From NCBI RefSeq assembly GCF_913053745.1, contig NZ_CAJXGF010000011.1, positions 1 to 50,386 of the forward strand: a stretch of 50,386 bases of DNA, read 5' to 3'. Within the stretch, counting starts at the first letter, position 1. Each line of letters opens with the position of its first letter. The position numbers and the translations under genes are program-made. A model generated the notes under the pieces. It worked only from the letters and a program-made list of their open reading frames with translations, did not search any database and had not been told where the DNA came from. Positions 1 to 50,386 of the stretch are shown here, in pieces. This stretch comes from an uncultured Nitratireductor sp. Lineage in GTDB: Bacteria; Pseudomonadota; Alphaproteobacteria; Rhizobiales; Rhizobiaceae.

Positions 1-1
1 G

Positions 2-466
2 ATGAGCGTGGAGCACAACAAGCTCAAGGTTCTGGCCGGCGGCAAGTCGGCCGATGCTTACGATTTGAGCGAACAGGTCGGCTTTGTGCTGCGCAAGGCC
101 AATCAGCGCCATCTGGCGATTTTCGCAGCCCGGATCAGCGATCTGACCCCACCCCAGTTCGCAGCTCTTGCCAAACTCTATGAAGTGGGCGCGACATCTC
201 AGAACCAGCTCGGCCAGTTGGTGGCAATGGACGCGGCCACTATTAAGGGCGTTATCGACCGGTTGAAGGCGCGCGCACTCGTCGCGCTCGAACCTCATGG
301 GCGCGACCGGCGCCGGCTTGTGGTCAGCCTGAGTGAGAGCGGCAGGGATCTGATCGAAGCGCTGTTGCCGGAGGCGCTGGAGGTAAGCGAGGAAACGCTC
401 GCCCCACTCACACCGCGTGAAACCGCTACGTTCCTGCGCCTTTTGGCAAAGCTCGCCGAGGGCTAA
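2..466 (+). CDS. MarR-family transcriptional regulator
   Basis: A 154-residue protein with the layout of a MarR winged-helix repressor. An N-terminal dimerisation helix (about 20-50) is followed by a helix-turn-helix (about 65-100, with the stretch QNQLGQLVAMDAATIKGVID), a basic wing (GRDRRRLVVSLS, about 100-111) and a C-terminal dimerisation helix. The ligand and targets cannot be read from the sequence. The ATG is the second base of the window, so the promoter and any true upstream start lie outside. It ends 3 bases before the convergent end of the queuosine-precursor transporter gene. The family call is safe; the role is unknown. Confidence 0.85.
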   Translation: MSVEHNKLKVLAGGKSADAYDLSEQVGFVLRKANQRHLAIFAARISDLTPPQFAALAKLYEVGATSQNQLGQLVAMDAATIKGVIDRLKARALVALEPHGRDRRRLVVSLSESGRDLIEALLPEALEVSEETLAPLTPRETATFLRLLAKLAEG

Positions 467-468
467 AC

Positions 469-1101
469 CTATCCGCGATCATAGGCGGGGCCGGCGCGCT
501 GTGTGGCGAGCAATGCGCCATAGGGCACAAGCATGGCCAGGCCGATCAGGATTTTTACCGCAAAATCCCCAAGCGCCAGAGAAAGCCATAATGGTGCTTC
601 GATCCCGGTGCCGAACAGCGAAACCGGGAAAGCCAACGACCCGTCTTCAAGACCGAACGCGGTATCGAGGAAGGCGAAATTGGCGGCAAACGCCAGCGAG
701 AAGAACAGAACGGTATCGAGGACGGAGCCGAACAGTGTCGAGATCAGTGGGGCATGCCACCATGCGTTGCCCCGCAGCCGGTCGAAAACGGCTACGTCGA
801 ACAGCTGCGCAAAAAGGAATGCCGCGCCCGAGGCAATGGCGATGCGAGGGCTGGCAAGCCAGATCGAGAGTATCGCGGCCAGCACAAAGCCGGAAAATAC
901 AACGCGCCGCGCGGCGATCGGGCCGAAACGGCGATTCGTCAGGTCATTGATGAGGAAAGCCACCGGATAGGTGAAGGCACCCCAGGTGAGCAGGTCGCCA
1001 AGGCCGAAATGTTGGAACGGATACTGGACGAGAAAATTCGAAGCGGTGACGATCAACGCCATGGCGGCCATGAAAGGCCAGATCGCATAAAGACGGTTCA
1101 T
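469..1101 (-). CDS. Queuosine precursor transporter, YhhQ/VUT family
   Basis: A 210-residue integral membrane protein with about six hydrophobic segments. It carries the family's charged loop after the second segment (FLINDLTNRRFGPIAARRVV, about 50-69) and the FLFAQLFDVAVFDRLR stretch (about 95-110). YhhQ proteins take up preQ0/preQ1 to salvage queuosine precursors, and the length matches the family (about 200-230). It sits downstream of rpmB on the same strand with a 146-base gap holding two hairpins, so it probably has its own expression signal. Two other queuosine-related genes (a queD-like gene and a glutamyl-Q synthetase) lie elsewhere in the window. Transport specificity is inferred from the family. 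Confidence 0.85.
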   Translation of the reverse strand: MNRLYAIWPFMAAMALIVTASNFLVQYPFQHFGLGDLLTWGAFTYPVAFLINDLTNRRFGPIAARRVVFSGFVLAAILSIWLASPRIAIASGAAFLFAQLFDVAVFDRLRGNAWWHAPLISTLFGSVLDTVLFFSLAFAANFAFLDTAFGLEDGSLAFPVSLFGTGIEAPLWLSLALGDFAVKILIGLAMLVPYGALLATQRAGPAYDRG

Positions 1102-1152
1102 TTTTTTAACCTGGGTGATGGAACCAGAAAGCCCGCCATCAGTACATGCTCG

Positions 1153-1171
1153 GAAAGAAGGCGAAAGCCTT
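1153..1171 (-). terminator. Possible terminator downstream of rpmB
   Basis: Read leftward, AAGGC-TTTC-GCCTT forms a 5-bp hairpin with a 4-base loop, followed by the pyrimidine-rich run CTTTCC. A second hairpin lies closer to the gene: CTCCGGC/GCCGGAG at 1221-1237, with a 3-base loop and no U-tract. Together they may end the L28 transcript. The stem is short and the U-tract interrupted. Confidence 0.35.
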
Positions 1172-1247
1172 GCTCATCCGGTGCACGGCCATGGCAGGCC
1201 ATGATCTTGTCGAGCACTGCCTCCGGCTATGCCGGAGCAATCACCAA

Positions 1248-1544
1248 TCAAGCAGCGGCCTGTTCAGCGATCTTCTTCTCGATCTGCTTCTTGAGCAGAC
1301 GAGCGCGCTGGGACAGTTCGCCAATCTTCGCCTTAACGAGGAATGCGTCGAGACCGCCGCGATGCTCCACGGTACGCAGGGCATTTGCGGAAACGCGCAA
1401 ACGCACATTCTGGCCGAGGGTCTCGGACTGCAGCGTCACGTGGCACAGATTCGGCAGAAAGCGACGACGCGTCTTGTTGTTCGCGTGGCTCACATTGTTG
1501 CCGGTCATAACGGCTTTGCCGGTCAATTCGCAGGCGCGGGACAT
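1248..1544 (-). CDS. rpmB: 50S ribosomal protein L28
   Basis: A 98-residue basic protein matching alphaproteobacterial L28. It begins [20 protein letters not shown], continues with the conserved [12 protein letters not shown] segment (about 22-33), and has a Lys/Ala-rich C-terminal helix. L28 is part of the large ribosomal subunit near the E-site region. It is a single-gene unit, divergent from a DUF3108 gene, an arrangement common in Hyphomicrobiales. A promoter-like TTGACC-N17-TATGGA lies upstream at 1647-1675. Product and start are both secure. Confidence 0.97.
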
Positions 1545-1646
1545 GTTTCAAACCTTCATCGTCTTGGCCCGTCCATACCCCACTGCCGCACCTGAAATTG
1601 GCGGCGCGCGGTCGGTCATTGGCGGCCTTATGGAAAAAGTTGCCGT

Positions 1647-1675
1647 TCCATAGAGATATTTGGCGTGTGGGTCAA
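1647..1675 (-). promoter_or_regulatory. Putative sigma-70-type promoter of rpmB
   Basis: Read leftward, a TTGACC hexamer (1670-1675) and a TATGGA hexamer (1647-1652) are separated by exactly 17 bases. This places a start site near 1640, giving an approximately 95-base leader for rpmB. The -35 fits the alphaproteobacterial TTGACs preference. Assigned from sequence only. Confidence 0.5.
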
Positions 1676-1800
1676 GCGCCCAGCGCCGACGTTCGGACAA
1701 TCTCCATGGCCATTTTTCAAAGAAATGCCGTATTATTCTTCTCTACGCAAGGGGAGGGACATTGTCGGCTTTCCGGCCTCGCTGGAGGATACCGCCCGTG

Positions 1801-2565
1801 ATGCGGCCCGCTGCATATCGTCTCTGTCTCGCAATTACGCTGGTCGGGTTGGCCGGCGCTGCCCATGCGGACAGCGAAATCCATCGTCTTCGCTACAGTG
1901 CTTCCCTGTTTGGCATCCCCATTGGAAAAGCCGATTTCACGAGCCGATTGGAAGAAAGCGATTTCGAGGTGTCCGGCCGCTTTGCCAGTGCCGGTGTCGC
2001 CCGCTTGTTCGACAAGACCGACGGAACGGTGACATCGAAAGGACGGCTCTCAGGCCAATCCGTGGTGCCGTCTTCCTACGAATTGGCTTATACCAGTGGC
2101 AGAAAACGTGAAACGACCTCCATTCGCTTTGCCCGGGGGCGGGTCTCCGAAACGGTGATAACACCCAAACCCAAAAAGCGCGCCAAGGACTGGGTCGCGG
2201 TGACGAAAAAGGATCTCGCGGGGGCGCTCGATCCCCTCTCCGCCCTGTTGTCCCCAACGGCCGATGCGGAGGAAGTCTGCAATCGTCGCTTCAAGGTGTT
2301 CGATGGCGAAATGCGCGCCGATATCGCTTTTTCGCCGGCGGAGCGCGGCGAGCGGATCGGTAAGGACCTGATCACCTGCAAGGCACGTTTCATTCCCGTG
2401 TCGGGTTACCGCAAGGGGCGTTCGACCATCGCTTTCCTGCGCGATAAAGCTCGTATATTGGTTGCCTTCAGGCCGCTTGGCGCGCGTGGTCACCACACGC
2501 CTGTCGAAGCGCGAATCGGAACCAAGATCGGCACGGTTCATATTCAGGGCCATCCGGTCGAGTAA
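1801..2565 (+). CDS. DUF3108 domain protein, exported
   Basis: A 254-residue protein. The chosen ATG opens a signal peptide (about 1-24, ending GAAHA, cleavage before DSEIHR). The mature part begins YSASLFGIPIGKADF, the typical start of DUF3108, a domain of beta-rich envelope proteins of unknown function that are frequent in alphaproteobacteria. A GGAGGA ribosome-binding site (1784-1789) serves either this ATG or the GTG one codon upstream. It is divergent from rpmB and only 8 bases ahead of an EamA exporter gene, with which it may be cotranscribed. The function is unknown; a periplasmic location is inferred. Confidence 0.8.
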   Translation: MRPAAYRLCLAITLVGLAGAAHADSEIHRLRYSASLFGIPIGKADFTSRLEESDFEVSGRFASAGVARLFDKTDGTVTSKGRLSGQSVVPSSYELAYTSGRKRETTSIRFARGRVSETVITPKPKKRAKDWVAVTKKDLAGALDPLSALLSPTADAEEVCNRRFKVFDGEMRADIAFSPAERGERIGKDLITCKARFIPVSGYRKGRSTIAFLRDKARILVAFRPLGARGHHTPVEARIGTKIGTVHIQGHPVE

Positions 2566-2573
2566 GCGCGCGA

Positions 2574-3482
2574 GTGCGCCGGGAGAGAAATTTGGCGCGC
2601 GCCACTCTGGTTGGTTTTTCGGCGGTTGTTATGTGGGCGCTTCTGGCGCTCTTCACTGCCGGGTCGGGAACGGTGCCGCCGTTTCTCCTCTCCGCACTTT
2701 CTTTTTCGGTAGCGACACTGATCGGCCTCATCATACGCGTGGCTGCGCCGACCTCGGCGCCCTCCGTTTCCATCCCGCCGGCGGTCTGGCTGATCGGCAT
2801 TTCAGGGCTGTTCGGTTATCACTTCTTCTACTTCACGGCGTTGCGCAACGCGCCAGCGGTGGAAGCGAGCCTGATCGCCTATCTCTGGCCGCTGCTTATC
2901 GTGCTGGGGTCCGCACTGATGCCGGGCGAGCGACTGGGCTGGCACCACATCGCCGGTGCGCTTCTCGGCCTTGCCGGCACGGCGCTCATTATCACCAAGG
3001 GCGGCGGTTTCACCTTCGAAAGCCGATATGCACTGGGCTATATGGCGGCAGGAGCCTGTGCGCTTTTCTGGTCCGGTTATTCGCTGTTGTCCAGGCGGTA
3101 TCAAGCGGTTCCGACAAGCGTCGTCACGTGGTTCTGCGCAGCAACCGCCGTCCTTTCCGCGCTCTGTCACATCTTGCTGGAGGAAACCGTCTGGCCGGTC
3201 TCATCGGCGGAGTGGCTGAATGTGCTCGGTCTCGGTCTGTTGCCGGTCGGAGCAGCTTTCTATGCGTGGGATTTCGGCGTCAAACGCGGCAACATTCAGG
3301 TCTTGGGCGCGGCGAGCTATGCCGCCCCGCTGCTTTCCACTCTTATTCTGATCGCTGCCGGTGCGGCCGAACCCACCGCGAACATCATTGTGGCCTGCCT
3401 TTTGATCACATTCGGCGCGGCGCTCGCGGCGAAAAACATGATCCTCAAACGGCGAAAGAAACACGTCGGCGAAGCGGCTTAG
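2574..3482 (+). CDS. DMT superfamily (EamA) exporter
   Basis: A 302-residue protein with ten hydrophobic segments in two EamA repeats (about 10-145 and 155-290) and a Lys/Arg-rich cytoplasmic tail. The pattern resembles YddG-type amino-acid exporters (SGLFGYHFFYFTALRNAPAV in the third segment), but the substrate cannot be read off. The start is uncertain. The GTG at 2574 has no good ribosome-binding site, whereas an in-frame TTG at 2592 follows GGGAGAG by about 5 bases and may be the real start. It sits 8 bases after the DUF3108 gene and converges with the glyoxalase II gene with an 11-base gap. Confidence 0.85.
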   Translation: MRRERNLARATLVGFSAVVMWALLALFTAGSGTVPPFLLSALSFSVATLIGLIIRVAAPTSAPSVSIPPAVWLIGISGLFGYHFFYFTALRNAPAVEASLIAYLWPLLIVLGSALMPGERLGWHHIAGALLGLAGTALIITKGGGFTFESRYALGYMAAGACALFWSGYSLLSRRYQAVPTSVVTWFCAATAVLSALCHILLEETVWPVSSAEWLNVLGLGLLPVGAAFYAWDFGVKRGNIQVLGAASYAAPLLSTLILIAAGAAEPTANIIVACLLITFGAALAAKNMILKRRKKHVGEAA

Positions 3483-3493
3483 CTTCGAGTGAC

Positions 3494-4261
3494 TCAGGAA
3501 ATATCCTTGCGCTTTCTGATCTCGGCAAAGACGGCCTCGTCGCTAGCATCTTCCATGCCGAGATTGCGGCGGATGACCGGGTCGTGCCAGCGCAGGAAGG
3601 GGTTGGTTGCCATTTCCGCGCCGATGGTGGTCGGCAGTGTCGGTTTGCCCTCGCTTCGCAGGCGGGAAACTTCCTTTGCGCGCTCTTTGAGAACCGAGTT
3701 GGTCGGGTCCACCGTCAATGCGAAGCGAGCATTGGTTTCCGTGTACTCATGGCCGCAATAAACTGCCGTTTCGAGCGGAAGCGCGGTTAATTTCTTCAAC
3801 GAAGCGAGCATTACCGGCGGTTTGCATTCGAAAAGACGCCCACAACCGAGCGCAAAGAGTGTATCGGCTGTGAAGGCTATGCTGGCCTCTGCAAAATAAT
3901 AGCTCACATGTCCGGCTGTATGTCCCGGCGTTTCGATCACCTGTGCCGTGTGTTTGCCTATGGAAACCGTGTCGCCTTCCCTCACCGCCCGGTCGATGCC
4001 GGGAATGCGGTCGGCTTCCGCCGCCGGGCCGGTAATTGTAAGACCGAAGTGCTCCTTCAAGGAAAGATTGGCTTCCACATGGTCAGGATGATGATGGGTG
4101 GTCAGGATCATGGTGGGACGCCAGCCCGTGCGCTCCACCGCCGACAGTATGGCGCGCTCTTCCGGCGCGTCGATCAGCGCGGTTTCGCCCGTCTCGGTGT
4201 CATGGGCCAGAATGCCGAAATTGTCGCTCCGGCATATGAACTGTTCGATTTCCAGGGCCAT
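3494..4261 (-). CDS. gloB: Hydroxyacylglutathione hydrolase (glyoxalase II)
   Basis: A 255-residue metallo-beta-lactamase-fold hydrolase that splits S-D-lactoylglutathione to lactate and glutathione, the second step of methylglyoxal detoxification. The binuclear-metal motif THHHPDH is at 55-61. Further metal ligands are in the TPGHTAGH segment (about 110-117) and the TADTLF segment, and YCGHEYT (about 165) carries the substrate-site histidine. Length matches bacterial GloB. The chosen ATG follows a GGAGAG site; an upstream in-frame start would add 34 residues without homology. The gene is divergent from a methyltransferase gene. Confidence 0.95.
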   Translation of the reverse strand: MALEIEQFICRSDNFGILAHDTETGETALIDAPEERAILSAVERTGWRPTMILTTHHHPDHVEANLSLKEHFGLTITGPAAEADRIPGIDRAVREGDTVSIGKHTAQVIETPGHTAGHVSYYFAEASIAFTADTLFALGCGRLFECKPPVMLASLKKLTALPLETAVYCGHEYTETNARFALTVDPTNSVLKERAKEVSRLRSEGKPTLPTTIGAEMATNPFLRWHDPVIRRNLGMEDASDEAVFAEIRKRKDIS

Positions 4262-4365
4262 GAATCTCTCCGTTGTCGCTCGGACGATAGGGCCAGGGCG
4301 GCGGCTTGTCACGCAGGGTGCGACAATTCTTGCCGGTGTCCTGGAAGGGGGATACCGTCCCAATC

Positions 4366-5130
4366 ATGATTTCGGACATCGTTGCGCTTCGAGCTTTCTA
4401 TTCTTCCTTGCTTGGCCGTCTGGCCGAGCGCTCCATCGCCATGGCGCTATCTTCCATCTGGTCGAAAAGCACCAGCGAGCGTTTTGTCGGTCTTGGCTAC
4501 ACCCTGCCCTGGCTCGATCGGTTCGGGGCCGATGCGGAACGCACCTTCGCATTCATGCCGGCCATGCAGGGTGCGGTGCCCTGGCCGACGGGGCAGCCTT
4601 CCGCCACAGCGCTGGTGTTCGAGGAGGAATTGCCGCTTCCCGATTCGTCGGTCGACCGGATTCTGATGGTTCATGCGCTGGAGCATGCGGAGAATCCGCA
4701 GCAGGCTCTCCTGGAAATATGGCGCGTTTTGGCACCGGGCGGACGTCTGATAATCGCCGTGCCGAACCGGCGTGGCATGTGGGCTCGCTTCGAGCATACG
4801 CCTTTCGGGACAGGCCGTCCTTATTCACGTGCGCAGCTTGCCGAGGCGTTGCGCGAGGCTAACTTTACCGCGACCGCATGGGGCGATGCCCTTCATTTTC
4901 CACCCTCGGAGCGGCGCTTCGTTCTGCGCCTGCACCGGTTGCTGGAACAGGCCGGACGGCGGTTCTGGCCGATTTTCGCAGGTGTTCTGGTGGTGGAAGC
5001 TGAAAAGCGTCTTTATCAGGGTTTGCCGGTGGCGGCCCGTGCATCGCGCCGTGTCTTCGTGCCGGTGCTGTCGCCCCAGGGGGCGACACGGATCGGTGCT
5101 GTTCGCTGCAATCAGGGAAAGGAATACTGA
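4366..5130 (+). CDS. SAM-dependent methyltransferase, class I
   Basis: A 254-residue protein with a methyltransferase-11-type core. The LPLPDSSVDRILMVHALEHA segment (about 88-107) and WRVLAPGGRLIIAVPNRRG (about 117-135) are typical of class I enzymes. The glycine-rich motif I is degenerate at the usual place. The N-terminus (about 1-30) is amphipathic, and the protein belongs to a group that sits next to gloB in many Hyphomicrobiales. The substrate is unknown. The gene precedes a flavin oxidoreductase gene by 3 bases, so the two are very likely cotranscribed. The start was chosen as the ATG after GGAAGGGGG (4343-4351). Confidence 0.8.
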   Translation: MISDIVALRAFYSSLLGRLAERSIAMALSSIWSKSTSERFVGLGYTLPWLDRFGADAERTFAFMPAMQGAVPWPTGQPSATALVFEEELPLPDSSVDRILMVHALEHAENPQQALLEIWRVLAPGGRLIIAVPNRRGMWARFEHTPFGTGRPYSRAQLAEALREANFTATAWGDALHFPPSERRFVLRLHRLLEQAGRRFWPIFAGVLVVEAEKRLYQGLPVAARASRRVFVPVLSPQGATRIGAVRCNQGKEY

Positions 5131-5133
5131 ATC

Positions 5134-6219
5134 ATGGCGATGGACAGCCGAATTACCGACCTTTTCGGTATCGACCTTCCGATTCTCCTTGCGCCGATGG
5201 CGGGTTCGGCCGGATCGGAACTTGCCATTGCGGTGAGCGCTGCAGGCGGACTGGGATCGCTACCTTGCGCCATGCTGACACCGGAAAAGATTCGCGCCGA
5301 GATGGGGGTCATTCGGCAGCGTACCGACAAACCGGTCAATCTCAATTTCTTCTGCCATGTGCCGCCGGCACCGGATGCCATACGGGAAGCGGCCTGGCGC
5401 GAGCGGCTTCGGCCCTATTACTCGGAGTTCGGCATCGATCCCGATGCGGCGCCGCCCGGTGGAGGGCGCAACCCCTTCAACGATGAAAGCTGCGCGATTG
5501 TCGAGGAGTTTCGTCCCGAAGTGGTGAGCTTTCATTTCGGCCTGCCGGACGAAGCGCTGATGAAACGTGTCAGGGCGGTTGGGGCGAAGATCGTCGCATC
5601 CGCTACGACCGTTGCAGAGGCCCGTTTTCTGGAAGAGAACGGTTGCGACGCCATCATCGCGCAAGGAGCGGAGGCCGGGGGGCATCGCGGTGTCTTCCTT
5701 GAACCGGACATTGCCACGCAACCCGGCACACTGGCTCTGGTGCCGCAGGTGGTCGACGCCGTATCCGTGCCGGTTATCGCGGCCGGAGGTGTTTGCGATG
5801 GTCGCGCGGTCGCTGCCTGTTTTATGCTCGGCGCTTCCGCAGTTCAGGTCGGCACGGCCTATCTTCAGTCGCCAGAAGCCCTGACCGGCTCCGGCCACCG
5901 CGACGCGCTGGCATTGGCGCGCGACGATCGTACGGTCCTGACCAACGTTTTCACGGGCCGACCTGCGCGGGGGCTGCTGAACCGTTTCGTCAGCGATGTT
6001 GGACCGATGAGCGATGAGGCTCCAGAGTTTCCCCTGGCGACAGCCGCAATCGGTCCACTGCGCGCCGCGGCCGAAAAGGCCGGTGTGAGCGATTTTTCGC
6101 CACTCTGGGCAGGACAGGCGGCGCCCCTTGCAATCCCGATGCCAGCGGGCGAACTGACGGTGAAGCTCGCCCGTGATGCGGCAGTGCTCCTGGGAGAGCG
6201 ACGTTTACCTCAGGGGTAA
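5134..6219 (+). CDS. Nitronate monooxygenase-like FMN oxidoreductase
   Basis: A 361-residue TIM-barrel flavoprotein of the 2-nitropropane dioxygenase family. Visible marks are PILLAPMAGSAG (about 16-27), NLNFFCHVP (about 69-77), the phosphate-binding IIAQGAEAGGHRG (about 173-185) and VPVIAAGGVCDGR (about 213-225). Family members oxidise alkyl nitronates to carbonyl compounds and nitrite using FMN and oxygen; many are of uncertain substrate. It follows the methyltransferase gene by 3 bases. The exact substrate is not determinable. Confidence 0.85.
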   Translation: MAMDSRITDLFGIDLPILLAPMAGSAGSELAIAVSAAGGLGSLPCAMLTPEKIRAEMGVIRQRTDKPVNLNFFCHVPPAPDAIREAAWRERLRPYYSEFGIDPDAAPPGGGRNPFNDESCAIVEEFRPEVVSFHFGLPDEALMKRVRAVGAKIVASATTVAEARFLEENGCDAIIAQGAEAGGHRGVFLEPDIATQPGTLALVPQVVDAVSVPVIAAGGVCDGRAVAACFMLGASAVQVGTAYLQSPEALTGSGHRDALALARDDRTVLTNVFTGRPARGLLNRFVSDVGPMSDEAPEFPLATAAIGPLRAAAEKAGVSDFSPLWAGQAAPLAIPMPAGELTVKLARDAAVLLGERRLPQG

Positions 6220-6285
6220 TTGGTTTCATTCGGCAAGCGTTGCAGAGTGCCTTCGAACATCGATTGAGACAGAAGGATTATCCAC

Positions 6286-6618
6286 ATGCCAGCTTATGCC
6301 GTCGGCCATATTCGCAATGTCGTTATGGGACCCGCCCTCGTGGAATATCTCGAGCGTATCGACGAAACGCTCGAGCCGTTCGGCGGTCACTACGTCATTC
6401 ATGGCGGTTCACCGGAGGTGAAGGAGGGCGATTGGAGGGGCGATCTGATCGTGATCGCTTTCCCCGATCGTGAGCATGCGAATGCCTGGTACGCATCTTC
6501 GGCCTATCAGGCCATCAAGAAGCTGCGCAGCGACAATTCGCAGGGCGAGATCCTGTTGCTCGACGGTGTCGATGCCGGCCACAAGGCAACCGACGTCCTC
6601 ATTCACGCCGGCGAGTGA
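6286..6618 (+). CDS. DUF1330 domain protein
   Basis: A 110-residue alpha/beta dimeric-barrel protein. The DUF1330 signature is clear: MPAYAVGHIRNV at the start, YLERIDETLEPFGGHYVIHG (about 23-42), a WRGDLIVIAFPD segment and the AWYASSAYQAIKKLR segment (about 66-80). The domain resembles ferredoxin-like monooxygenase folds; its biochemical role is unknown. It lies 66 bases after the nitronate-monooxygenase-like gene and ends 4 bases before the convergent metA stop. No terminator separates the two. Confidence 0.85.
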   Translation: MPAYAVGHIRNVVMGPALVEYLERIDETLEPFGGHYVIHGGSPEVKEGDWRGDLIVIAFPDREHANAWYASSAYQAIKKLRSDNSQGEILLLDGVDAGHKATDVLIHAGE

Positions 6619-6622
6619 CCGG

Positions 6623-7546
6623 CTAACCCCTCACACCGATATGCTCGAGCTCGTAGGGCGTGGACTGATAGACCTGGTTGATCCAGTTGCCGAAGAGCAA
6701 ATGCGCGTGCGAGCGCCAGCGATTGAGCGGCGGTCGGCCGGGGTCGTCGGAAGGGTAGTAACCGTGAGGCACAGCGACCTCGATGCCCGATGCGACATCG
6801 CGGTCGTATTCTTCCTTGAGCGAAGTGGAATCGTACTCGATATGGTTGAACATATAGAGCCGGTTGCCGGTCTTCTCCGTCAAAAGACAGGGTCCCGTGA
6901 CTTCCGATTCCATCAGCACCTGAAGCCCACGATCTGTAGGGATATCGGTGGAGCGGACCTCGGTCCAGCGTGAAACGGGAATGGCGAAATCGTCGGAAAA
7001 CCCGGCGAGGAACGGCGAGGCGGGTGCGTTGTTGCGATGCCGGAAGACGCCGAAAGCTTTTCTGTCCAGCGTGTATTTGGGAACACGATGGAAATGCCAT
7101 GCAGCGGCCATCGCGCCCCAGCAAATGTAGAAGGAGGAATGAACGTTGGTCACCGTCCATTCGAAGATCTGCTCCAGTTCCTTCCAGTAGGTGACGTCCT
7201 CGAATGGAAGAAGCTCGATCGGCGCGCCGGTGACGATGAAACCATCGAACTTGCGCGCGCGAACCTCCTCCCAGGTTTGGTAGAAAGAGATAAGGTGATC
7301 TTCCGGTGTGTTCTTTGCGCGGTGATTGCCGATGCGCACAAGGGACAGCTCCACCTGGAGGGGGGACGCACCGATCAGTCGGGCGAACTGGGTTTCAGTG
7401 CGAATCTTGTTGGGCATGAGGTTGAGAAGCCCGATCTGCAGCGGCCGGACGTCCTGCCGCAGCGCTGTTTTCTCGTCCATGACGGACACACCCTCGCGTA
7501 CAAGCACGTCGCGGGCTGGAAGCTGATCGGGAATCTTGATCGGCAT
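6623..7546 (-). CDS. metA: Homoserine O-acetyltransferase, MetA family
   Basis: A 307-residue enzyme activating homoserine for methionine synthesis. The catalytic triad of the MetA family is in place by E. coli numbering: Cys142 (in FYICWGA), His235 and Glu237 (FNHIEYD). Residue 111 is Glu (TGAPIE). Published work on the family links Glu111 to acetyl-CoA use and Gly111 to succinyl-CoA use, so I call it an acetyltransferase although annotations often say succinyltransferase. Expression is controlled from upstream by a sigma-70-type promoter, a SAM-II riboswitch and an intrinsic terminator (7561-7709). The gene stands alone on its strand, convergent with the DUF1330 gene. Confidence 0.95.
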
Positions 7547-7560
7547 TGCGTTGCTCCAAC

Positions 7561-7593
7561 AAAAAAGACCGGCGGCGAAATCGCGACCGGTCT
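7561..7593 (-). terminator. Intrinsic terminator between the SAM-II riboswitch and metA
   Basis: Read leftward, AGACCGG (7587-7593) pairs perfectly with CCGGTCT (7566-7572), with further pairing inside, and runs straight into a T-tract (7561-7566). It ends 15 bases before the metA start codon. Its position after the aptamer suggests transcription attenuation, although many SAM-II elements are thought to act on translation. Confidence 0.75.
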
Positions 7594-7616
7594 CAGCAAA
7601 CTCTGCTTCGCTCGGT

Positions 7617-7671
7617 CTTTTAGCGAGTTGTTTAACGTGGCTGCAAGCCGACCGGCCAAATCACCACGAAT
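7617..7671 (-). promoter_or_regulatory. SAM-II (metA-type) riboswitch
   Basis: The leftward strand carries the near-invariant core of the SAM-II aptamer: GTGGTGATTTG (about 7656-7666), GGCTTGCAGCC forming a small stem (about 7640-7650), then CACGTTAAACAA and CTCGCTAAA (about 7618-7641). SAM-II elements bind S-adenosylmethionine through a pseudoknot and repress methionine genes in alphaproteobacteria. It lies between the promoter and the terminator of metA, where the family expects it. Confidence 0.92.
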
Positions 7672-7680
7672 GGAGCTTAC

Positions 7681-7709
7681 TATTTAAGGTGGCGTTTTCT
7701 TTGCGTCAA
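7681..7709 (-). promoter_or_regulatory. Putative promoter of metA and its riboswitch
   Basis: Read leftward, TTGACG (7704-7709) and TAAATA (7681-7686) are spaced by exactly 17 bases. The expected start site, about 7673-7675, lies a few bases before the 5' edge of the SAM-II aptamer. This is one of the best promoter matches in the window. Confidence 0.7.
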
Positions 7710-7796
7710 TCGCTCTCATGGTCTAAAGCAACGGACGGATTTTCACCTTGCGCGGTGGGAGGTCCGTCAACCGTTTTCCAATCACAGGACCAGTCA

Positions 7797-8897
7797 ATGA
7801 GCATGTCCGTCCGTCCCGAACCGAAGCCCGGTGTCATGGATATTGCCGCTTATGTGCCCGGCCGCGAGAGCGCTCCCGGTGCGACGAAGGTGTGGAAGCT
7901 TTCCTCGAACGAGTCCCCGCTCGGCCCGTCGCCGGCGGCCGTCGAAGCGATTTCCAACGCCATGGGGCATCTGGAGCTTTATCCGGACGGGTCGGCGTCC
8001 AAGCTGCGTGATGCGATTGCGGAGACGCACGGTCTGAACCCGGCCAATATCCTGTGCTCGAATGGGTCCGACGAGCTCCTGGGCCTGCTCGCGCAGACCT
8101 ATATCAAGCCGGGTGACGAAAGCATTTTCACCGAACACGGTTTTCTGGTCTACCGCATTCAGACCCTGGCCGCCGGCGGCACCCCGGTGGTGGTGAAAGA
8201 AAACAACGAGCGTGCGGATGTGGATGCGATCCTGGCGGCGGTGACGCCGAAGACGCGTGTCGTTTTCCTCGCCAATCCGAACAATCCGACGGGCACCTAC
8301 CTGCCGGTTGACGAGGTGCGCCGTCTGCAGGCAGGACTGCCGAAGGATGTGCTTCTCGTGCTCGATGCCGCCTATGCCGAGTATGTGCGTCGCAACGATT
8401 ACGAATCCGGCATCGAGCTGGTCTCTTCGAGCGAAAACGTCGTAATGACGCGCACATTCTCGAAGATTCATGGCATGGCGGCGCTGCGCATCGGCTGGAT
8501 GTATGCACCGGCCCATGTGGTGGATGCGGTGAACCGTGTACGCGGACCTTTCAACGTTAACGCGCTGGCGATTGAAGCGGGGGCGGCGGCAATCCGAGAC
8601 AAGGGACATATCGATCGCGCCATCGCGCACAACGAGACCTGGAGCGTCTGGCTGGTTGAGGAACTCGTGAAACTTGGCCTGCGCGTCACGCCGAGTGTCG
8701 GCAATTTCCTGCTGATCCACTTCCCCGAAAACGGTGGAAAATCTGCGGCGGATGCGGATGCCTTTCTAGGAACACGCGGCTATGTGCTGCGCCGGGTCGT
8801 GCCTTACGGTTTCCCCAATGCGCTGCGCCTGACCATCGGTCCGGAAGAGGCCAATCGCGGCGTTGTGGCCGCCCTCAAGGAATTCATGGAAGGCTGA
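7797..8897 (+). CDS. hisC: Histidinol-phosphate aminotransferase (PLP, class I/II)
   Basis: A 366-residue fold-type I PLP aminotransferase of the HisC group. Marks are [15 protein letters not shown] (about 34-48), the cofactor-phosphate segment NGSDELLG (about 86-93), [12 protein letters not shown] (about 160-171), DAAYAEYVR (about 188-196) and the PLP-binding lysine at about 223 in [15 protein letters not shown]. It normally makes histidinol phosphate, but it lies 3 bases ahead of an arogenate/prephenate dehydrogenase gene, and such HisC2 copies may instead (or also) transaminate aromatic precursors. The ATG follows AGGA by 7 bases. Confidence 0.88.
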
Positions 8898-8900
8898 ACT

Positions 8901-9836
8901 GTGTCCGACCCACTTTTCGACAAGGTCGCGCTGATCGGCATCGGCCTGATCGGTTCGTCACTGGCGCGCGCCATCCAGCATGCCGGGCTGGCGACCACTG
9001 TCGCGGTCTCCAGCCGCAGTGGCAAAACGCTCGCGAGAGCGGGTGAACTGAAACTGGGGGACGTCTATGAACAGAATGCAGCCGAGGCGGTGCGCGATGC
9101 GGATCTTGTGATCGTTTCTGTACCGGTCGGCGCATCGGCTGCCATGGCGCAGGCCATTGCGCCGGGGCTCAAGCCGGGGGCGATCGTCACCGACGTCGGA
9201 TCGACCAAGGCTTCAGTCATCGCGCAGATGCAGCCGCATCTGCCGGACAACGTGCATTTTATTCCCGGCCACCCCATCGCTGGCACCGAGGATTCCGGCC
9301 CGGATGCAGGTTTTGCCGATTTGTTCGAAGGACGCTGGTGTATTCTCACCCCGCTGCCTGATACGGATGCGGACGCGCTCGCGCGCTTGACCGCCTTCTG
9401 GGAAGGTTGTGGCGCCATGGTCGACAGGATGGATCCCGAGCATCACGACATGGTGCTGGCCATTGTTTCGCATCTGCCCCACATCATAGCCTACAACATC
9501 GTTGGCACAGCCGACGATCTGGAAGCTGTTACCAAATCGGAAGTCATCAAGTATTCGGCCTCCGGTTTCCGCGACTTCACGCGTCTGGCAGCCTCCGACC
9601 CGACTATGTGGCGGGACGTGTGCCTGCACAACAGCGATGCGATCCTGGAAATGCTGGCCCGTTTTTCGGAAGATCTTTCGGCGCTTCAGCGCGCAATCCG
9701 CTGGGGCGATGGAGAAAAGCTTTTCGAAATGTTCGAGCGCACGCGTGCGATCCGCCGCTCCATCATCGAAGCGGGGCAGGATATCGACGTGCCGGACTTC
9801 GGCCGCCACGCGTTGGCACATCCCGAAAAGACCTAG
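8901..9836 (+). CDS. tyrC: Prephenate/arogenate dehydrogenase
   Basis: A 311-residue NAD(P)-dependent dehydrogenase of the TyrA family, catalysing an oxidative decarboxylation that leads to tyrosine. It starts with GTG. A Rossmann motif GIGLIGSSLARAI is at about 13-25. The TyrA signature VGSTKASVI (about 100-108), PGHPIAGTEDSGPDAG (about 121-136) with its catalytic histidine, and the helical C-terminal dimerisation domain (SHLPHIIAYNIVG onward) are all present. There is no chorismate mutase or ACT domain, so it is a monofunctional cyclohexadienyl-type enzyme. Three bases separate it from hisC, implying one operon. Confidence 0.9.
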   Translation: MSDPLFDKVALIGIGLIGSSLARAIQHAGLATTVAVSSRSGKTLARAGELKLGDVYEQNAAEAVRDADLVIVSVPVGASAAMAQAIAPGLKPGAIVTDVGSTKASVIAQMQPHLPDNVHFIPGHPIAGTEDSGPDAGFADLFEGRWCILTPLPDTDADALARLTAFWEGCGAMVDRMDPEHHDMVLAIVSHLPHIIAYNIVGTADDLEAVTKSEVIKYSASGFRDFTRLAASDPTMWRDVCLHNSDAILEMLARFSEDLSALQRAIRWGDGEKLFEMFERTRAIRRSIIEAGQDIDVPDFGRHALAHPEKT

Positions 9837-9839
9837 AGC

Positions 9840-10835
9840 CTACTTTACCGGCGGCAATTTTCCGAGCGGTAGAAACCCAACGAAGATACGGCCCTGGCGG
9901 ATATTGACCGGCAGGGTCGGAGCGGAACCGAGATTGGCAAGCCCTGCCGTTATCCCGTCGATTTCGTTGCGTTTGTCCGGGAAGATTTGCCCGACGAGCT
10001 GCGCGATTTTCTGCGGTTCATTGACGGTGACGCGCAGCTCGGCATCGACCAGCCCGTTGTTATCGATCCGGATCGGACCGTTGAGGCTGATCCCGGCGCC
10101 GCCTTCCGCCGCCTTTATGTTGAGATTTTCGATGGTGCCCGAACGGCCGCTCAATCCCGGCGCGGCATTACCGACCAACGCCACGCCATCGTTCAACGTA
10201 ACGAGCAACTCACCGTCGAGGGCCGGCATCGCGGCGTCCCTTGTCAGCGTGGGATCGATCGACAGGCCCTGCGCGATGAGGGCGATATCCAGATCCGCTC
10301 CGTTCTGGCGGGTGTGTGCCTGAATGCTTTCGGCGCGCGCGATGGGTTGCCGGGCATCGTCGTCCAGTGTCAGCACGACCTTTTTTGCCTGGCTTGAGAT
10401 GCGTTCGGGCAGGCTTGCCGTCAGGTGCGCACTGATGCGCATATTGTCCCAATCGGCTTCGATGGCCGGCAAATAGGGAGTGGCGATGCGGGCCGGAGCG
10501 TCCAACTCGCCGACCGTGCGCATTGGCTGATAAACCTGTGCGGCGGAACGGAAGGCGCCGGCGCTGACGGACACGCCGTTCTCGGCATCCTCGAAAAAGA
10601 TGCTCCGGCAGAACAAACCTATCCGGAACGGGTAGCCGCGCGCCGTCGGCTCCTCGCAATTGACCCGCTGGTGACCGAGGTTGAGATCCTCTATCGCTGT
10701 GATGGTGCGCTGTTCCAGCGTATCGGCGGCATAGAACCAGCCAACTGTATAGGCCAGGATTGCCAGAACGATGAAGAGCGCGAACAGGAAGAAGCGACGG
10801 CTGAAGCTGCGTTTGGCGCGTTTTCTTGACGGCAT
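9840..10835 (-). CDS. DUF2125 domain protein, membrane-anchored
   Basis: A 331-residue protein with a basic N-terminus and one transmembrane segment (about 14-34), followed by a large beta-rich outside part typical of DUF2125. The YPFRIGLFCRSIFFED segment (about 69-84) is characteristic. The domain is restricted mostly to alphaproteobacteria, has no known function, and resembles the AsmA-like group of periplasmic barrel or bridge proteins. It ends 3 bases after the convergent tyrC stop and is divergent from the ChaC-like gene. Confidence 0.8.
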   Translation of the reverse strand: MPSRKRAKRSFSRRFFLFALFIVLAILAYTVGWFYAADTLEQRTITAIEDLNLGHQRVNCEEPTARGYPFRIGLFCRSIFFEDAENGVSVSAGAFRSAAQVYQPMRTVGELDAPARIATPYLPAIEADWDNMRISAHLTASLPERISSQAKKVVLTLDDDARQPIARAESIQAHTRQNGADLDIALIAQGLSIDPTLTRDAAMPALDGELLVTLNDGVALVGNAAPGLSGRSGTIENLNIKAAEGGAGISLNGPIRIDNNGLVDAELRVTVNEPQKIAQLVGQIFPDKRNEIDGITAGLANLGSAPTLPVNIRQGRIFVGFLPLGKLPPVK

Positions 10836-10910
10836 AAGGTCCTCCGGTTAACCCGTTCGTCTCCAGTGATGACGACACGGCAACACCCTTTCAAGCATTG
10901 GGCAGGCGAT

Positions 10911-11444
10911 ATGGACGATTTTTGGGTCTTTGGCTATGGATCGCTGATGTGGCGACCGGGTTTCGCGCATGTGGAGACCCGCAAAGCCAGGTTGCACGGA
11001 TATCGTCGCGCATTGTGCATCCATTCGCATGTGCATCGCGGCACGCCCGACCGGCCGGGGTTGGTTCTGGGGCTCGACCGGGGTGGTTCGTGCCTTGGTC
11101 TCGCCTTTCGCGTGCCGGGGGACCTCGAGGGAGAGGTGGTCGCCTATCTGCGCGAACGCGAGCTCGTCACGAACGTCTATCGAGAGCGCCGGGTCGGCAT
11201 TCGTCTGGAAGATGGCGCTCTGGTGACGGCGCTCACCTACGTGGTCGATCGCAGCCATGACCAGTACGCAGGCAGGCTCGATGTTGAACACGCCGCGCAA
11301 CAGGTCAGTGCGTCGGCGGGGCAATCGGGACCGAATGTCGATTATGTACGCAACACGGTCGAGCACCTGAAGGCACTCAGCATTCGCGATCACTGGCTGG
11401 AAGCCGTGGCCGCCCGTATCGCTAAAGCGGGCGACACTCTCTAG
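10911..11444 (+). CDS. ChaC-like gamma-glutamylcyclotransferase
   Basis: A 177-residue protein from the chosen ATG, starting directly at the family motif FWVFGYGSLMWRPGF (4-18), whose YGSL loop binds the gamma-glutamyl group. The HGYRRALCIHSHVHRGTPDRPG segment (about 29-50) is also typical of ChaC. Such enzymes cleave glutathione or gamma-glutamyl peptides to 5-oxoproline. An in-frame ATG at 10869 (or GTG at 10866) would add 14-15 unconserved residues; neither start has a strong ribosome-binding site. It converges with plsC with a 9-base gap. Confidence 0.82.
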   Translation: MDDFWVFGYGSLMWRPGFAHVETRKARLHGYRRALCIHSHVHRGTPDRPGLVLGLDRGGSCLGLAFRVPGDLEGEVVAYLRERELVTNVYRERRVGIRLEDGALVTALTYVVDRSHDQYAGRLDVEHAAQQVSASAGQSGPNVDYVRNTVEHLKALSIRDHWLEAVAARIAKAGDTL

Positions 11445-11453
11445 GTCTTCGCG

Positions 11454-12242
11454 CTAATGCTTCGGAATGCCCAACTGCCTCAAGCGGTTGCGGGCGGTTT
11501 CGGGCAACGGGGGCGGATTGGCAGAGGTTGCTGCTTCCACCAGCATTTCATCGCAGGCAGCCTCCGTCTCGTTCATCAGCCGCGTCTGAAACGCTTCACG
11601 CGAAAGGCCGGGTTCGATGGGTGGCAGAAATTTCGCGCGGATGACCCCTGGGTGGCGAAGAAATTTGCGACGCGGCCAGAAAAGTCCCGCGGCGTGTGCA
11701 ACAGGCACCACGGGAACGCCGAGCTGCGCGTAGAGCTCGACGATGCCATATTTGTAAGCCGGTTCGGCGCCCGGCGGACGGCGTGTGCCTTCCGGGTAGA
11801 TGATGAGCTGACGGTTATCCTTCATCAATTCATGGGCTGATTTGACCGCCTGTTTCAGCGCTTTGGTGCGGCTTCCGCGATTGATCGGGATCATGCGCAT
11901 CTTGGCTACATACCAGCCGAAGAAAGGGATCCAGACCAGTTCGCGTTTCAGGATGTAAAGCGCGTCAGGAATATTCGGCAGAAAGGCGATCGTGTCCCAG
12001 AAGGACTGATGCTTCGGCGCAATGATACACGGACCGTCCGGGAGGTTCTCCAGGCCTGTTATTTCCGAGCGGGCGCCGGTGATCACCTTCTGCAACCAGA
12101 GGCTTGAGGCGGCCCAGAATTTTGGGACGAACCAAGCTTTCTTTCGGGGCAACAAGAAGAAGATCGGTGTCCAGAACAGCATCTGAACAATCAGGTTCAG
12201 GTAAAAGACGGCATTGAAAACGGCGGAGCGGATAAAGAGCAT
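11454..12242 (-). CDS. plsC: 1-acyl-sn-glycerol-3-phosphate acyltransferase
   Basis: A 262-residue membrane enzyme that acylates lysophosphatidic acid to phosphatidic acid. An N-terminal hydrophobic segment (about 8-32) is followed by the acyltransferase motifs: HQSFWD at 78-83 (HX4D catalytic), the INRGSRTKAL block (about 120-129), EGTR at 151-154, and the VPVVPVAHAAG block (about 174-184). The ATG chosen drops 19 unconserved residues from a longer frame. It lies directly downstream of ydcF (69-base gap), and the genes ftsE-ftsX-ydcF-plsC form a leftward series seen in related genomes. Confidence 0.92.
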   Translation of the reverse strand: MLFIRSAVFNAVFYLNLIVQMLFWTPIFFLLPRKKAWFVPKFWAASSLWLQKVITGARSEITGLENLPDGPCIIAPKHQSFWDTIAFLPNIPDALYILKRELVWIPFFGWYVAKMRMIPINRGSRTKALKQAVKSAHELMKDNRQLIIYPEGTRRPPGAEPAYKYGIVELYAQLGVPVVPVAHAAGLFWPRRKFLRHPGVIRAKFLPPIEPGLSREAFQTRLMNETEAACDEMLVEAATSANPPPLPETARNRLRQLGIPKH

Positions 12243-12311
12243 GAAGATGGCCCGTTCGGTGTCATCCGAGGCTCTTACATCATGCTGGCGGCGAGGCAAA
12301 GCGCTCGCGGA

Positions 12312-13028
12312 TCAGTCCTGGCGCACCGTGGCCTTGGTGATCTCCGCTGGCCCGTTGGCAGGCGTATTGCGGGGGAGGGGAACGACCTCGCGGACGAGCG
12401 CGCCGACATATTTCGTATACTCGGTGGCAAGCACCCGCAGCGCGTCGGGTTTGGCGAGCCAGGCCCCGTTGTCCAGCGGCGTGTTGACCACAGGATATGG
12501 ATGGACTTTCGAATAAGGAAGAAGCCGGCGCATTTCCAGAAGACTGCGTGGCATATGATAGTTGTTGGTCACGAGGATGATACTGTCATATGCATTTGCT
12601 CGCACCCATTTGGCGCTTTCCTCGGCGTTTCCGATTGTATCGAGAGCCGCATGGTCGATGTCGACGCAGCAATCGAAAAGCTCGGCCTCGCTGCCGGTGG
12701 CGATGCGCAGATCGTCGGCCCTGGCGACAGGATTGACACCGCTGATTAACAGGCGTTTGCCTTTTCCGGCCTTTAGAAGGCTGACGGCGGCGTCGATGCG
12801 CGATTGTCCACCCGTCAGTACGATAATTCCGTCGGCATCGTCCACGTCGCGTGGAACCGACAGATGGCCGATATGATCGGCAAACAGTCCGAACCCGGCA
12901 ATGAAGGCGAACGCCGCCAGAACACACACCAGCAAGGAGGGGCCGATCAGGCGGCGCACACCCGATCGCCCGCCGCGTCGGGGCGGCTTTCCCTTGCCGC
13001 CAAGGCTGTGCCGGTGTTCTCGTTTCAT
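12312..13028 (-). CDS. YdcF/DUF218 (SanA/ElyC-like) membrane protein
   Basis: A 238-residue protein. A strongly basic N-terminus (about 1-25) precedes one membrane segment (about 28-49), then a DUF218 domain with GIIVLTGGQSRIDAAVSLLK (about 68-87), GKRLLISGV (about 91-99) and ILVTNNYHMPRS (about 151-162). The family includes SanA and ElyC, which act in envelope integrity or the undecaprenyl-carrier economy; the precise role of this member is unknown. It follows ftsX on the same strand with an 81-base gap that holds a 13-bp palindrome close to the start. The upstream in-frame TTG is less likely as a start. Confidence 0.82.
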   Translation of the reverse strand: MKREHRHSLGGKGKPPRRGGRSGVRRLIGPSLLVCVLAAFAFIAGFGLFADHIGHLSVPRDVDDADGIIVLTGGQSRIDAAVSLLKAGKGKRLLISGVNPVARADDLRIATGSEAELFDCCVDIDHAALDTIGNAEESAKWVRANAYDSIILVTNNYHMPRSLLEMRRLLPYSKVHPYPVVNTPLDNGAWLAKPDALRVLATEYTKYVGALVREVVPLPRNTPANGPAEITKATVRQD

Positions 13029-13042
13029 GCTGCGATCGTTAA

Positions 13043-13055
13043 CCGCAAATTGCGG
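13043..13055. promoter_or_regulatory. 13-bp palindrome upstream of ydcF
   Basis: CCGCAA-A-TTGCGG is a perfect 6+1+6 palindrome ending 15 bases before the ydcF ATG, next to a GTTAAC hexamer (13038-13043). A protein-binding site is possible; no matching regulator is assigned. Confidence 0.25.
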
Positions 13056-13109
13056 CAATGGATAGTCGGCGGGGCGCTGGTGAACAAGACAATAGCCGTT
13101 GTCGAATCG

Positions 13110-14099
13110 TTACATACTGTCGGGATGGGTGCTGTCGACGTTCTTCAGGTAGGACAAGACGGTGACATGCGTGGTGGCGGCAGTCAGCACGGCGATGACG
13201 ATGACGATTGCGCCGACCCCGATATAACCCGATGGGCCTATTGCGAAATTGCCGAACAGGGCCGTCGCCTGATCCGCTTCGGGCGTTGCCATGTTGCGGG
13301 ACGACCACCAATAGAATCCGATAAAAACCAGGATTGCACCGATTCCGCCCGCGGCGGCGCCCTTCATGCCGGCAAGCAGGAAGTGTCGACGGAACTGGGA
13401 TGCGATAAAGGGTGCTTCCGCGCCAACGAAATGCAACACTTCGATGATGTGGCCATTGCCGGCCATGGCCCCGCGTGTGGCGAAAATGACGGTCAGCGCT
13501 GTGGCCGAAAGCATCAGCGCAAGCGCTGACATTCCGATGGTTACCGTGGTCCGTGCCATGGCAACCAGCCGATCGACCCAGGTGCGGTGATCGTCCAGTG
13601 TCGCGTTGGCGACAGTCTCTTCGAGCTCGGCGCGCATGGCCGCAAAATCGGGCCGTGACATCGGGTCGATGGTGACGATCACGAGACGAGGGACGGGCAG
13701 GCTTTCGATGTCGAGGCCGGTGCCGAGCCATGGCTCCAGAAGACGCGCGGTGGCCTGCGCATCGACAACGCTGGCGTCGATAACGCCGCTATAGCCGGCG
13801 GCTATGTCACGCGCCCGGGTGAGGGCAGCCGCCATGTCGAGCCCTTCCTCGGGCTTGATCTGGATGGTCGCTTCTCGGGCGATTTGCGTTTGCCAGGTTG
13901 CGGCCGTATCGCGCACCAGCGTTACCGCGCCCAGTGTCAGGCAGGAAAGGAAGGTCATGATCGCGATGACCAGCACCATGGCGCGACCGGCCACATTGTC
14001 CGGCGGGACGATTGGCATCTGCTTTCGCGCTACCGCGCCCCGTGCGCTGGAACTCAGGCGGGCACCAAGATTCTTCAGGAGGCGGGTGGTCTCAGTCAT
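13110..14099 (-). CDS. ftsX: Cell-division ABC transporter permease FtsX
   Basis: A 329-residue FtsX-type permease with the four expected membrane segments: one near 40-60 after a basic cytoplasmic tail, a large periplasmic loop (about 62-180), then three C-terminal segments (about 195-220, 240-265 and 295-315). FtsEX couples ATP hydrolysis to septal peptidoglycan hydrolase activation. Its ATG overlaps the end of ftsE by 8 bases (ATGACTGA), so the two are translationally coupled. Sequence identity in this family is low, but the architecture and partner gene settle it. Confidence 0.92.
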   Translation of the reverse strand: MTETTRLLKNLGARLSSSARGAVARKQMPIVPPDNVAGRAMVLVIAIMTFLSCLTLGAVTLVRDTAATWQTQIAREATIQIKPEEGLDMAAALTRARDIAAGYSGVIDASVVDAQATARLLEPWLGTGLDIESLPVPRLVIVTIDPMSRPDFAAMRAELEETVANATLDDHRTWVDRLVAMARTTVTIGMSALALMLSATALTVIFATRGAMAGNGHIIEVLHFVGAEAPFIASQFRRHFLLAGMKGAAAGGIGAILVFIGFYWWSSRNMATPEADQATALFGNFAIGPSGYIGVGAIVIVIAVLTAATTHVTVLSYLKNVDSTHPDSM

Positions 14100-14751
14100 A
14101 GATTTCCAACCTCCCGCCCGACAGCACCATGCGGCGCGCATCCACCTGATCCATCAAGCCGAGATCGTGGGTGGCGATGACGACCGCGGTGCCAAGCCGA
14201 TTCAATTCGAGCAGCAATCGAAGCAGGCGGCGGGCGAGTTGCGGATCGACATTGCCGGTCGGTTCGTCGGCGAGCAGGATGCGCGGCTGTTCGATCAGTG
14301 CACGGGCTATGGCGGCACGCTGTTTCTCGCCGCCTGAAAGGATCGGCGGTAGCACATGCATGCGCTCGCCTAGGCCCACCCACTTCAAAAGCTCGATCAC
14401 GTCGCCGCGATAAGTGGATTCCTCGCGGCCGCGCACGCGCAAGGGAAGGGCCACGTTCTCGTAAGTGGTAAGGTGATCGAGCAGGCGGAAATCCTGAAAT
14501 ACGACGCCGATGTTGCGTCGTAGCAGCGGTAGCTCCGTGCGGGTGATCTTGGAACGATCCTTGCCGAAAATGGTGATGAGACCGCGTGTGGGTTTCAGCG
14601 ACATGAAAAGCAGGCGCAGGAGCGTCGTCTTGCCGGCCCCCGATGGACCGCTCAGGAATTGGAACGACCTTTCCGGCAAGTGGAAAGAGACATCGCGGAG
14701 GATCTCCGGACCCATCCCATATCTATGGCCGACATTTTCAAATCGAATCAC
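14092..14751 (-). CDS. ftsE: Cell-division ATP-binding protein FtsE
   Basis: A 219-residue ABC ATPase. Walker A GPSGAGKT is at 35-42, the Q-loop at VVFQDFRLL (83-91), the signature LSGGEKQ at 138-144 and Walker B ILLADEP at 158-164, followed by the H-loop ATHDL (about 191-195). I chose the GTG that yields MIRFENVGHRYG, the usual FtsE start; a longer in-frame ATG start adds 20 unconserved residues. The upstream region carries a CtrA-type box 70 bases from the start, suggesting cell-cycle control. Confidence 0.93.
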   Translation of the reverse strand: MIRFENVGHRYGMGPEILRDVSFHLPERSFQFLSGPSGAGKTTLLRLLFMSLKPTRGLITIFGKDRSKITRTELPLLRRNIGVVFQDFRLLDHLTTYENVALPLRVRGREESTYRGDVIELLKWVGLGERMHVLPPILSGGEKQRAAIARALIEQPRILLADEPTGNVDPQLARRLLRLLLELNRLGTAVVIATHDLGLMDQVDARRMVLSGGRLEIYD

Positions 14752-14820
14752 GAGGAACCTGCGTTCTGTGAGTGGCGGACGCTGCCTGGACGCATTCTGC
14801 CAGACCATCAACCCGCATGG

Positions 14821-14836
14821 TTAATAGCAAGTTAAC
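14821..14836. promoter_or_regulatory. CtrA binding box (TTAA-N7-TTAAC)
   Basis: TTAATAGCAAGTTAAC fits the CtrA consensus TTAA-N7-TTAAC exactly. It lies between divergent ftsE (70 bases away) and the membrane protein gene at 14920 (83 bases away). A second half-site TTAACCAT (14866-14873) forms, with ATGGTTAAT at 14817-14825, a perfect 9-bp inverted repeat. CtrA is the master cell-cycle response regulator of alphaproteobacteria. Binding is inferred. Confidence 0.7.
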
Positions 14837-14919
14837 TCCTGCTTGATAGGCGTGATGTCGAAGCATTAACCATTTCCATTTACCTCGGAAAGGCGGATCA
14901 CGAAAGGACAGTCTGCCGC

Positions 14920-15552
14920 ATGAGGCACTCCGACAACGCACGCCTGGTTTCGGGCGAAATCATGATGCCGGACGGGAAGGACGGTGCGCCGCGCCGGGGC
15001 GCGGTTTCGCATGATGCGATCGATGTGGAATTCGAAACGATTGGTCCGGCGGAAGAGGCGGATGCCGGTCCGTGCTCCGCATTTCTGGGTGGCGGTGCCG
15101 TCTCGGGGCTCGACCTGCTGAAGCCAGGCGGGCGGACGCAAGGCAAGAAGCCTGCTCGCGCGGGGCCGCTTTTCTGGGTGTTCGGCGTGACTCTCATCGC
15201 CGGTGCTTTCTGGGTTTCCGGCGGTCACAGCCTTGTGGGCGCGACGGATAGGCACGCACGCGACACGCCGTTTCAGATTCTGCGCCTTGTGGATGTGACA
15301 TCGCGGGTGGAGCGGCAGGGTTCGAACGCCGTGCTTGTCGTCGACGGTACGGCGCTCAACAGTGGCGGAAAAAGCGTTGCTTTGCCCTCCATCTCTATCA
15401 ATGTCTTGACAGAAAACGGCTCGACAACGCGATATTTTTTGGGGACAACCGGTCAGCACCTCGGCCCCGGAGCGCGCTTTCCCTTCTCCAGCAGGCTCGT
15501 CGCGCCTAGGGAAGGGGTCAAGTCCGTCTCTGTGACGTTTCGTTCGTCGTAG
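14920..15552 (+). CDS. Single-pass membrane protein of unknown function (DUF3426/FxLYD-like C-terminus)
   Basis: A 210-residue protein I do not firmly recognise. Residues 1-80 are polar and probably disordered, rich in Asp, Gly and Pro. A membrane segment lies near 87-107 (WVFGVTLIAGAFWV). The outside part (about 115-210) is beta-rich, with ALNSGGKSVALPSISINVL (about 148-166), the look of a DUF3426/FxLYD fold. Genes at this position upstream of hpt in relatives often encode an N-terminal zinc ribbon; here there are no paired cysteines (only one Cys), so the ribbon is absent. ATG follows AAAGGA by about 11 bases. It shares its promoter region and a CtrA box with ftsE. Confidence 0.65.
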   Translation: MRHSDNARLVSGEIMMPDGKDGAPRRGAVSHDAIDVEFETIGPAEEADAGPCSAFLGGGAVSGLDLLKPGGRTQGKKPARAGPLFWVFGVTLIAGAFWVSGGHSLVGATDRHARDTPFQILRLVDVTSRVERQGSNAVLVVDGTALNSGGKSVALPSISINVLTENGSTTRYFLGTTGQHLGPGARFPFSSRLVAPREGVKSVSVTFRSS

Positions 15553-15618
15553 ATCATCTCGTTTATGCGGGTCCGGGAGAAAAGATCTCCGGAGCCGCCC
15601 TGACAGGAGTCGCCGCCC

Positions 15619-16161
15619 ATGCCTGTTGTCCGTGGCAAGGAGATCGAGGTTTTGTTTTCGGCCTCGACCATCGCCAGGCGCAATCTGGAACTCGCCAAGG
15701 ATATCGCTTCGCGCGAGTATGACGACCTCCTGGTCATTTCCGTTCTCAAGGGATCGTTCATTTTTGCCGCCGATCTGATCCGCGCCATGCATGATGTCGG
15801 TATCTCGCCGGAAGTGGAGTTCATCATGATTTCCAGCTATGGCAGCGGTACGGAAAGTGGGGAGATCAAGGTGTTGCGCGATATCGACAACGACGTGACC
15901 GGTCGCGACGTTCTCTTGATTGACGACATCCTGGAATCGGGCAAGACACTGAAGCACACCCGCACACTGATGCTTTCACGCGGTGCGAAGTCGGTTTCCA
16001 TCGCCGTTCTGCTCGACAAGCATTCGCGCAGGCAAACCGAGGTCGATGCCGATTTTGTGGGTTTCGAGTGTCCCGATTATTTCGTTGTCGGGTATGGAAT
16101 GGATGTGGCCCACGCTTTTCGCGAACTGCCCTTCGTCGGCGTCGTCAAGGACGATGCTTGA
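15619..16161 (+). CDS. hpt: Hypoxanthine phosphoribosyltransferase
   Basis: A 180-residue purine-salvage enzyme converting hypoxanthine (and usually guanine) with PRPP to the nucleotide. Marks are ISVLKGSFIF (40-49), the acidic-loop region YGSGTESGEIKVLRDID (74-90) and the PRPP-binding loop VLLIDDILESGKT (98-110), with the base-binding VGFECPDYFVVGYGMD near the C-terminus. It lies 66 bases after the membrane protein gene and 71 bases before cpdR, an order seen in other Hyphomicrobiales. Confidence 0.95.
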   Translation: MPVVRGKEIEVLFSASTIARRNLELAKDIASREYDDLLVISVLKGSFIFAADLIRAMHDVGISPEVEFIMISSYGSGTESGEIKVLRDIDNDVTGRDVLLIDDILESGKTLKHTRTLMLSRGAKSVSIAVLLDKHSRRQTEVDADFVGFECPDYFVVGYGMDVAHAFRELPFVGVVKDDA

Positions 16162-16232
16162 TCAGCACACATTTGAAGAATCTGAGACCGGCGCGTTTAC
16201 CTAAGTGTAATCGGATCAGGCGAAAAAAGGCC

Positions 16233-16598
16233 ATGGCTAAGCTTCTGATCGTTGAAGACGACGACTCCGTACGTAATTTTACCGCCCGCGCGCTGAGTGC
16301 AGCCGGTCACACCGTGGAAACCGCGGCTGATGGGCTGGAAGGACTTGAGAAGATCAATGCCACGGCTGGCGATTACGATCTGGTTCTGTCGGATATTCGC
16401 ATGCCGGCAATGGACGGCATCGAGATGGCGCGCGCCGTGGCCGAAGCTTTTCCCGGGTTGCGGCTTCTCTTGATGACCGGTTATGCGGATCAGCGCGAGC
16501 GCGCGGCGGAACTTGAGGGCACTGTTTCGGGTGTTGTGAACAAGCCATTCACGCTAAGTGAGCTTCGCGAACGGATTGGCCAGGCGCTCGCAGCTTGA
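16233..16598 (+). CDS. cpdR: Single-domain response regulator, CpdR-like
   Basis: A 121-residue stand-alone receiver domain. The acidic pocket (EDDD, 8-11), the phospho-acceptor Asp54 in LSDIRMP, the conserved Thr in LLLMTGYA (about 84) and Lys in NKPFTLSEL (about 107) are all present. There is no output domain. CpdR in Caulobacter and rhizobia receives phosphate from the CckA-ChpT relay and, when unphosphorylated, directs ClpXP to degrade CtrA and other cell-cycle proteins. Position next to hpt and length support CpdR rather than another single-domain regulator. A CtrA box lies 1.4 kb upstream at ftsE. Confidence 0.8.
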   Translation: MAKLLIVEDDDSVRNFTARALSAAGHTVETAADGLEGLEKINATAGDYDLVLSDIRMPAMDGIEMARAVAEAFPGLRLLLMTGYADQRERAAELEGTVSGVVNKPFTLSELRERIGQALAA

Positions 16599-16640
16599 AG
16601 CCCAGTCCTTTCGCTGAAGGTGTTGCAGGTCGAAAAGCGC

Positions 16641-17063
16641 TCATTCGGCCGATGCGTTGGTCGTTGCAAGAATGTCTTCATGCGCGCCGGTGGCGCCCCA
16701 GCGGATAATTTCCGACAGTATCGGAAGCAAGGCTTCGCCACGCGGCGTCAGTGTATATTCCACTTTCTTCGGCACCACGGGATATTCTTTGCGGCTCAAG
16801 AGGCCGAGGCGTGTCATATCCTTCAGTTCGCGGCTGAGAATGCGGGGAGTCACCGGGTTGCCCAGTCCTCCCTTCACCAGCGACCTTCCAATCTCGCCGA
16901 AACGAAGCGGCCCGCGATGCAGGACGCAAAGAATGTGCAGCTTGTAGCGGCCACCGACGATCCGGTTGAATCCAATTGCCGGGCAAAGTCGAATGTGGCT
17001 CATGTCGAGACCTGTCAGAAGCGACACGGCGGGCCCGCTACCGATCTCCTCATCATGTTCCAC
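16641..17063 (-). CDS. HxlR-family transcriptional regulator
   Basis: A 140-residue winged-helix regulator. The first half carries the HxlR pattern: CPAIGFNRIVGGRYKLHIL (about 27-45), LRFGEIGRSL (about 53-62), ITPRILSREL-like VTPRILSRELKDM (about 71-83) and the wing YPVVPKKVEYTLTPRGEAL (about 94-112). HxlR proteins respond to small electrophiles or quinones, or to metabolic signals, and often control a divergent gene. Here the divergent gene encodes an AHSA1-type protein, and palindromes lie between them. The signal is unknown. Confidence 0.88.
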   Translation of the reverse strand: MEHDEEIGSGPAVSLLTGLDMSHIRLCPAIGFNRIVGGRYKLHILCVLHRGPLRFGEIGRSLVKGGLGNPVTPRILSRELKDMTRLGLLSRKEYPVVPKKVEYTLTPRGEALLPILSEIIRWGATGAHEDILATTNASAE

Positions 17064-17095
17064 TCACAATCTCCATACTATCGTTTTTGTCCGTA

Positions 17096-17139
17096 TTTAC
17101 GAAATCGTACTGGCACATATAGCCTTCTGGCAATGCCAG
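17096..17139 (+). promoter_or_regulatory. Putative promoter with operator palindrome, HxlR/SRPBCC intergenic region
   Basis: TTTACG (17096-17101) and TATAGC (17118-17123) are spaced 16 bases and could form the promoter of the SRPBCC gene. CTGGCA-A-TGCCAG (17127-17139), a perfect 13-bp palindrome, would cover its start site, and a further CTGGCA half-site (17110-17115) lies inside the spacer. This is the layout of a repressor operator, plausibly for the divergent HxlR protein. Confidence 0.4.
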
Positions 17140-17154
17140 TGGTGGAGAGGAAAC

Positions 17155-17661
17155 ATGACAAGCTCCGAAGTACGCGATCAGGGAAAAATCGTAACCGCGA
17201 CGGCCGACCATGAAGCGGGAGAGGTCGACGCGTCTGCTTTCTTCAGATGTACGCCCGAGCGATTGTTTCGTGCACTCGTCTCCGATGAAATCTGCAAATG
17301 GTGGGTCAGGCCCGGTGTGTTCGACACGCGTGAATGGAGCGGTGAGGTCTGGGAAGGTGGAGCGTGGAAGGCTACCGGCGTCGGCGGTGGTCAGCCTTAT
17401 CGGCTAGAAGGCGAGTTCGTGGTCATCGATGCGCCGCGCAAACTCACGCAGACGTGGAAACCGGCTGGCGCTCCTATCGCTCCGGCGTTGCTGAGTTACA
17501 CGCTGGAACCCTCGAACGATGGCGTTCAACTTCGACTTCGTCACACGAACCTCACGAACCCGGACATCTGCGAAAAGACGCGGGCGGGTTGGGAGACGAG
17601 CCTCTCGCGGCTTCAGGAAATCATCTCGCCTGAACCGGGAGGTTCAAGCAATGGCCTATGA
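17155..17661 (+). CDS. SRPBCC/AHSA1-domain protein
   Basis: A 168-residue START-like (Bet v1/AHSA1) protein. The pattern of AHSA1 is visible: CTPERLFRALVSDEICKWW (about 32-50), WSGEVWEGGAWKATG (about 61-75), YRLEGEFVVIDAPRKLTQTWK (about 81-101) and a final amphipathic helix CEKTRAGWETSLSRLQ (about 138-153). Family members bind hydrophobic ligands; the ligand here is unknown. ATG follows GGAGAGG. Its end overlaps the start of the next gene by 11 bases, so the two are cotranslated, and both are divergent from the HxlR regulator. Confidence 0.85.
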   Translation: MTSSEVRDQGKIVTATADHEAGEVDASAFFRCTPERLFRALVSDEICKWWVRPGVFDTREWSGEVWEGGAWKATGVGGGQPYRLEGEFVVIDAPRKLTQTWKPAGAPIAPALLSYTLEPSNDGVQLRLRHTNLTNPDICEKTRAGWETSLSRLQEIISPEPGGSSNGL

Positions 17662-17986
17662 TGAAGAGCTGGCAATTCGCGTAAGGACGCATCTCTCCAT
17701 TGCTGGTGAGGTCGTTGAAAGGCGCATGATGGGCGCGTTGTGTTTCATGCTCCACGGGCACATGTGTTGTGGTGTGACCGGGAATGCATTGATGGTGAGA
17801 GTGGGGCGGGACGACTACGAAGCGGCGCTTGAGGAGGACCATGTGCGGCCGATGGACATATCCGGACGCATACTGCGCGGTTTCGTGCTTGTCGATCCTC
17901 CGGGTGTGAAGACCGGTCGGTCATTGAGATTCTGGATCGGACGCGCGTGTGGGCTAGTCTCAACGCTCCCGGCGCGCGAGGGATAA
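17651..17986 (+). CDS. TfoX N-terminal domain protein
   Basis: A 111-residue protein consisting only of a TfoX-N domain: MAYDEELAIRVRTHL at the start, RRMMGALCFMLHGHMCCGV (about 24-42), LMVRVGRDDYEAAL (about 47-60), MDISGRILRGFVLVDP (about 68-83). Full TfoX/Sxy proteins activate competence genes; these short single-domain forms are common in alphaproteobacteria next to AHSA1 genes and have no known function. It overlaps the SRPBCC gene by 11 bases. Confidence 0.85.
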   Translation: MAYDEELAIRVRTHLSIAGEVVERRMMGALCFMLHGHMCCGVTGNALMVRVGRDDYEAALEEDHVRPMDISGRILRGFVLVDPPGVKTGRSLRFWIGRACGLVSTLPAREG

Positions 17987-18055
17987 CAGCGAAGACAGCG
18001 GGTTGTATCTCGGCGCTTTGCGAAAACGGCTTTCGTTCCAGAAAGCTGCGTTCGG

Positions 18056-20644
18056 CTATTGCATATCAAGCAACCGTTCCAGATATTCCTTTTCCAATGC
18101 AGGGCTCAACGCGTCGCCAAGCCGCTTGCGGATCGCATCCAGGATACGGCGCGCACGTTGGGTATCGATTTCGTCGGGGACTTCGACCGAGTCGCCAAAA
18201 TCGGGACCCGTCGTTGCCTGGGGGCGGCCGAGCGGGTCGCGACCATTGTTACCCTGCCGATAGCCTTGCTCGCCGCCACCTTGCTCGCCGCGCATCGCCT
18301 GCTGCATCTGGTTCATCATGTCCTGCGCGCCGCGCCGCAATGCCTCTAGCGCACGCCCTTGCTCGCCGACGGCTTGTTCGCCCTCGCCCTCACCGAGTGC
18401 TCCCTCGGCCTGTCCCATCGCCTCGCCGGCCTCACCGAAACCTTCTCCAGGCTTTATACCCAGCCCTTCGAGCCCATCCATAAGGCCCTGCAGATCCTGT
18501 CGCAGCGAACCTTGGCCCTGTTGCAAACCGCGCATGGCATCCGCAAACTCCTGCGGTGACATGCCTTGGCCCTGCCCGGGTTGTTGTCCCTGCCCGGGTT
18601 GTTGGCCCTGACCCGGCTGGTTCTGGCCCTGTTGATCCTGCTGTCCTTGTTCGCCCTGCTGGCCCTGTTGCCCACGCTGCATCTGGTCCATGCGGAAGGT
18701 CTCGTTCATCAACTCCTGCTGACGGCGCATAAGATTGCCGAGCTCGTCCATCTGCTGACGCATTTCCGATTGCTGGTTGCCGGACTGACCTTGCTGAGAA
18801 CGCCCGGCCTGCAGGTTGTTCATCATGTTTTCGAGCTGCGAAAGAAGCTCTTGTGCCTGATCGCGCGCGCCGGATTTGGCCAGTTCCTCGATCTGATCGA
18901 GCATGCGGTCCAGATCGTTCTGGCTCAACATCTCGCTGTTTTCCGGCATTTGTTGCGCCATGTTGGGATTCTGCTGGGCACGTTCGGCGAACTCGCGCAT
19001 GAACTCCTGCATGGCACTGCGCAGCTCGTCCATGAGGCGAGCGATTTCCTCTTCGCTCGCGCCGTCTTCCAGAGCCTTCTTCAGGGCTTCCTGCGCCTGC
19101 CGCAATCGCTTCTCCGCAGCGGTCAGATCGCCGTCCTCGATGATGAGCGCGATCTCCCAAAGGTAATCGACAACGTCGCGGAGTTGGTCGTCGGTCTGGG
19201 CGGTTTTCAATCGTGACCGTGCGGCTGAAATGCCGAGAAACTGCGACAGTTCTGTCAGCGTTTCCTCAGGCCAGGTCATGACGGCGTCCATCATCGCGAG
19301 CACGCGCGGCTTCTTGTTGGCGTCAAGCGCCAGAACGCGCCTTTGCTCGATAAGCGCCTTGGCGAGCGGATTGGTGAAAATCCGTTCCGGAAGGGTGAAG
19401 ACCTTCTTGTCGCTTCGTGCTTCCTGTCCGGCATCGTCGACGGCACGCAGGGTCGTGGCCACCGAACTGCCGGCCCACGGATGTTCCGTGAGGTCGCGCG
19501 AGGTTTTTGCAGCGATTGTGCGTCCGTCGCGCCGTGGCAATGACAGGGGCAGCTCTGGTGCTTCGTAGAGAGGCCGTACATCGGGCATTTTGTGGGCCTG
19601 TTCGAACACCGCTTGCGCTTCCGCAGCACCGTAATCGTCCTCGATTTCGTAGGCGAGTTCCAATGCGCCATTCACAGCCCGCTTGGGATCTTCGGCGAAG
19701 CGGATTTCGGGGGGATTGTCGGGCGTCACCGAGAAGAGCCAGCCCTCGACCTCCTGTTCGTCGCGCTTCAGCACCAGTTTTCCATCTTCGCTCAGTGTGC
19801 TGGCAAAGCGCCGCGCGGTGCTGTCTGCCGACAGAGCGCCGCTCTGCGAGGCGCCCTCCGGCTCGATGGGCGTTTCCGTGTCGCCTGTGTCGAGGAAGGA
19901 GAGTGTTTCGGTTCCCGAGCCGCCTGTAACCCTGAGCGCCAGCATACTGCCTTGCGGCACCGTAAAACTTTCGGTTTCGCGGTTTGCCTCGGCTGTCAGA
20001 TAAATGGGCGCACGGCGGGTGTAGGTGGGAGGTGTCACCCAGGCATCGATACGTGGCGGTACGACGTCCACTCCGCTATGGGCCCGAAACGCATCGAGGA
20101 CGCTGCCGCCATAGGGGCCGGTGGAGAATGCAGCGGCAATGACCAGGAGCAAGGCCGCCGCCGCCCGTACGCCCCAGGGATCTTTCTCCGGGATGCCGGT
20201 TTCCGGCAGGTCTCCGTGTAGTTTGTCGAGCCGGCCGGCCATGCGTTTCTGGTGTTCTCGCCAAAGGGCATCGGCAAATCCGTCCTTGTTGCCGGCAAGC
20301 CGATCCGATTGTACGGCGACGGGTTCGTGCGTCAGTTTGTTGACACGCTCAATGCGCCGGTCGATCTCGGCTGGCCGGGGGTGGCGGAAACTGCGCAGGG
20401 GCCACAGCGATGCAAGGCCGAAGAGGCCGAGTATGCTGATGACGCCAAGGCGTGTCACATCGGGCATGAGCCTGAACAGGCCGAGCCAGGAAATGCTGAG
20501 GAACAGGCTGACAATGACCAGCAGCGGGAGGATAAGCGGCCATAAGCGCTCCACGAGCATGACGGAGCGGATGGCGAAGCGGGTGCGCGTCAGCCGCGCG
20601 AGCCGACCACCCATATGCGTCTGTCTTGAAGGTGTTTCAGTCAT
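18056..20644 (-). CDS. TIGR02302 family (DUF4175) membrane protein
   Basis: An 862-residue protein of the TIGR02302/DUF4175 family of alphaproteobacteria, function unknown. Two membrane segments sit near the N-terminus (about 34-80), and a third lies near 155-175 (AAAALLLVIAAAF). Beta-rich domains follow (about 190-420), then long helical segments with coiled-coil character (about 480-600). A low-complexity Gln/Gly-rich stretch occurs at about 640-720 (many QGQQ, PGQGQQ repeats). The C-terminus ends with a conserved helical tail. It is the last gene of the leftward argH-lptM-lysA series, 124 bases after lysA. The start MTETPSRQTH was preferred over an upstream non-ATG start. Confidence 0.85.
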   Translation of the reverse strand: MTETPSRQTHMGGRLARLTRTRFAIRSVMLVERLWPLILPLLVIVSLFLSISWLGLFRLMPDVTRLGVISILGLFGLASLWPLRSFRHPRPAEIDRRIERVNKLTHEPVAVQSDRLAGNKDGFADALWREHQKRMAGRLDKLHGDLPETGIPEKDPWGVRAAAALLLVIAAAFSTGPYGGSVLDAFRAHSGVDVVPPRIDAWVTPPTYTRRAPIYLTAEANRETESFTVPQGSMLALRVTGGSGTETLSFLDTGDTETPIEPEGASQSGALSADSTARRFASTLSEDGKLVLKRDEQEVEGWLFSVTPDNPPEIRFAEDPKRAVNGALELAYEIEDDYGAAEAQAVFEQAHKMPDVRPLYEAPELPLSLPRRDGRTIAAKTSRDLTEHPWAGSSVATTLRAVDDAGQEARSDKKVFTLPERIFTNPLAKALIEQRRVLALDANKKPRVLAMMDAVMTWPEETLTELSQFLGISAARSRLKTAQTDDQLRDVVDYLWEIALIIEDGDLTAAEKRLRQAQEALKKALEDGASEEEIARLMDELRSAMQEFMREFAERAQQNPNMAQQMPENSEMLSQNDLDRMLDQIEELAKSGARDQAQELLSQLENMMNNLQAGRSQQGQSGNQQSEMRQQMDELGNLMRRQQELMNETFRMDQMQRGQQGQQGEQGQQDQQGQNQPGQGQQPGQGQQPGQGQGMSPQEFADAMRGLQQGQGSLRQDLQGLMDGLEGLGIKPGEGFGEAGEAMGQAEGALGEGEGEQAVGEQGRALEALRRGAQDMMNQMQQAMRGEQGGGEQGYRQGNNGRDPLGRPQATTGPDFGDSVEVPDEIDTQRARRILDAIRKRLGDALSPALEKEYLERLLDMQ

Positions 20645-20768
20645 AGACGCTCTCAGCACATTGCCGCAGCGTGCGTGAATCACACGCCCTACCGTTCACA
20701 AGGATAGCAGCAAACACGGCGAAGGCGAGGCGGCGCGCGAAATTGTGATCCGCGCATTGCGGGTGTCT

Positions 20769-22040
20769 TCAGTCAACCAGCCAGGTTGGCATTGAATCCA
20801 TCGCGATGAGCTCCTCGTAGCTCGGGCGGGAGCGAATGACATGAAATTCGTCCCCATTCACCAGCACTTCCGGCACGAGCGGACGCGAATTATAGGTACT
20901 TGCCTGGACGGCGCCATAGGCGCCGGCAGAGCCTATGGCGACGAGGTCGCCTGCCTTGAGGCTCGGAATCTTCCGGTCGAGCGCCAGATAGTCACCGGTT
21001 TCGCAAACCGGACCCACCACATCGGCGACAAGCGTCTCGGCGTTTTTTCCGGCCTCCGTCACGGGTCGGATAGAATGGAAGGCATCATAAAGCGTGGGGC
21101 GGATCAAATCGTTCATCGCCGCATCGACGATGACGAAATTCTTGGCTTCTCCCTCTTTCACGAAGACGACCTCGGAGACAAGAATGCCGGCATTTGCTGC
21201 AATCAGGCGGCCAGGTTCGAGCATCACCTTTAAGCCTAGTTTCGTCACATGTTTACGCACAACCTCGGCATAGGCGTCGGGCAAGGGCGGCTGGTTGCCG
21301 TCTTCGGCATAGGGTACGCCAAGCCCGCCGCCGAGATCCACATGTTCGATGGCGTGACCGTCGGCACGCAGCGTCTCGGTCAGTTCGGTGAGCAACGCGA
21401 AGGCGTCGTCAAAGGGTTGCAACTCGGTGATCTGACTGCCGATATGCATGTCGATGCCGGTGACATTGAGACCCGGTAGTTCCGCAGCACGCGCGTAAGC
21501 GGTGCGGGCATCCCGCCAGCCGATGCCGAATTTGTTTTCGGCCTTGCCGGTGGAGATTTTCTTGTGTGTTTTGGCGTCAACGTCCGGGTTGATCCGCAAC
21601 GACACGTTTGCGGTCAGGCCCAGGGTTGTGGCGCGGGCGGAGAGTTGCTCAAGTTCCGGCATGGATTCCACATTGAAGCACAGAATCCCGGCATTCAGTG
21701 CGAAATCCATTTCCCGCGCGGTCTTGCCGACGCCTGAGAACAGTATTTTGTCGGCTGGAACGCCAGCTGCGAGCGCGCGGCGGAGTTCGCCTTCGGAGAC
21801 GACATCCATGCCGGCGCCCAGGCGCGCGAGCGTGGCCAGAACGGCCTGGTTGGAGTTTGCCTTCATGGCGTAACAAACAAGCGCATCCAGCCCCTCGAAG
21901 GCTTCCGAGAATACGCGGTAATGACGCGTCAACGTTGCCGTGGAATAGCAATAGAATGGAGTTCCAACCGCCTCGGCGATGGCAGGCACCGGCACATTTT
22001 CGGCATGGAGCACGCCGTCACGATATTCGAAATGATTCAC
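20769..22040 (-). CDS. lysA: Diaminopimelate decarboxylase
   Basis: A 423-residue fold-type III PLP enzyme that decarboxylates meso-diaminopimelate to lysine, the last step of the pathway. The PLP lysine is Lys60 in CYAMKANSN. Other marks are FSGVGKT (about 98-104), INPDVDAKTHKKISTG (about 150-165), HIGSQI (about 195-200), EHVDLGGGLGVPY (about 233-245), EPGRLIAANAG (about 279-289) and the C-terminal GDLVAIGSAGAYG (about 368-380). It follows the small lipoprotein gene lptM on the same strand with an 84-base gap. Confidence 0.96.
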   Translation of the reverse strand: MNHFEYRDGVLHAENVPVPAIAEAVGTPFYCYSTATLTRHYRVFSEAFEGLDALVCYAMKANSNQAVLATLARLGAGMDVVSEGELRRALAAGVPADKILFSGVGKTAREMDFALNAGILCFNVESMPELEQLSARATTLGLTANVSLRINPDVDAKTHKKISTGKAENKFGIGWRDARTAYARAAELPGLNVTGIDMHIGSQITELQPFDDAFALLTELTETLRADGHAIEHVDLGGGLGVPYAEDGNQPPLPDAYAEVVRKHVTKLGLKVMLEPGRLIAANAGILVSEVVFVKEGEAKNFVIVDAAMNDLIRPTLYDAFHSIRPVTEAGKNAETLVADVVGPVCETGDYLALDRKIPSLKAGDLVAIGSAGAYGAVQASTYNSRPLVPEVLVNGDEFHVIRSRPSYEELIAMDSMPTWLVD

Positions 22041-22124
22041 GGCAGCAGGCTTTCGGCTGAGCTGTTTTCCTGAAAGCGCCGTTAGACAGCGCAGGTTTTG
22101 TGCAACACGCCCCGGATTCAGAGT

Positions 22125-22328
22125 TCAGAGCAGTCCGTCCAGGATAAAGGGTCGGTCCTGAACGGGTTTGTCCGGTGCAGGTGGCATGGGCTCGTCGTTC
22201 TCTTCGGCCTGTTTTCGCGCGTCCACCGCTGCCTCGTAAGGCGAATCGAGCGGGGCCTTGCGCCCGCAGGCGGCTAAGCCAAGCGCGAAACCGAGCAAGA
22301 CAAGGGTGAGCGTGCGGCGGGCCGTCAT
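22125..22328 (-). CDS. lptM: LptM-like small lipoprotein
   Basis: A 67-residue lipoprotein. The signal peptide ends in the lipobox LAAC with the acylated Cys21, followed by GRKAPLDSPYEA, the hallmark of the LptM (formerly YifL) family. The rest is acidic and proline-rich. In E. coli LptM helps assemble the LptDE lipopolysaccharide translocon in the outer membrane. Position between argH and lysA is the conserved one in proteobacteria. Confidence 0.88.
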   Translation of the reverse strand: MTARRTLTLVLLGFALGLAACGRKAPLDSPYEAAVDARKQAEENDEPMPPAPDKPVQDRPFILDGLL

Positions 22329-22364
22329 GAGCGTTCCATTCCTCGATGGTGTGTTGGCTGGGTT

Positions 22365-23789
<1,425 letters not shown>

Positions 23790-23818
23790 GATAACCGGGC
23801 GCTAGTGTGGAAAGAAAT

Positions 23819-24499
23819 ATGTCGAAGCAGAAACAAAAATTCCCGGCACTCCGCCTGGTTTTCCTGGCCGTCGCCGCGGGCGCCGTAGCGGGTGCGATTG
23901 CGGTATACGTGAAGGGCGGGTTGGATGGCAACATGGCCGCTACACCGATTGCGGCCGAGGCAGAGGATGCAGCCTGCACCGCCAAGCAGGCGCAGGCCAA
24001 GGCGGTTGGCGATGCGGCAACGGGACACGTGGCCGCGATGCTGGCGGCAGATCCGCCCCGTTCGCTGAATGCGCTGACGTTCGCGGGGCCCGAGGGTGAG
24101 GCGATGTCCATTGCGGACTTCGCAGGTCGCACGGTTCTGATGAATCTCTGGGCCACGTGGTGCACGCCATGCCGGGAGGAGATGCCCGCCCTGGATGCAC
24201 TTCAGGCCGCGAAGGGCTCGGACGATTTCGAAGTGGTGGCGGTCAACGTGGATCGCGGCGGCGACGAAAAACCGACCGCCTTCCTTGAGGAAACCGGCAT
24301 CCAGTCTCTTGGGTACTACCGCGACAATTCCATGAAGATATTCAACGACCTAAAGAGCCAGGGGCTGGCTCTCGGCCTGCCCGTGACCTTGTTGATCGAT
24401 GAAGAGGGGTGCTTGCTGGCGCACATGAACGGTCCGGCAGAATGGGCAAGCCCCGATGCCGAGCGTCTCGTGGATGCGGCGCATTCAACCGGTAAATAA
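23819..24499 (+). CDS. tlpA: TlpA-family thiol:disulfide oxidoreductase, membrane-anchored
   Basis: A 226-residue protein with an N-terminal membrane anchor (about 10-32) and a periplasmic thioredoxin domain. The redox centre is CTPC at 115-118 within NLWATWCTPCREEMPAL, and the cis-proline loop is GLPVTLLID (about 188-196). An additional cysteine pair (about C53 and C203) lies outside the core, as in rhizobial TlpA, which reduces cytochrome oxidase assembly factors. The chosen ATG follows GGAAAG; a GTG four codons earlier is less likely. Divergent from argH. Confidence 0.88.
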   Translation: MSKQKQKFPALRLVFLAVAAGAVAGAIAVYVKGGLDGNMAATPIAAEAEDAACTAKQAQAKAVGDAATGHVAAMLAADPPRSLNALTFAGPEGEAMSIADFAGRTVLMNLWATWCTPCREEMPALDALQAAKGSDDFEVVAVNVDRGGDEKPTAFLEETGIQSLGYYRDNSMKIFNDLKSQGLALGLPVTLLIDEEGCLLAHMNGPAEWASPDAERLVDAAHSTGK

Positions 24500-24556
24500 G
24501 GCGAGCACCGGGAAATTTTTTAATCACTGCGATCGCGGCGAGATCGGTCTGTTTTT

Positions 24557-24916
24557 TCAGGCGGCTTCGCGCGGTCGCCGATAGATACAGCCTTCGGCCT
24601 GGCCTTCAGCACCGCGCTTGAGTTCCACGCGGTCGAGTTCCGGAGATTTGTCCGCCAGCTTGTCGTAGATCCATTTGGCGAGGTTCTCCAGCGAGGGAAC
24701 GGAGAGACCGTCGATGTCGTTCAGATACGTGTGGTCGAGCGTCTTGTGAATCTCCTCGATCTGCTTTTCAACCTCATAGAGATTGGCTGCCCAGCCATAG
24801 ACGGGATCCGGGTCGCCGACCAGATGGACGGAGACTTTGAAGGAATGGCCGTGGAGACCGGAGTAGGGCTCCAGCTTGTGCGCTGCCTCGAAGGTGAATT
24901 CCTTGTACGTTTCCAC
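24557..24916 (-). CDS. QueD-like 6-carboxytetrahydropterin synthase lacking the catalytic Cys loop
   Basis: A 119-residue PTPS/QueD-fold protein. Zinc-ligand histidines are present in FEAAHKL (about 9-15) and LHGHSF (about 21-26), and so are the LDHTYLND dyad segment (about 60-67) and the GCIYRR end (about 109-114). In E. coli QueD the stretch between the two histidine motifs has 11 residues and holds catalytic Cys27. Here it is only five residues (EPYSG), and the only cysteine of the protein is near the C-terminus. It may be a PTPS subfamily with a different reaction, or a QueD working without that thiol. No queC or queE lies beside it; its neighbours are tlpA (convergent) and a Mo-fold protein gene (divergent). 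Confidence 0.8.
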   Translation of the reverse strand: METYKEFTFEAAHKLEPYSGLHGHSFKVSVHLVGDPDPVYGWAANLYEVEKQIEEIHKTLDHTYLNDIDGLSVPSLENLAKWIYDKLADKSPELDRVELKRGAEGQAEGCIYRRPREAA

Positions 24917-24960
24917 TTCCTAAACCCCTGATCTGGAGATGTATTTATTGGTTTTTTGAG

Positions 24961-24995
24961 TGTCTTTCTCCCACGTGTTTTCGCGTTGGGAGACA
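24961..24995 (-). promoter_or_regulatory. Leader hairpin upstream of queD-like gene
   Basis: Read leftward, TCTCCCA (24987-24993) pairs with TGGGAGA (24967-24973) around a 13-base loop, followed by an A-rich tail (ACTCAAAAAACC). It stands 51 bases before the start codon in a 276-base intergenic region. There is no T-tract, so it is not a terminator. The layout loosely recalls a preQ1-I riboswitch, but the conserved loop bases are missing. Function unknown. Confidence 0.3.
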
Positions 24996-25119
24996 TGTAG
25001 ACTTGAGGCCGTTATGAGGACCGGGCAATCTACTGTACAATCCTTTTGACTTAGAGCTTTGGCATCGGCTGCGGAGCGTGTCAATCGCCCGTAACGTGTA
25101 GGCCAAAAGACCGCTGTCG

Positions 25120-25139
25120 TTAACCTGTTGTTTGGTTAG
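25120..25139. promoter_or_regulatory. Imperfect inverted repeat upstream of the Mo-fold/GGDEF-EAL unit
   Basis: TTAACC-N8-GGTTAG (25120-25139) is a near-perfect inverted repeat 53 bases upstream of the first gene, just before a CATTAT that could act as a -10 hexamer. It may be a regulator site. No regulator is identified. Confidence 0.25.
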
Positions 25140-25192
25140 CCGGCATTATCGTGGGCTGCGTTCCAGTATACGCCAGTAAAGAGGCTCAAGAA

Positions 25193-25720
25193 ATGTACAA
25201 AAAGAATCTCATGGGAGGCTGGCTTGCGGCAGCGGCAATGCTGCTCTTCTCGGTTATGGCTCCTGCCAATGCACAGGACGCCGCTTTGTCGACGCCGCAG
25301 GGCGATGTCATTTTGACAGTTGACGGCAATATAGGCGCGACCAACGGTGAAGGGGTCGCGGATTTCGATCTCGCGATGCTTGAGACGCTTAAATCCGCAA
25401 AGATCCGCACAAGCACGCCTTGGTTCGACGATGTGGTCGAATTTGAGGGCGCGCTGCTTACCGAACTGATGGCGCTAGTCCAGGCAAATGGCGAAGAAGT
25501 GGTCGTAACGGCCCTGAACGATTACCAGGCGCCGGTGCCGATAGCGGATTTCGCCGCGCATGGCACCATTCTCGCCTACAAGCGGGATGGCAATTACATG
25601 CCAGTCAGCGACAAGGGGCCCTTGTTCATCATCTATCCGTACGATTCCGACCCGGAACTGAATACGCAGAAATTTTTCTCGCGTTCTGTATGGCAGGTTC
25701 GACGCTTTACCGTCCGGTAG
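25193..25720 (+). CDS. Exported protein with molybdopterin-oxidoreductase (SUOX-like) fold, no cysteines
   Basis: A 175-residue protein with a signal peptide (about 1-27, ending MAPANAQ). The mature part resembles the small oxidoreductase molybdopterin-binding domain: DFDLAMLETL (about 57-66), STPWFDDVVEFEGALLTELM (about 73-92), ALNDYQAPVPIADF (about 107-120) and KGPLFIIYPYD (about 140-150). The protein contains no cysteine, so the molybdenum-ligating Cys of sulfite-oxidase-type enzymes is missing and redox catalysis is unlikely. ATG was chosen for its GAGG site 8 bases upstream. It lies 20 bases before a GGDEF-EAL membrane protein gene, which suggests a partner or sensor role in cyclic-di-GMP signalling. 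Confidence 0.72.
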   Translation: MYKKNLMGGWLAAAAMLLFSVMAPANAQDAALSTPQGDVILTVDGNIGATNGEGVADFDLAMLETLKSAKIRTSTPWFDDVVEFEGALLTELMALVQANGEEVVVTALNDYQAPVPIADFAAHGTILAYKRDGNYMPVSDKGPLFIIYPYDSDPELNTQKFFSRSVWQVRRFTVR

Positions 25721-25740
25721 GCGTCTGACAGGCTTTGTCC

Positions 25741-28158
25741 ATGTCGGAACCGGGGAACAAAAAGATGAGGCGTCGCACAGCCTCGCGCGTCGTGCAGATG
25801 GTGCTGTCCATTGGCATGATCGCGTTGGCGATCGCGGCGCTTTATATCTCCGTTCTGGTTTTTCAGCGTCAGGAAGCGCTGACGCAGATCTTCCGCTACA
25901 ACATCGCCTACAGCGCCAGCCAGGGCATGAACGAACTTCTGCGTTTTCGCCAGCGGCTCACGGCTATACTGGTTGAGCCGTCGCAAGCGAGCAAACAGGA
26001 CGTGGAGTTGCGGTATCAGATCCTGGTCAGCAGGCTCAGCCTGTTCGAACAGGGTGAGTTTGTGAATTTCGTCTCGGCGATGCCCGAAAACCAGCAGACG
26101 GTGGATGAACTGGCCAATGCCGTGGATCAGATTTCTCGGTTCATCGGCCGGATCGACGATCCCGCAAACGCCCAGCGTGCACTCCAACTGACGGCTCCGC
26201 TGGAGAGCAAGATGGTGGCGCTTGCGTCCAAGGCCAATGAATACGGTGCGACGGCCCAGGCGAAAGACCAAGGCGAACTTCTCCGACTTCACTGGATATT
26301 CTCCGCGCTTGCGCTTTCCCTTGTCGTCACAGGCTTTGTCTTCATCGCCATGCTCAGATGGCAGCACCGGTTGCAGATCAGCGTCCAGCAGCGTCTGAAG
26401 GCGACCAATGAGGACTTGTTGCGGACAAGCGCTGAGCTCAGTGAAAGTGCTGCGGCGGCGCGGCGCGCAAACGAGGAACTGATCACGCAGAATCTGCTGT
26501 TCAATACCGCTTTGAACAACATGTCCCATGGCCTGTGCATGTTCGATGCAGAAGACCGTCTCATCGTCAGCAATCAGAAGATGGAGAGCATTTACGGTCT
26601 CACTCAGGAACAACTGCGGCTGGGAACCTCGCTGAACACGCTGATCGACCACATGGTCGACGCGGGTGCCAGTGCCGAAGACGAGGCCGAGCAACTCGCG
26701 CATCTGCAGTCGCGTCTCATCGAACAGGGCCGATCGGATACGTTGACGCAGGAATTGCGCGACGGGCGCACGATCCTGATTTCGCATCAGCCGATGCGTG
26801 GCGGTGGATGGGTCGCAACCTATGAGGACATCACGGAACGCCACAAGGCCCAGGCCCAGGTTGCCTATATGGCACGCCACGATACGCTCACCGATCTTCC
26901 GAACCGCATGATGATGCGTGAGCAACTCGAGGAAATTCTGGCGGGAAGCACCGAACGAGGTCTCTATACGGCCGTCATGTGCGTCGATCTCGACAATTTC
27001 AAGAGCATCAACGATACCCTCGGACATCCCGTCGGCGACGGTTTGCTGCGTGCCGTTGCCGGGCGCATTCGCAACACGGTGCGGGAAACGGATGCGGTTG
27101 CGCGTCTGGGGGGCGACGAGTTCGTCGTCGTCCAGGGAAACATCGAGAAACCGGAACAGGCAAGCAGCCTTGCCAAACGACTGATAGAGGCACTGGACGA
27201 ACCCTATATTATCGAAGGGCATCAGGTGCTCACGGGTGCGAGCGTGGGCATCGCCGTCGCCAGTCTGGAACCGGAGGCCGACGATCTTCTGATGCAGGCC
27301 GATGTGGCGCTTTATCAGGCCAAGGGGGACGGTCGAGGCATTTTCCGCTTTTACGAACCGGGCATGAACAAGCGCTTGCAAAGGCGCCGCACGCTCGAGG
27401 CCGAGCTCCGCTCAGCCAATCTGGACGAACAGTTTCATGTCGTGTTCCAGCCCATAATCGGGCTGGGTTCGAACCAGGTCACGACGTTCGAGGCTTTGCT
27501 GCGCTGGACGCATCCGGTTCACGGACCGATTCCGCCCGACGAATTCATCCGGATCGCCGAGGAGACGGGCGCGATTGTCCAGCTTGGCGAATGGGTGCTG
27601 CGGCAGGTTTGCCTGGAGATGAAATCGTTGCCCGACGGTATCAACATCGCGGCGAACCTCTCGCCGATGCAGTTCAAGCGGGACGACATCGTTGAAACCG
27701 TCGCGCGGGTTCTCGTCGAAACCGATACACCGGCAAACCGGCTGGAGTTGGAAATCACCGAAACGCTCCTGCTCGAAGACAATCGTAAACTGCACGCAGA
27801 TCTCCGGCGCCTTCGTCAGCTTGGAACGCGCATCTCCCTCGATGATTTCGGCACCGGTTACTCCTCGCTGAGTTATCTGCAGAAGTTCGCCTTCGACAAG
27901 GTCAAGATCGACCGCCTTTTCATCAAGGAGATCACCAAGAGTGCAGACCAGGCGGCGATCGTTCAGACGATCGTCAATCTGGCCTTCACGCTTGGTATGA
28001 CGACGGTGGTGGAAGGCGTTGAGATGGAAGAACAGTTGCGCATTATCCGCGCTATGGGCTGCGACGAGGCGCAGGGCAATCTGTTCAGCAAGCCGATTCT
28101 CGCCAAGGAAATTCCAGCCTTTCTCGATGAACACAAGCGCAGACGTTACGCGGCCTGA
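25741..28158 (+). CDS. Membrane-bound GGDEF-EAL protein (diguanylate cyclase/phosphodiesterase) with PAS domain
   Basis: An 805-residue bifunctional cyclic-di-GMP enzyme candidate. Membrane segment 1 is at about 18-42, followed by a periplasmic helical region (about 43-180), membrane segment 2 (about 184-206), a coiled-coil linker, and a PAS-like domain (about 255-375, ending in VATYEDITERHKAQ). The GGDEF domain has its active motif intact at about 458-462, with an RETD inhibitory site exactly five residues before it. The EAL domain (about 570-800) has EALLRW at about 584, DDFGTGYSS and the EGVE motif. Both catalytic motifs look active. It is cotranscribed with the upstream Mo-fold protein. 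A TTG two codons upstream is a weaker start. Confidence 0.92.
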   Translation: MSEPGNKKMRRRTASRVVQMVLSIGMIALAIAALYISVLVFQRQEALTQIFRYNIAYSASQGMNELLRFRQRLTAILVEPSQASKQDVELRYQILVSRLSLFEQGEFVNFVSAMPENQQTVDELANAVDQISRFIGRIDDPANAQRALQLTAPLESKMVALASKANEYGATAQAKDQGELLRLHWIFSALALSLVVTGFVFIAMLRWQHRLQISVQQRLKATNEDLLRTSAELSESAAAARRANEELITQNLLFNTALNNMSHGLCMFDAEDRLIVSNQKMESIYGLTQEQLRLGTSLNTLIDHMVDAGASAEDEAEQLAHLQSRLIEQGRSDTLTQELRDGRTILISHQPMRGGGWVATYEDITERHKAQAQVAYMARHDTLTDLPNRMMMREQLEEILAGSTERGLYTAVMCVDLDNFKSINDTLGHPVGDGLLRAVAGRIRNTVRETDAVARLGGDEFVVVQGNIEKPEQASSLAKRLIEALDEPYIIEGHQVLTGASVGIAVASLEPEADDLLMQADVALYQAKGDGRGIFRFYEPGMNKRLQRRRTLEAELRSANLDEQFHVVFQPIIGLGSNQVTTFEALLRWTHPVHGPIPPDEFIRIAEETGAIVQLGEWVLRQVCLEMKSLPDGINIAANLSPMQFKRDDIVETVARVLVETDTPANRLELEITETLLLEDNRKLHADLRRLRQLGTRISLDDFGTGYSSLSYLQKFAFDKVKIDRLFIKEITKSADQAAIVQTIVNLAFTLGMTTVVEGVEMEEQLRIIRAMGCDEAQGNLFSKPILAKEIPAFLDEHKRRRYAA

Positions 28159-28195
28159 TCATCGCTCCTGGAGCGAAGATGCCCGACGCGCGGCG

Positions 28196-29821
28196 TCATT
28201 CGCGCCCCGCGCGCTCGCGGAAGATACGACGGATCACTTTGCCGGTGGTGGTCAACGGCATGGATTCGACGAAGGCGATTTCGCGGGGGTATTCGTGCGC
28301 TGAAAGCCGGTTGCGGACCCACAGGCGGATTTCTTCCGCCAGCGCCTCGCTTGGCTCCGTTCCTTCGCGAAGAACGATATAGGCCTTGACGATTTCCGTA
28401 CGTATGGGATCGGGTTTGCCGACCGCAGCCGCGAGTGCGACTTTCGGGTGCCCGGTCAGACAATCCTCGATTTCGGTGGGGCCGATACGATAACCGGCAG
28501 ATGTGATGACATCGTCGTCGCGCCCGACGAAGTGGACATAGCCTTCCTCGTCGCGGACGCCCTGATCGCCCGTGGTCATCCAGTCGCCGATGAACTTCCC
28601 GCGTGTTGCGCTTTCGTCTTCCCAGTATCCTAGGAACATGACCGGATCCGGCCGGAGGACGGCAATATCTCCTGCCTCGCCGTCGCGCACAGGCCGAGCC
28701 TCGCCGTCGATGATTGCGACGCGATGGCCGGGGACGGGAAGGCCGATAGCGCCAGGCTTGCCGATATGCAGTGCATGGCAGGAGGAGAGCACCAGATTGC
28801 ACTCGGTCTGGCCGTAGAACTCGTTGATCTGCAGGCCCAGTTCGGCGCGGGCCCATTCGAAGGTTTCACGACCGAGCGCTTCGCCGCCGGAACCGATGGT
28901 GCGCAGAGAAAGGTCGAAGCGCGCTTGAATGTTCGCCACGCTTCTCAACATGCGCAACGCCGTCGGCGGGATAAAAGCGTTGCGAACCTTCATCTTCTCC
29001 ATAAGGCTCAACGCCATCTCCGGATCGAATTTTTCGAAACGACCGGCGACCACGGGAGTGCCGAGATGGAGCCCGGGCAGGAGAACGTTGAGCAGACCGC
29101 CGGCCCAGGCCCAGTCGGCCGGGGTCCACAAAAGATCGCGCTCCTGGGGCAGGAACTCGTGGTGAAATTGTACGCCCGGCAGATGCCCCAGCAGGACACG
29201 ATGCCCGTGCAGCGCGCCTTTCGGTGGTCCGGTGGTGCCGGAGGTGAAAATCATCATCGCTGGATCGTCGGGACCGGTGTCGGCGGGTGTGAAGGGTCCG
29301 GAATTATCGGCGACGATTTTGTGGAAGTCCCGTGCCCCGCTGTTCTCGCCGTCGATGTTGACGGTGAGTTGCAATGCCGGCAGGCGGTCGCGGATGCGGA
29401 AAACCTTCGCAAACCCGGCATCGTTTGTGATCACCGCGACCGCACCGGAGGTGAAAAGCCGATATTCGAGCGCTTCCGAGCCGAAGAGAAGGGCAAGTGG
29501 TACGGCGATGGCGCCGAGCTTGTATATGGCGGCATGGGCGATCGCGGTTTCGAAGCATTGCGGCAGGAGCAGCGCGATCCGGTCGCGCCGCTCGATGCCG
29601 GCCTTGGCAAGGCCGGCTGCGAGCGCGTCGGACTTTTGGGCAAGCGCGCCATAGGTGAGCGTTGCCAGTGGATCCTCGGCGCGATGTTCGAAAAGCGCGA
29701 TGCGCTCCGGCACGCGAGCGGCCCAATCGTTGGAAATGGCGGTACCGATGTTGAACGCTTGCGGGATGTTCCAGCGGAACCCGTCGTAAAGCTTTCTGTA
29801 GCTTTCGCGCCGTTCAAGCAT
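28196..29821 (-). CDS. AMP-dependent acyl-CoA synthetase
   Basis: A 541-residue adenylate-forming enzyme that activates a carboxylic acid to its CoA ester. The P-loop TSGTTGPPKG is at 193-202. Downstream are NEFYGQTECNLV (about 332-343), the hinge region YRIGPTEIED and the adenylation lysine in TTTGKVIRR close to the C-terminus. It resembles medium-chain/acetyl-type synthetases (ACSM group). The acid used is not clear. Convergent with the GGDEF-EAL gene; a 6-bp hairpin (28162-28176) without T-tract lies between them. tRNA-Leu lies upstream on the same strand. Confidence 0.88.
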   Translation of the reverse strand: MLERRESYRKLYDGFRWNIPQAFNIGTAISNDWAARVPERIALFEHRAEDPLATLTYGALAQKSDALAAGLAKAGIERRDRIALLLPQCFETAIAHAAIYKLGAIAVPLALLFGSEALEYRLFTSGAVAVITNDAGFAKVFRIRDRLPALQLTVNIDGENSGARDFHKIVADNSGPFTPADTGPDDPAMMIFTSGTTGPPKGALHGHRVLLGHLPGVQFHHEFLPQERDLLWTPADWAWAGGLLNVLLPGLHLGTPVVAGRFEKFDPEMALSLMEKMKVRNAFIPPTALRMLRSVANIQARFDLSLRTIGSGGEALGRETFEWARAELGLQINEFYGQTECNLVLSSCHALHIGKPGAIGLPVPGHRVAIIDGEARPVRDGEAGDIAVLRPDPVMFLGYWEDESATRGKFIGDWMTTGDQGVRDEEGYVHFVGRDDDVITSAGYRIGPTEIEDCLTGHPKVALAAAVGKPDPIRTEIVKAYIVLREGTEPSEALAEEIRLWVRNRLSAHEYPREIAFVESMPLTTTGKVIRRIFRERAGRE

Positions 29822-29870
29822 TCTCGCGATGGTTCCTCCCCTGTCCCGCACTGCGATGCTTCGGGGAAAA

Positions 29871-29955
29871 TGGTGCCCCTGGCCGGACTCGAACCAGCAC
29901 TCCTTGCGGAACTCGATTTTGAGTCGAGCGCGTCTACCAATTCCGCCACAGGGGC
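29871..29955 (-). tRNA. tRNA-Leu (anticodon CAA)
   Basis: An 85-base class II tRNA with a long variable arm. The acceptor stem GCCCCTG pairs with CAGGGGC. The anticodon arm CTCGA-CTCAAAA-TCGAG gives anticodon CAA, reading UUG. The T-arm is GGTTCGAGTCC, and the CCA end is encoded. It is read leftward between the acyl-CoA synthetase and YqaA genes. No integrase or duplicated 3' end is seen, so it is not an occupied attachment site here. Confidence 0.97.
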
Positions 29956-30112
29956 CCGCCGCGAACGGCCGGACAGGGTGCGGACTATACGGGGAAGGGG
30001 GCTTGCGTCAACACTTTGCGATGCAAATCGTCACGCCCGCCGTCTCTTTTGTCATGAGCGTTGCACCCGCCCGCTCCAAGGGCTAGACAAAGCACCTCAT
30101 CGAGGGCCCTTC

Positions 30113-30694
30113 ATGCTGCGCAAACTCTACGATTGGACCATGTCGCTCGCTGCCACACGGCATGCGGAGAAGGCTCTGGCTTCTGTATCTTTCATAGAGA
30201 GCTCGGTCTTTCCCATCCCCCCGGATGTGCTGCTGATCCCCATGGTGCTGTCCGAGCGCGCCAAATGGTTGCGCTATGCTTTTATTTGCACGATCAGTTC
30301 CGTTCTGGGTGCGCTCCTGGGCTATGCGATAGGGGCTTTTCTTTACGAGGCGGTCGGTCAGCCGATCCTTGCTTTCTACGGCAAGGAAAACGCGTTCGAA
30401 CAGGTGGCCGGTTGGTACAATGAATGGGGAGGTTGGGGCGTGCTCTTTGCCGCTGTGACGCCGTTCCCATACAAGGTGCTCACAATCTTTTCGGGGGCGA
30501 CCGGGCTCAATCTCATGATTTTTGTCGTCGTCTCGGTGATCGGTCGGGGGCTTCGCTTCTTTCTTGTGTCTTGGCTGCTCTACAAGTTCGGCCCACCGAT
30601 TCGGCTCTTCATAGAGAAGAATCTCGGCCTTCTTTTCACCGTTTTCATGGTTTTGCTGATCGGCGGTTTCGTCGCCATACGCTATGTATTCTAG
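30113..30694 (+). CDS. YqaA/DedA-family (VTT domain) membrane protein
   Basis: A 193-residue integral membrane protein of the VTT/DedA group. The typical re-entrant motif is seen as SFIESSVFPIPPDVLLIPMV (about 26-45), and the second half carries VLFAAVTPFPYKVLTIFSGATG (about 110-131) with the conserved proline-rich hairpin. DedA-type proteins act in lipid translocation and membrane homeostasis. ATG sits 9 bases after the cgaggg stretch. It is followed after 9 bases by dsbB; the pair is likely an operon and is a common neighbourhood in alphaproteobacteria. Confidence 0.88.
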   Translation: MLRKLYDWTMSLAATRHAEKALASVSFIESSVFPIPPDVLLIPMVLSERAKWLRYAFICTISSVLGALLGYAIGAFLYEAVGQPILAFYGKENAFEQVAGWYNEWGGWGVLFAAVTPFPYKVLTIFSGATGLNLMIFVVVSVIGRGLRFFLVSWLLYKFGPPIRLFIEKNLGLLFTVFMVLLIGGFVAIRYVF

Positions 30695-30703
30695 AGGCTC
30701 TGA

Positions 30704-31210
30704 ATGTCCCTTTCCGCTCCCACCGGCGTCACCCAAACCTTAAGCGCCGGATTGCTGACCGTCGGAATGGCGGCAACGGTGGGCACCGCACTCGGATTCG
30801 AGCATATCGGTGGCTATATCCCCTGTCTTCTTTGTCTGGAGCAGCGCACGCCGTATTACATCGGCGCGCCGCTAATGCTGCTTGCGCTTTTGGCTTCCTG
30901 GCTGAAGGCGCCGCCCTTTGTAACGCGTGGACTCCTTCTCGCAGGTGGTGCGCTCATGCTCTACGGCATGGGGCTCGGCATCTACCACTCCGGTGTCGAA
31001 TGGGGCTGGTGGGACGGTCCGGCCGATTGTGGCGCCGGTGCCGCGAATCGGGAATTCGGCGGCAATCTGCTCGATCAGTTGAATGCCGTGGTGCCACCGT
31101 CTTGTAGCGAGGCGGCGGGCCGTTTCCTCGGCTTGTCCTTTGCGGGCTGGAATGTGCTGGCAAGCGCGCTCTGGGCTGCCGTTGCACTGCGTGCCGCCTT
31201 CAAGCGGTAA
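30704..31210 (+). CDS. dsbB: Disulfide bond formation protein B
   Basis: A 168-residue four-helix membrane quinone reductase that reoxidises DsbA. The first essential pair is Cys41/Cys44 (PCLLCLEQR, same numbering as E. coli DsbB); the second pair is Cys109 and Cys134 in the second periplasmic loop. Four hydrophobic segments are visible. It sits 9 bases after the YqaA gene. No dsbA is in this window, but a TlpA thioredoxin lies 6 kb away. Confidence 0.92.
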   Translation: MSLSAPTGVTQTLSAGLLTVGMAATVGTALGFEHIGGYIPCLLCLEQRTPYYIGAPLMLLALLASWLKAPPFVTRGLLLAGGALMLYGMGLGIYHSGVEWGWWDGPADCGAGAANREFGGNLLDQLNAVVPPSCSEAAGRFLGLSFAGWNVLASALWAAVALRAAFKR

Positions 31211-31276
31211 ACGCTTGGGTTCTGTCGCGCACTTGCGTGTTTTCAGGCCCCTTGTCGGCCAAATGCTTCGGCAGGG

Positions 31277-31834
31277 CTACGGCTCCAGTTCGACGTCCCA
31301 ATAGAGATAATCCATCCAGCTCTCGTGAAGATAATTGGGTGGAAAAAGTCGCCCGTTATTATGCAGATCGTGCACGGTGGGGCGGTAAGGCCTCTGCTGA
31401 GGCCACATCTTGGCGCGGGCGGGCATAACGCCCCCCTTCTTTAGATTGCAGGGCGAGCAGGCCGCGACGACGTTCTCCCAGGAGGTTACACCGCCGAGGC
31501 GGCGTGGAATGACATGGTCGAAGGTCAGGTCTTCTCGGGTGCCGCAATACTGGCACTGGAAACGGTCGCGCAGGAAAACGTTGAAGCGTGTAAAGGCCGG
31601 GTAACGCGACGGCTTTACATAGGTTTTGAGGCTGATCACGCTCGGCAGTCTCATCGCGAAGGATGGCGAGGAGACTTGCTGCTCGTACTCGGCGACAATG
31701 TTGACCCGGTCCAGGAAGACTGCCTTGATGGCATCCTGCCACGACCACAGTGACAAAGGATAGTAACTGAGCGGTCTGTAATCCGCATTCAGCACCAGAG
31801 CAGGCATGCTGTCTGGCGAAGTCGCGATCGTCAC
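31277..31834 (-). CDS. HNH endonuclease domain protein
   Basis: A 185-residue protein with a C-terminal zinc-bound HNH domain. CQYC is at 94-97, DHVIPRRLGG at about 107-116, and CSPCN at 126-130; the paired CxxC motifs bind structural zinc, and Asp-His is the catalytic start of the HNH motif. The N-terminal part (ALVLNADYRPLSYYPLSLW, about 12-30) is typical of the widespread chromosomal HNH family of alphaproteobacteria and not of a mobile or restriction nuclease. Its cellular role is unknown. It converges with dsbB. Confidence 0.88.
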   Translation of the reverse strand: MTIATSPDSMPALVLNADYRPLSYYPLSLWSWQDAIKAVFLDRVNIVAEYEQQVSSPSFAMRLPSVISLKTYVKPSRYPAFTRFNVFLRDRFQCQYCGTREDLTFDHVIPRRLGGVTSWENVVAACSPCNLKKGGVMPARAKMWPQQRPYRPTVHDLHNNGRLFPPNYLHESWMDYLYWDVELEP

Positions 31835-31957
31835 GTCCTTGAAGCTCCTTCAACTGACCAAGTCGATCGATGCGGATACTGTAAGCCTGCCGTGACAGGA
31901 ATGTGAAGCGCATATTTTGCTTTATGACGCTTCAAACACCTGGATTCTCGCAGTTTT

Positions 31958-32611
31958 TTACGTTGCTTGGGGCAAAGGAGCCGCTTCTTTGCCCTTCATC
32001 TCGCGATAATAGGCCCAAAACAGGCGTGCGGCGACCGCACGGAATGGTGCCCATGATTCGGCCAGCTTCGCCAGATCGCGTGTATCGGGCCGGTTCGGAA
32101 GCGCCAGAGCGTCGGCCACGGCGGCCTGTAGAGCCACGTCACCGGCCGGAAAAACGTCCGGATGGCCGGCCGATACCAGTAAGTAGACCTGTGCAGTCCA
32201 TGGACCGATGCCCGGAATCGCGATGAGACGGGAAATGGCCTCGTCGGCATCGAGCTCGCAAAGTTTATCGAGGTCCAGTCCTTCCTCGCAAATCGCGTGC
32301 GAAAGCGCGACGATGGTGCGTTGCTTGGCACGCGACAGGCCTGCGGCGACCAGTGGTTCTTCTCCCGCGGAAAGAACGTTCGGGGGCGTGAGCGGGTCGA
32401 TGAGATTGACGAGCCGTCCCTGGATGGCATCGGCGCTGGCGCGGGAGACCTGCTGCGATACGATGATCGAAACCAGACTTGCAAAGCCGGGTGTCGAACG
32501 CCTGAGTGGTACGTCACCCGAGCGCGCTCGCACAGCATGGAGCCGGCGGTCGATGGCCATCAGCGCGTCGAGCGCCTTTAGCATCTGCGCATCGGTGTCG
32601 ATCCGGTCCAT
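31958..32611 (-). CDS. DNA-3-methyladenine glycosylase II (AlkA type)
   Basis: A 217-residue HhH-GPD base-excision glycosylase that removes alkylated purines. The helix-hairpin-helix IPGIGPWTAQV is at about 132-142, and the catalytic Asp158 is in FPAGDVAL. It lacks the N-terminal Ada-like domain and the iron-sulfur cluster, as in the short AlkA type. The start MDRIDTDAQ was chosen over an upstream in-frame start that would add 23 unconserved residues. It is divergent from the glutamyl-Q synthetase gene. Confidence 0.9.
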   Translation of the reverse strand: MDRIDTDAQMLKALDALMAIDRRLHAVRARSGDVPLRRSTPGFASLVSIIVSQQVSRASADAIQGRLVNLIDPLTPPNVLSAGEEPLVAAGLSRAKQRTIVALSHAICEEGLDLDKLCELDADEAISRLIAIPGIGPWTAQVYLLVSAGHPDVFPAGDVALQAAVADALALPNRPDTRDLAKLAESWAPFRAVAARLFWAYYREMKGKEAAPLPQAT

Positions 32612-32699
32612 AGCGGCAATGTGTCCTCTTCTTGCCCAGAGCCAAAGAAACCCGTAGCAATCGTCCGATGCCGACCGCAACCCGATTCAAGCACCTCTC

Positions 32700-33590
32700 A
32701 TGACACATCCGGTTTTCCGGTTTGCCCCGAGCCCGAACGGCCAACTTCATCTCGGCCATGCCTATTCCGCGCTTTTGAACCGCCAGTTGGCGCGGGAGGC
32801 GGAGGGTCGGTTCCTGTTGCGCATGGAAGACATCGACGTCACTCGCTGCACGCGGGAGCTGGAACGTGGCGTTCTGTACGATCTCACCTGGTTGGGTCTG
32901 GACTGGGAAGAGCCGGTTCGACGCCAATCGGATCATTTCGATGATTATCGTGCCGCCCTGGAGCGGCTTATCGACGCCGATCTCGTTTATCCCGGTTTCA
33001 TGAGCCGCGGCGAGGTGCGCGCACGCATCGCCGACCATGAATCGGGGGGCGAATTCTGGCCGCGCGATCCGGATGGCGCACCTGTGTACCCCGGTGATGA
33101 TCGCTATCTGAGTGCTACGGAGCGAGAGACGCGGATGGCCGAAGGTGCGCCCTTTGCCTGGCGGCTCGATATGTCGGCTGCCGTCGCGCATGTAGGGCGC
33201 GCACTCTCCTGGGATGAGACGGGGCAGGGACCGGAGGGGGGAACGGGGCCTGTAGCGGCGGAGCCTGAACGATGGGGCGATGTGGTGATTGCCCGCAGGG
33301 AGATCCCTGCAAGCTATCACCTTTCTGTGGTGGTGGACGATGCGCTGCAGAGCGTGACGCATGTTGTGCGTGGGCGCGATCTCTTCCACGCTACGGCCGT
33401 GCATCGTCTGCTACAGGAGCTTTTGGGCCTGCCGGTACCGTATTATCATCATCACGATCTGGTGTTGGACGACGACGGTCGCAAGCTTTCCAAGAGTCGC
33501 GGCGATACAAGCCTTGCAGCCTTGCGCAACAGTGGCGCGACACCTGGCGATATTGCGCGGATGATCGGGCTTTCTAGCTCAGGCGCCTGA
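32700..33590 (+). CDS. gluQ: Glutamyl-Q tRNA(Asp) synthetase
   Basis: A 296-residue truncated paralogue of glutamyl-tRNA synthetase lacking the anticodon-binding domain. It attaches glutamate to queuosine-34 of tRNA-Asp. FAPSPNGQLHLGH (8-20) holds the HIGH-type motif, LLRMEDIDVTR (about 39-49) the Glu/AMP site, and KLSKS (about 262-266) the KMSKS-type loop. In E. coli GluQ-RS a zinc site uses three cysteines and a tyrosine after the second helix. Here the corresponding stretch reads LVYPGFMSRGEV and the protein has only one cysteine, so no such zinc site exists. The 3' end overlaps the convergent small membrane gene by 17 bases. Confidence 0.9.
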   Translation: MTHPVFRFAPSPNGQLHLGHAYSALLNRQLAREAEGRFLLRMEDIDVTRCTRELERGVLYDLTWLGLDWEEPVRRQSDHFDDYRAALERLIDADLVYPGFMSRGEVRARIADHESGGEFWPRDPDGAPVYPGDDRYLSATERETRMAEGAPFAWRLDMSAAVAHVGRALSWDETGQGPEGGTGPVAAEPERWGDVVIARREIPASYHLSVVVDDALQSVTHVVRGRDLFHATAVHRLLQELLGLPVPYYHHHDLVLDDDGRKLSKSRGDTSLAALRNSGATPGDIARMIGLSSSGA

Positions 33591-33900
33591 AAAGCGCTTT
33601 TGCCATGACGAGAACGAGAAACGCGGCGAAAGCACCACCGAGCCCGGCAGTTGCGCCTTCGATTAGGCTTGTGAACCGAATACCGCGTTGATTAACCAGA
33701 TAGATTGTGCCGAAAAACGCCACGGTTATGATCGTGGCGTTTCCCATGGCGCCAAATCCGTCGTCACGCATCGCGGCATTGAGGCCGAGCGAGAGGATAT
33801 ACGCGATCATCGTGACGGCAACGAGCGCGAAGATCAGCCAACTTGTGTCCAGTTTCATCAGCATTGGCGCATCCCCGGCGGTAGAACGGATCACATTCAT
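33574..33900 (-). CDS. Small membrane protein of unknown function
   Basis: A protein of about 108 residues that I do not recognise by name. It has three or so hydrophobic segments (SWLIFALVAVTMIAYILSL, a middle segment with ATIITVAFFGTIYLV, and GLGGAFAAFLVLVMAKALF) and a basic end. The start is uncertain: the ATG at 33900 follows AGGA by about 4 bases, while ATGs at 33864 and 33858 would give MLMKLDTSW or MKLDTSW. It overlaps the convergent gluQ end by 17 bases and is divergent from an EamA transporter gene. A membrane location is inferred. Confidence 0.6.
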   Translation of the reverse strand: MNVIRSTAGDAPMLMKLDTSWLIFALVAVTMIAYILSLGLNAAMRDDGFGAMGNATIITVAFFGTIYLVNQRGIRFTSLIEGATAGLGGAFAAFLVLVMAKALFRRLS

Positions 33901-33996
33901 TGATCCTACAATGGAAATGTTTCGCTTTCCTTGCCGGGGGTGTGGCTGATAAAGCCGCGGTTGAAACCCGCGCCACCGCATCCAGGGATACATTCG

Positions 33997-34902
33997 ATGA
34001 AAGATATCACAAGGGCGATCCCGGCCTTGTTCGTCCTTCTCTGGGCGACAGGTTTCATTGGTGCGCGCTATGCCATGCCATGGGCGGAGCCCTTTACGTT
34101 CCTTTGGGTCCGCTTTGCCCTGACCTTTGCCGTTCTGCTGATGATCGTGCCGCTGGTGAAAGCGAAGTCCATCGGCCCGCGCAATGCTTTGCACGCCGCG
34201 ATTGCGGGCGTTTTGATGCACGGCGTTTATTTAGGCGGTGTTTTCTGGGCGGTTCGCAACGGCTTGCCGGCAGGGTTTGCCGGTCTCATCGTCGGGCTTC
34301 AGCCGATGCTGACTGCCGTTATTGCGGGCTTGTTCCTCGGTGAAAAAGTGACCCGGAAGCACTGGCTGGGTCTTGTGGTCGGACTCGTTGGCGTCGTGAC
34401 CGTGCTTTCACCGAAATTCGGCACCGTAAGCGGCGGGGTGACGGTCGCGACCATCGGCGCGTCCATCATTGCAGTGGTCGCAATGAGCGTGGGCACGGTC
34501 TGGCAGAAGCGCTTCGTGGCAACCGCCGATCTGGTTACCGTAACGCTTTATCAGTATGTCGGCGGTTGGGCGGTAACGTTCTTCGTGTCGTTGATGCTCG
34601 AGACTTGGCGGTTCGAGCTGAACGGGGAACTGATCTTTGCTATGGCCTGGCTGGTTTTCGTTCTGTCCATAGGGGCGATCTTCCTGCTTATGATCCTTAT
34701 TCGGGAAGGCGAGGTGGCGCGCGTGGCCTCGCTGTTCTACCTCGTACCGGCGGTGACCGCGCTGATGGCGTGGGTGCTTTTTGACGAGACGCTGACCCCG
34801 GTGCAACTCGTTGGTATGGCGATCACGACGTTCGGCGTGGCGCTGGCGACGCGGCGCGCATCGCGTCATCCGGTTCCGGCAACGGCGCGTGCCTCTCGGT
34901 AG
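33997..34902 (+). CDS. DMT superfamily (EamA) transporter
   Basis: A 301-residue permease with ten membrane segments in two EamA repeats (about 6-135 and 148-285). The WATGFIGARYAMPWAEPFTFLW region (about 16-37) and the GLQPMLTAVIAGLFLGEKVT segment (about 100-119) are typical of RhaT/RarD-like DMT exporters. The substrate is unknown. The ATG chosen is 22 codons into the open frame. Its 3' end overlaps the convergent YihY gene by 37 bases, so both C-termini are encoded by the same DNA. Confidence 0.88.
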   Translation: MKDITRAIPALFVLLWATGFIGARYAMPWAEPFTFLWVRFALTFAVLLMIVPLVKAKSIGPRNALHAAIAGVLMHGVYLGGVFWAVRNGLPAGFAGLIVGLQPMLTAVIAGLFLGEKVTRKHWLGLVVGLVGVVTVLSPKFGTVSGGVTVATIGASIIAVVAMSVGTVWQKRFVATADLVTVTLYQYVGGWAVTFFVSLMLETWRFELNGELIFAMAWLVFVLSIGAIFLLMILIREGEVARVASLFYLVPAVTALMAWVLFDETLTPVQLVGMAITTFGVALATRRASRHPVPATARASR

Positions 34903-35792
34903 CGTTTGATGGAGGCGTTCAGCTCCCCGCCTAGGATGAACACGGCCGAGATGATGTAGAGAAACACCACTGCGATCATAATCGAGGCGAGGCCGGCATA
35001 GGTGCTCGCATAATTGCTGAAACGGCCGAGATAGGTTGCGAAAAGGCTTGATCCGATAAATGAGCCGAGCACGGTGAAGGTGACGCCGGGCAGCACGTCC
35101 CAAAGGTTGCGCCGGCCGGCCGGCAGCCACAGATGCACCGAAATGAGCGCAAGGACGAGCACCGTCAATGCGATGACGTAGCGCCAGAACGTGATGGTGC
35201 CGACATAGGGGGCGATCCATTCGAGATTGTTTGCGGCGATGCGCAGTGCCACTGGCGCGATGACGAGCAACAGGCTGATGGCGAGAAATCCGAGCGTCGC
35301 GACGAGCACGAAGAACAGGCTTTGCGCACGCAGGCGAAAGATGGAGCGCCGTTCACTGACGCGATAGGCCCGGTTTAGCGAAAGCCGCAATGCCTCTACG
35401 CCGTTCGAGGCGAAGACACCCGCCAGAACGACACCGACTGTGAGGACATCGCTGCGCCGCACGCCGAGCACATTGTGAACTTCCTGCGCGATCGGCTCGG
35501 CGACTTCTTTCGGCCAGGTGTCGAAAATGAGATCGACGGCTTGTTGCGAAAAGGCATCCGCGCCGAGAAAACTCGCCAATGCGGTGGCGAAGATCAGGAA
35601 CGGAAAAAGGGCCATGAGTGCCGAAATGGCGACATGGCTGGCCATCGCCCAGCCGTCATCGGTGTTGAAGTGACCGAGCGCATCGCCGACAATGCGTCTG
35701 GTGGCTTTCAATCCGCGCACGGCAATTCCTTTCGTGGTTCTCGACGCTGCTTCTTGTTGTTTCACTTCGGCCAATATGTGAAACCGTGACAC
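34866..35792 (-). CDS. YihY/BrkB-family membrane protein
   Basis: A 308-residue protein with about six membrane segments of the YihY (formerly 'ribonuclease BN') family. The conserved start DDGWAMASHVAISALMALFPFLIF (about 45-68) and the LPAGRRNLWDVLPGVTFTVLGSF block (about 222-245) are clear. The function is not settled; it is not an RNase. It starts with GTG, and the divergent SDR gene begins 27 bases away. Its last 37 bases overlap the convergent EamA gene. Confidence 0.87.
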   Translation of the reverse strand: MSRFHILAEVKQQEAASRTTKGIAVRGLKATRRIVGDALGHFNTDDGWAMASHVAISALMALFPFLIFATALASFLGADAFSQQAVDLIFDTWPKEVAEPIAQEVHNVLGVRRSDVLTVGVVLAGVFASNGVEALRLSLNRAYRVSERRSIFRLRAQSLFFVLVATLGFLAISLLLVIAPVALRIAANNLEWIAPYVGTITFWRYVIALTVLVLALISVHLWLPAGRRNLWDVLPGVTFTVLGSFIGSSLFATYLGRFSNYASTYAGLASIMIAVVFLYIISAVFILGGELNASIKRYREARAVAGTG

Positions 35793-35819
35793 TTATAGAC
35801 AAGTGCTGACGGGAATTTC

Positions 35820-36653
35820 ATGGGCACGGACCGCACGATTCTGATCACCGGTGCATCATCCGGCATCGGCGCCTGGTGCGCCAAAGCACTGCGTAAGGAC
35901 GGTTGGCGGGTCTTTGCAACGGTGCGCCGAACGGAGGATCGTCAGTCGCTCGAAAAGGAGGGGATAGAGCCCTTCTATCTCGACTACGCCGAGCCCGAAT
36001 CGATTGCCACCCTTGTCGATGACGTCATGAACCGAACCGGCGGTTCCCTGGATGCGCTGTTCAACAATGGCGCCTATGCACAAGCAGGCGCGGTCGAGGA
36101 TCTGCCGGTGGATGCATTGCGCCATCAATTCGAGGTGAATGTCTTTGGCTGGCACGATCTTACGCAACGCATTGTCCCGGTGATGCGGAGGCAGGGGCAT
36201 GGCCGGATTGTGCATTGCTCATCGATACTCGGGCTCGTTCCCATCAAATTCCGCGGTGCCTATGCTGCGTCGAAACATGCTCTGGAGGGGCTCATGCTTT
36301 GCCAGAGAGCAGAGCTCGAAGGCTCGGGCGTTCATGTTTCGCTGATCGAGCCGGGCCCGATCGCCTCGAAAATGGCCAGCAACGGGTTGCCCTGGTTCGA
36401 ACGTTACATCGACCATGAGAATTCCGTTCACCGGAAAGCGTATGAGGCGCAGCTTGCGCGTTTGCGGCAAGGCGGTGTGAAGTCGCGTTTCAAACTCGGA
36501 CCGGACGCCGTCTATGTCCGGCTTTCCCACGCACTCCTTTCTCCGCGCCCGAAACCGCACTATGTGATAACCACACCGGCGCGTATCGGTGTCGCATTGA
36601 AACGGCTCCTTCCCTCGCGCATGCTGTATCGCTTCCTGTCCAATCAGGGCTGA
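35820..36653 (+). CDS. Short-chain dehydrogenase/reductase (SDR)
   Basis: A 277-residue classical SDR. The dinucleotide motif TGASSGIG is at 10-17, NNGAY (about 81-85) replaces the NNAG motif, the catalytic Ser is in HCSSILG, and the active-site YAASK is at about 143-147. NAD(P) oxidoreductase activity is expected; the substrate is unknown. It is followed 19 bases later by the twin-TM protein gene and then by the cobalamin adenosyltransferase gene, all on the same strand. Confidence 0.9.
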   Translation: MGTDRTILITGASSGIGAWCAKALRKDGWRVFATVRRTEDRQSLEKEGIEPFYLDYAEPESIATLVDDVMNRTGGSLDALFNNGAYAQAGAVEDLPVDALRHQFEVNVFGWHDLTQRIVPVMRRQGHGRIVHCSSILGLVPIKFRGAYAASKHALEGLMLCQRAELEGSGVHVSLIEPGPIASKMASNGLPWFERYIDHENSVHRKAYEAQLARLRQGGVKSRFKLGPDAVYVRLSHALLSPRPKPHYVITTPARIGVALKRLLPSRMLYRFLSNQG

Positions 36654-36672
36654 ACCCGAGAAGAAAGCCGTC

Positions 36673-36873
36673 ATGTCCACAGTCTTTAACATTCTCTCCA
36701 TCCTCGTGATGATGGCGGTCGTGATCGTCCTCATTCGCGGCCTCATGAACATGATGCGCGGGGGCTCGGCCAACACGTCGAACAAACTTATGCAGGCGCG
36801 GGTTGTGCTCCAGGCTGTCGCCATCGTCTTTGTTGTGCTCGCGCTTTACTATGCGCGCTCCAAGGGCGGTTGA
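36673..36873 (+). CDS. Twin transmembrane (HIG1-like) protein
   Basis: A 66-residue protein made almost only of two membrane helices (about 4-25 and 42-62) joined by a short polar loop (RGGSANTSNKLMQARVV). This is the twin-TM/HIG1-like pattern often found just before PduO-type adenosyltransferase genes in Hyphomicrobiales. HIG1 proteins of mitochondria assist respiratory supercomplexes; whether this one does so is unknown. It sits 19 bases after the SDR gene and 8 bases before the next gene. Confidence 0.85.
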   Translation: MSTVFNILSILVMMAVVIVLIRGLMNMMRGGSANTSNKLMQARVVLQAVAIVFVVLALYYARSKGG

Positions 36874-36881
36874 GGCGTTTC

Positions 36882-37463
36882 ATGGTCAAGCTGAACAAAA
36901 TTTACACTCGCACGGGCGATGACGGGACCACGGGTCTCGGCTCGCGCACGCGTCGCTTGAAGAGCGATCTCAGGGTCGCCTCCTATGGCACCGTGGACGA
37001 GGCGAACGCCTGTATCGGTATGGCGCGTATTCATCTGGCCGACACGCAGCCAGCAATTGATGCGATGCTTGCGCGCATCCAGAACGACCTGTTCGATCTC
37101 GGGGCGGACCTCGCCACGCCCGACACGGGTGAAGCGCTGGAATATGAGCCATTGCGCATCATTCAGAGCCAGGTGGATCGGCTGGAGTCCGATATCGATG
37201 CGCTGAACGCCAATCTCGCTCCGCTGCGCTCCTTCGTTTTGCCTGGCGGAAAACCGGCGGCCGCGGCGCTGCATCTTGCCCGCACCGTTTCGCGACGGGC
37301 CGAGCGTTTGATGGTGGAGCTCAGGACCGTTGAGGGCGAGACCGTAAGCGATGCGGCCATGCGCTACATCAATCGTGTCTCGGATTTTCTGTTCGTTGCT
37401 TCGCGCGCTGTAAATGACAATGGCGCGCTCGACGTGCTATGGGTGCCGGGGCAGAACCGCTGA
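36882..37463 (+). CDS. Cob(I)yrinic acid a,c-diamide adenosyltransferase, PduO type
   Basis: A 193-residue ATP:corrinoid adenosyltransferase, making the coenzyme form of vitamin B12. The ATP-binding KIYTRTGDDGTTGLGS (6-21) is the family start, and ARTVSRRAERLMVEL (about 133-147) and INRVSDFLFVASR (about 168-180) form the rest of the active site between subunits. The ATG was preferred to a TTG four codons earlier. It is part of the SDR / twin-TM / adenosyltransferase / rhomboid series. Confidence 0.93.
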   Translation: MVKLNKIYTRTGDDGTTGLGSRTRRLKSDLRVASYGTVDEANACIGMARIHLADTQPAIDAMLARIQNDLFDLGADLATPDTGEALEYEPLRIIQSQVDRLESDIDALNANLAPLRSFVLPGGKPAAAALHLARTVSRRAERLMVELRTVEGETVSDAAMRYINRVSDFLFVASRAVNDNGALDVLWVPGQNR

Positions 37464-37503
37464 CGCATTAGGGCCGGAATCGGGGCCCGCAACGAGGGCT
37501 CCG

Positions 37504-38271
37504 ATGTTCATACCGCTGCACGATGCCAACAGCCTGCGCCATATCAAACGACAATATGTCACGCTGACGATTATCGCGGTCAACATCCTGGCCTATCTGG
37601 TGACGGCGGTTGGCGGTACGGATTTCGCGTTCGCAGCCGCCCTGGGGCTTGGTTATATCCCTTCCGTTTCCAACGACCTGGCGGTATTGCCGCCGGAGCT
37701 CGATCTGGTTCCCGAACCGCTCACCTACATTACCTACTCCTTCCTGCATGGCGACCTGATGCATCTTGGCGGCAACATGCTGTTTCTCTGGGTGTTCGGC
37801 GACAATGTGGAGGATGCGCTCGGGCATTTCCGCTATCTTGTTTTCTATCTCGCCTGCGCTGTCGCAGGTGCCTATATGCATGGTTTCATTGCACCGGATT
37901 CCAACGCGCCGCTGATCGGTGCATCCGGTTCCATTGCAGGCATCGTCGCCGCCTATCTGATCCTACATCCACGGGTGAAGATTTGGGTGCTGGCGTTTGC
38001 GCGCATCCCGCTGCGCATACCCGCCTTCATTCTTCTCGCCTTATGGATCGGCTTTCAGTTTCTGATGCTGTTGATCGACACCGAAAACCAGGTTTCCTGG
38101 GCCGCACATGCAGGCGGTATCCTTGCGGGCGCCGTGCTCGTGTTGGTGCTTAGGCGTGGCGACGTTCCGCTGTTCGACCGGCGGCTTGAAAAACCACGCG
38201 CCGTCGAGCTCGAAAAACCGGATATGGCGCGGCCGTTGGAAACGGAACAGCCACGCTGGGGGCGACAATAG
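37504..38271 (+). CDS. Rhomboid-family intramembrane serine protease
   Basis: A 255-residue membrane protease. The catalytic dyad is Ser141 in the GASGSIAG motif (139-146) and His202 in AAHAGG. The conserved HGDLMHLGGNMLFLWVFGD block is at 82-100. Seven hydrophobic segments fit, with a short polar C-terminal tail. Rhomboids cleave membrane proteins within their transmembrane helices; the substrate is unknown. It lies 40 bases after the adenosyltransferase gene. Confidence 0.92.
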   Translation: MFIPLHDANSLRHIKRQYVTLTIIAVNILAYLVTAVGGTDFAFAAALGLGYIPSVSNDLAVLPPELDLVPEPLTYITYSFLHGDLMHLGGNMLFLWVFGDNVEDALGHFRYLVFYLACAVAGAYMHGFIAPDSNAPLIGASGSIAGIVAAYLILHPRVKIWVLAFARIPLRIPAFILLALWIGFQFLMLLIDTENQVSWAAHAGGILAGAVLVLVLRRGDVPLFDRRLEKPRAVELEKPDMARPLETEQPRWGRQ

Positions 38272-38285
38272 CGCATTGCAACATA

Positions 38286-38314
38286 TTGACGTGAACGTCA
38301 GGCCTCTCTACGGT
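38286..38314 (+). promoter_or_regulatory. Putative etfBA promoter with TGACGT-GA-ACGTCA operator
   Basis: TTGACG (38286-38291) and TACGGT (38309-38314) are 17 bases apart, about 140 bases upstream of etfB. A perfect 6+2+6 inverted repeat TGACGTGAACGTCA (38287-38300) overlaps the -35 hexamer. It resembles, from memory, MerR-family LiuR-type sites that control branched-chain and acyl-CoA degradation genes, including etf. The regulator is inferred. Confidence 0.5.
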
Positions 38315-38454
38315 CCCGCCAACTTCGGGGACGAGCCGCAACGAGGGGAGGAGTGTCTCATTTTCCTTGCATATGTCGGCATTCGGCTACCCGGCGGGTC
38401 CATCTGCTGATATTCAGCACCAGAACCGAAATCCACCATGGAAGGTGATTGCGC

Positions 38455-39204
38455 ATGAAAGTCCTTGTTCCGGTAAAGCGGGTCATCGACGCCAATGTGA
38501 AGCCCCGCGTGAAGGCGGATGGCTCGGGTGTCGAGCTGACGAACGTCAAGATGGCTATGAACCCGTTTTGTGAAATCGCGGTCGAAGAAGCGATCCGCAT
38601 GAAAGAAGCCGGCAAGGTGGAAGAAATCGTCGCTGTGTCGATCGGCCCGGAGAAGGCCCAGGAGACATTGCGTACCGCCCTCGCAATGGGCGCTGACCGC
38701 GCCATTCTGGTCAAAACCGACGACGCTGTTGAGCCACTCGACGTCGCCAAGATTCTCAAGGGTGTCGCCGAAGAAGAAAACCCCGAGATCGTTATTCTGG
38801 GCAAGCAGGCCATCGACGACGATTCCAACCAGACCGGCCAGATGCTGGCCGCGCTCCTTGGCTGGAGCCAGGGCACGTTCGCGTCCGATGTGGAAATTTC
38901 CGACGGCAAGGCCAAGGTCACCCGCGAAGTGGATGGCGGTCTTCAGGTGGTCGAACTCAAACTGCCGGCCATCGTTACCACGGATCTGCGTCTGAACGAA
39001 CCGCGCTACGCTTCACTGCCGAACATCATGAAGGCTAAGAAAAAACCGCTCGATGCCAAGACGCCGGGTGATTACGGCGTCGAAGTCAAGGCCCGCCTCA
39101 AGGTGCTGAAAACCGAGGAGCCGGCCGGTCGCAAGGCAGGTATCAAAGTGGGTTCCGTCGCCGAACTGGTCGACAAGCTCAAGAACGAAGCCGGCGTGCT
39201 TTAA
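38455..39204 (+). CDS. etfB: Electron transfer flavoprotein beta subunit
   Basis: A 249-residue ETF beta subunit. It begins [12 protein letters not shown] and contains [19 protein letters not shown] (about 116-134), the AMP/FAD-contacting loop of the family, and the [20 protein letters not shown] signature (about 178-198), which includes the recognition loop contacting acyl-CoA dehydrogenases. With EtfA it carries electrons from acyl-CoA dehydrogenases to ETF-ubiquinone oxidoreductase. It precedes etfA by 18 bases, in an operon led by the promoter at 38286. Confidence 0.96.
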
Positions 39205-39222
39205 GCGGAAGGGAGAAACAAG

Positions 39223-40152
39223 ATGGCCATTCTTCTGATTGCCGAACACGACAATGAAACCCTTTCCGATCAGACTGCCAAGGCGCTCTCCGCGGCGAGC
39301 CAGATCGGCTCTGACGTGGATGTTCTGATCGCCGGCAAAGGCGCAAAGGCTGTGGCCGAGGCCGCATCGAAACTCTCTGGCGTGCGCAAGGTTTTGCTGG
39401 CCGAGAGCGATGCGCTCGCCGAACGCCTGGCCGAGCCGCTCTCCGACCTTGTGGTTTCGCTGGCAGACGGTTACGACACCTTTGTCGCCCCCGCCACGAC
39501 CACAGGTAAGAACGTGATGCCGCGCGTTGCAGCGCTGCTCGACGTGATGCAGGTGTCCGACATTGTCGAGGTGGTTGACGCCAAGACGTTCAAGCGTCCG
39601 ATCTACGCCGGCAACGCCATCCAGACGGTCGAGGCGACGGATAGCAAGCACGTGATTACCGTCCGCACCGCTTCGTTCCAGGGGGCCGGCGAAGGCGGTT
39701 CTGCTTCGGTGGACAGTGTCGATGCACCTGCCGATTCCGGTCTGTCGACTTTCGTCGAAAACCGCATCGCCGAGAGCGATCGTCCGGAGCTGACATCGGC
39801 CAAGATCATCATTTCCGGTGGTCGCGCGCTCGGCTCGGAAGAAAAGTTCAAAGAGGTTATCCTGCCGGTGGCCGATAAGCTGGGCGCCGCCGTGGGCGCT
39901 TCGCGCGCAGCGGTCGATGCGGGCTATGCTCCGAACGACTGGCAGGTGGGACAGACGGGTAAGGTGGTTGCGCCCGATCTTTACATCGCCTGCGGCATCT
40001 CTGGTGCTATCCAGCACCTGGCGGGTATGAAGGATTCCAAGGTGATCGTTGCGATCAACAAGGATGAAGAGGCTCCGATCTTCCAGGTTGCCGATTACGG
40101 CCTGGTCGCGGACCTTTTCGACGTGCTGCCGGAGCTCGAAAAGGCGCTTTGA
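39223..40152 (+). CDS. etfA: Electron transfer flavoprotein alpha subunit
   Basis: A 309-residue ETF alpha subunit. The N-terminal adenine-nucleotide-type domain (about 1-185) is followed by the FAD domain, with [12 protein letters not shown] (about 197-208), [24 protein letters not shown] (about 223-246), [17 protein letters not shown] (about 252-268) and [18 protein letters not shown] (about 278-295). It forms the FAD-binding heterodimer with EtfB. A strong intrinsic terminator follows 33 bases after the stop. Confidence 0.96.
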
Positions 40153-40185
40153 GCCGATAATCAGAACACCGGAATCTCAGGCAAC

Positions 40186-40213
40186 AGCCCCGCTTTCGAG
40201 CGGGGCTTTTTTT
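40186..40213 (+). terminator. Intrinsic terminator of etfBA
   Basis: AGCCCCGCT-TTCG-AGCGGGGCT forms a perfect 9-bp stem with a UUCG loop, followed by a seven-T run (40207-40213). It lies 33 bases after the etfA stop. This is the strongest terminator in the window and separates etfBA from the dehydrogenase gene. Confidence 0.93.
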
Positions 40214-40281
40214 GTCCGGAATGAAGAGCCCGGGTGGCCGCGTGCGGATGCGAAGGATTTTGGGCGCGGGGGTAGACGTCA

Positions 40282-40310
40282 TTGCGCGGCGCATCTAGTT
40301 TGCAGCGCAA
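40282..40310. promoter_or_regulatory. Inverted repeat upstream of hydroxybutyryl-CoA dehydrogenase gene
   Basis: TTGCGCGGC (40282-40290) and GCAGCGCAA (40302-40310) form an inverted repeat matching at 8 of 9 positions, separated by 11 bases, ending 45 bases before the start codon. It could be an operator or a leader stem. No promoter hexamers are convincing here. Confidence 0.3.
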
Positions 40311-40355
40311 CAATAGTGACGAAGGGTGCGTGGTGCGCCTCACGGGGTTTTCGAC

Positions 40356-41237
40356 ATGACTGGAAAGATTGAGAAAGTGGGTGTGATCGGTGCGGGTCAG
40401 ATGGGCAGCGGTATCGCTCATGTCGCCGCGCTGGCAGGCTATAATGTAAAACTCTACGATCTTTCCGCGGAGCGGATCGAAGCGGGCATCGCGACCATTT
40501 CCGGCAACATGGCGCGACAGGTTTCCTCTGGCAAGCTGGAAGACAAGGTTCGCCAGGATGCACTGGCATGCATTGCGCCGGCCACAACCATGGAGGCGCT
40601 CGCCGACATGGATCTGGTGATTGAAGCGGCCACCGAAGACGAGACGGTCAAGCGCAAGATTTTCGCGCAGCTTTGCCCCGTCCTCAACCCCGAGGCCATT
40701 GTCGCCACCAACACCTCCTCCATTTCCATCACGCGCCTTGCAGCACAGACCGATCGGGCCGAACGCTTCATCGGCATTCATTTCATGAACCCGGTTCCCG
40801 TGATGAAGCTGGTGGAACTGGTCCGCGGCATTGCTACGGAAGACGATACGTTCGAGAAGGCGCGCGGCTTCGTTGAAACTCTCGACAAGACCATTACGGT
40901 GGCCGAAGATTTCCCGGCCTTCATCGTCAACCGCATCCTTCTGCCGATGATCAACGAGGCGATCTACACGCTCTATGAGGGCGTGGGTACGGTGGAAGCC
41001 ATCGACACGGCCATGAAACTGGGTGCCAACCACCCGATGGGACCGCTACAGCTTGCCGATTTTATCGGCCTCGACACCTGTCTGTCGATCATGCAGGTGC
41101 TCTATGAGGGGCTGGCCGATTCCAAATACCGTCCTTGCCCATTGCTCGTGAAATATGTCGAGGCGGGTTGGCTCGGCCGCAAAACCGGCCGTGGCTTCTA
41201 CGATTATCGCGGCGAGACGCCGGTGCCGACGCGTTAG
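40356..41237 (+). CDS. 3-hydroxybutyryl-CoA dehydrogenase
   Basis: A 293-residue NAD-dependent 3-hydroxyacyl-CoA dehydrogenase. The Rossmann motif GAGQMG is at 12-17. EAATEDETVKRKIFAQL (about 90-106), NTSSISITRLA (about 118-128), the catalytic His in GIHFMNPVPVM (about 138-148) and NRILLPMINEAIYTLYEGV (about 189-207) are all present. The C-terminal domain is complete (MGPLQLADFIGLD). It interconverts acetoacetyl-CoA and 3-hydroxybutyryl-CoA in short-chain beta-oxidation or PHB metabolism. It lies after etfBA but is separated from it by a strong terminator. Confidence 0.93.
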   Translation: MTGKIEKVGVIGAGQMGSGIAHVAALAGYNVKLYDLSAERIEAGIATISGNMARQVSSGKLEDKVRQDALACIAPATTMEALADMDLVIEAATEDETVKRKIFAQLCPVLNPEAIVATNTSSISITRLAAQTDRAERFIGIHFMNPVPVMKLVELVRGIATEDDTFEKARGFVETLDKTITVAEDFPAFIVNRILLPMINEAIYTLYEGVGTVEAIDTAMKLGANHPMGPLQLADFIGLDTCLSIMQVLYEGLADSKYRPCPLLVKYVEAGWLGRKTGRGFYDYRGETPVPTR

Positions 41238-41246
41238 CCCGCCGAA

Positions 41247-43541
41247 TTATTCGGCGGCCTGTCGGGCCTGTCGCTGCGGTGTTCGACGCCGCGCGGCGGG
41301 CTTTTTTCGTTTATGCTGGGCCGCGGTTGCAGAGATTTCGTCCATGGGGAAAGCGTCCACCGCGATCACCTTTTCGACGGCTTGCTGTGCTTCGCGAAGC
41401 TGTGTGAACTCTCCGTCGCTGATGAGGTCCATATCGTGTGCTTCCTGCGCGTCGCTAATCTCCTTGGCGCGCATTTTCTTTTCGATTGGCGCCGCATCGA
41501 CGACGAGACGGAACGCGCGTTCGAGGTCCTTGAGCGGATGTGTGTCATGCCCCTGGCCGAGATAAAGGTCGGGCGTCAGTCGATCCCGCTGCTCCGAGGG
41601 TTTCATGAGGATTTCGGCCAATTGTGTGGCGAGCTTGTCGGATGGGGCTGGCCTGGCCACGCCTGCAGGGAAGGCGATCAGTCGAACCAGCCAGGCTGCC
41701 GGACGCGCCGGCAGGTTGTCCAGAACGCCTCGGAACGCGACGCTCAGGCGCGCCTCGCCCTCTAGCATGAGATAGTCGACAATCGGCTTATCCTCGGCAA
41801 ACCGCCCCTCGCTCTCATAGCGTTTGAGGACAGCGCCCAGCAGATAAAGCTCGGCCAGAATATCGCCCAGCCGTGCCGAGATCATCTCTTTGCGTTTGAG
41901 TGATCCGCCAAGCGTCAACAACGCAAAATCGGACAGGAGTGCAAAGGCGGCGGAATAGCGCGAGAGTTTCTTCCAGTGATGCGGCATCGCGGCGTTGTCG
42001 GGCGCGGGGCCGATCAATCCGCCGCTCCAACCGCGGACGAAGGCACGGCCAGCCGTTTTGAAGGCATGGCCGACATGCTTCCAGAAGGTCTGGTCAAAAC
42101 GATCGAGCCCCTCTTCCCGGTCTTCGTTCGAAAGCGCGAGAAGTTCCTCCAGCATATAAGGATGGGAGCGGATCGCGCCTTGCCCGTAAATCATCAGGTT
42201 GCGGGTCAGGATGTTGGCACCCTCGACGGTGATGCCCACCGGCACCGCACGATAAGCCGCGCCCATGTAATTGTTCGGACCGTCGATGATGGCCTTGCCG
42301 CCATGAATGTCCATGGCGTGTTCCACCGAACGGCGCATCCGCTCCGTGGCGTGGTATTTCATGATGGCCGAAACGACGGACGGCTTGTGTCCCTCGTCGA
42401 GCGCGGCAAGCGTGACCCGCCGCGCTGCGTCGACCAGATAGGCGTTGCCGCAGAGCTCAGCAAGGGGCTCCTGGATGCCTTCGAACAAGCCGATGGGCAC
42501 GTTGAACTGGGTGCGCACCCTTGCATAGGCGCCTGTGGCACGCGCACACATGGCTGCGGATGCGGCGGATTGCGAGGGAAGCGATATGCTGCGGCCGGCG
42601 GCGAGTGCCGTCATGAGCATGGTCCAACCCTGTCCGATTTGCTCCTCGCCGCCGAGAATGTGATCGAGCGGCACGAACACATCGTCCCCGTAAAGCGGAC
42701 CGTTCTGGAAGAATGTGAACTGTGGAATGTGCCGGTCGCCGTGGCGCACGCCCTTGGTGTCGGTCGGCAGAAGCGCAACGGTGATGCCCAGATCCTCGCC
42801 CCGACCGAGATGGTTTTCGGGATCCTGCATCTTGAAGGCGAGACCCATGACGGAGGCGACGGGGCCGAGCGTGATATAGCGTTTGTGAAAGTTGAGACGC
42901 AGGCCGAGGACCTTCTTGCCTTTCCAGGTGCCGTATTCCACGACGCCCGTGTCTGTCATGGCGGCGGCGTCGGAGCCCGCATGGGGGGAGGTTAGGCCAA
43001 AACAGGGAATTTCGCGCCCGTCGGCCAGGCGCGGCAACCAGTATTTACGCTGTGCGTCCGTGCCGAAATGCATGAGCAATTCACCGGGCCCGAGCGAATT
43101 GGGCACCATCACAGTCACACCGGCGACGATGCTGGCGGAGGAGAGTGTGCGCACCACTTCCGAATGGGCGGTGTTGGAGAAACCGAGTCCGCCGAACTCC
43201 TTTGGAATGATCATGCCGAAGAATTTGTTCTTGCGCATGAAGTCCCAAACGGCGGGCGACAGATCCCGGTCTTGCCAGTTTAGTGTCCAGTCCTCCACCA
43301 TAGAGCACAACTCGCGAACCGGTCCATCCATGAACGCTTGCTCGTCCTGGGACAGACGCGCCGGGGGCATCGCCAGAAGCTGTTCCCAATCGGGATTCCC
43401 TGTAAAGAGTTCACCGTCCCACCAAACCGTTCCTGCGTCGATCGCCTCCCGCTCCGTCTCCGAAATCGGGGGCATGATCTTACGCGCCCAGTTGAAGATG
43501 GGCTTCGAAACGTGGTCACGGCGAAAGGTTTTGAAACGCAT
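41247..43541 (-). CDS. fadE: Acyl-CoA dehydrogenase, FadE type
   Basis: A 764-residue large acyl-CoA dehydrogenase with the FadE layout. An N-terminal extension (about 1-80) comes first, then the ACAD core (about 80-480) with FGMIIPKEFGGLGFSNTAHS, CFGLTSPHAGSDAA and MDIHGGKAIIDGPNNYMG, then a DUF1974-type C-terminal part (about 480-740) and a basic Ala/Lys/Arg tail. The first step of fatty-acid beta-oxidation is expected; electrons would go to EtfBA, encoded nearby. ATG 43541 is preceded by GGAGG (ctggaggccggcc), which decides the start against a TTG eight codons earlier. It converges with the 3-hydroxybutyryl-CoA dehydrogenase gene. Confidence 0.92.
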   Translation of the reverse strand: MRFKTFRRDHVSKPIFNWARKIMPPISETEREAIDAGTVWWDGELFTGNPDWEQLLAMPPARLSQDEQAFMDGPVRELCSMVEDWTLNWQDRDLSPAVWDFMRKNKFFGMIIPKEFGGLGFSNTAHSEVVRTLSSASIVAGVTVMVPNSLGPGELLMHFGTDAQRKYWLPRLADGREIPCFGLTSPHAGSDAAAMTDTGVVEYGTWKGKKVLGLRLNFHKRYITLGPVASVMGLAFKMQDPENHLGRGEDLGITVALLPTDTKGVRHGDRHIPQFTFFQNGPLYGDDVFVPLDHILGGEEQIGQGWTMLMTALAAGRSISLPSQSAASAAMCARATGAYARVRTQFNVPIGLFEGIQEPLAELCGNAYLVDAARRVTLAALDEGHKPSVVSAIMKYHATERMRRSVEHAMDIHGGKAIIDGPNNYMGAAYRAVPVGITVEGANILTRNLMIYGQGAIRSHPYMLEELLALSNEDREEGLDRFDQTFWKHVGHAFKTAGRAFVRGWSGGLIGPAPDNAAMPHHWKKLSRYSAAFALLSDFALLTLGGSLKRKEMISARLGDILAELYLLGAVLKRYESEGRFAEDKPIVDYLMLEGEARLSVAFRGVLDNLPARPAAWLVRLIAFPAGVARPAPSDKLATQLAEILMKPSEQRDRLTPDLYLGQGHDTHPLKDLERAFRLVVDAAPIEKKMRAKEISDAQEAHDMDLISDGEFTQLREAQQAVEKVIAVDAFPMDEISATAAQHKRKKPAARRRTPQRQARQAAE

Positions 43542-43628
43542 GGCCGGCCTCCAGTTTTGCGCCAATATATCAGGCTTGCCTGTGTGAGGCGAACGGGTGG
43601 TGCGGCGGGATGGTTCCGCCCTTCATTT

Positions 43629-44894
43629 TTAGCCGCGCAGACGATTGCGTAAAATACGCAGGCGATTGCGCACACGCCGTGCAAGACCGAGTTGTGCGGC
43701 TGCCTTCCGCACATGGCGGTCTGCGTCCGGGGTGAGCCCGACGACCATGGTGCCAAGGGGGCGACGTTCTGTCCACAGTCGGCTCATCACGGGATGATCG
43801 GGCACGGCACATGAATCCGTCATCATGATATTCGGATCGTCAAGATGCGTTTTTGTCACCTCGATCATCAGAAGTGTGCCTGGCGAGTAACCCGCAAAGC
43901 CTTCGTCATAAGCTGTTTTCCATGTGTAAGCCGTGCCGTTCTCGATGAAGACGATCAGGCAGGCGATCACCGTATCGTCGAGAGTCAGCATGTGGATGCG
44001 GCACATATCCCGTTCGCATAGGCGGTGAACCGCCTCGCGGGCGAACGCAGCGCGATACCGGTCGATGGCCATGGCCGACCGTTCGCGCCCCTTCCATCCG
44101 GAGGCCTCAAGTGTGAGAAACGCCTCGATGCCGTGCCGTACTTCGTCCGGATGGCGGGCGATCTTGTATTCAAGACTGCCCAATTCTTCGAGCCGGCGTT
44201 TCAGCCGGCGGAATTCGCGATAGTGATGTGAGCGCAGCGAATCGCGCAGATAGGTGTTGCCGTCGAGTGCGCTCTCAAGCGTTGGACGTTCGACACGATT
44301 GGTGATCTGAAAGGGCAGATTGCGGGCGTCTACCACCGTGCGCAGGATCGCGGCGAACGCGCCGTCGAGGCCCACATCTGGGAGGACAAAGACCTTCGGA
44401 TGATCGAGATGCGGTCGTGCCAGCATGGTGAAGAAATCCTCGATCACGCCGGCCGGGTCGTCATAGTCGACAAGCGGTGTACCGAGTGGGCCGAAAGGAT
44501 TTGACCATGTGCGCAGCACTGGAACGCTGAATGGTAAGAGCGGGCGTTCGATGGTGAAGGGCACCAGAAGCCGAAGGCGGTTGCGCTCTTCGGTGCCGTC
44601 GCGAATCACCGCGAGCCTTACCTCCCGGTCTTCGAGCCGCGGCATGGCCGGGGCCAGAAATCGCGGATTGAAGAAGATGTTCGTCTCGATGGAGCGTGCT
44701 GCCAGATAATCAAGTTCATCGACCAGTTCGAAGCCGGCCGATGCCGGATAGATGGCAAGTTTCCGTTCGCTCTGCTGTGCTGCGAGCAAAGCGAGATGTT
44801 CCGGGTCGAGTTTCCGTGTAGCGTCGGCGGTGTGGTCGCTTGTCGCGCCGGGTGTGCCGGTGCTCGATTCTTCCAGGAGAGGGGGAATGCTCAA
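43629..44894 (-). CDS. FemAB/CelD-like GNAT acyltransferase
   Basis: A 421-residue protein of the GNAT-like FemAB/CelD(BcsL) group found with polysaccharide genes. A Ser/Thr-rich N-terminus (about 1-40) precedes two GNAT-like halves. The second half has LRSHHYREFRRLKRRLEELG (about 204-223), FLTLEASGWKGRER (about 243-256), ACLIVFIENGTAYTWKTAYDEGFAGYSPGTLLMIE (about 296-330) and a tail of basic residues. I chose TTG at 44894 because AAGGAGA lies six bases before it and it overlaps the flippase stop as TTGA, which implies translational coupling. The donor and acceptor are unknown; transfer of an acyl group to an envelope sugar or lipid is the likely role. Confidence 0.78.
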   Translation of the reverse strand: MSIPPLLEESSTGTPGATSDHTADATRKLDPEHLALLAAQQSERKLAIYPASAGFELVDELDYLAARSIETNIFFNPRFLAPAMPRLEDREVRLAVIRDGTEERNRLRLLVPFTIERPLLPFSVPVLRTWSNPFGPLGTPLVDYDDPAGVIEDFFTMLARPHLDHPKVFVLPDVGLDGAFAAILRTVVDARNLPFQITNRVERPTLESALDGNTYLRDSLRSHHYREFRRLKRRLEELGSLEYKIARHPDEVRHGIEAFLTLEASGWKGRERSAMAIDRYRAAFAREAVHRLCERDMCRIHMLTLDDTVIACLIVFIENGTAYTWKTAYDEGFAGYSPGTLLMIEVTKTHLDDPNIMMTDSCAVPDHPVMSRLWTERRPLGTMVVGLTPDADRHVRKAAAQLGLARRVRNRLRILRNRLRG

Positions 44895-46303
44895 GAGCTC
44901 GTCTCCTTTCTGGCGCGCGGGAGAAACACCAACATGCGGATCCCAAGTTTCCGCCAGGCGGTGAACGAGAGGGCTGCAGCCTCGAATAGAATCGCGAGTC
45001 CCGTGGCAATGGCCGCACCCCAGAGACCGTAAAGCGGGATCAGCAGCATGTTGAGCCCCACATTGATGCCGAGTGTGAAAGCGTAGATTCCGGCGCAGAC
45101 TTTCTGGTAGCCGCTCATGGTAAGCAGGCTTTCGGCTGGTCCGACGGCAGCACGGGCGACCACGCAAGAGACGAGCAGGAAGAGTAGCGGATAGCCGGCG
45201 GTAAAGCCGCTGCCGAAGAGCATCAGCATTGGCCTGCCGACAATGAGCACGACGAGTCCCATCGCCAGCGATGGCCAGAAAGTCCAGGTCACGGTCTCGG
45301 CGGCGAATGTGGCCAGCCCCTTTTCGTCGCCACCATGCATATAGGCTGAATAGCGTTGTGCAACGCTGGCCTTTACCGCGAAATACACAAAATGAACGAG
45401 GGCCAGCGTTTTTACAGTGGCGAAATAGACGGCGACGTCGGTGGGCGCCATGTAGCGACCGACCATGAGGACGTCGGCGTTGGTGAGCAGGAAATAGAAG
45501 CTTTCGACGAGAAAGATCGGCAGGGAAACGCCCACCCAGTGCTTCATCATGAAGCGCGGCTTGCCTGGCGGGGTGTTGCGTTTCACCCGCGTCGTGATGC
45601 TGAAGAACTGCACCAGCGTGGTGACATAAGTGGCGAGGATGGCTGTGACGATTGCTGTCTTTGCGTCGGGGGCATAGCCGGACAAAACGGCCACCGCCAT
45701 AAAAAGAAGGATCAGGAGAGGGCGAATGAAATAAGCTGGGATGAGAGCCCAGATAACCCAAGCATTGGCTCGCGAAACACCCTGTAGTAGATCGCTTAGC
45801 GCGAGCATCGGCAGGCAGATCAGACCGAGATAGAATGGGACCACATAGTAGGATTCGATGAACGGTTCCAAATAACGCAGCCCAAGAAGACCGGCGAGCA
45901 TGAACAGGGTCGAGGTGGCGAGCACGAACAAACGTCCGGCAACGTTGACCCCGCGCAGCTCTGCAAAGGCCTGTTTGGTACGATATTCGGGAATGAAGCG
46001 GATGATGGCTGTATGGAAACCAAGGCACGAAATGTTGCCCAGGATAATCATCGTCACCCAGACCAGTACATAGATGCCGTATTCGAAACTGCCCATCCAG
46101 CGCGCCAGAAAGACCTGGCTGAAGAAGGCGATGACGGCGTTCACGATCCGAATGGCAAAGGCGATAAGGGCATTGCGGCCGGCTTCGCTGCGCGCGTCGC
46201 GCGCGGAAACAAGGCCGTCGATTCTGGCGAGCCATGGACGTATGCGGGCCGAGAGCCGCTCCGGCAGCAAACGTTCACCGGTCCCCGTGGCTGAAAAGCG
46301 CAC
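44891..46303 (-). CDS. Wzx/MATE-like polysaccharide (lipid-linked oligosaccharide) flippase
   Basis: A 470-residue protein with about twelve to fourteen membrane segments of the MOP/polysaccharide-exporter superfamily. After a polar N-terminus (about 1-40) the first segment carries AIRIVNAVIAFFSQVFLARWMGSFEYGIY (about 50-78), the typical start of Wzx/RfbX-type flippases. A second family landmark lies near 280-300 (TNADVLMVGRYMAPTDVAVY). It starts with GTG after ACGGAG and overlaps the FemAB-like gene by four bases, so the pair forms a two-gene unit. The exported molecule is unknown; no glycosyltransferase genes are adjacent. Confidence 0.85.
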   Translation of the reverse strand: MRFSATGTGERLLPERLSARIRPWLARIDGLVSARDARSEAGRNALIAFAIRIVNAVIAFFSQVFLARWMGSFEYGIYVLVWVTMIILGNISCLGFHTAIIRFIPEYRTKQAFAELRGVNVAGRLFVLATSTLFMLAGLLGLRYLEPFIESYYVVPFYLGLICLPMLALSDLLQGVSRANAWVIWALIPAYFIRPLLILLFMAVAVLSGYAPDAKTAIVTAILATYVTTLVQFFSITTRVKRNTPPGKPRFMMKHWVGVSLPIFLVESFYFLLTNADVLMVGRYMAPTDVAVYFATVKTLALVHFVYFAVKASVAQRYSAYMHGGDEKGLATFAAETVTWTFWPSLAMGLVVLIVGRPMLMLFGSGFTAGYPLLFLLVSCVVARAAVGPAESLLTMSGYQKVCAGIYAFTLGINVGLNMLLIPLYGLWGAAIATGLAILFEAAALSFTAWRKLGIRMLVFLPRARKETSS

Positions 46304-46404
46304 CCGCCAAACTCCGTTTCAAATTACCCAGACTGGGGTTTAGCGCAAACTGCTTAAGAAAAAGAAAGGGCCCGATCCGCCACCGTTCCGGCCGGCGCAT
46401 GTAG

Positions 46405-46430
46405 AAAAGGCCGGGCAAGAACCCGGCCTT
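46405..46430 (-). terminator. Terminator hairpin downstream of secA
   Basis: Read leftward, AAGGCCGGG (46422-46430) pairs perfectly with CCCGGCCTT (46407-46415) around a 6-base loop, followed by TTTTC. It lies 37 bases after the secA stop and about 100 bases before the flippase start, so it separates secA from the flippase pair. The T-tract is short. Confidence 0.75.
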
Positions 46431-46467
46431 CCTGATCTCCATATTCTCCGGCTTTGGCCGCTAAAGC

Positions 46468-49197
<2,730 letters not shown>

Positions 49198-49325
49198 CCA
49201 GTGGTCCTTTCACTTCCTGACAGACGGCATGTGCGGAGCAGGGATCGAACCCCACTCGTGCCGAGCGAGAGCAATTATATAACAATTAGCGTCCGGAAAA
49301 CGGTTCTGGACGCAGGACAACAGGA

Positions 49326-49354
49326 CAGATAAGAGGGGCCAAGAGTGATGTCAA
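49326..49354 (-). promoter_or_regulatory. Putative promoter of secA
   Basis: Read leftward, TTGACA (49349-49354) and TATCTG (49326-49331) are spaced by exactly 17 bases. The predicted start lies near 49318, about 120 bases upstream of the secA ATG. A second -10-like TATAAT lies nearer the gene (about 49276-49281) but without a good -35. Confidence 0.55.
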
Positions 49355-49441
49355 CGCCGTGTTAAACATGCGCTCTTGCGCAAAATTCCGCCATATTCAT
49401 GGGCGGTTTGGGCAAATTCTGAATCACGAACGGAGAGTTTC

Positions 49442-50353
49442 ATGCTGAAATCGTTTCGCCGTTTCCTGGCCGTTCAGGTTGGGGCCGGTCTGACGCTGGC
49501 CGCCGTGGGCTTCATGCCCGCGCACGCTGCCGATGCCGATGTCGTCGCCACTGTCAACGGTATGGAGATTACGGAAGGCGATTTGGCGGTCGCCGGCGCC
49601 GAATATGGCGCGCAGTTCGGCAATCTGCCGGAACCGCAGCGCCGGGCAGCTTTGCTTTCGGCGCTGATCGAAATTCGCCTTCTTGCTGCCGAGGCCGAGG
49701 AAAAGGGGCTAGCCGAGGGCGAGGAATTTGAAAAACGGCTCGCGTTTTTGCGCGAGCAGGCCCTGCATGCGGCGTTCATCGAGAAAGTGGTCGATGGCGC
49801 TGTCACAGAGGACGAGGTGCGCGCCAGCTACGACAAGCAGATCGCCGATGCGCCTGCGGTCAACGAAGTGCACGCGCGTCATATCCTGGTGAAGACCAAG
49901 GAAGAAGCCGAGACGGTTATCCAGCAGCTCGAAGAAGGCGGCAATTTCCAAGAAATCGCCAAGGAGAAATCGACCGACGGTGCCGCCGCCAATGGCGGTG
50001 ATCTTGGTTATTTCACTTCCGGCCAGATGGTGCCGGAGTTCGAGAAGGTGGCCTTTGAACTCAATCCGGGCGAGTATTCCAAGGAGCCGGTGGAGACGCA
50101 GTTCGGTTTCCACGTCATCAAGGTGGAAGATAAGCGCGCCAAACAGCCGCCGGCATTCGATGCGGTGAAAGATCGGGTGCGCTCCATGCTGGTGCGCGAG
50201 AAATACGTCGAGGAGGTTTCCGCTTTGCGCGATTCTGCCGAGGTTGATGTGAAGGATCCCGCGCTCAAGGAGTTCATCGACGGAATAGAGAAGCAGCGTG
50301 AAGGCGCTGCACCGGAAGGCGGTGAAGCTGCCGAACCGGCGAAAACCGAATAG
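49442..50353 (+). CDS. Secreted parvulin-type peptidyl-prolyl isomerase
   Basis: A 303-residue SurA/PpiC-like chaperone-isomerase. The signal peptide is about 1-29 (ending MPAHAAD). An N-terminal helical SurA-type domain (about 35-130) precedes one parvulin domain (about 140-235) with ARHILVKTKEEAETV, EKSTDGAAANGGDLGYF and FGFHVIKVED, all key active-site segments. The C-terminus is acidic and Ala/Glu-rich. It helps fold proteins arriving in the periplasm, consistent with lying beside secA. The stop is 33 bases before the window end; in relatives an argJ gene often follows, but none can be seen here. Confidence 0.92.
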   Translation: MLKSFRRFLAVQVGAGLTLAAVGFMPAHAADADVVATVNGMEITEGDLAVAGAEYGAQFGNLPEPQRRAALLSALIEIRLLAAEAEEKGLAEGEEFEKRLAFLREQALHAAFIEKVVDGAVTEDEVRASYDKQIADAPAVNEVHARHILVKTKEEAETVIQQLEEGGNFQEIAKEKSTDGAAANGGDLGYFTSGQMVPEFEKVAFELNPGEYSKEPVETQFGFHVIKVEDKRAKQPPAFDAVKDRVRSMLVREKYVEEVSALRDSAEVDVKDPALKEFIDGIEKQREGAAPEGGEAAEPAKTE

Positions 50354-50386
50354 AACTCGAATATCGTGTGATCTGGAAGCGGCGGG

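Follow-up and report, generated by a model that had tools for sequence, protein, structure and literature searches.

The ftsEX locus and its divergent neighbour

The window, that is, the whole stretch of 50,386 bases analysed here, is contig 11 of a 4.63 Mb genome in 267 contigs. By FtsE the closest named relative is Nitratireductor soli (96%), in a search that may omit the genome's own records. The features of interest surround a short intergenic region from which ftsE and an opposing gene, hereafter Z, are read in opposite directions:

13110–14099, minus strand: ftsX, overlapping the end of ftsE; assigned by position and by a weak TIGR00439 match (56.5 bits, below the cut-off of 255)
14092–14751, minus strand: ftsE, GTG start at 14751; NCBIfam TIGR02673 (FtsE) 281.3 bits, cut-off 264.85
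14817–14835, minus strand: predicted CtrA box A, TTAA-N7-TTAACCAT, spanning positions −84 to −66 relative to the ftsE start; in relatives the spacer is variable and the CATG extension conserved
14820–14836, both strands: the 16-mer core as dyad GTTAA-N7-TTAAC; the dyad is present in this genus
14866–14873, plus strand: half-site of element B, TTAACCAT, facing the divergent gene
14879–14884, plus strand: TTTACC, the other conserved box of element B, with TTTAC at an offset of 13 bases from the start of TTAACCA; conserved across 52 thinned loci
14920–15552, plus strand: divergent gene Z; one membrane helix, a C-terminal DUF3426-type beta domain and no zinc ribbon; probable positional counterpart of a ZitP-type gene
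15619–16161, plus strand: hpt, hypoxanthine phosphoribosyltransferase, a syntenic neighbour; TIGR01203 175.5 bits, cut-off 150
16233–16598, plus strand: single-domain response regulator, probably a CpdR paralogue

A direct check of the sequence places TTAATAGCAAGTTAAC at 14821–14836, where the preliminary description had reported an exact TTAA-N7-TTAAC match. It is the only occurrence of TTAA-N7-TTAA in the window, for which shuffling predicts 0.03 occurrences of TTAA-N7-TTAAC. The geometry given at that stage was equally accurate: the GTG of ftsE at 14751 and the ATG at 14920 enclose an intergenic region of 168 bases, and 70 bases separate the 16-mer from the ftsE start. The 16-mer forms a dyad, GTTAA-N7-TTAAC, and therefore matches on both strands; once the flank is included, the minus strand matches better, as TTAACTTGCTATTAACCAT running from 14835 to 14817 towards ftsE and reading TTAA-N7-TTAACCAT. 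The plus-strand reading was rejected as the main orientation of box A because the conserved CATG lies on the ftsE side. Many other loci carry the 11-base direct repeat without the dyad.

Scans for sigma-70-like promoters and terminators between 14700 and 14960, and an Rfam search of 14000–16000, gave no matches. A GAATC, a GANTC-type site, lies at 14745–14749 and takes in the final base of the ftsE GTG; between the two divergent start codons of the window there is no GANTC.

Conservation of box A among relatives

For comparison, 130 ftsE upstream regions from related Alphaproteobacteria were gathered (the window, 29 loci of relatives, 80 named loci and 20 fetched stretches); removal of five repeats left 125 distinct regions, and six with a misplaced start were dropped, so that 119 were usable. 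TTAA-N7-TTAAC occurs within 200 bases of the ftsE start in 48 of these 119, on the ftsE strand in 39 of the 48, against a mean of 0.14 and a maximum of 1 in 300 rounds of dinucleotide shuffling. When the spacing was varied from 0 to 20, spacing 7 gave the 48 regions and the next best, spacing 9, gave 10; seven other AT words at spacing 7 gave none in the same 119 regions. After thinning to regions less than 70% identical the pattern persists in 38 of 104.

Within the 32 thinned ftsE-strand sites the search pattern dictates the half-sites, and the information lies in the CATG extension that follows TTAAC (94, 88, 91 and 69%) and in a C directly behind the first TTAA (81%); no other spacer base exceeds 53%. 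For the longer form TTAA-N7-TTAACCA the count is 35 on the ftsE strand in the 200 bases next to the start, and zero, with both strands counted, over the 47,600 bases beyond. Both the site and this pattern of conservation are matters of direct observation.

The full site is present in all nine other genomes of the genus that were searched (two of them identical in the region). Among 26 other genera of the family, one lacked an FtsE match; of the remaining 25, eight carry the exact full site and 17 do not, while 18 carry either the full site or the half-site of element B and seven carry neither. Within 250 bases, TTAA-N7-TTAAC was found in 6/24 genomes from the rest of the order and in 1/40 of a wider class sample, made up of 39 genomes from other orders and one from this order. 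Box A is patchy across the order.

Element B and the assignment of the two elements

Facing the other way, the half-site of element B falls within the interval singled out by the preliminary description, which did not name it. Of 108 loci whose upstream sequence was long enough, 72 contributed a TTAACCA oriented towards the divergent gene to an alignment. TTAACCA was itself the selection criterion of this alignment, in whose 52 thinned copies TT at −11/−10 is conserved at 67% and 85% and TTTAC at +13 to +17 at 69–87%. The TTTAC box lies outside the CtrA half-site as known and is not known to match any promoter part. As a motif of a wide regulon element B was rejected, TTAACCA-N6-TTTAC having two matches in the genome, the window copy included, and a stricter form one.

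The occurrence of element B was compared with the room available for the gene it faces. With hpt starting no more than 480 bases from ftsE, which leaves little room for a divergent gene, B occurs in none of 13 loci; where there is room, it occurs in 71 of 85. Ten loci without an hpt match, two of them with B, were set aside, and the counts are not independent, as the genomes are related. Within 250 bases, B towards the divergent gene was found in 6/8 distinct regions of the genus and 14/25 other genera of the family, compared with 3/24 in the rest of the order and 2/40 in the class sample. It occurs chiefly in the family; three named loci of Bosea type (L131, L132 and L134) carry it as well, and one genome of the same genus (L028) is without it.

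An additional stretch of about 385 bases separates the two elements in N. soli (L055, the same region as L033), where A keeps a distance of 85 bases to ftsE and B one of 55 bases to the start of the divergent gene. This addition, located between roughly 75 and 500 bases upstream of ftsE, contains inverted CCTCGGG...CCCGAGG stretches and leaves A and B intact; it looks like a small palindromic insertion.

It could be argued that box A mainly serves the divergent gene at 14920, or that one CtrA dimer bound to the dyad acts on both genes, since the dyad matches both strands and lies between two divergently read genes. This reading keeps some weight but is unlikely: the conserved CATG extension is on the ftsE side, the extra bases of N. 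soli part the divergent gene from A and not from B, and in Bartonella apihabitans (L080), where the hpt start is so close to ftsE (238 bases) that a divergent gene does not fit, the full ftsE-facing site stays and B is absent. Judging from these arrangements, A is evidently the element of ftsE and B that of the divergent gene, which would have in B a separate CtrA-like element of its own.

Seven Rhizobium-type loci (L066, L068, L069, L071, L072, L075 and L076) show another arrangement: a site one base off A, TTTA-N7-TTAAC, together with a TTAACCA-N6-TTAAC pair about 40–57 bases from ftsE. The offset within this pair is 13 bases, the same as in element B.

CtrA and its pattern elsewhere in the genome

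The genome encodes CtrA (NCBIfam 421.6 bits, cut-off 350). In the whole genome of 4.63 Mb, TTAA-N7-TTAAC occupies 16 places, with 12 matches on each strand, and the reversed control pattern has 7 + 8 = 15 strand matches. This excess of 24 over 15 is small, so that a single match alone would be modest evidence, and the case for box A rests on its conservation in relatives. Some of the 16 places could be named, and the same pattern was observed at other CtrA-type targets, upstream of rcdA (200.4 bits, cut-off 170), rpoD (434.6 bits, below the full-protein cut-off of 555, in a frame cut by the locus boundary), ftsK and a flagellin gene. In a Pfam scan of ten neighbours of genome sites, five gave no match, possibly because of wrong frames. 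The rcdA gene (G000:C25, L015), an expected CtrA target, has two upstream TTAA-N7-TTAA sites 149 bases apart.

The preliminary description had also placed a CpdR-like protein governing CtrA turnover 1.4 kb away. That identification does not survive comparison with the CpdR model (NCBIfam NF046022, cut-off 180): the product of 16233–16598 scores 98 bits, and the best gene of the genome, G000:C65:2052-2411, scores 207 (208 in a second scan). Because of this difference, the response regulator in the window is more likely a CpdR paralogue. Of the 80 named loci, 55 have a relative of it in the 3 kb preceding ftsE.

Predicted control of ftsEX by CtrA

The proposal of a CtrA-type box positioned for ftsEX gained support from its presence in the nine other genomes of the genus and in eight of the 25 other family genera, and from a genome that encodes CtrA. 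Very probably the 16-mer is the core of a CtrA site, TTAA-N7-TTAACCAT from 14835 to 14817, that would place ftsEX under CtrA. Bound as a dimer to the two TTAA half-sites, which lie at an interval of 11 bases and 66–84 bases upstream of ftsE, CtrA would alter ftsEX transcription during the cell cycle. CtrA binding at box A and the sign of its effect are what we infer from the sequence.

Control of ftsE by CtrA is already known in relatives and is not new in kind; the novelty initially attached to the site was overstated. For Brucella abortus, of the same order, binding of CtrA at the promoter of ftsE is reported (earlier work cited in PMC2877005 and PMC3616915), and a CtrA motif has been identified upstream of ftsE in S. 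meliloti (PMC3616915). Binding was tested in B. abortus, whereas the Nitratireductor site is known from its sequence and conservation. The S. meliloti motif (PMC3616915) and the predicted ftsE site of A. tumefaciens (PMC7003649) concern the same gene and the same class of motif, although the three Agrobacterium loci and nine of 11 Rhizobium-titled loci in our set are without an exact full site on the ftsE side. It should be added that the main text of the S. meliloti CtrA ChIP-seq paper does not mention ftsE (PMC4433202). TTAACCAT serves as a CtrA motif in PMC11527210, and minCD is a topic of PMC5900048.

Box A resembles the TTAA-N7-TTAA full sites of Caulobacter, where half-sites lie near −35 or −10 (PMC4287350). 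Full sites in that organism are mostly at −35 (PMC4287350), which tips the balance here somewhat towards activation from such a position and away from repression. Repression of ftsE by CtrA is nevertheless possible, since in an A. tumefaciens pdhS2 mutant ftsE, which has a predicted CtrA site, was up (log2 1.63), and two other promoters rose once their CtrA site was mutated (PMC7003649). In Caulobacter, ftsE is a moderate GcrA candidate (PMC7987155) and is down without CcrM (PMC3973325).

A different regulator of the cell cycle, such as SciP or MucR, might bind the site instead of CtrA. Both act on CtrA-activated genes, and 47% of published SciP ChIP-seq peaks contain a TTAACAT motif (PMC4287350); the motif given for SciP in the same source is GCGNC, against TTAA-N7-TTAA for CtrA, and the preference for spacing 7 in our regions also makes this substitution clearly improbable. 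A functionless chance match, which the modest genome-wide excess (24 against 15) might suggest, is very unlikely in view of the conservation counts (48 of the 119 regions carry the pattern, where shuffling gives 0.14 on average) and of a spacer that has diverged beside a conserved extension. CtrA control of ftsEX through box A is the best-supported reading.

The divergent gene as a probable counterpart of ZitP

The product of the gene at 14920 has no Pfam match at 0.001; an FxLYD match falls below its cut-off, as does the comparison with DUF3426 (14.9 bits, cut-off 27.7). A low-confidence structure model of the protein (mean pLDDT 52.8) contains a helix at 84–94 and strands over 121–208, and a PDB fold search with this model returned weak beta-domain matches, for example ApaG, two of them with E < 0.001. 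A profile built from 14 rhizobial Z proteins matches one built from ten zinc-ribbon proteins (probability 98.5, E 3.7e-15), the match covering 94 C-terminal columns.

The zinc-ribbon proteins themselves are frequent at this position outside the family. PF13717 was found in none of the 36 genomes of the window's family among the 60 genomes searched and in 18 of the 24 other genomes of the order; 17 of these 18 copies lie 141–373 bases from the ftsE start. In outgroups, a zinc ribbon stands opposite ftsE in 32 of 40 fetched regions, drawn mostly from the top of the 91 genomes (of 115) with an FtsE match. The gene in the window is very probably the counterpart of this zinc-ribbon/DUF3426 gene so often found opposite ftsE in Alphaproteobacteria.

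PDB chain 2nb9 we infer to be the zinc ribbon of ZitP (CCNA_02298 of Caulobacter), a polarity protein of the cell pole. At E 1e-15 only one of 389 genomes matched it, through a frame of 309 residues whose ribbon is 75% identical. In this closest homologue the ribbon begins 105 bases from the ftsE start on the opposite strand, a GANTC lies in between, and an hpt-like gene (37%) follows downstream. Z likewise diverges from ftsE with hpt downstream, and it shares with ZitP (PMC5182063, PMC5182065) a membrane helix followed by a DUF3426-type domain, the latter recognised mainly through the profile comparison. It differs in lacking the N-terminal CXXC-X19-CXXC zinc ribbon; CXXC is absent from all 43 script-predicted Z products, a few of which may have wrong frames or starts. 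A further difference concerns regulation: in Caulobacter zitP is promoted by GcrA and requires CcrM (PMC5182063), and the intergenic region of the window has no GANTC. From synteny and the profile comparison, therefore, the window gene is probably a counterpart of ZitP without the zinc ribbon.

A DUF2497 gene, DUF2497 being presumably the PopZ family, is present in the window's genome and in 35 of the 36 genomes of the family, and the zinc ribbon would therefore have been lost without loss of PopZ. On a tentative and broader view, held with somewhat less than even confidence, Z would be the rhizobial ZitP. The gene would have lost the PopZ-binding ribbon in the common ancestor of the family, retained the membrane anchor and the periplasmic DUF3426-type domain, and been brought under CtrA through element B, and the divergent ftsE/zitP promoter would thus be a division and polarity hub taken over by CtrA in this family. 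The DUF3426 domain of ZitP has been linked to the recruitment of CpaM and to CtrA-dependent transcription (PMC5182063). Among the papers covered by a literature search, none has zitP together with ftsE.

Significance for the family

Box A extends ftsE as a known CtrA target to a Nitratireductor-type genome and maps the presence and absence of the site within the family. The neighbouring gene matters more than the box, and it is here that the locus offers a new lead. Rhizobiales are stated to encode no ZitP, and how their PopZ stays at one pole is described as unknown (PMC5182065). If Z is the rhizobial ZitP, the published statement that Rhizobiales are without an orthologue would be contradicted; as a probable ZitP counterpart free of the zinc ribbon, at a conserved and possibly CtrA-linked locus, Z is a named candidate.
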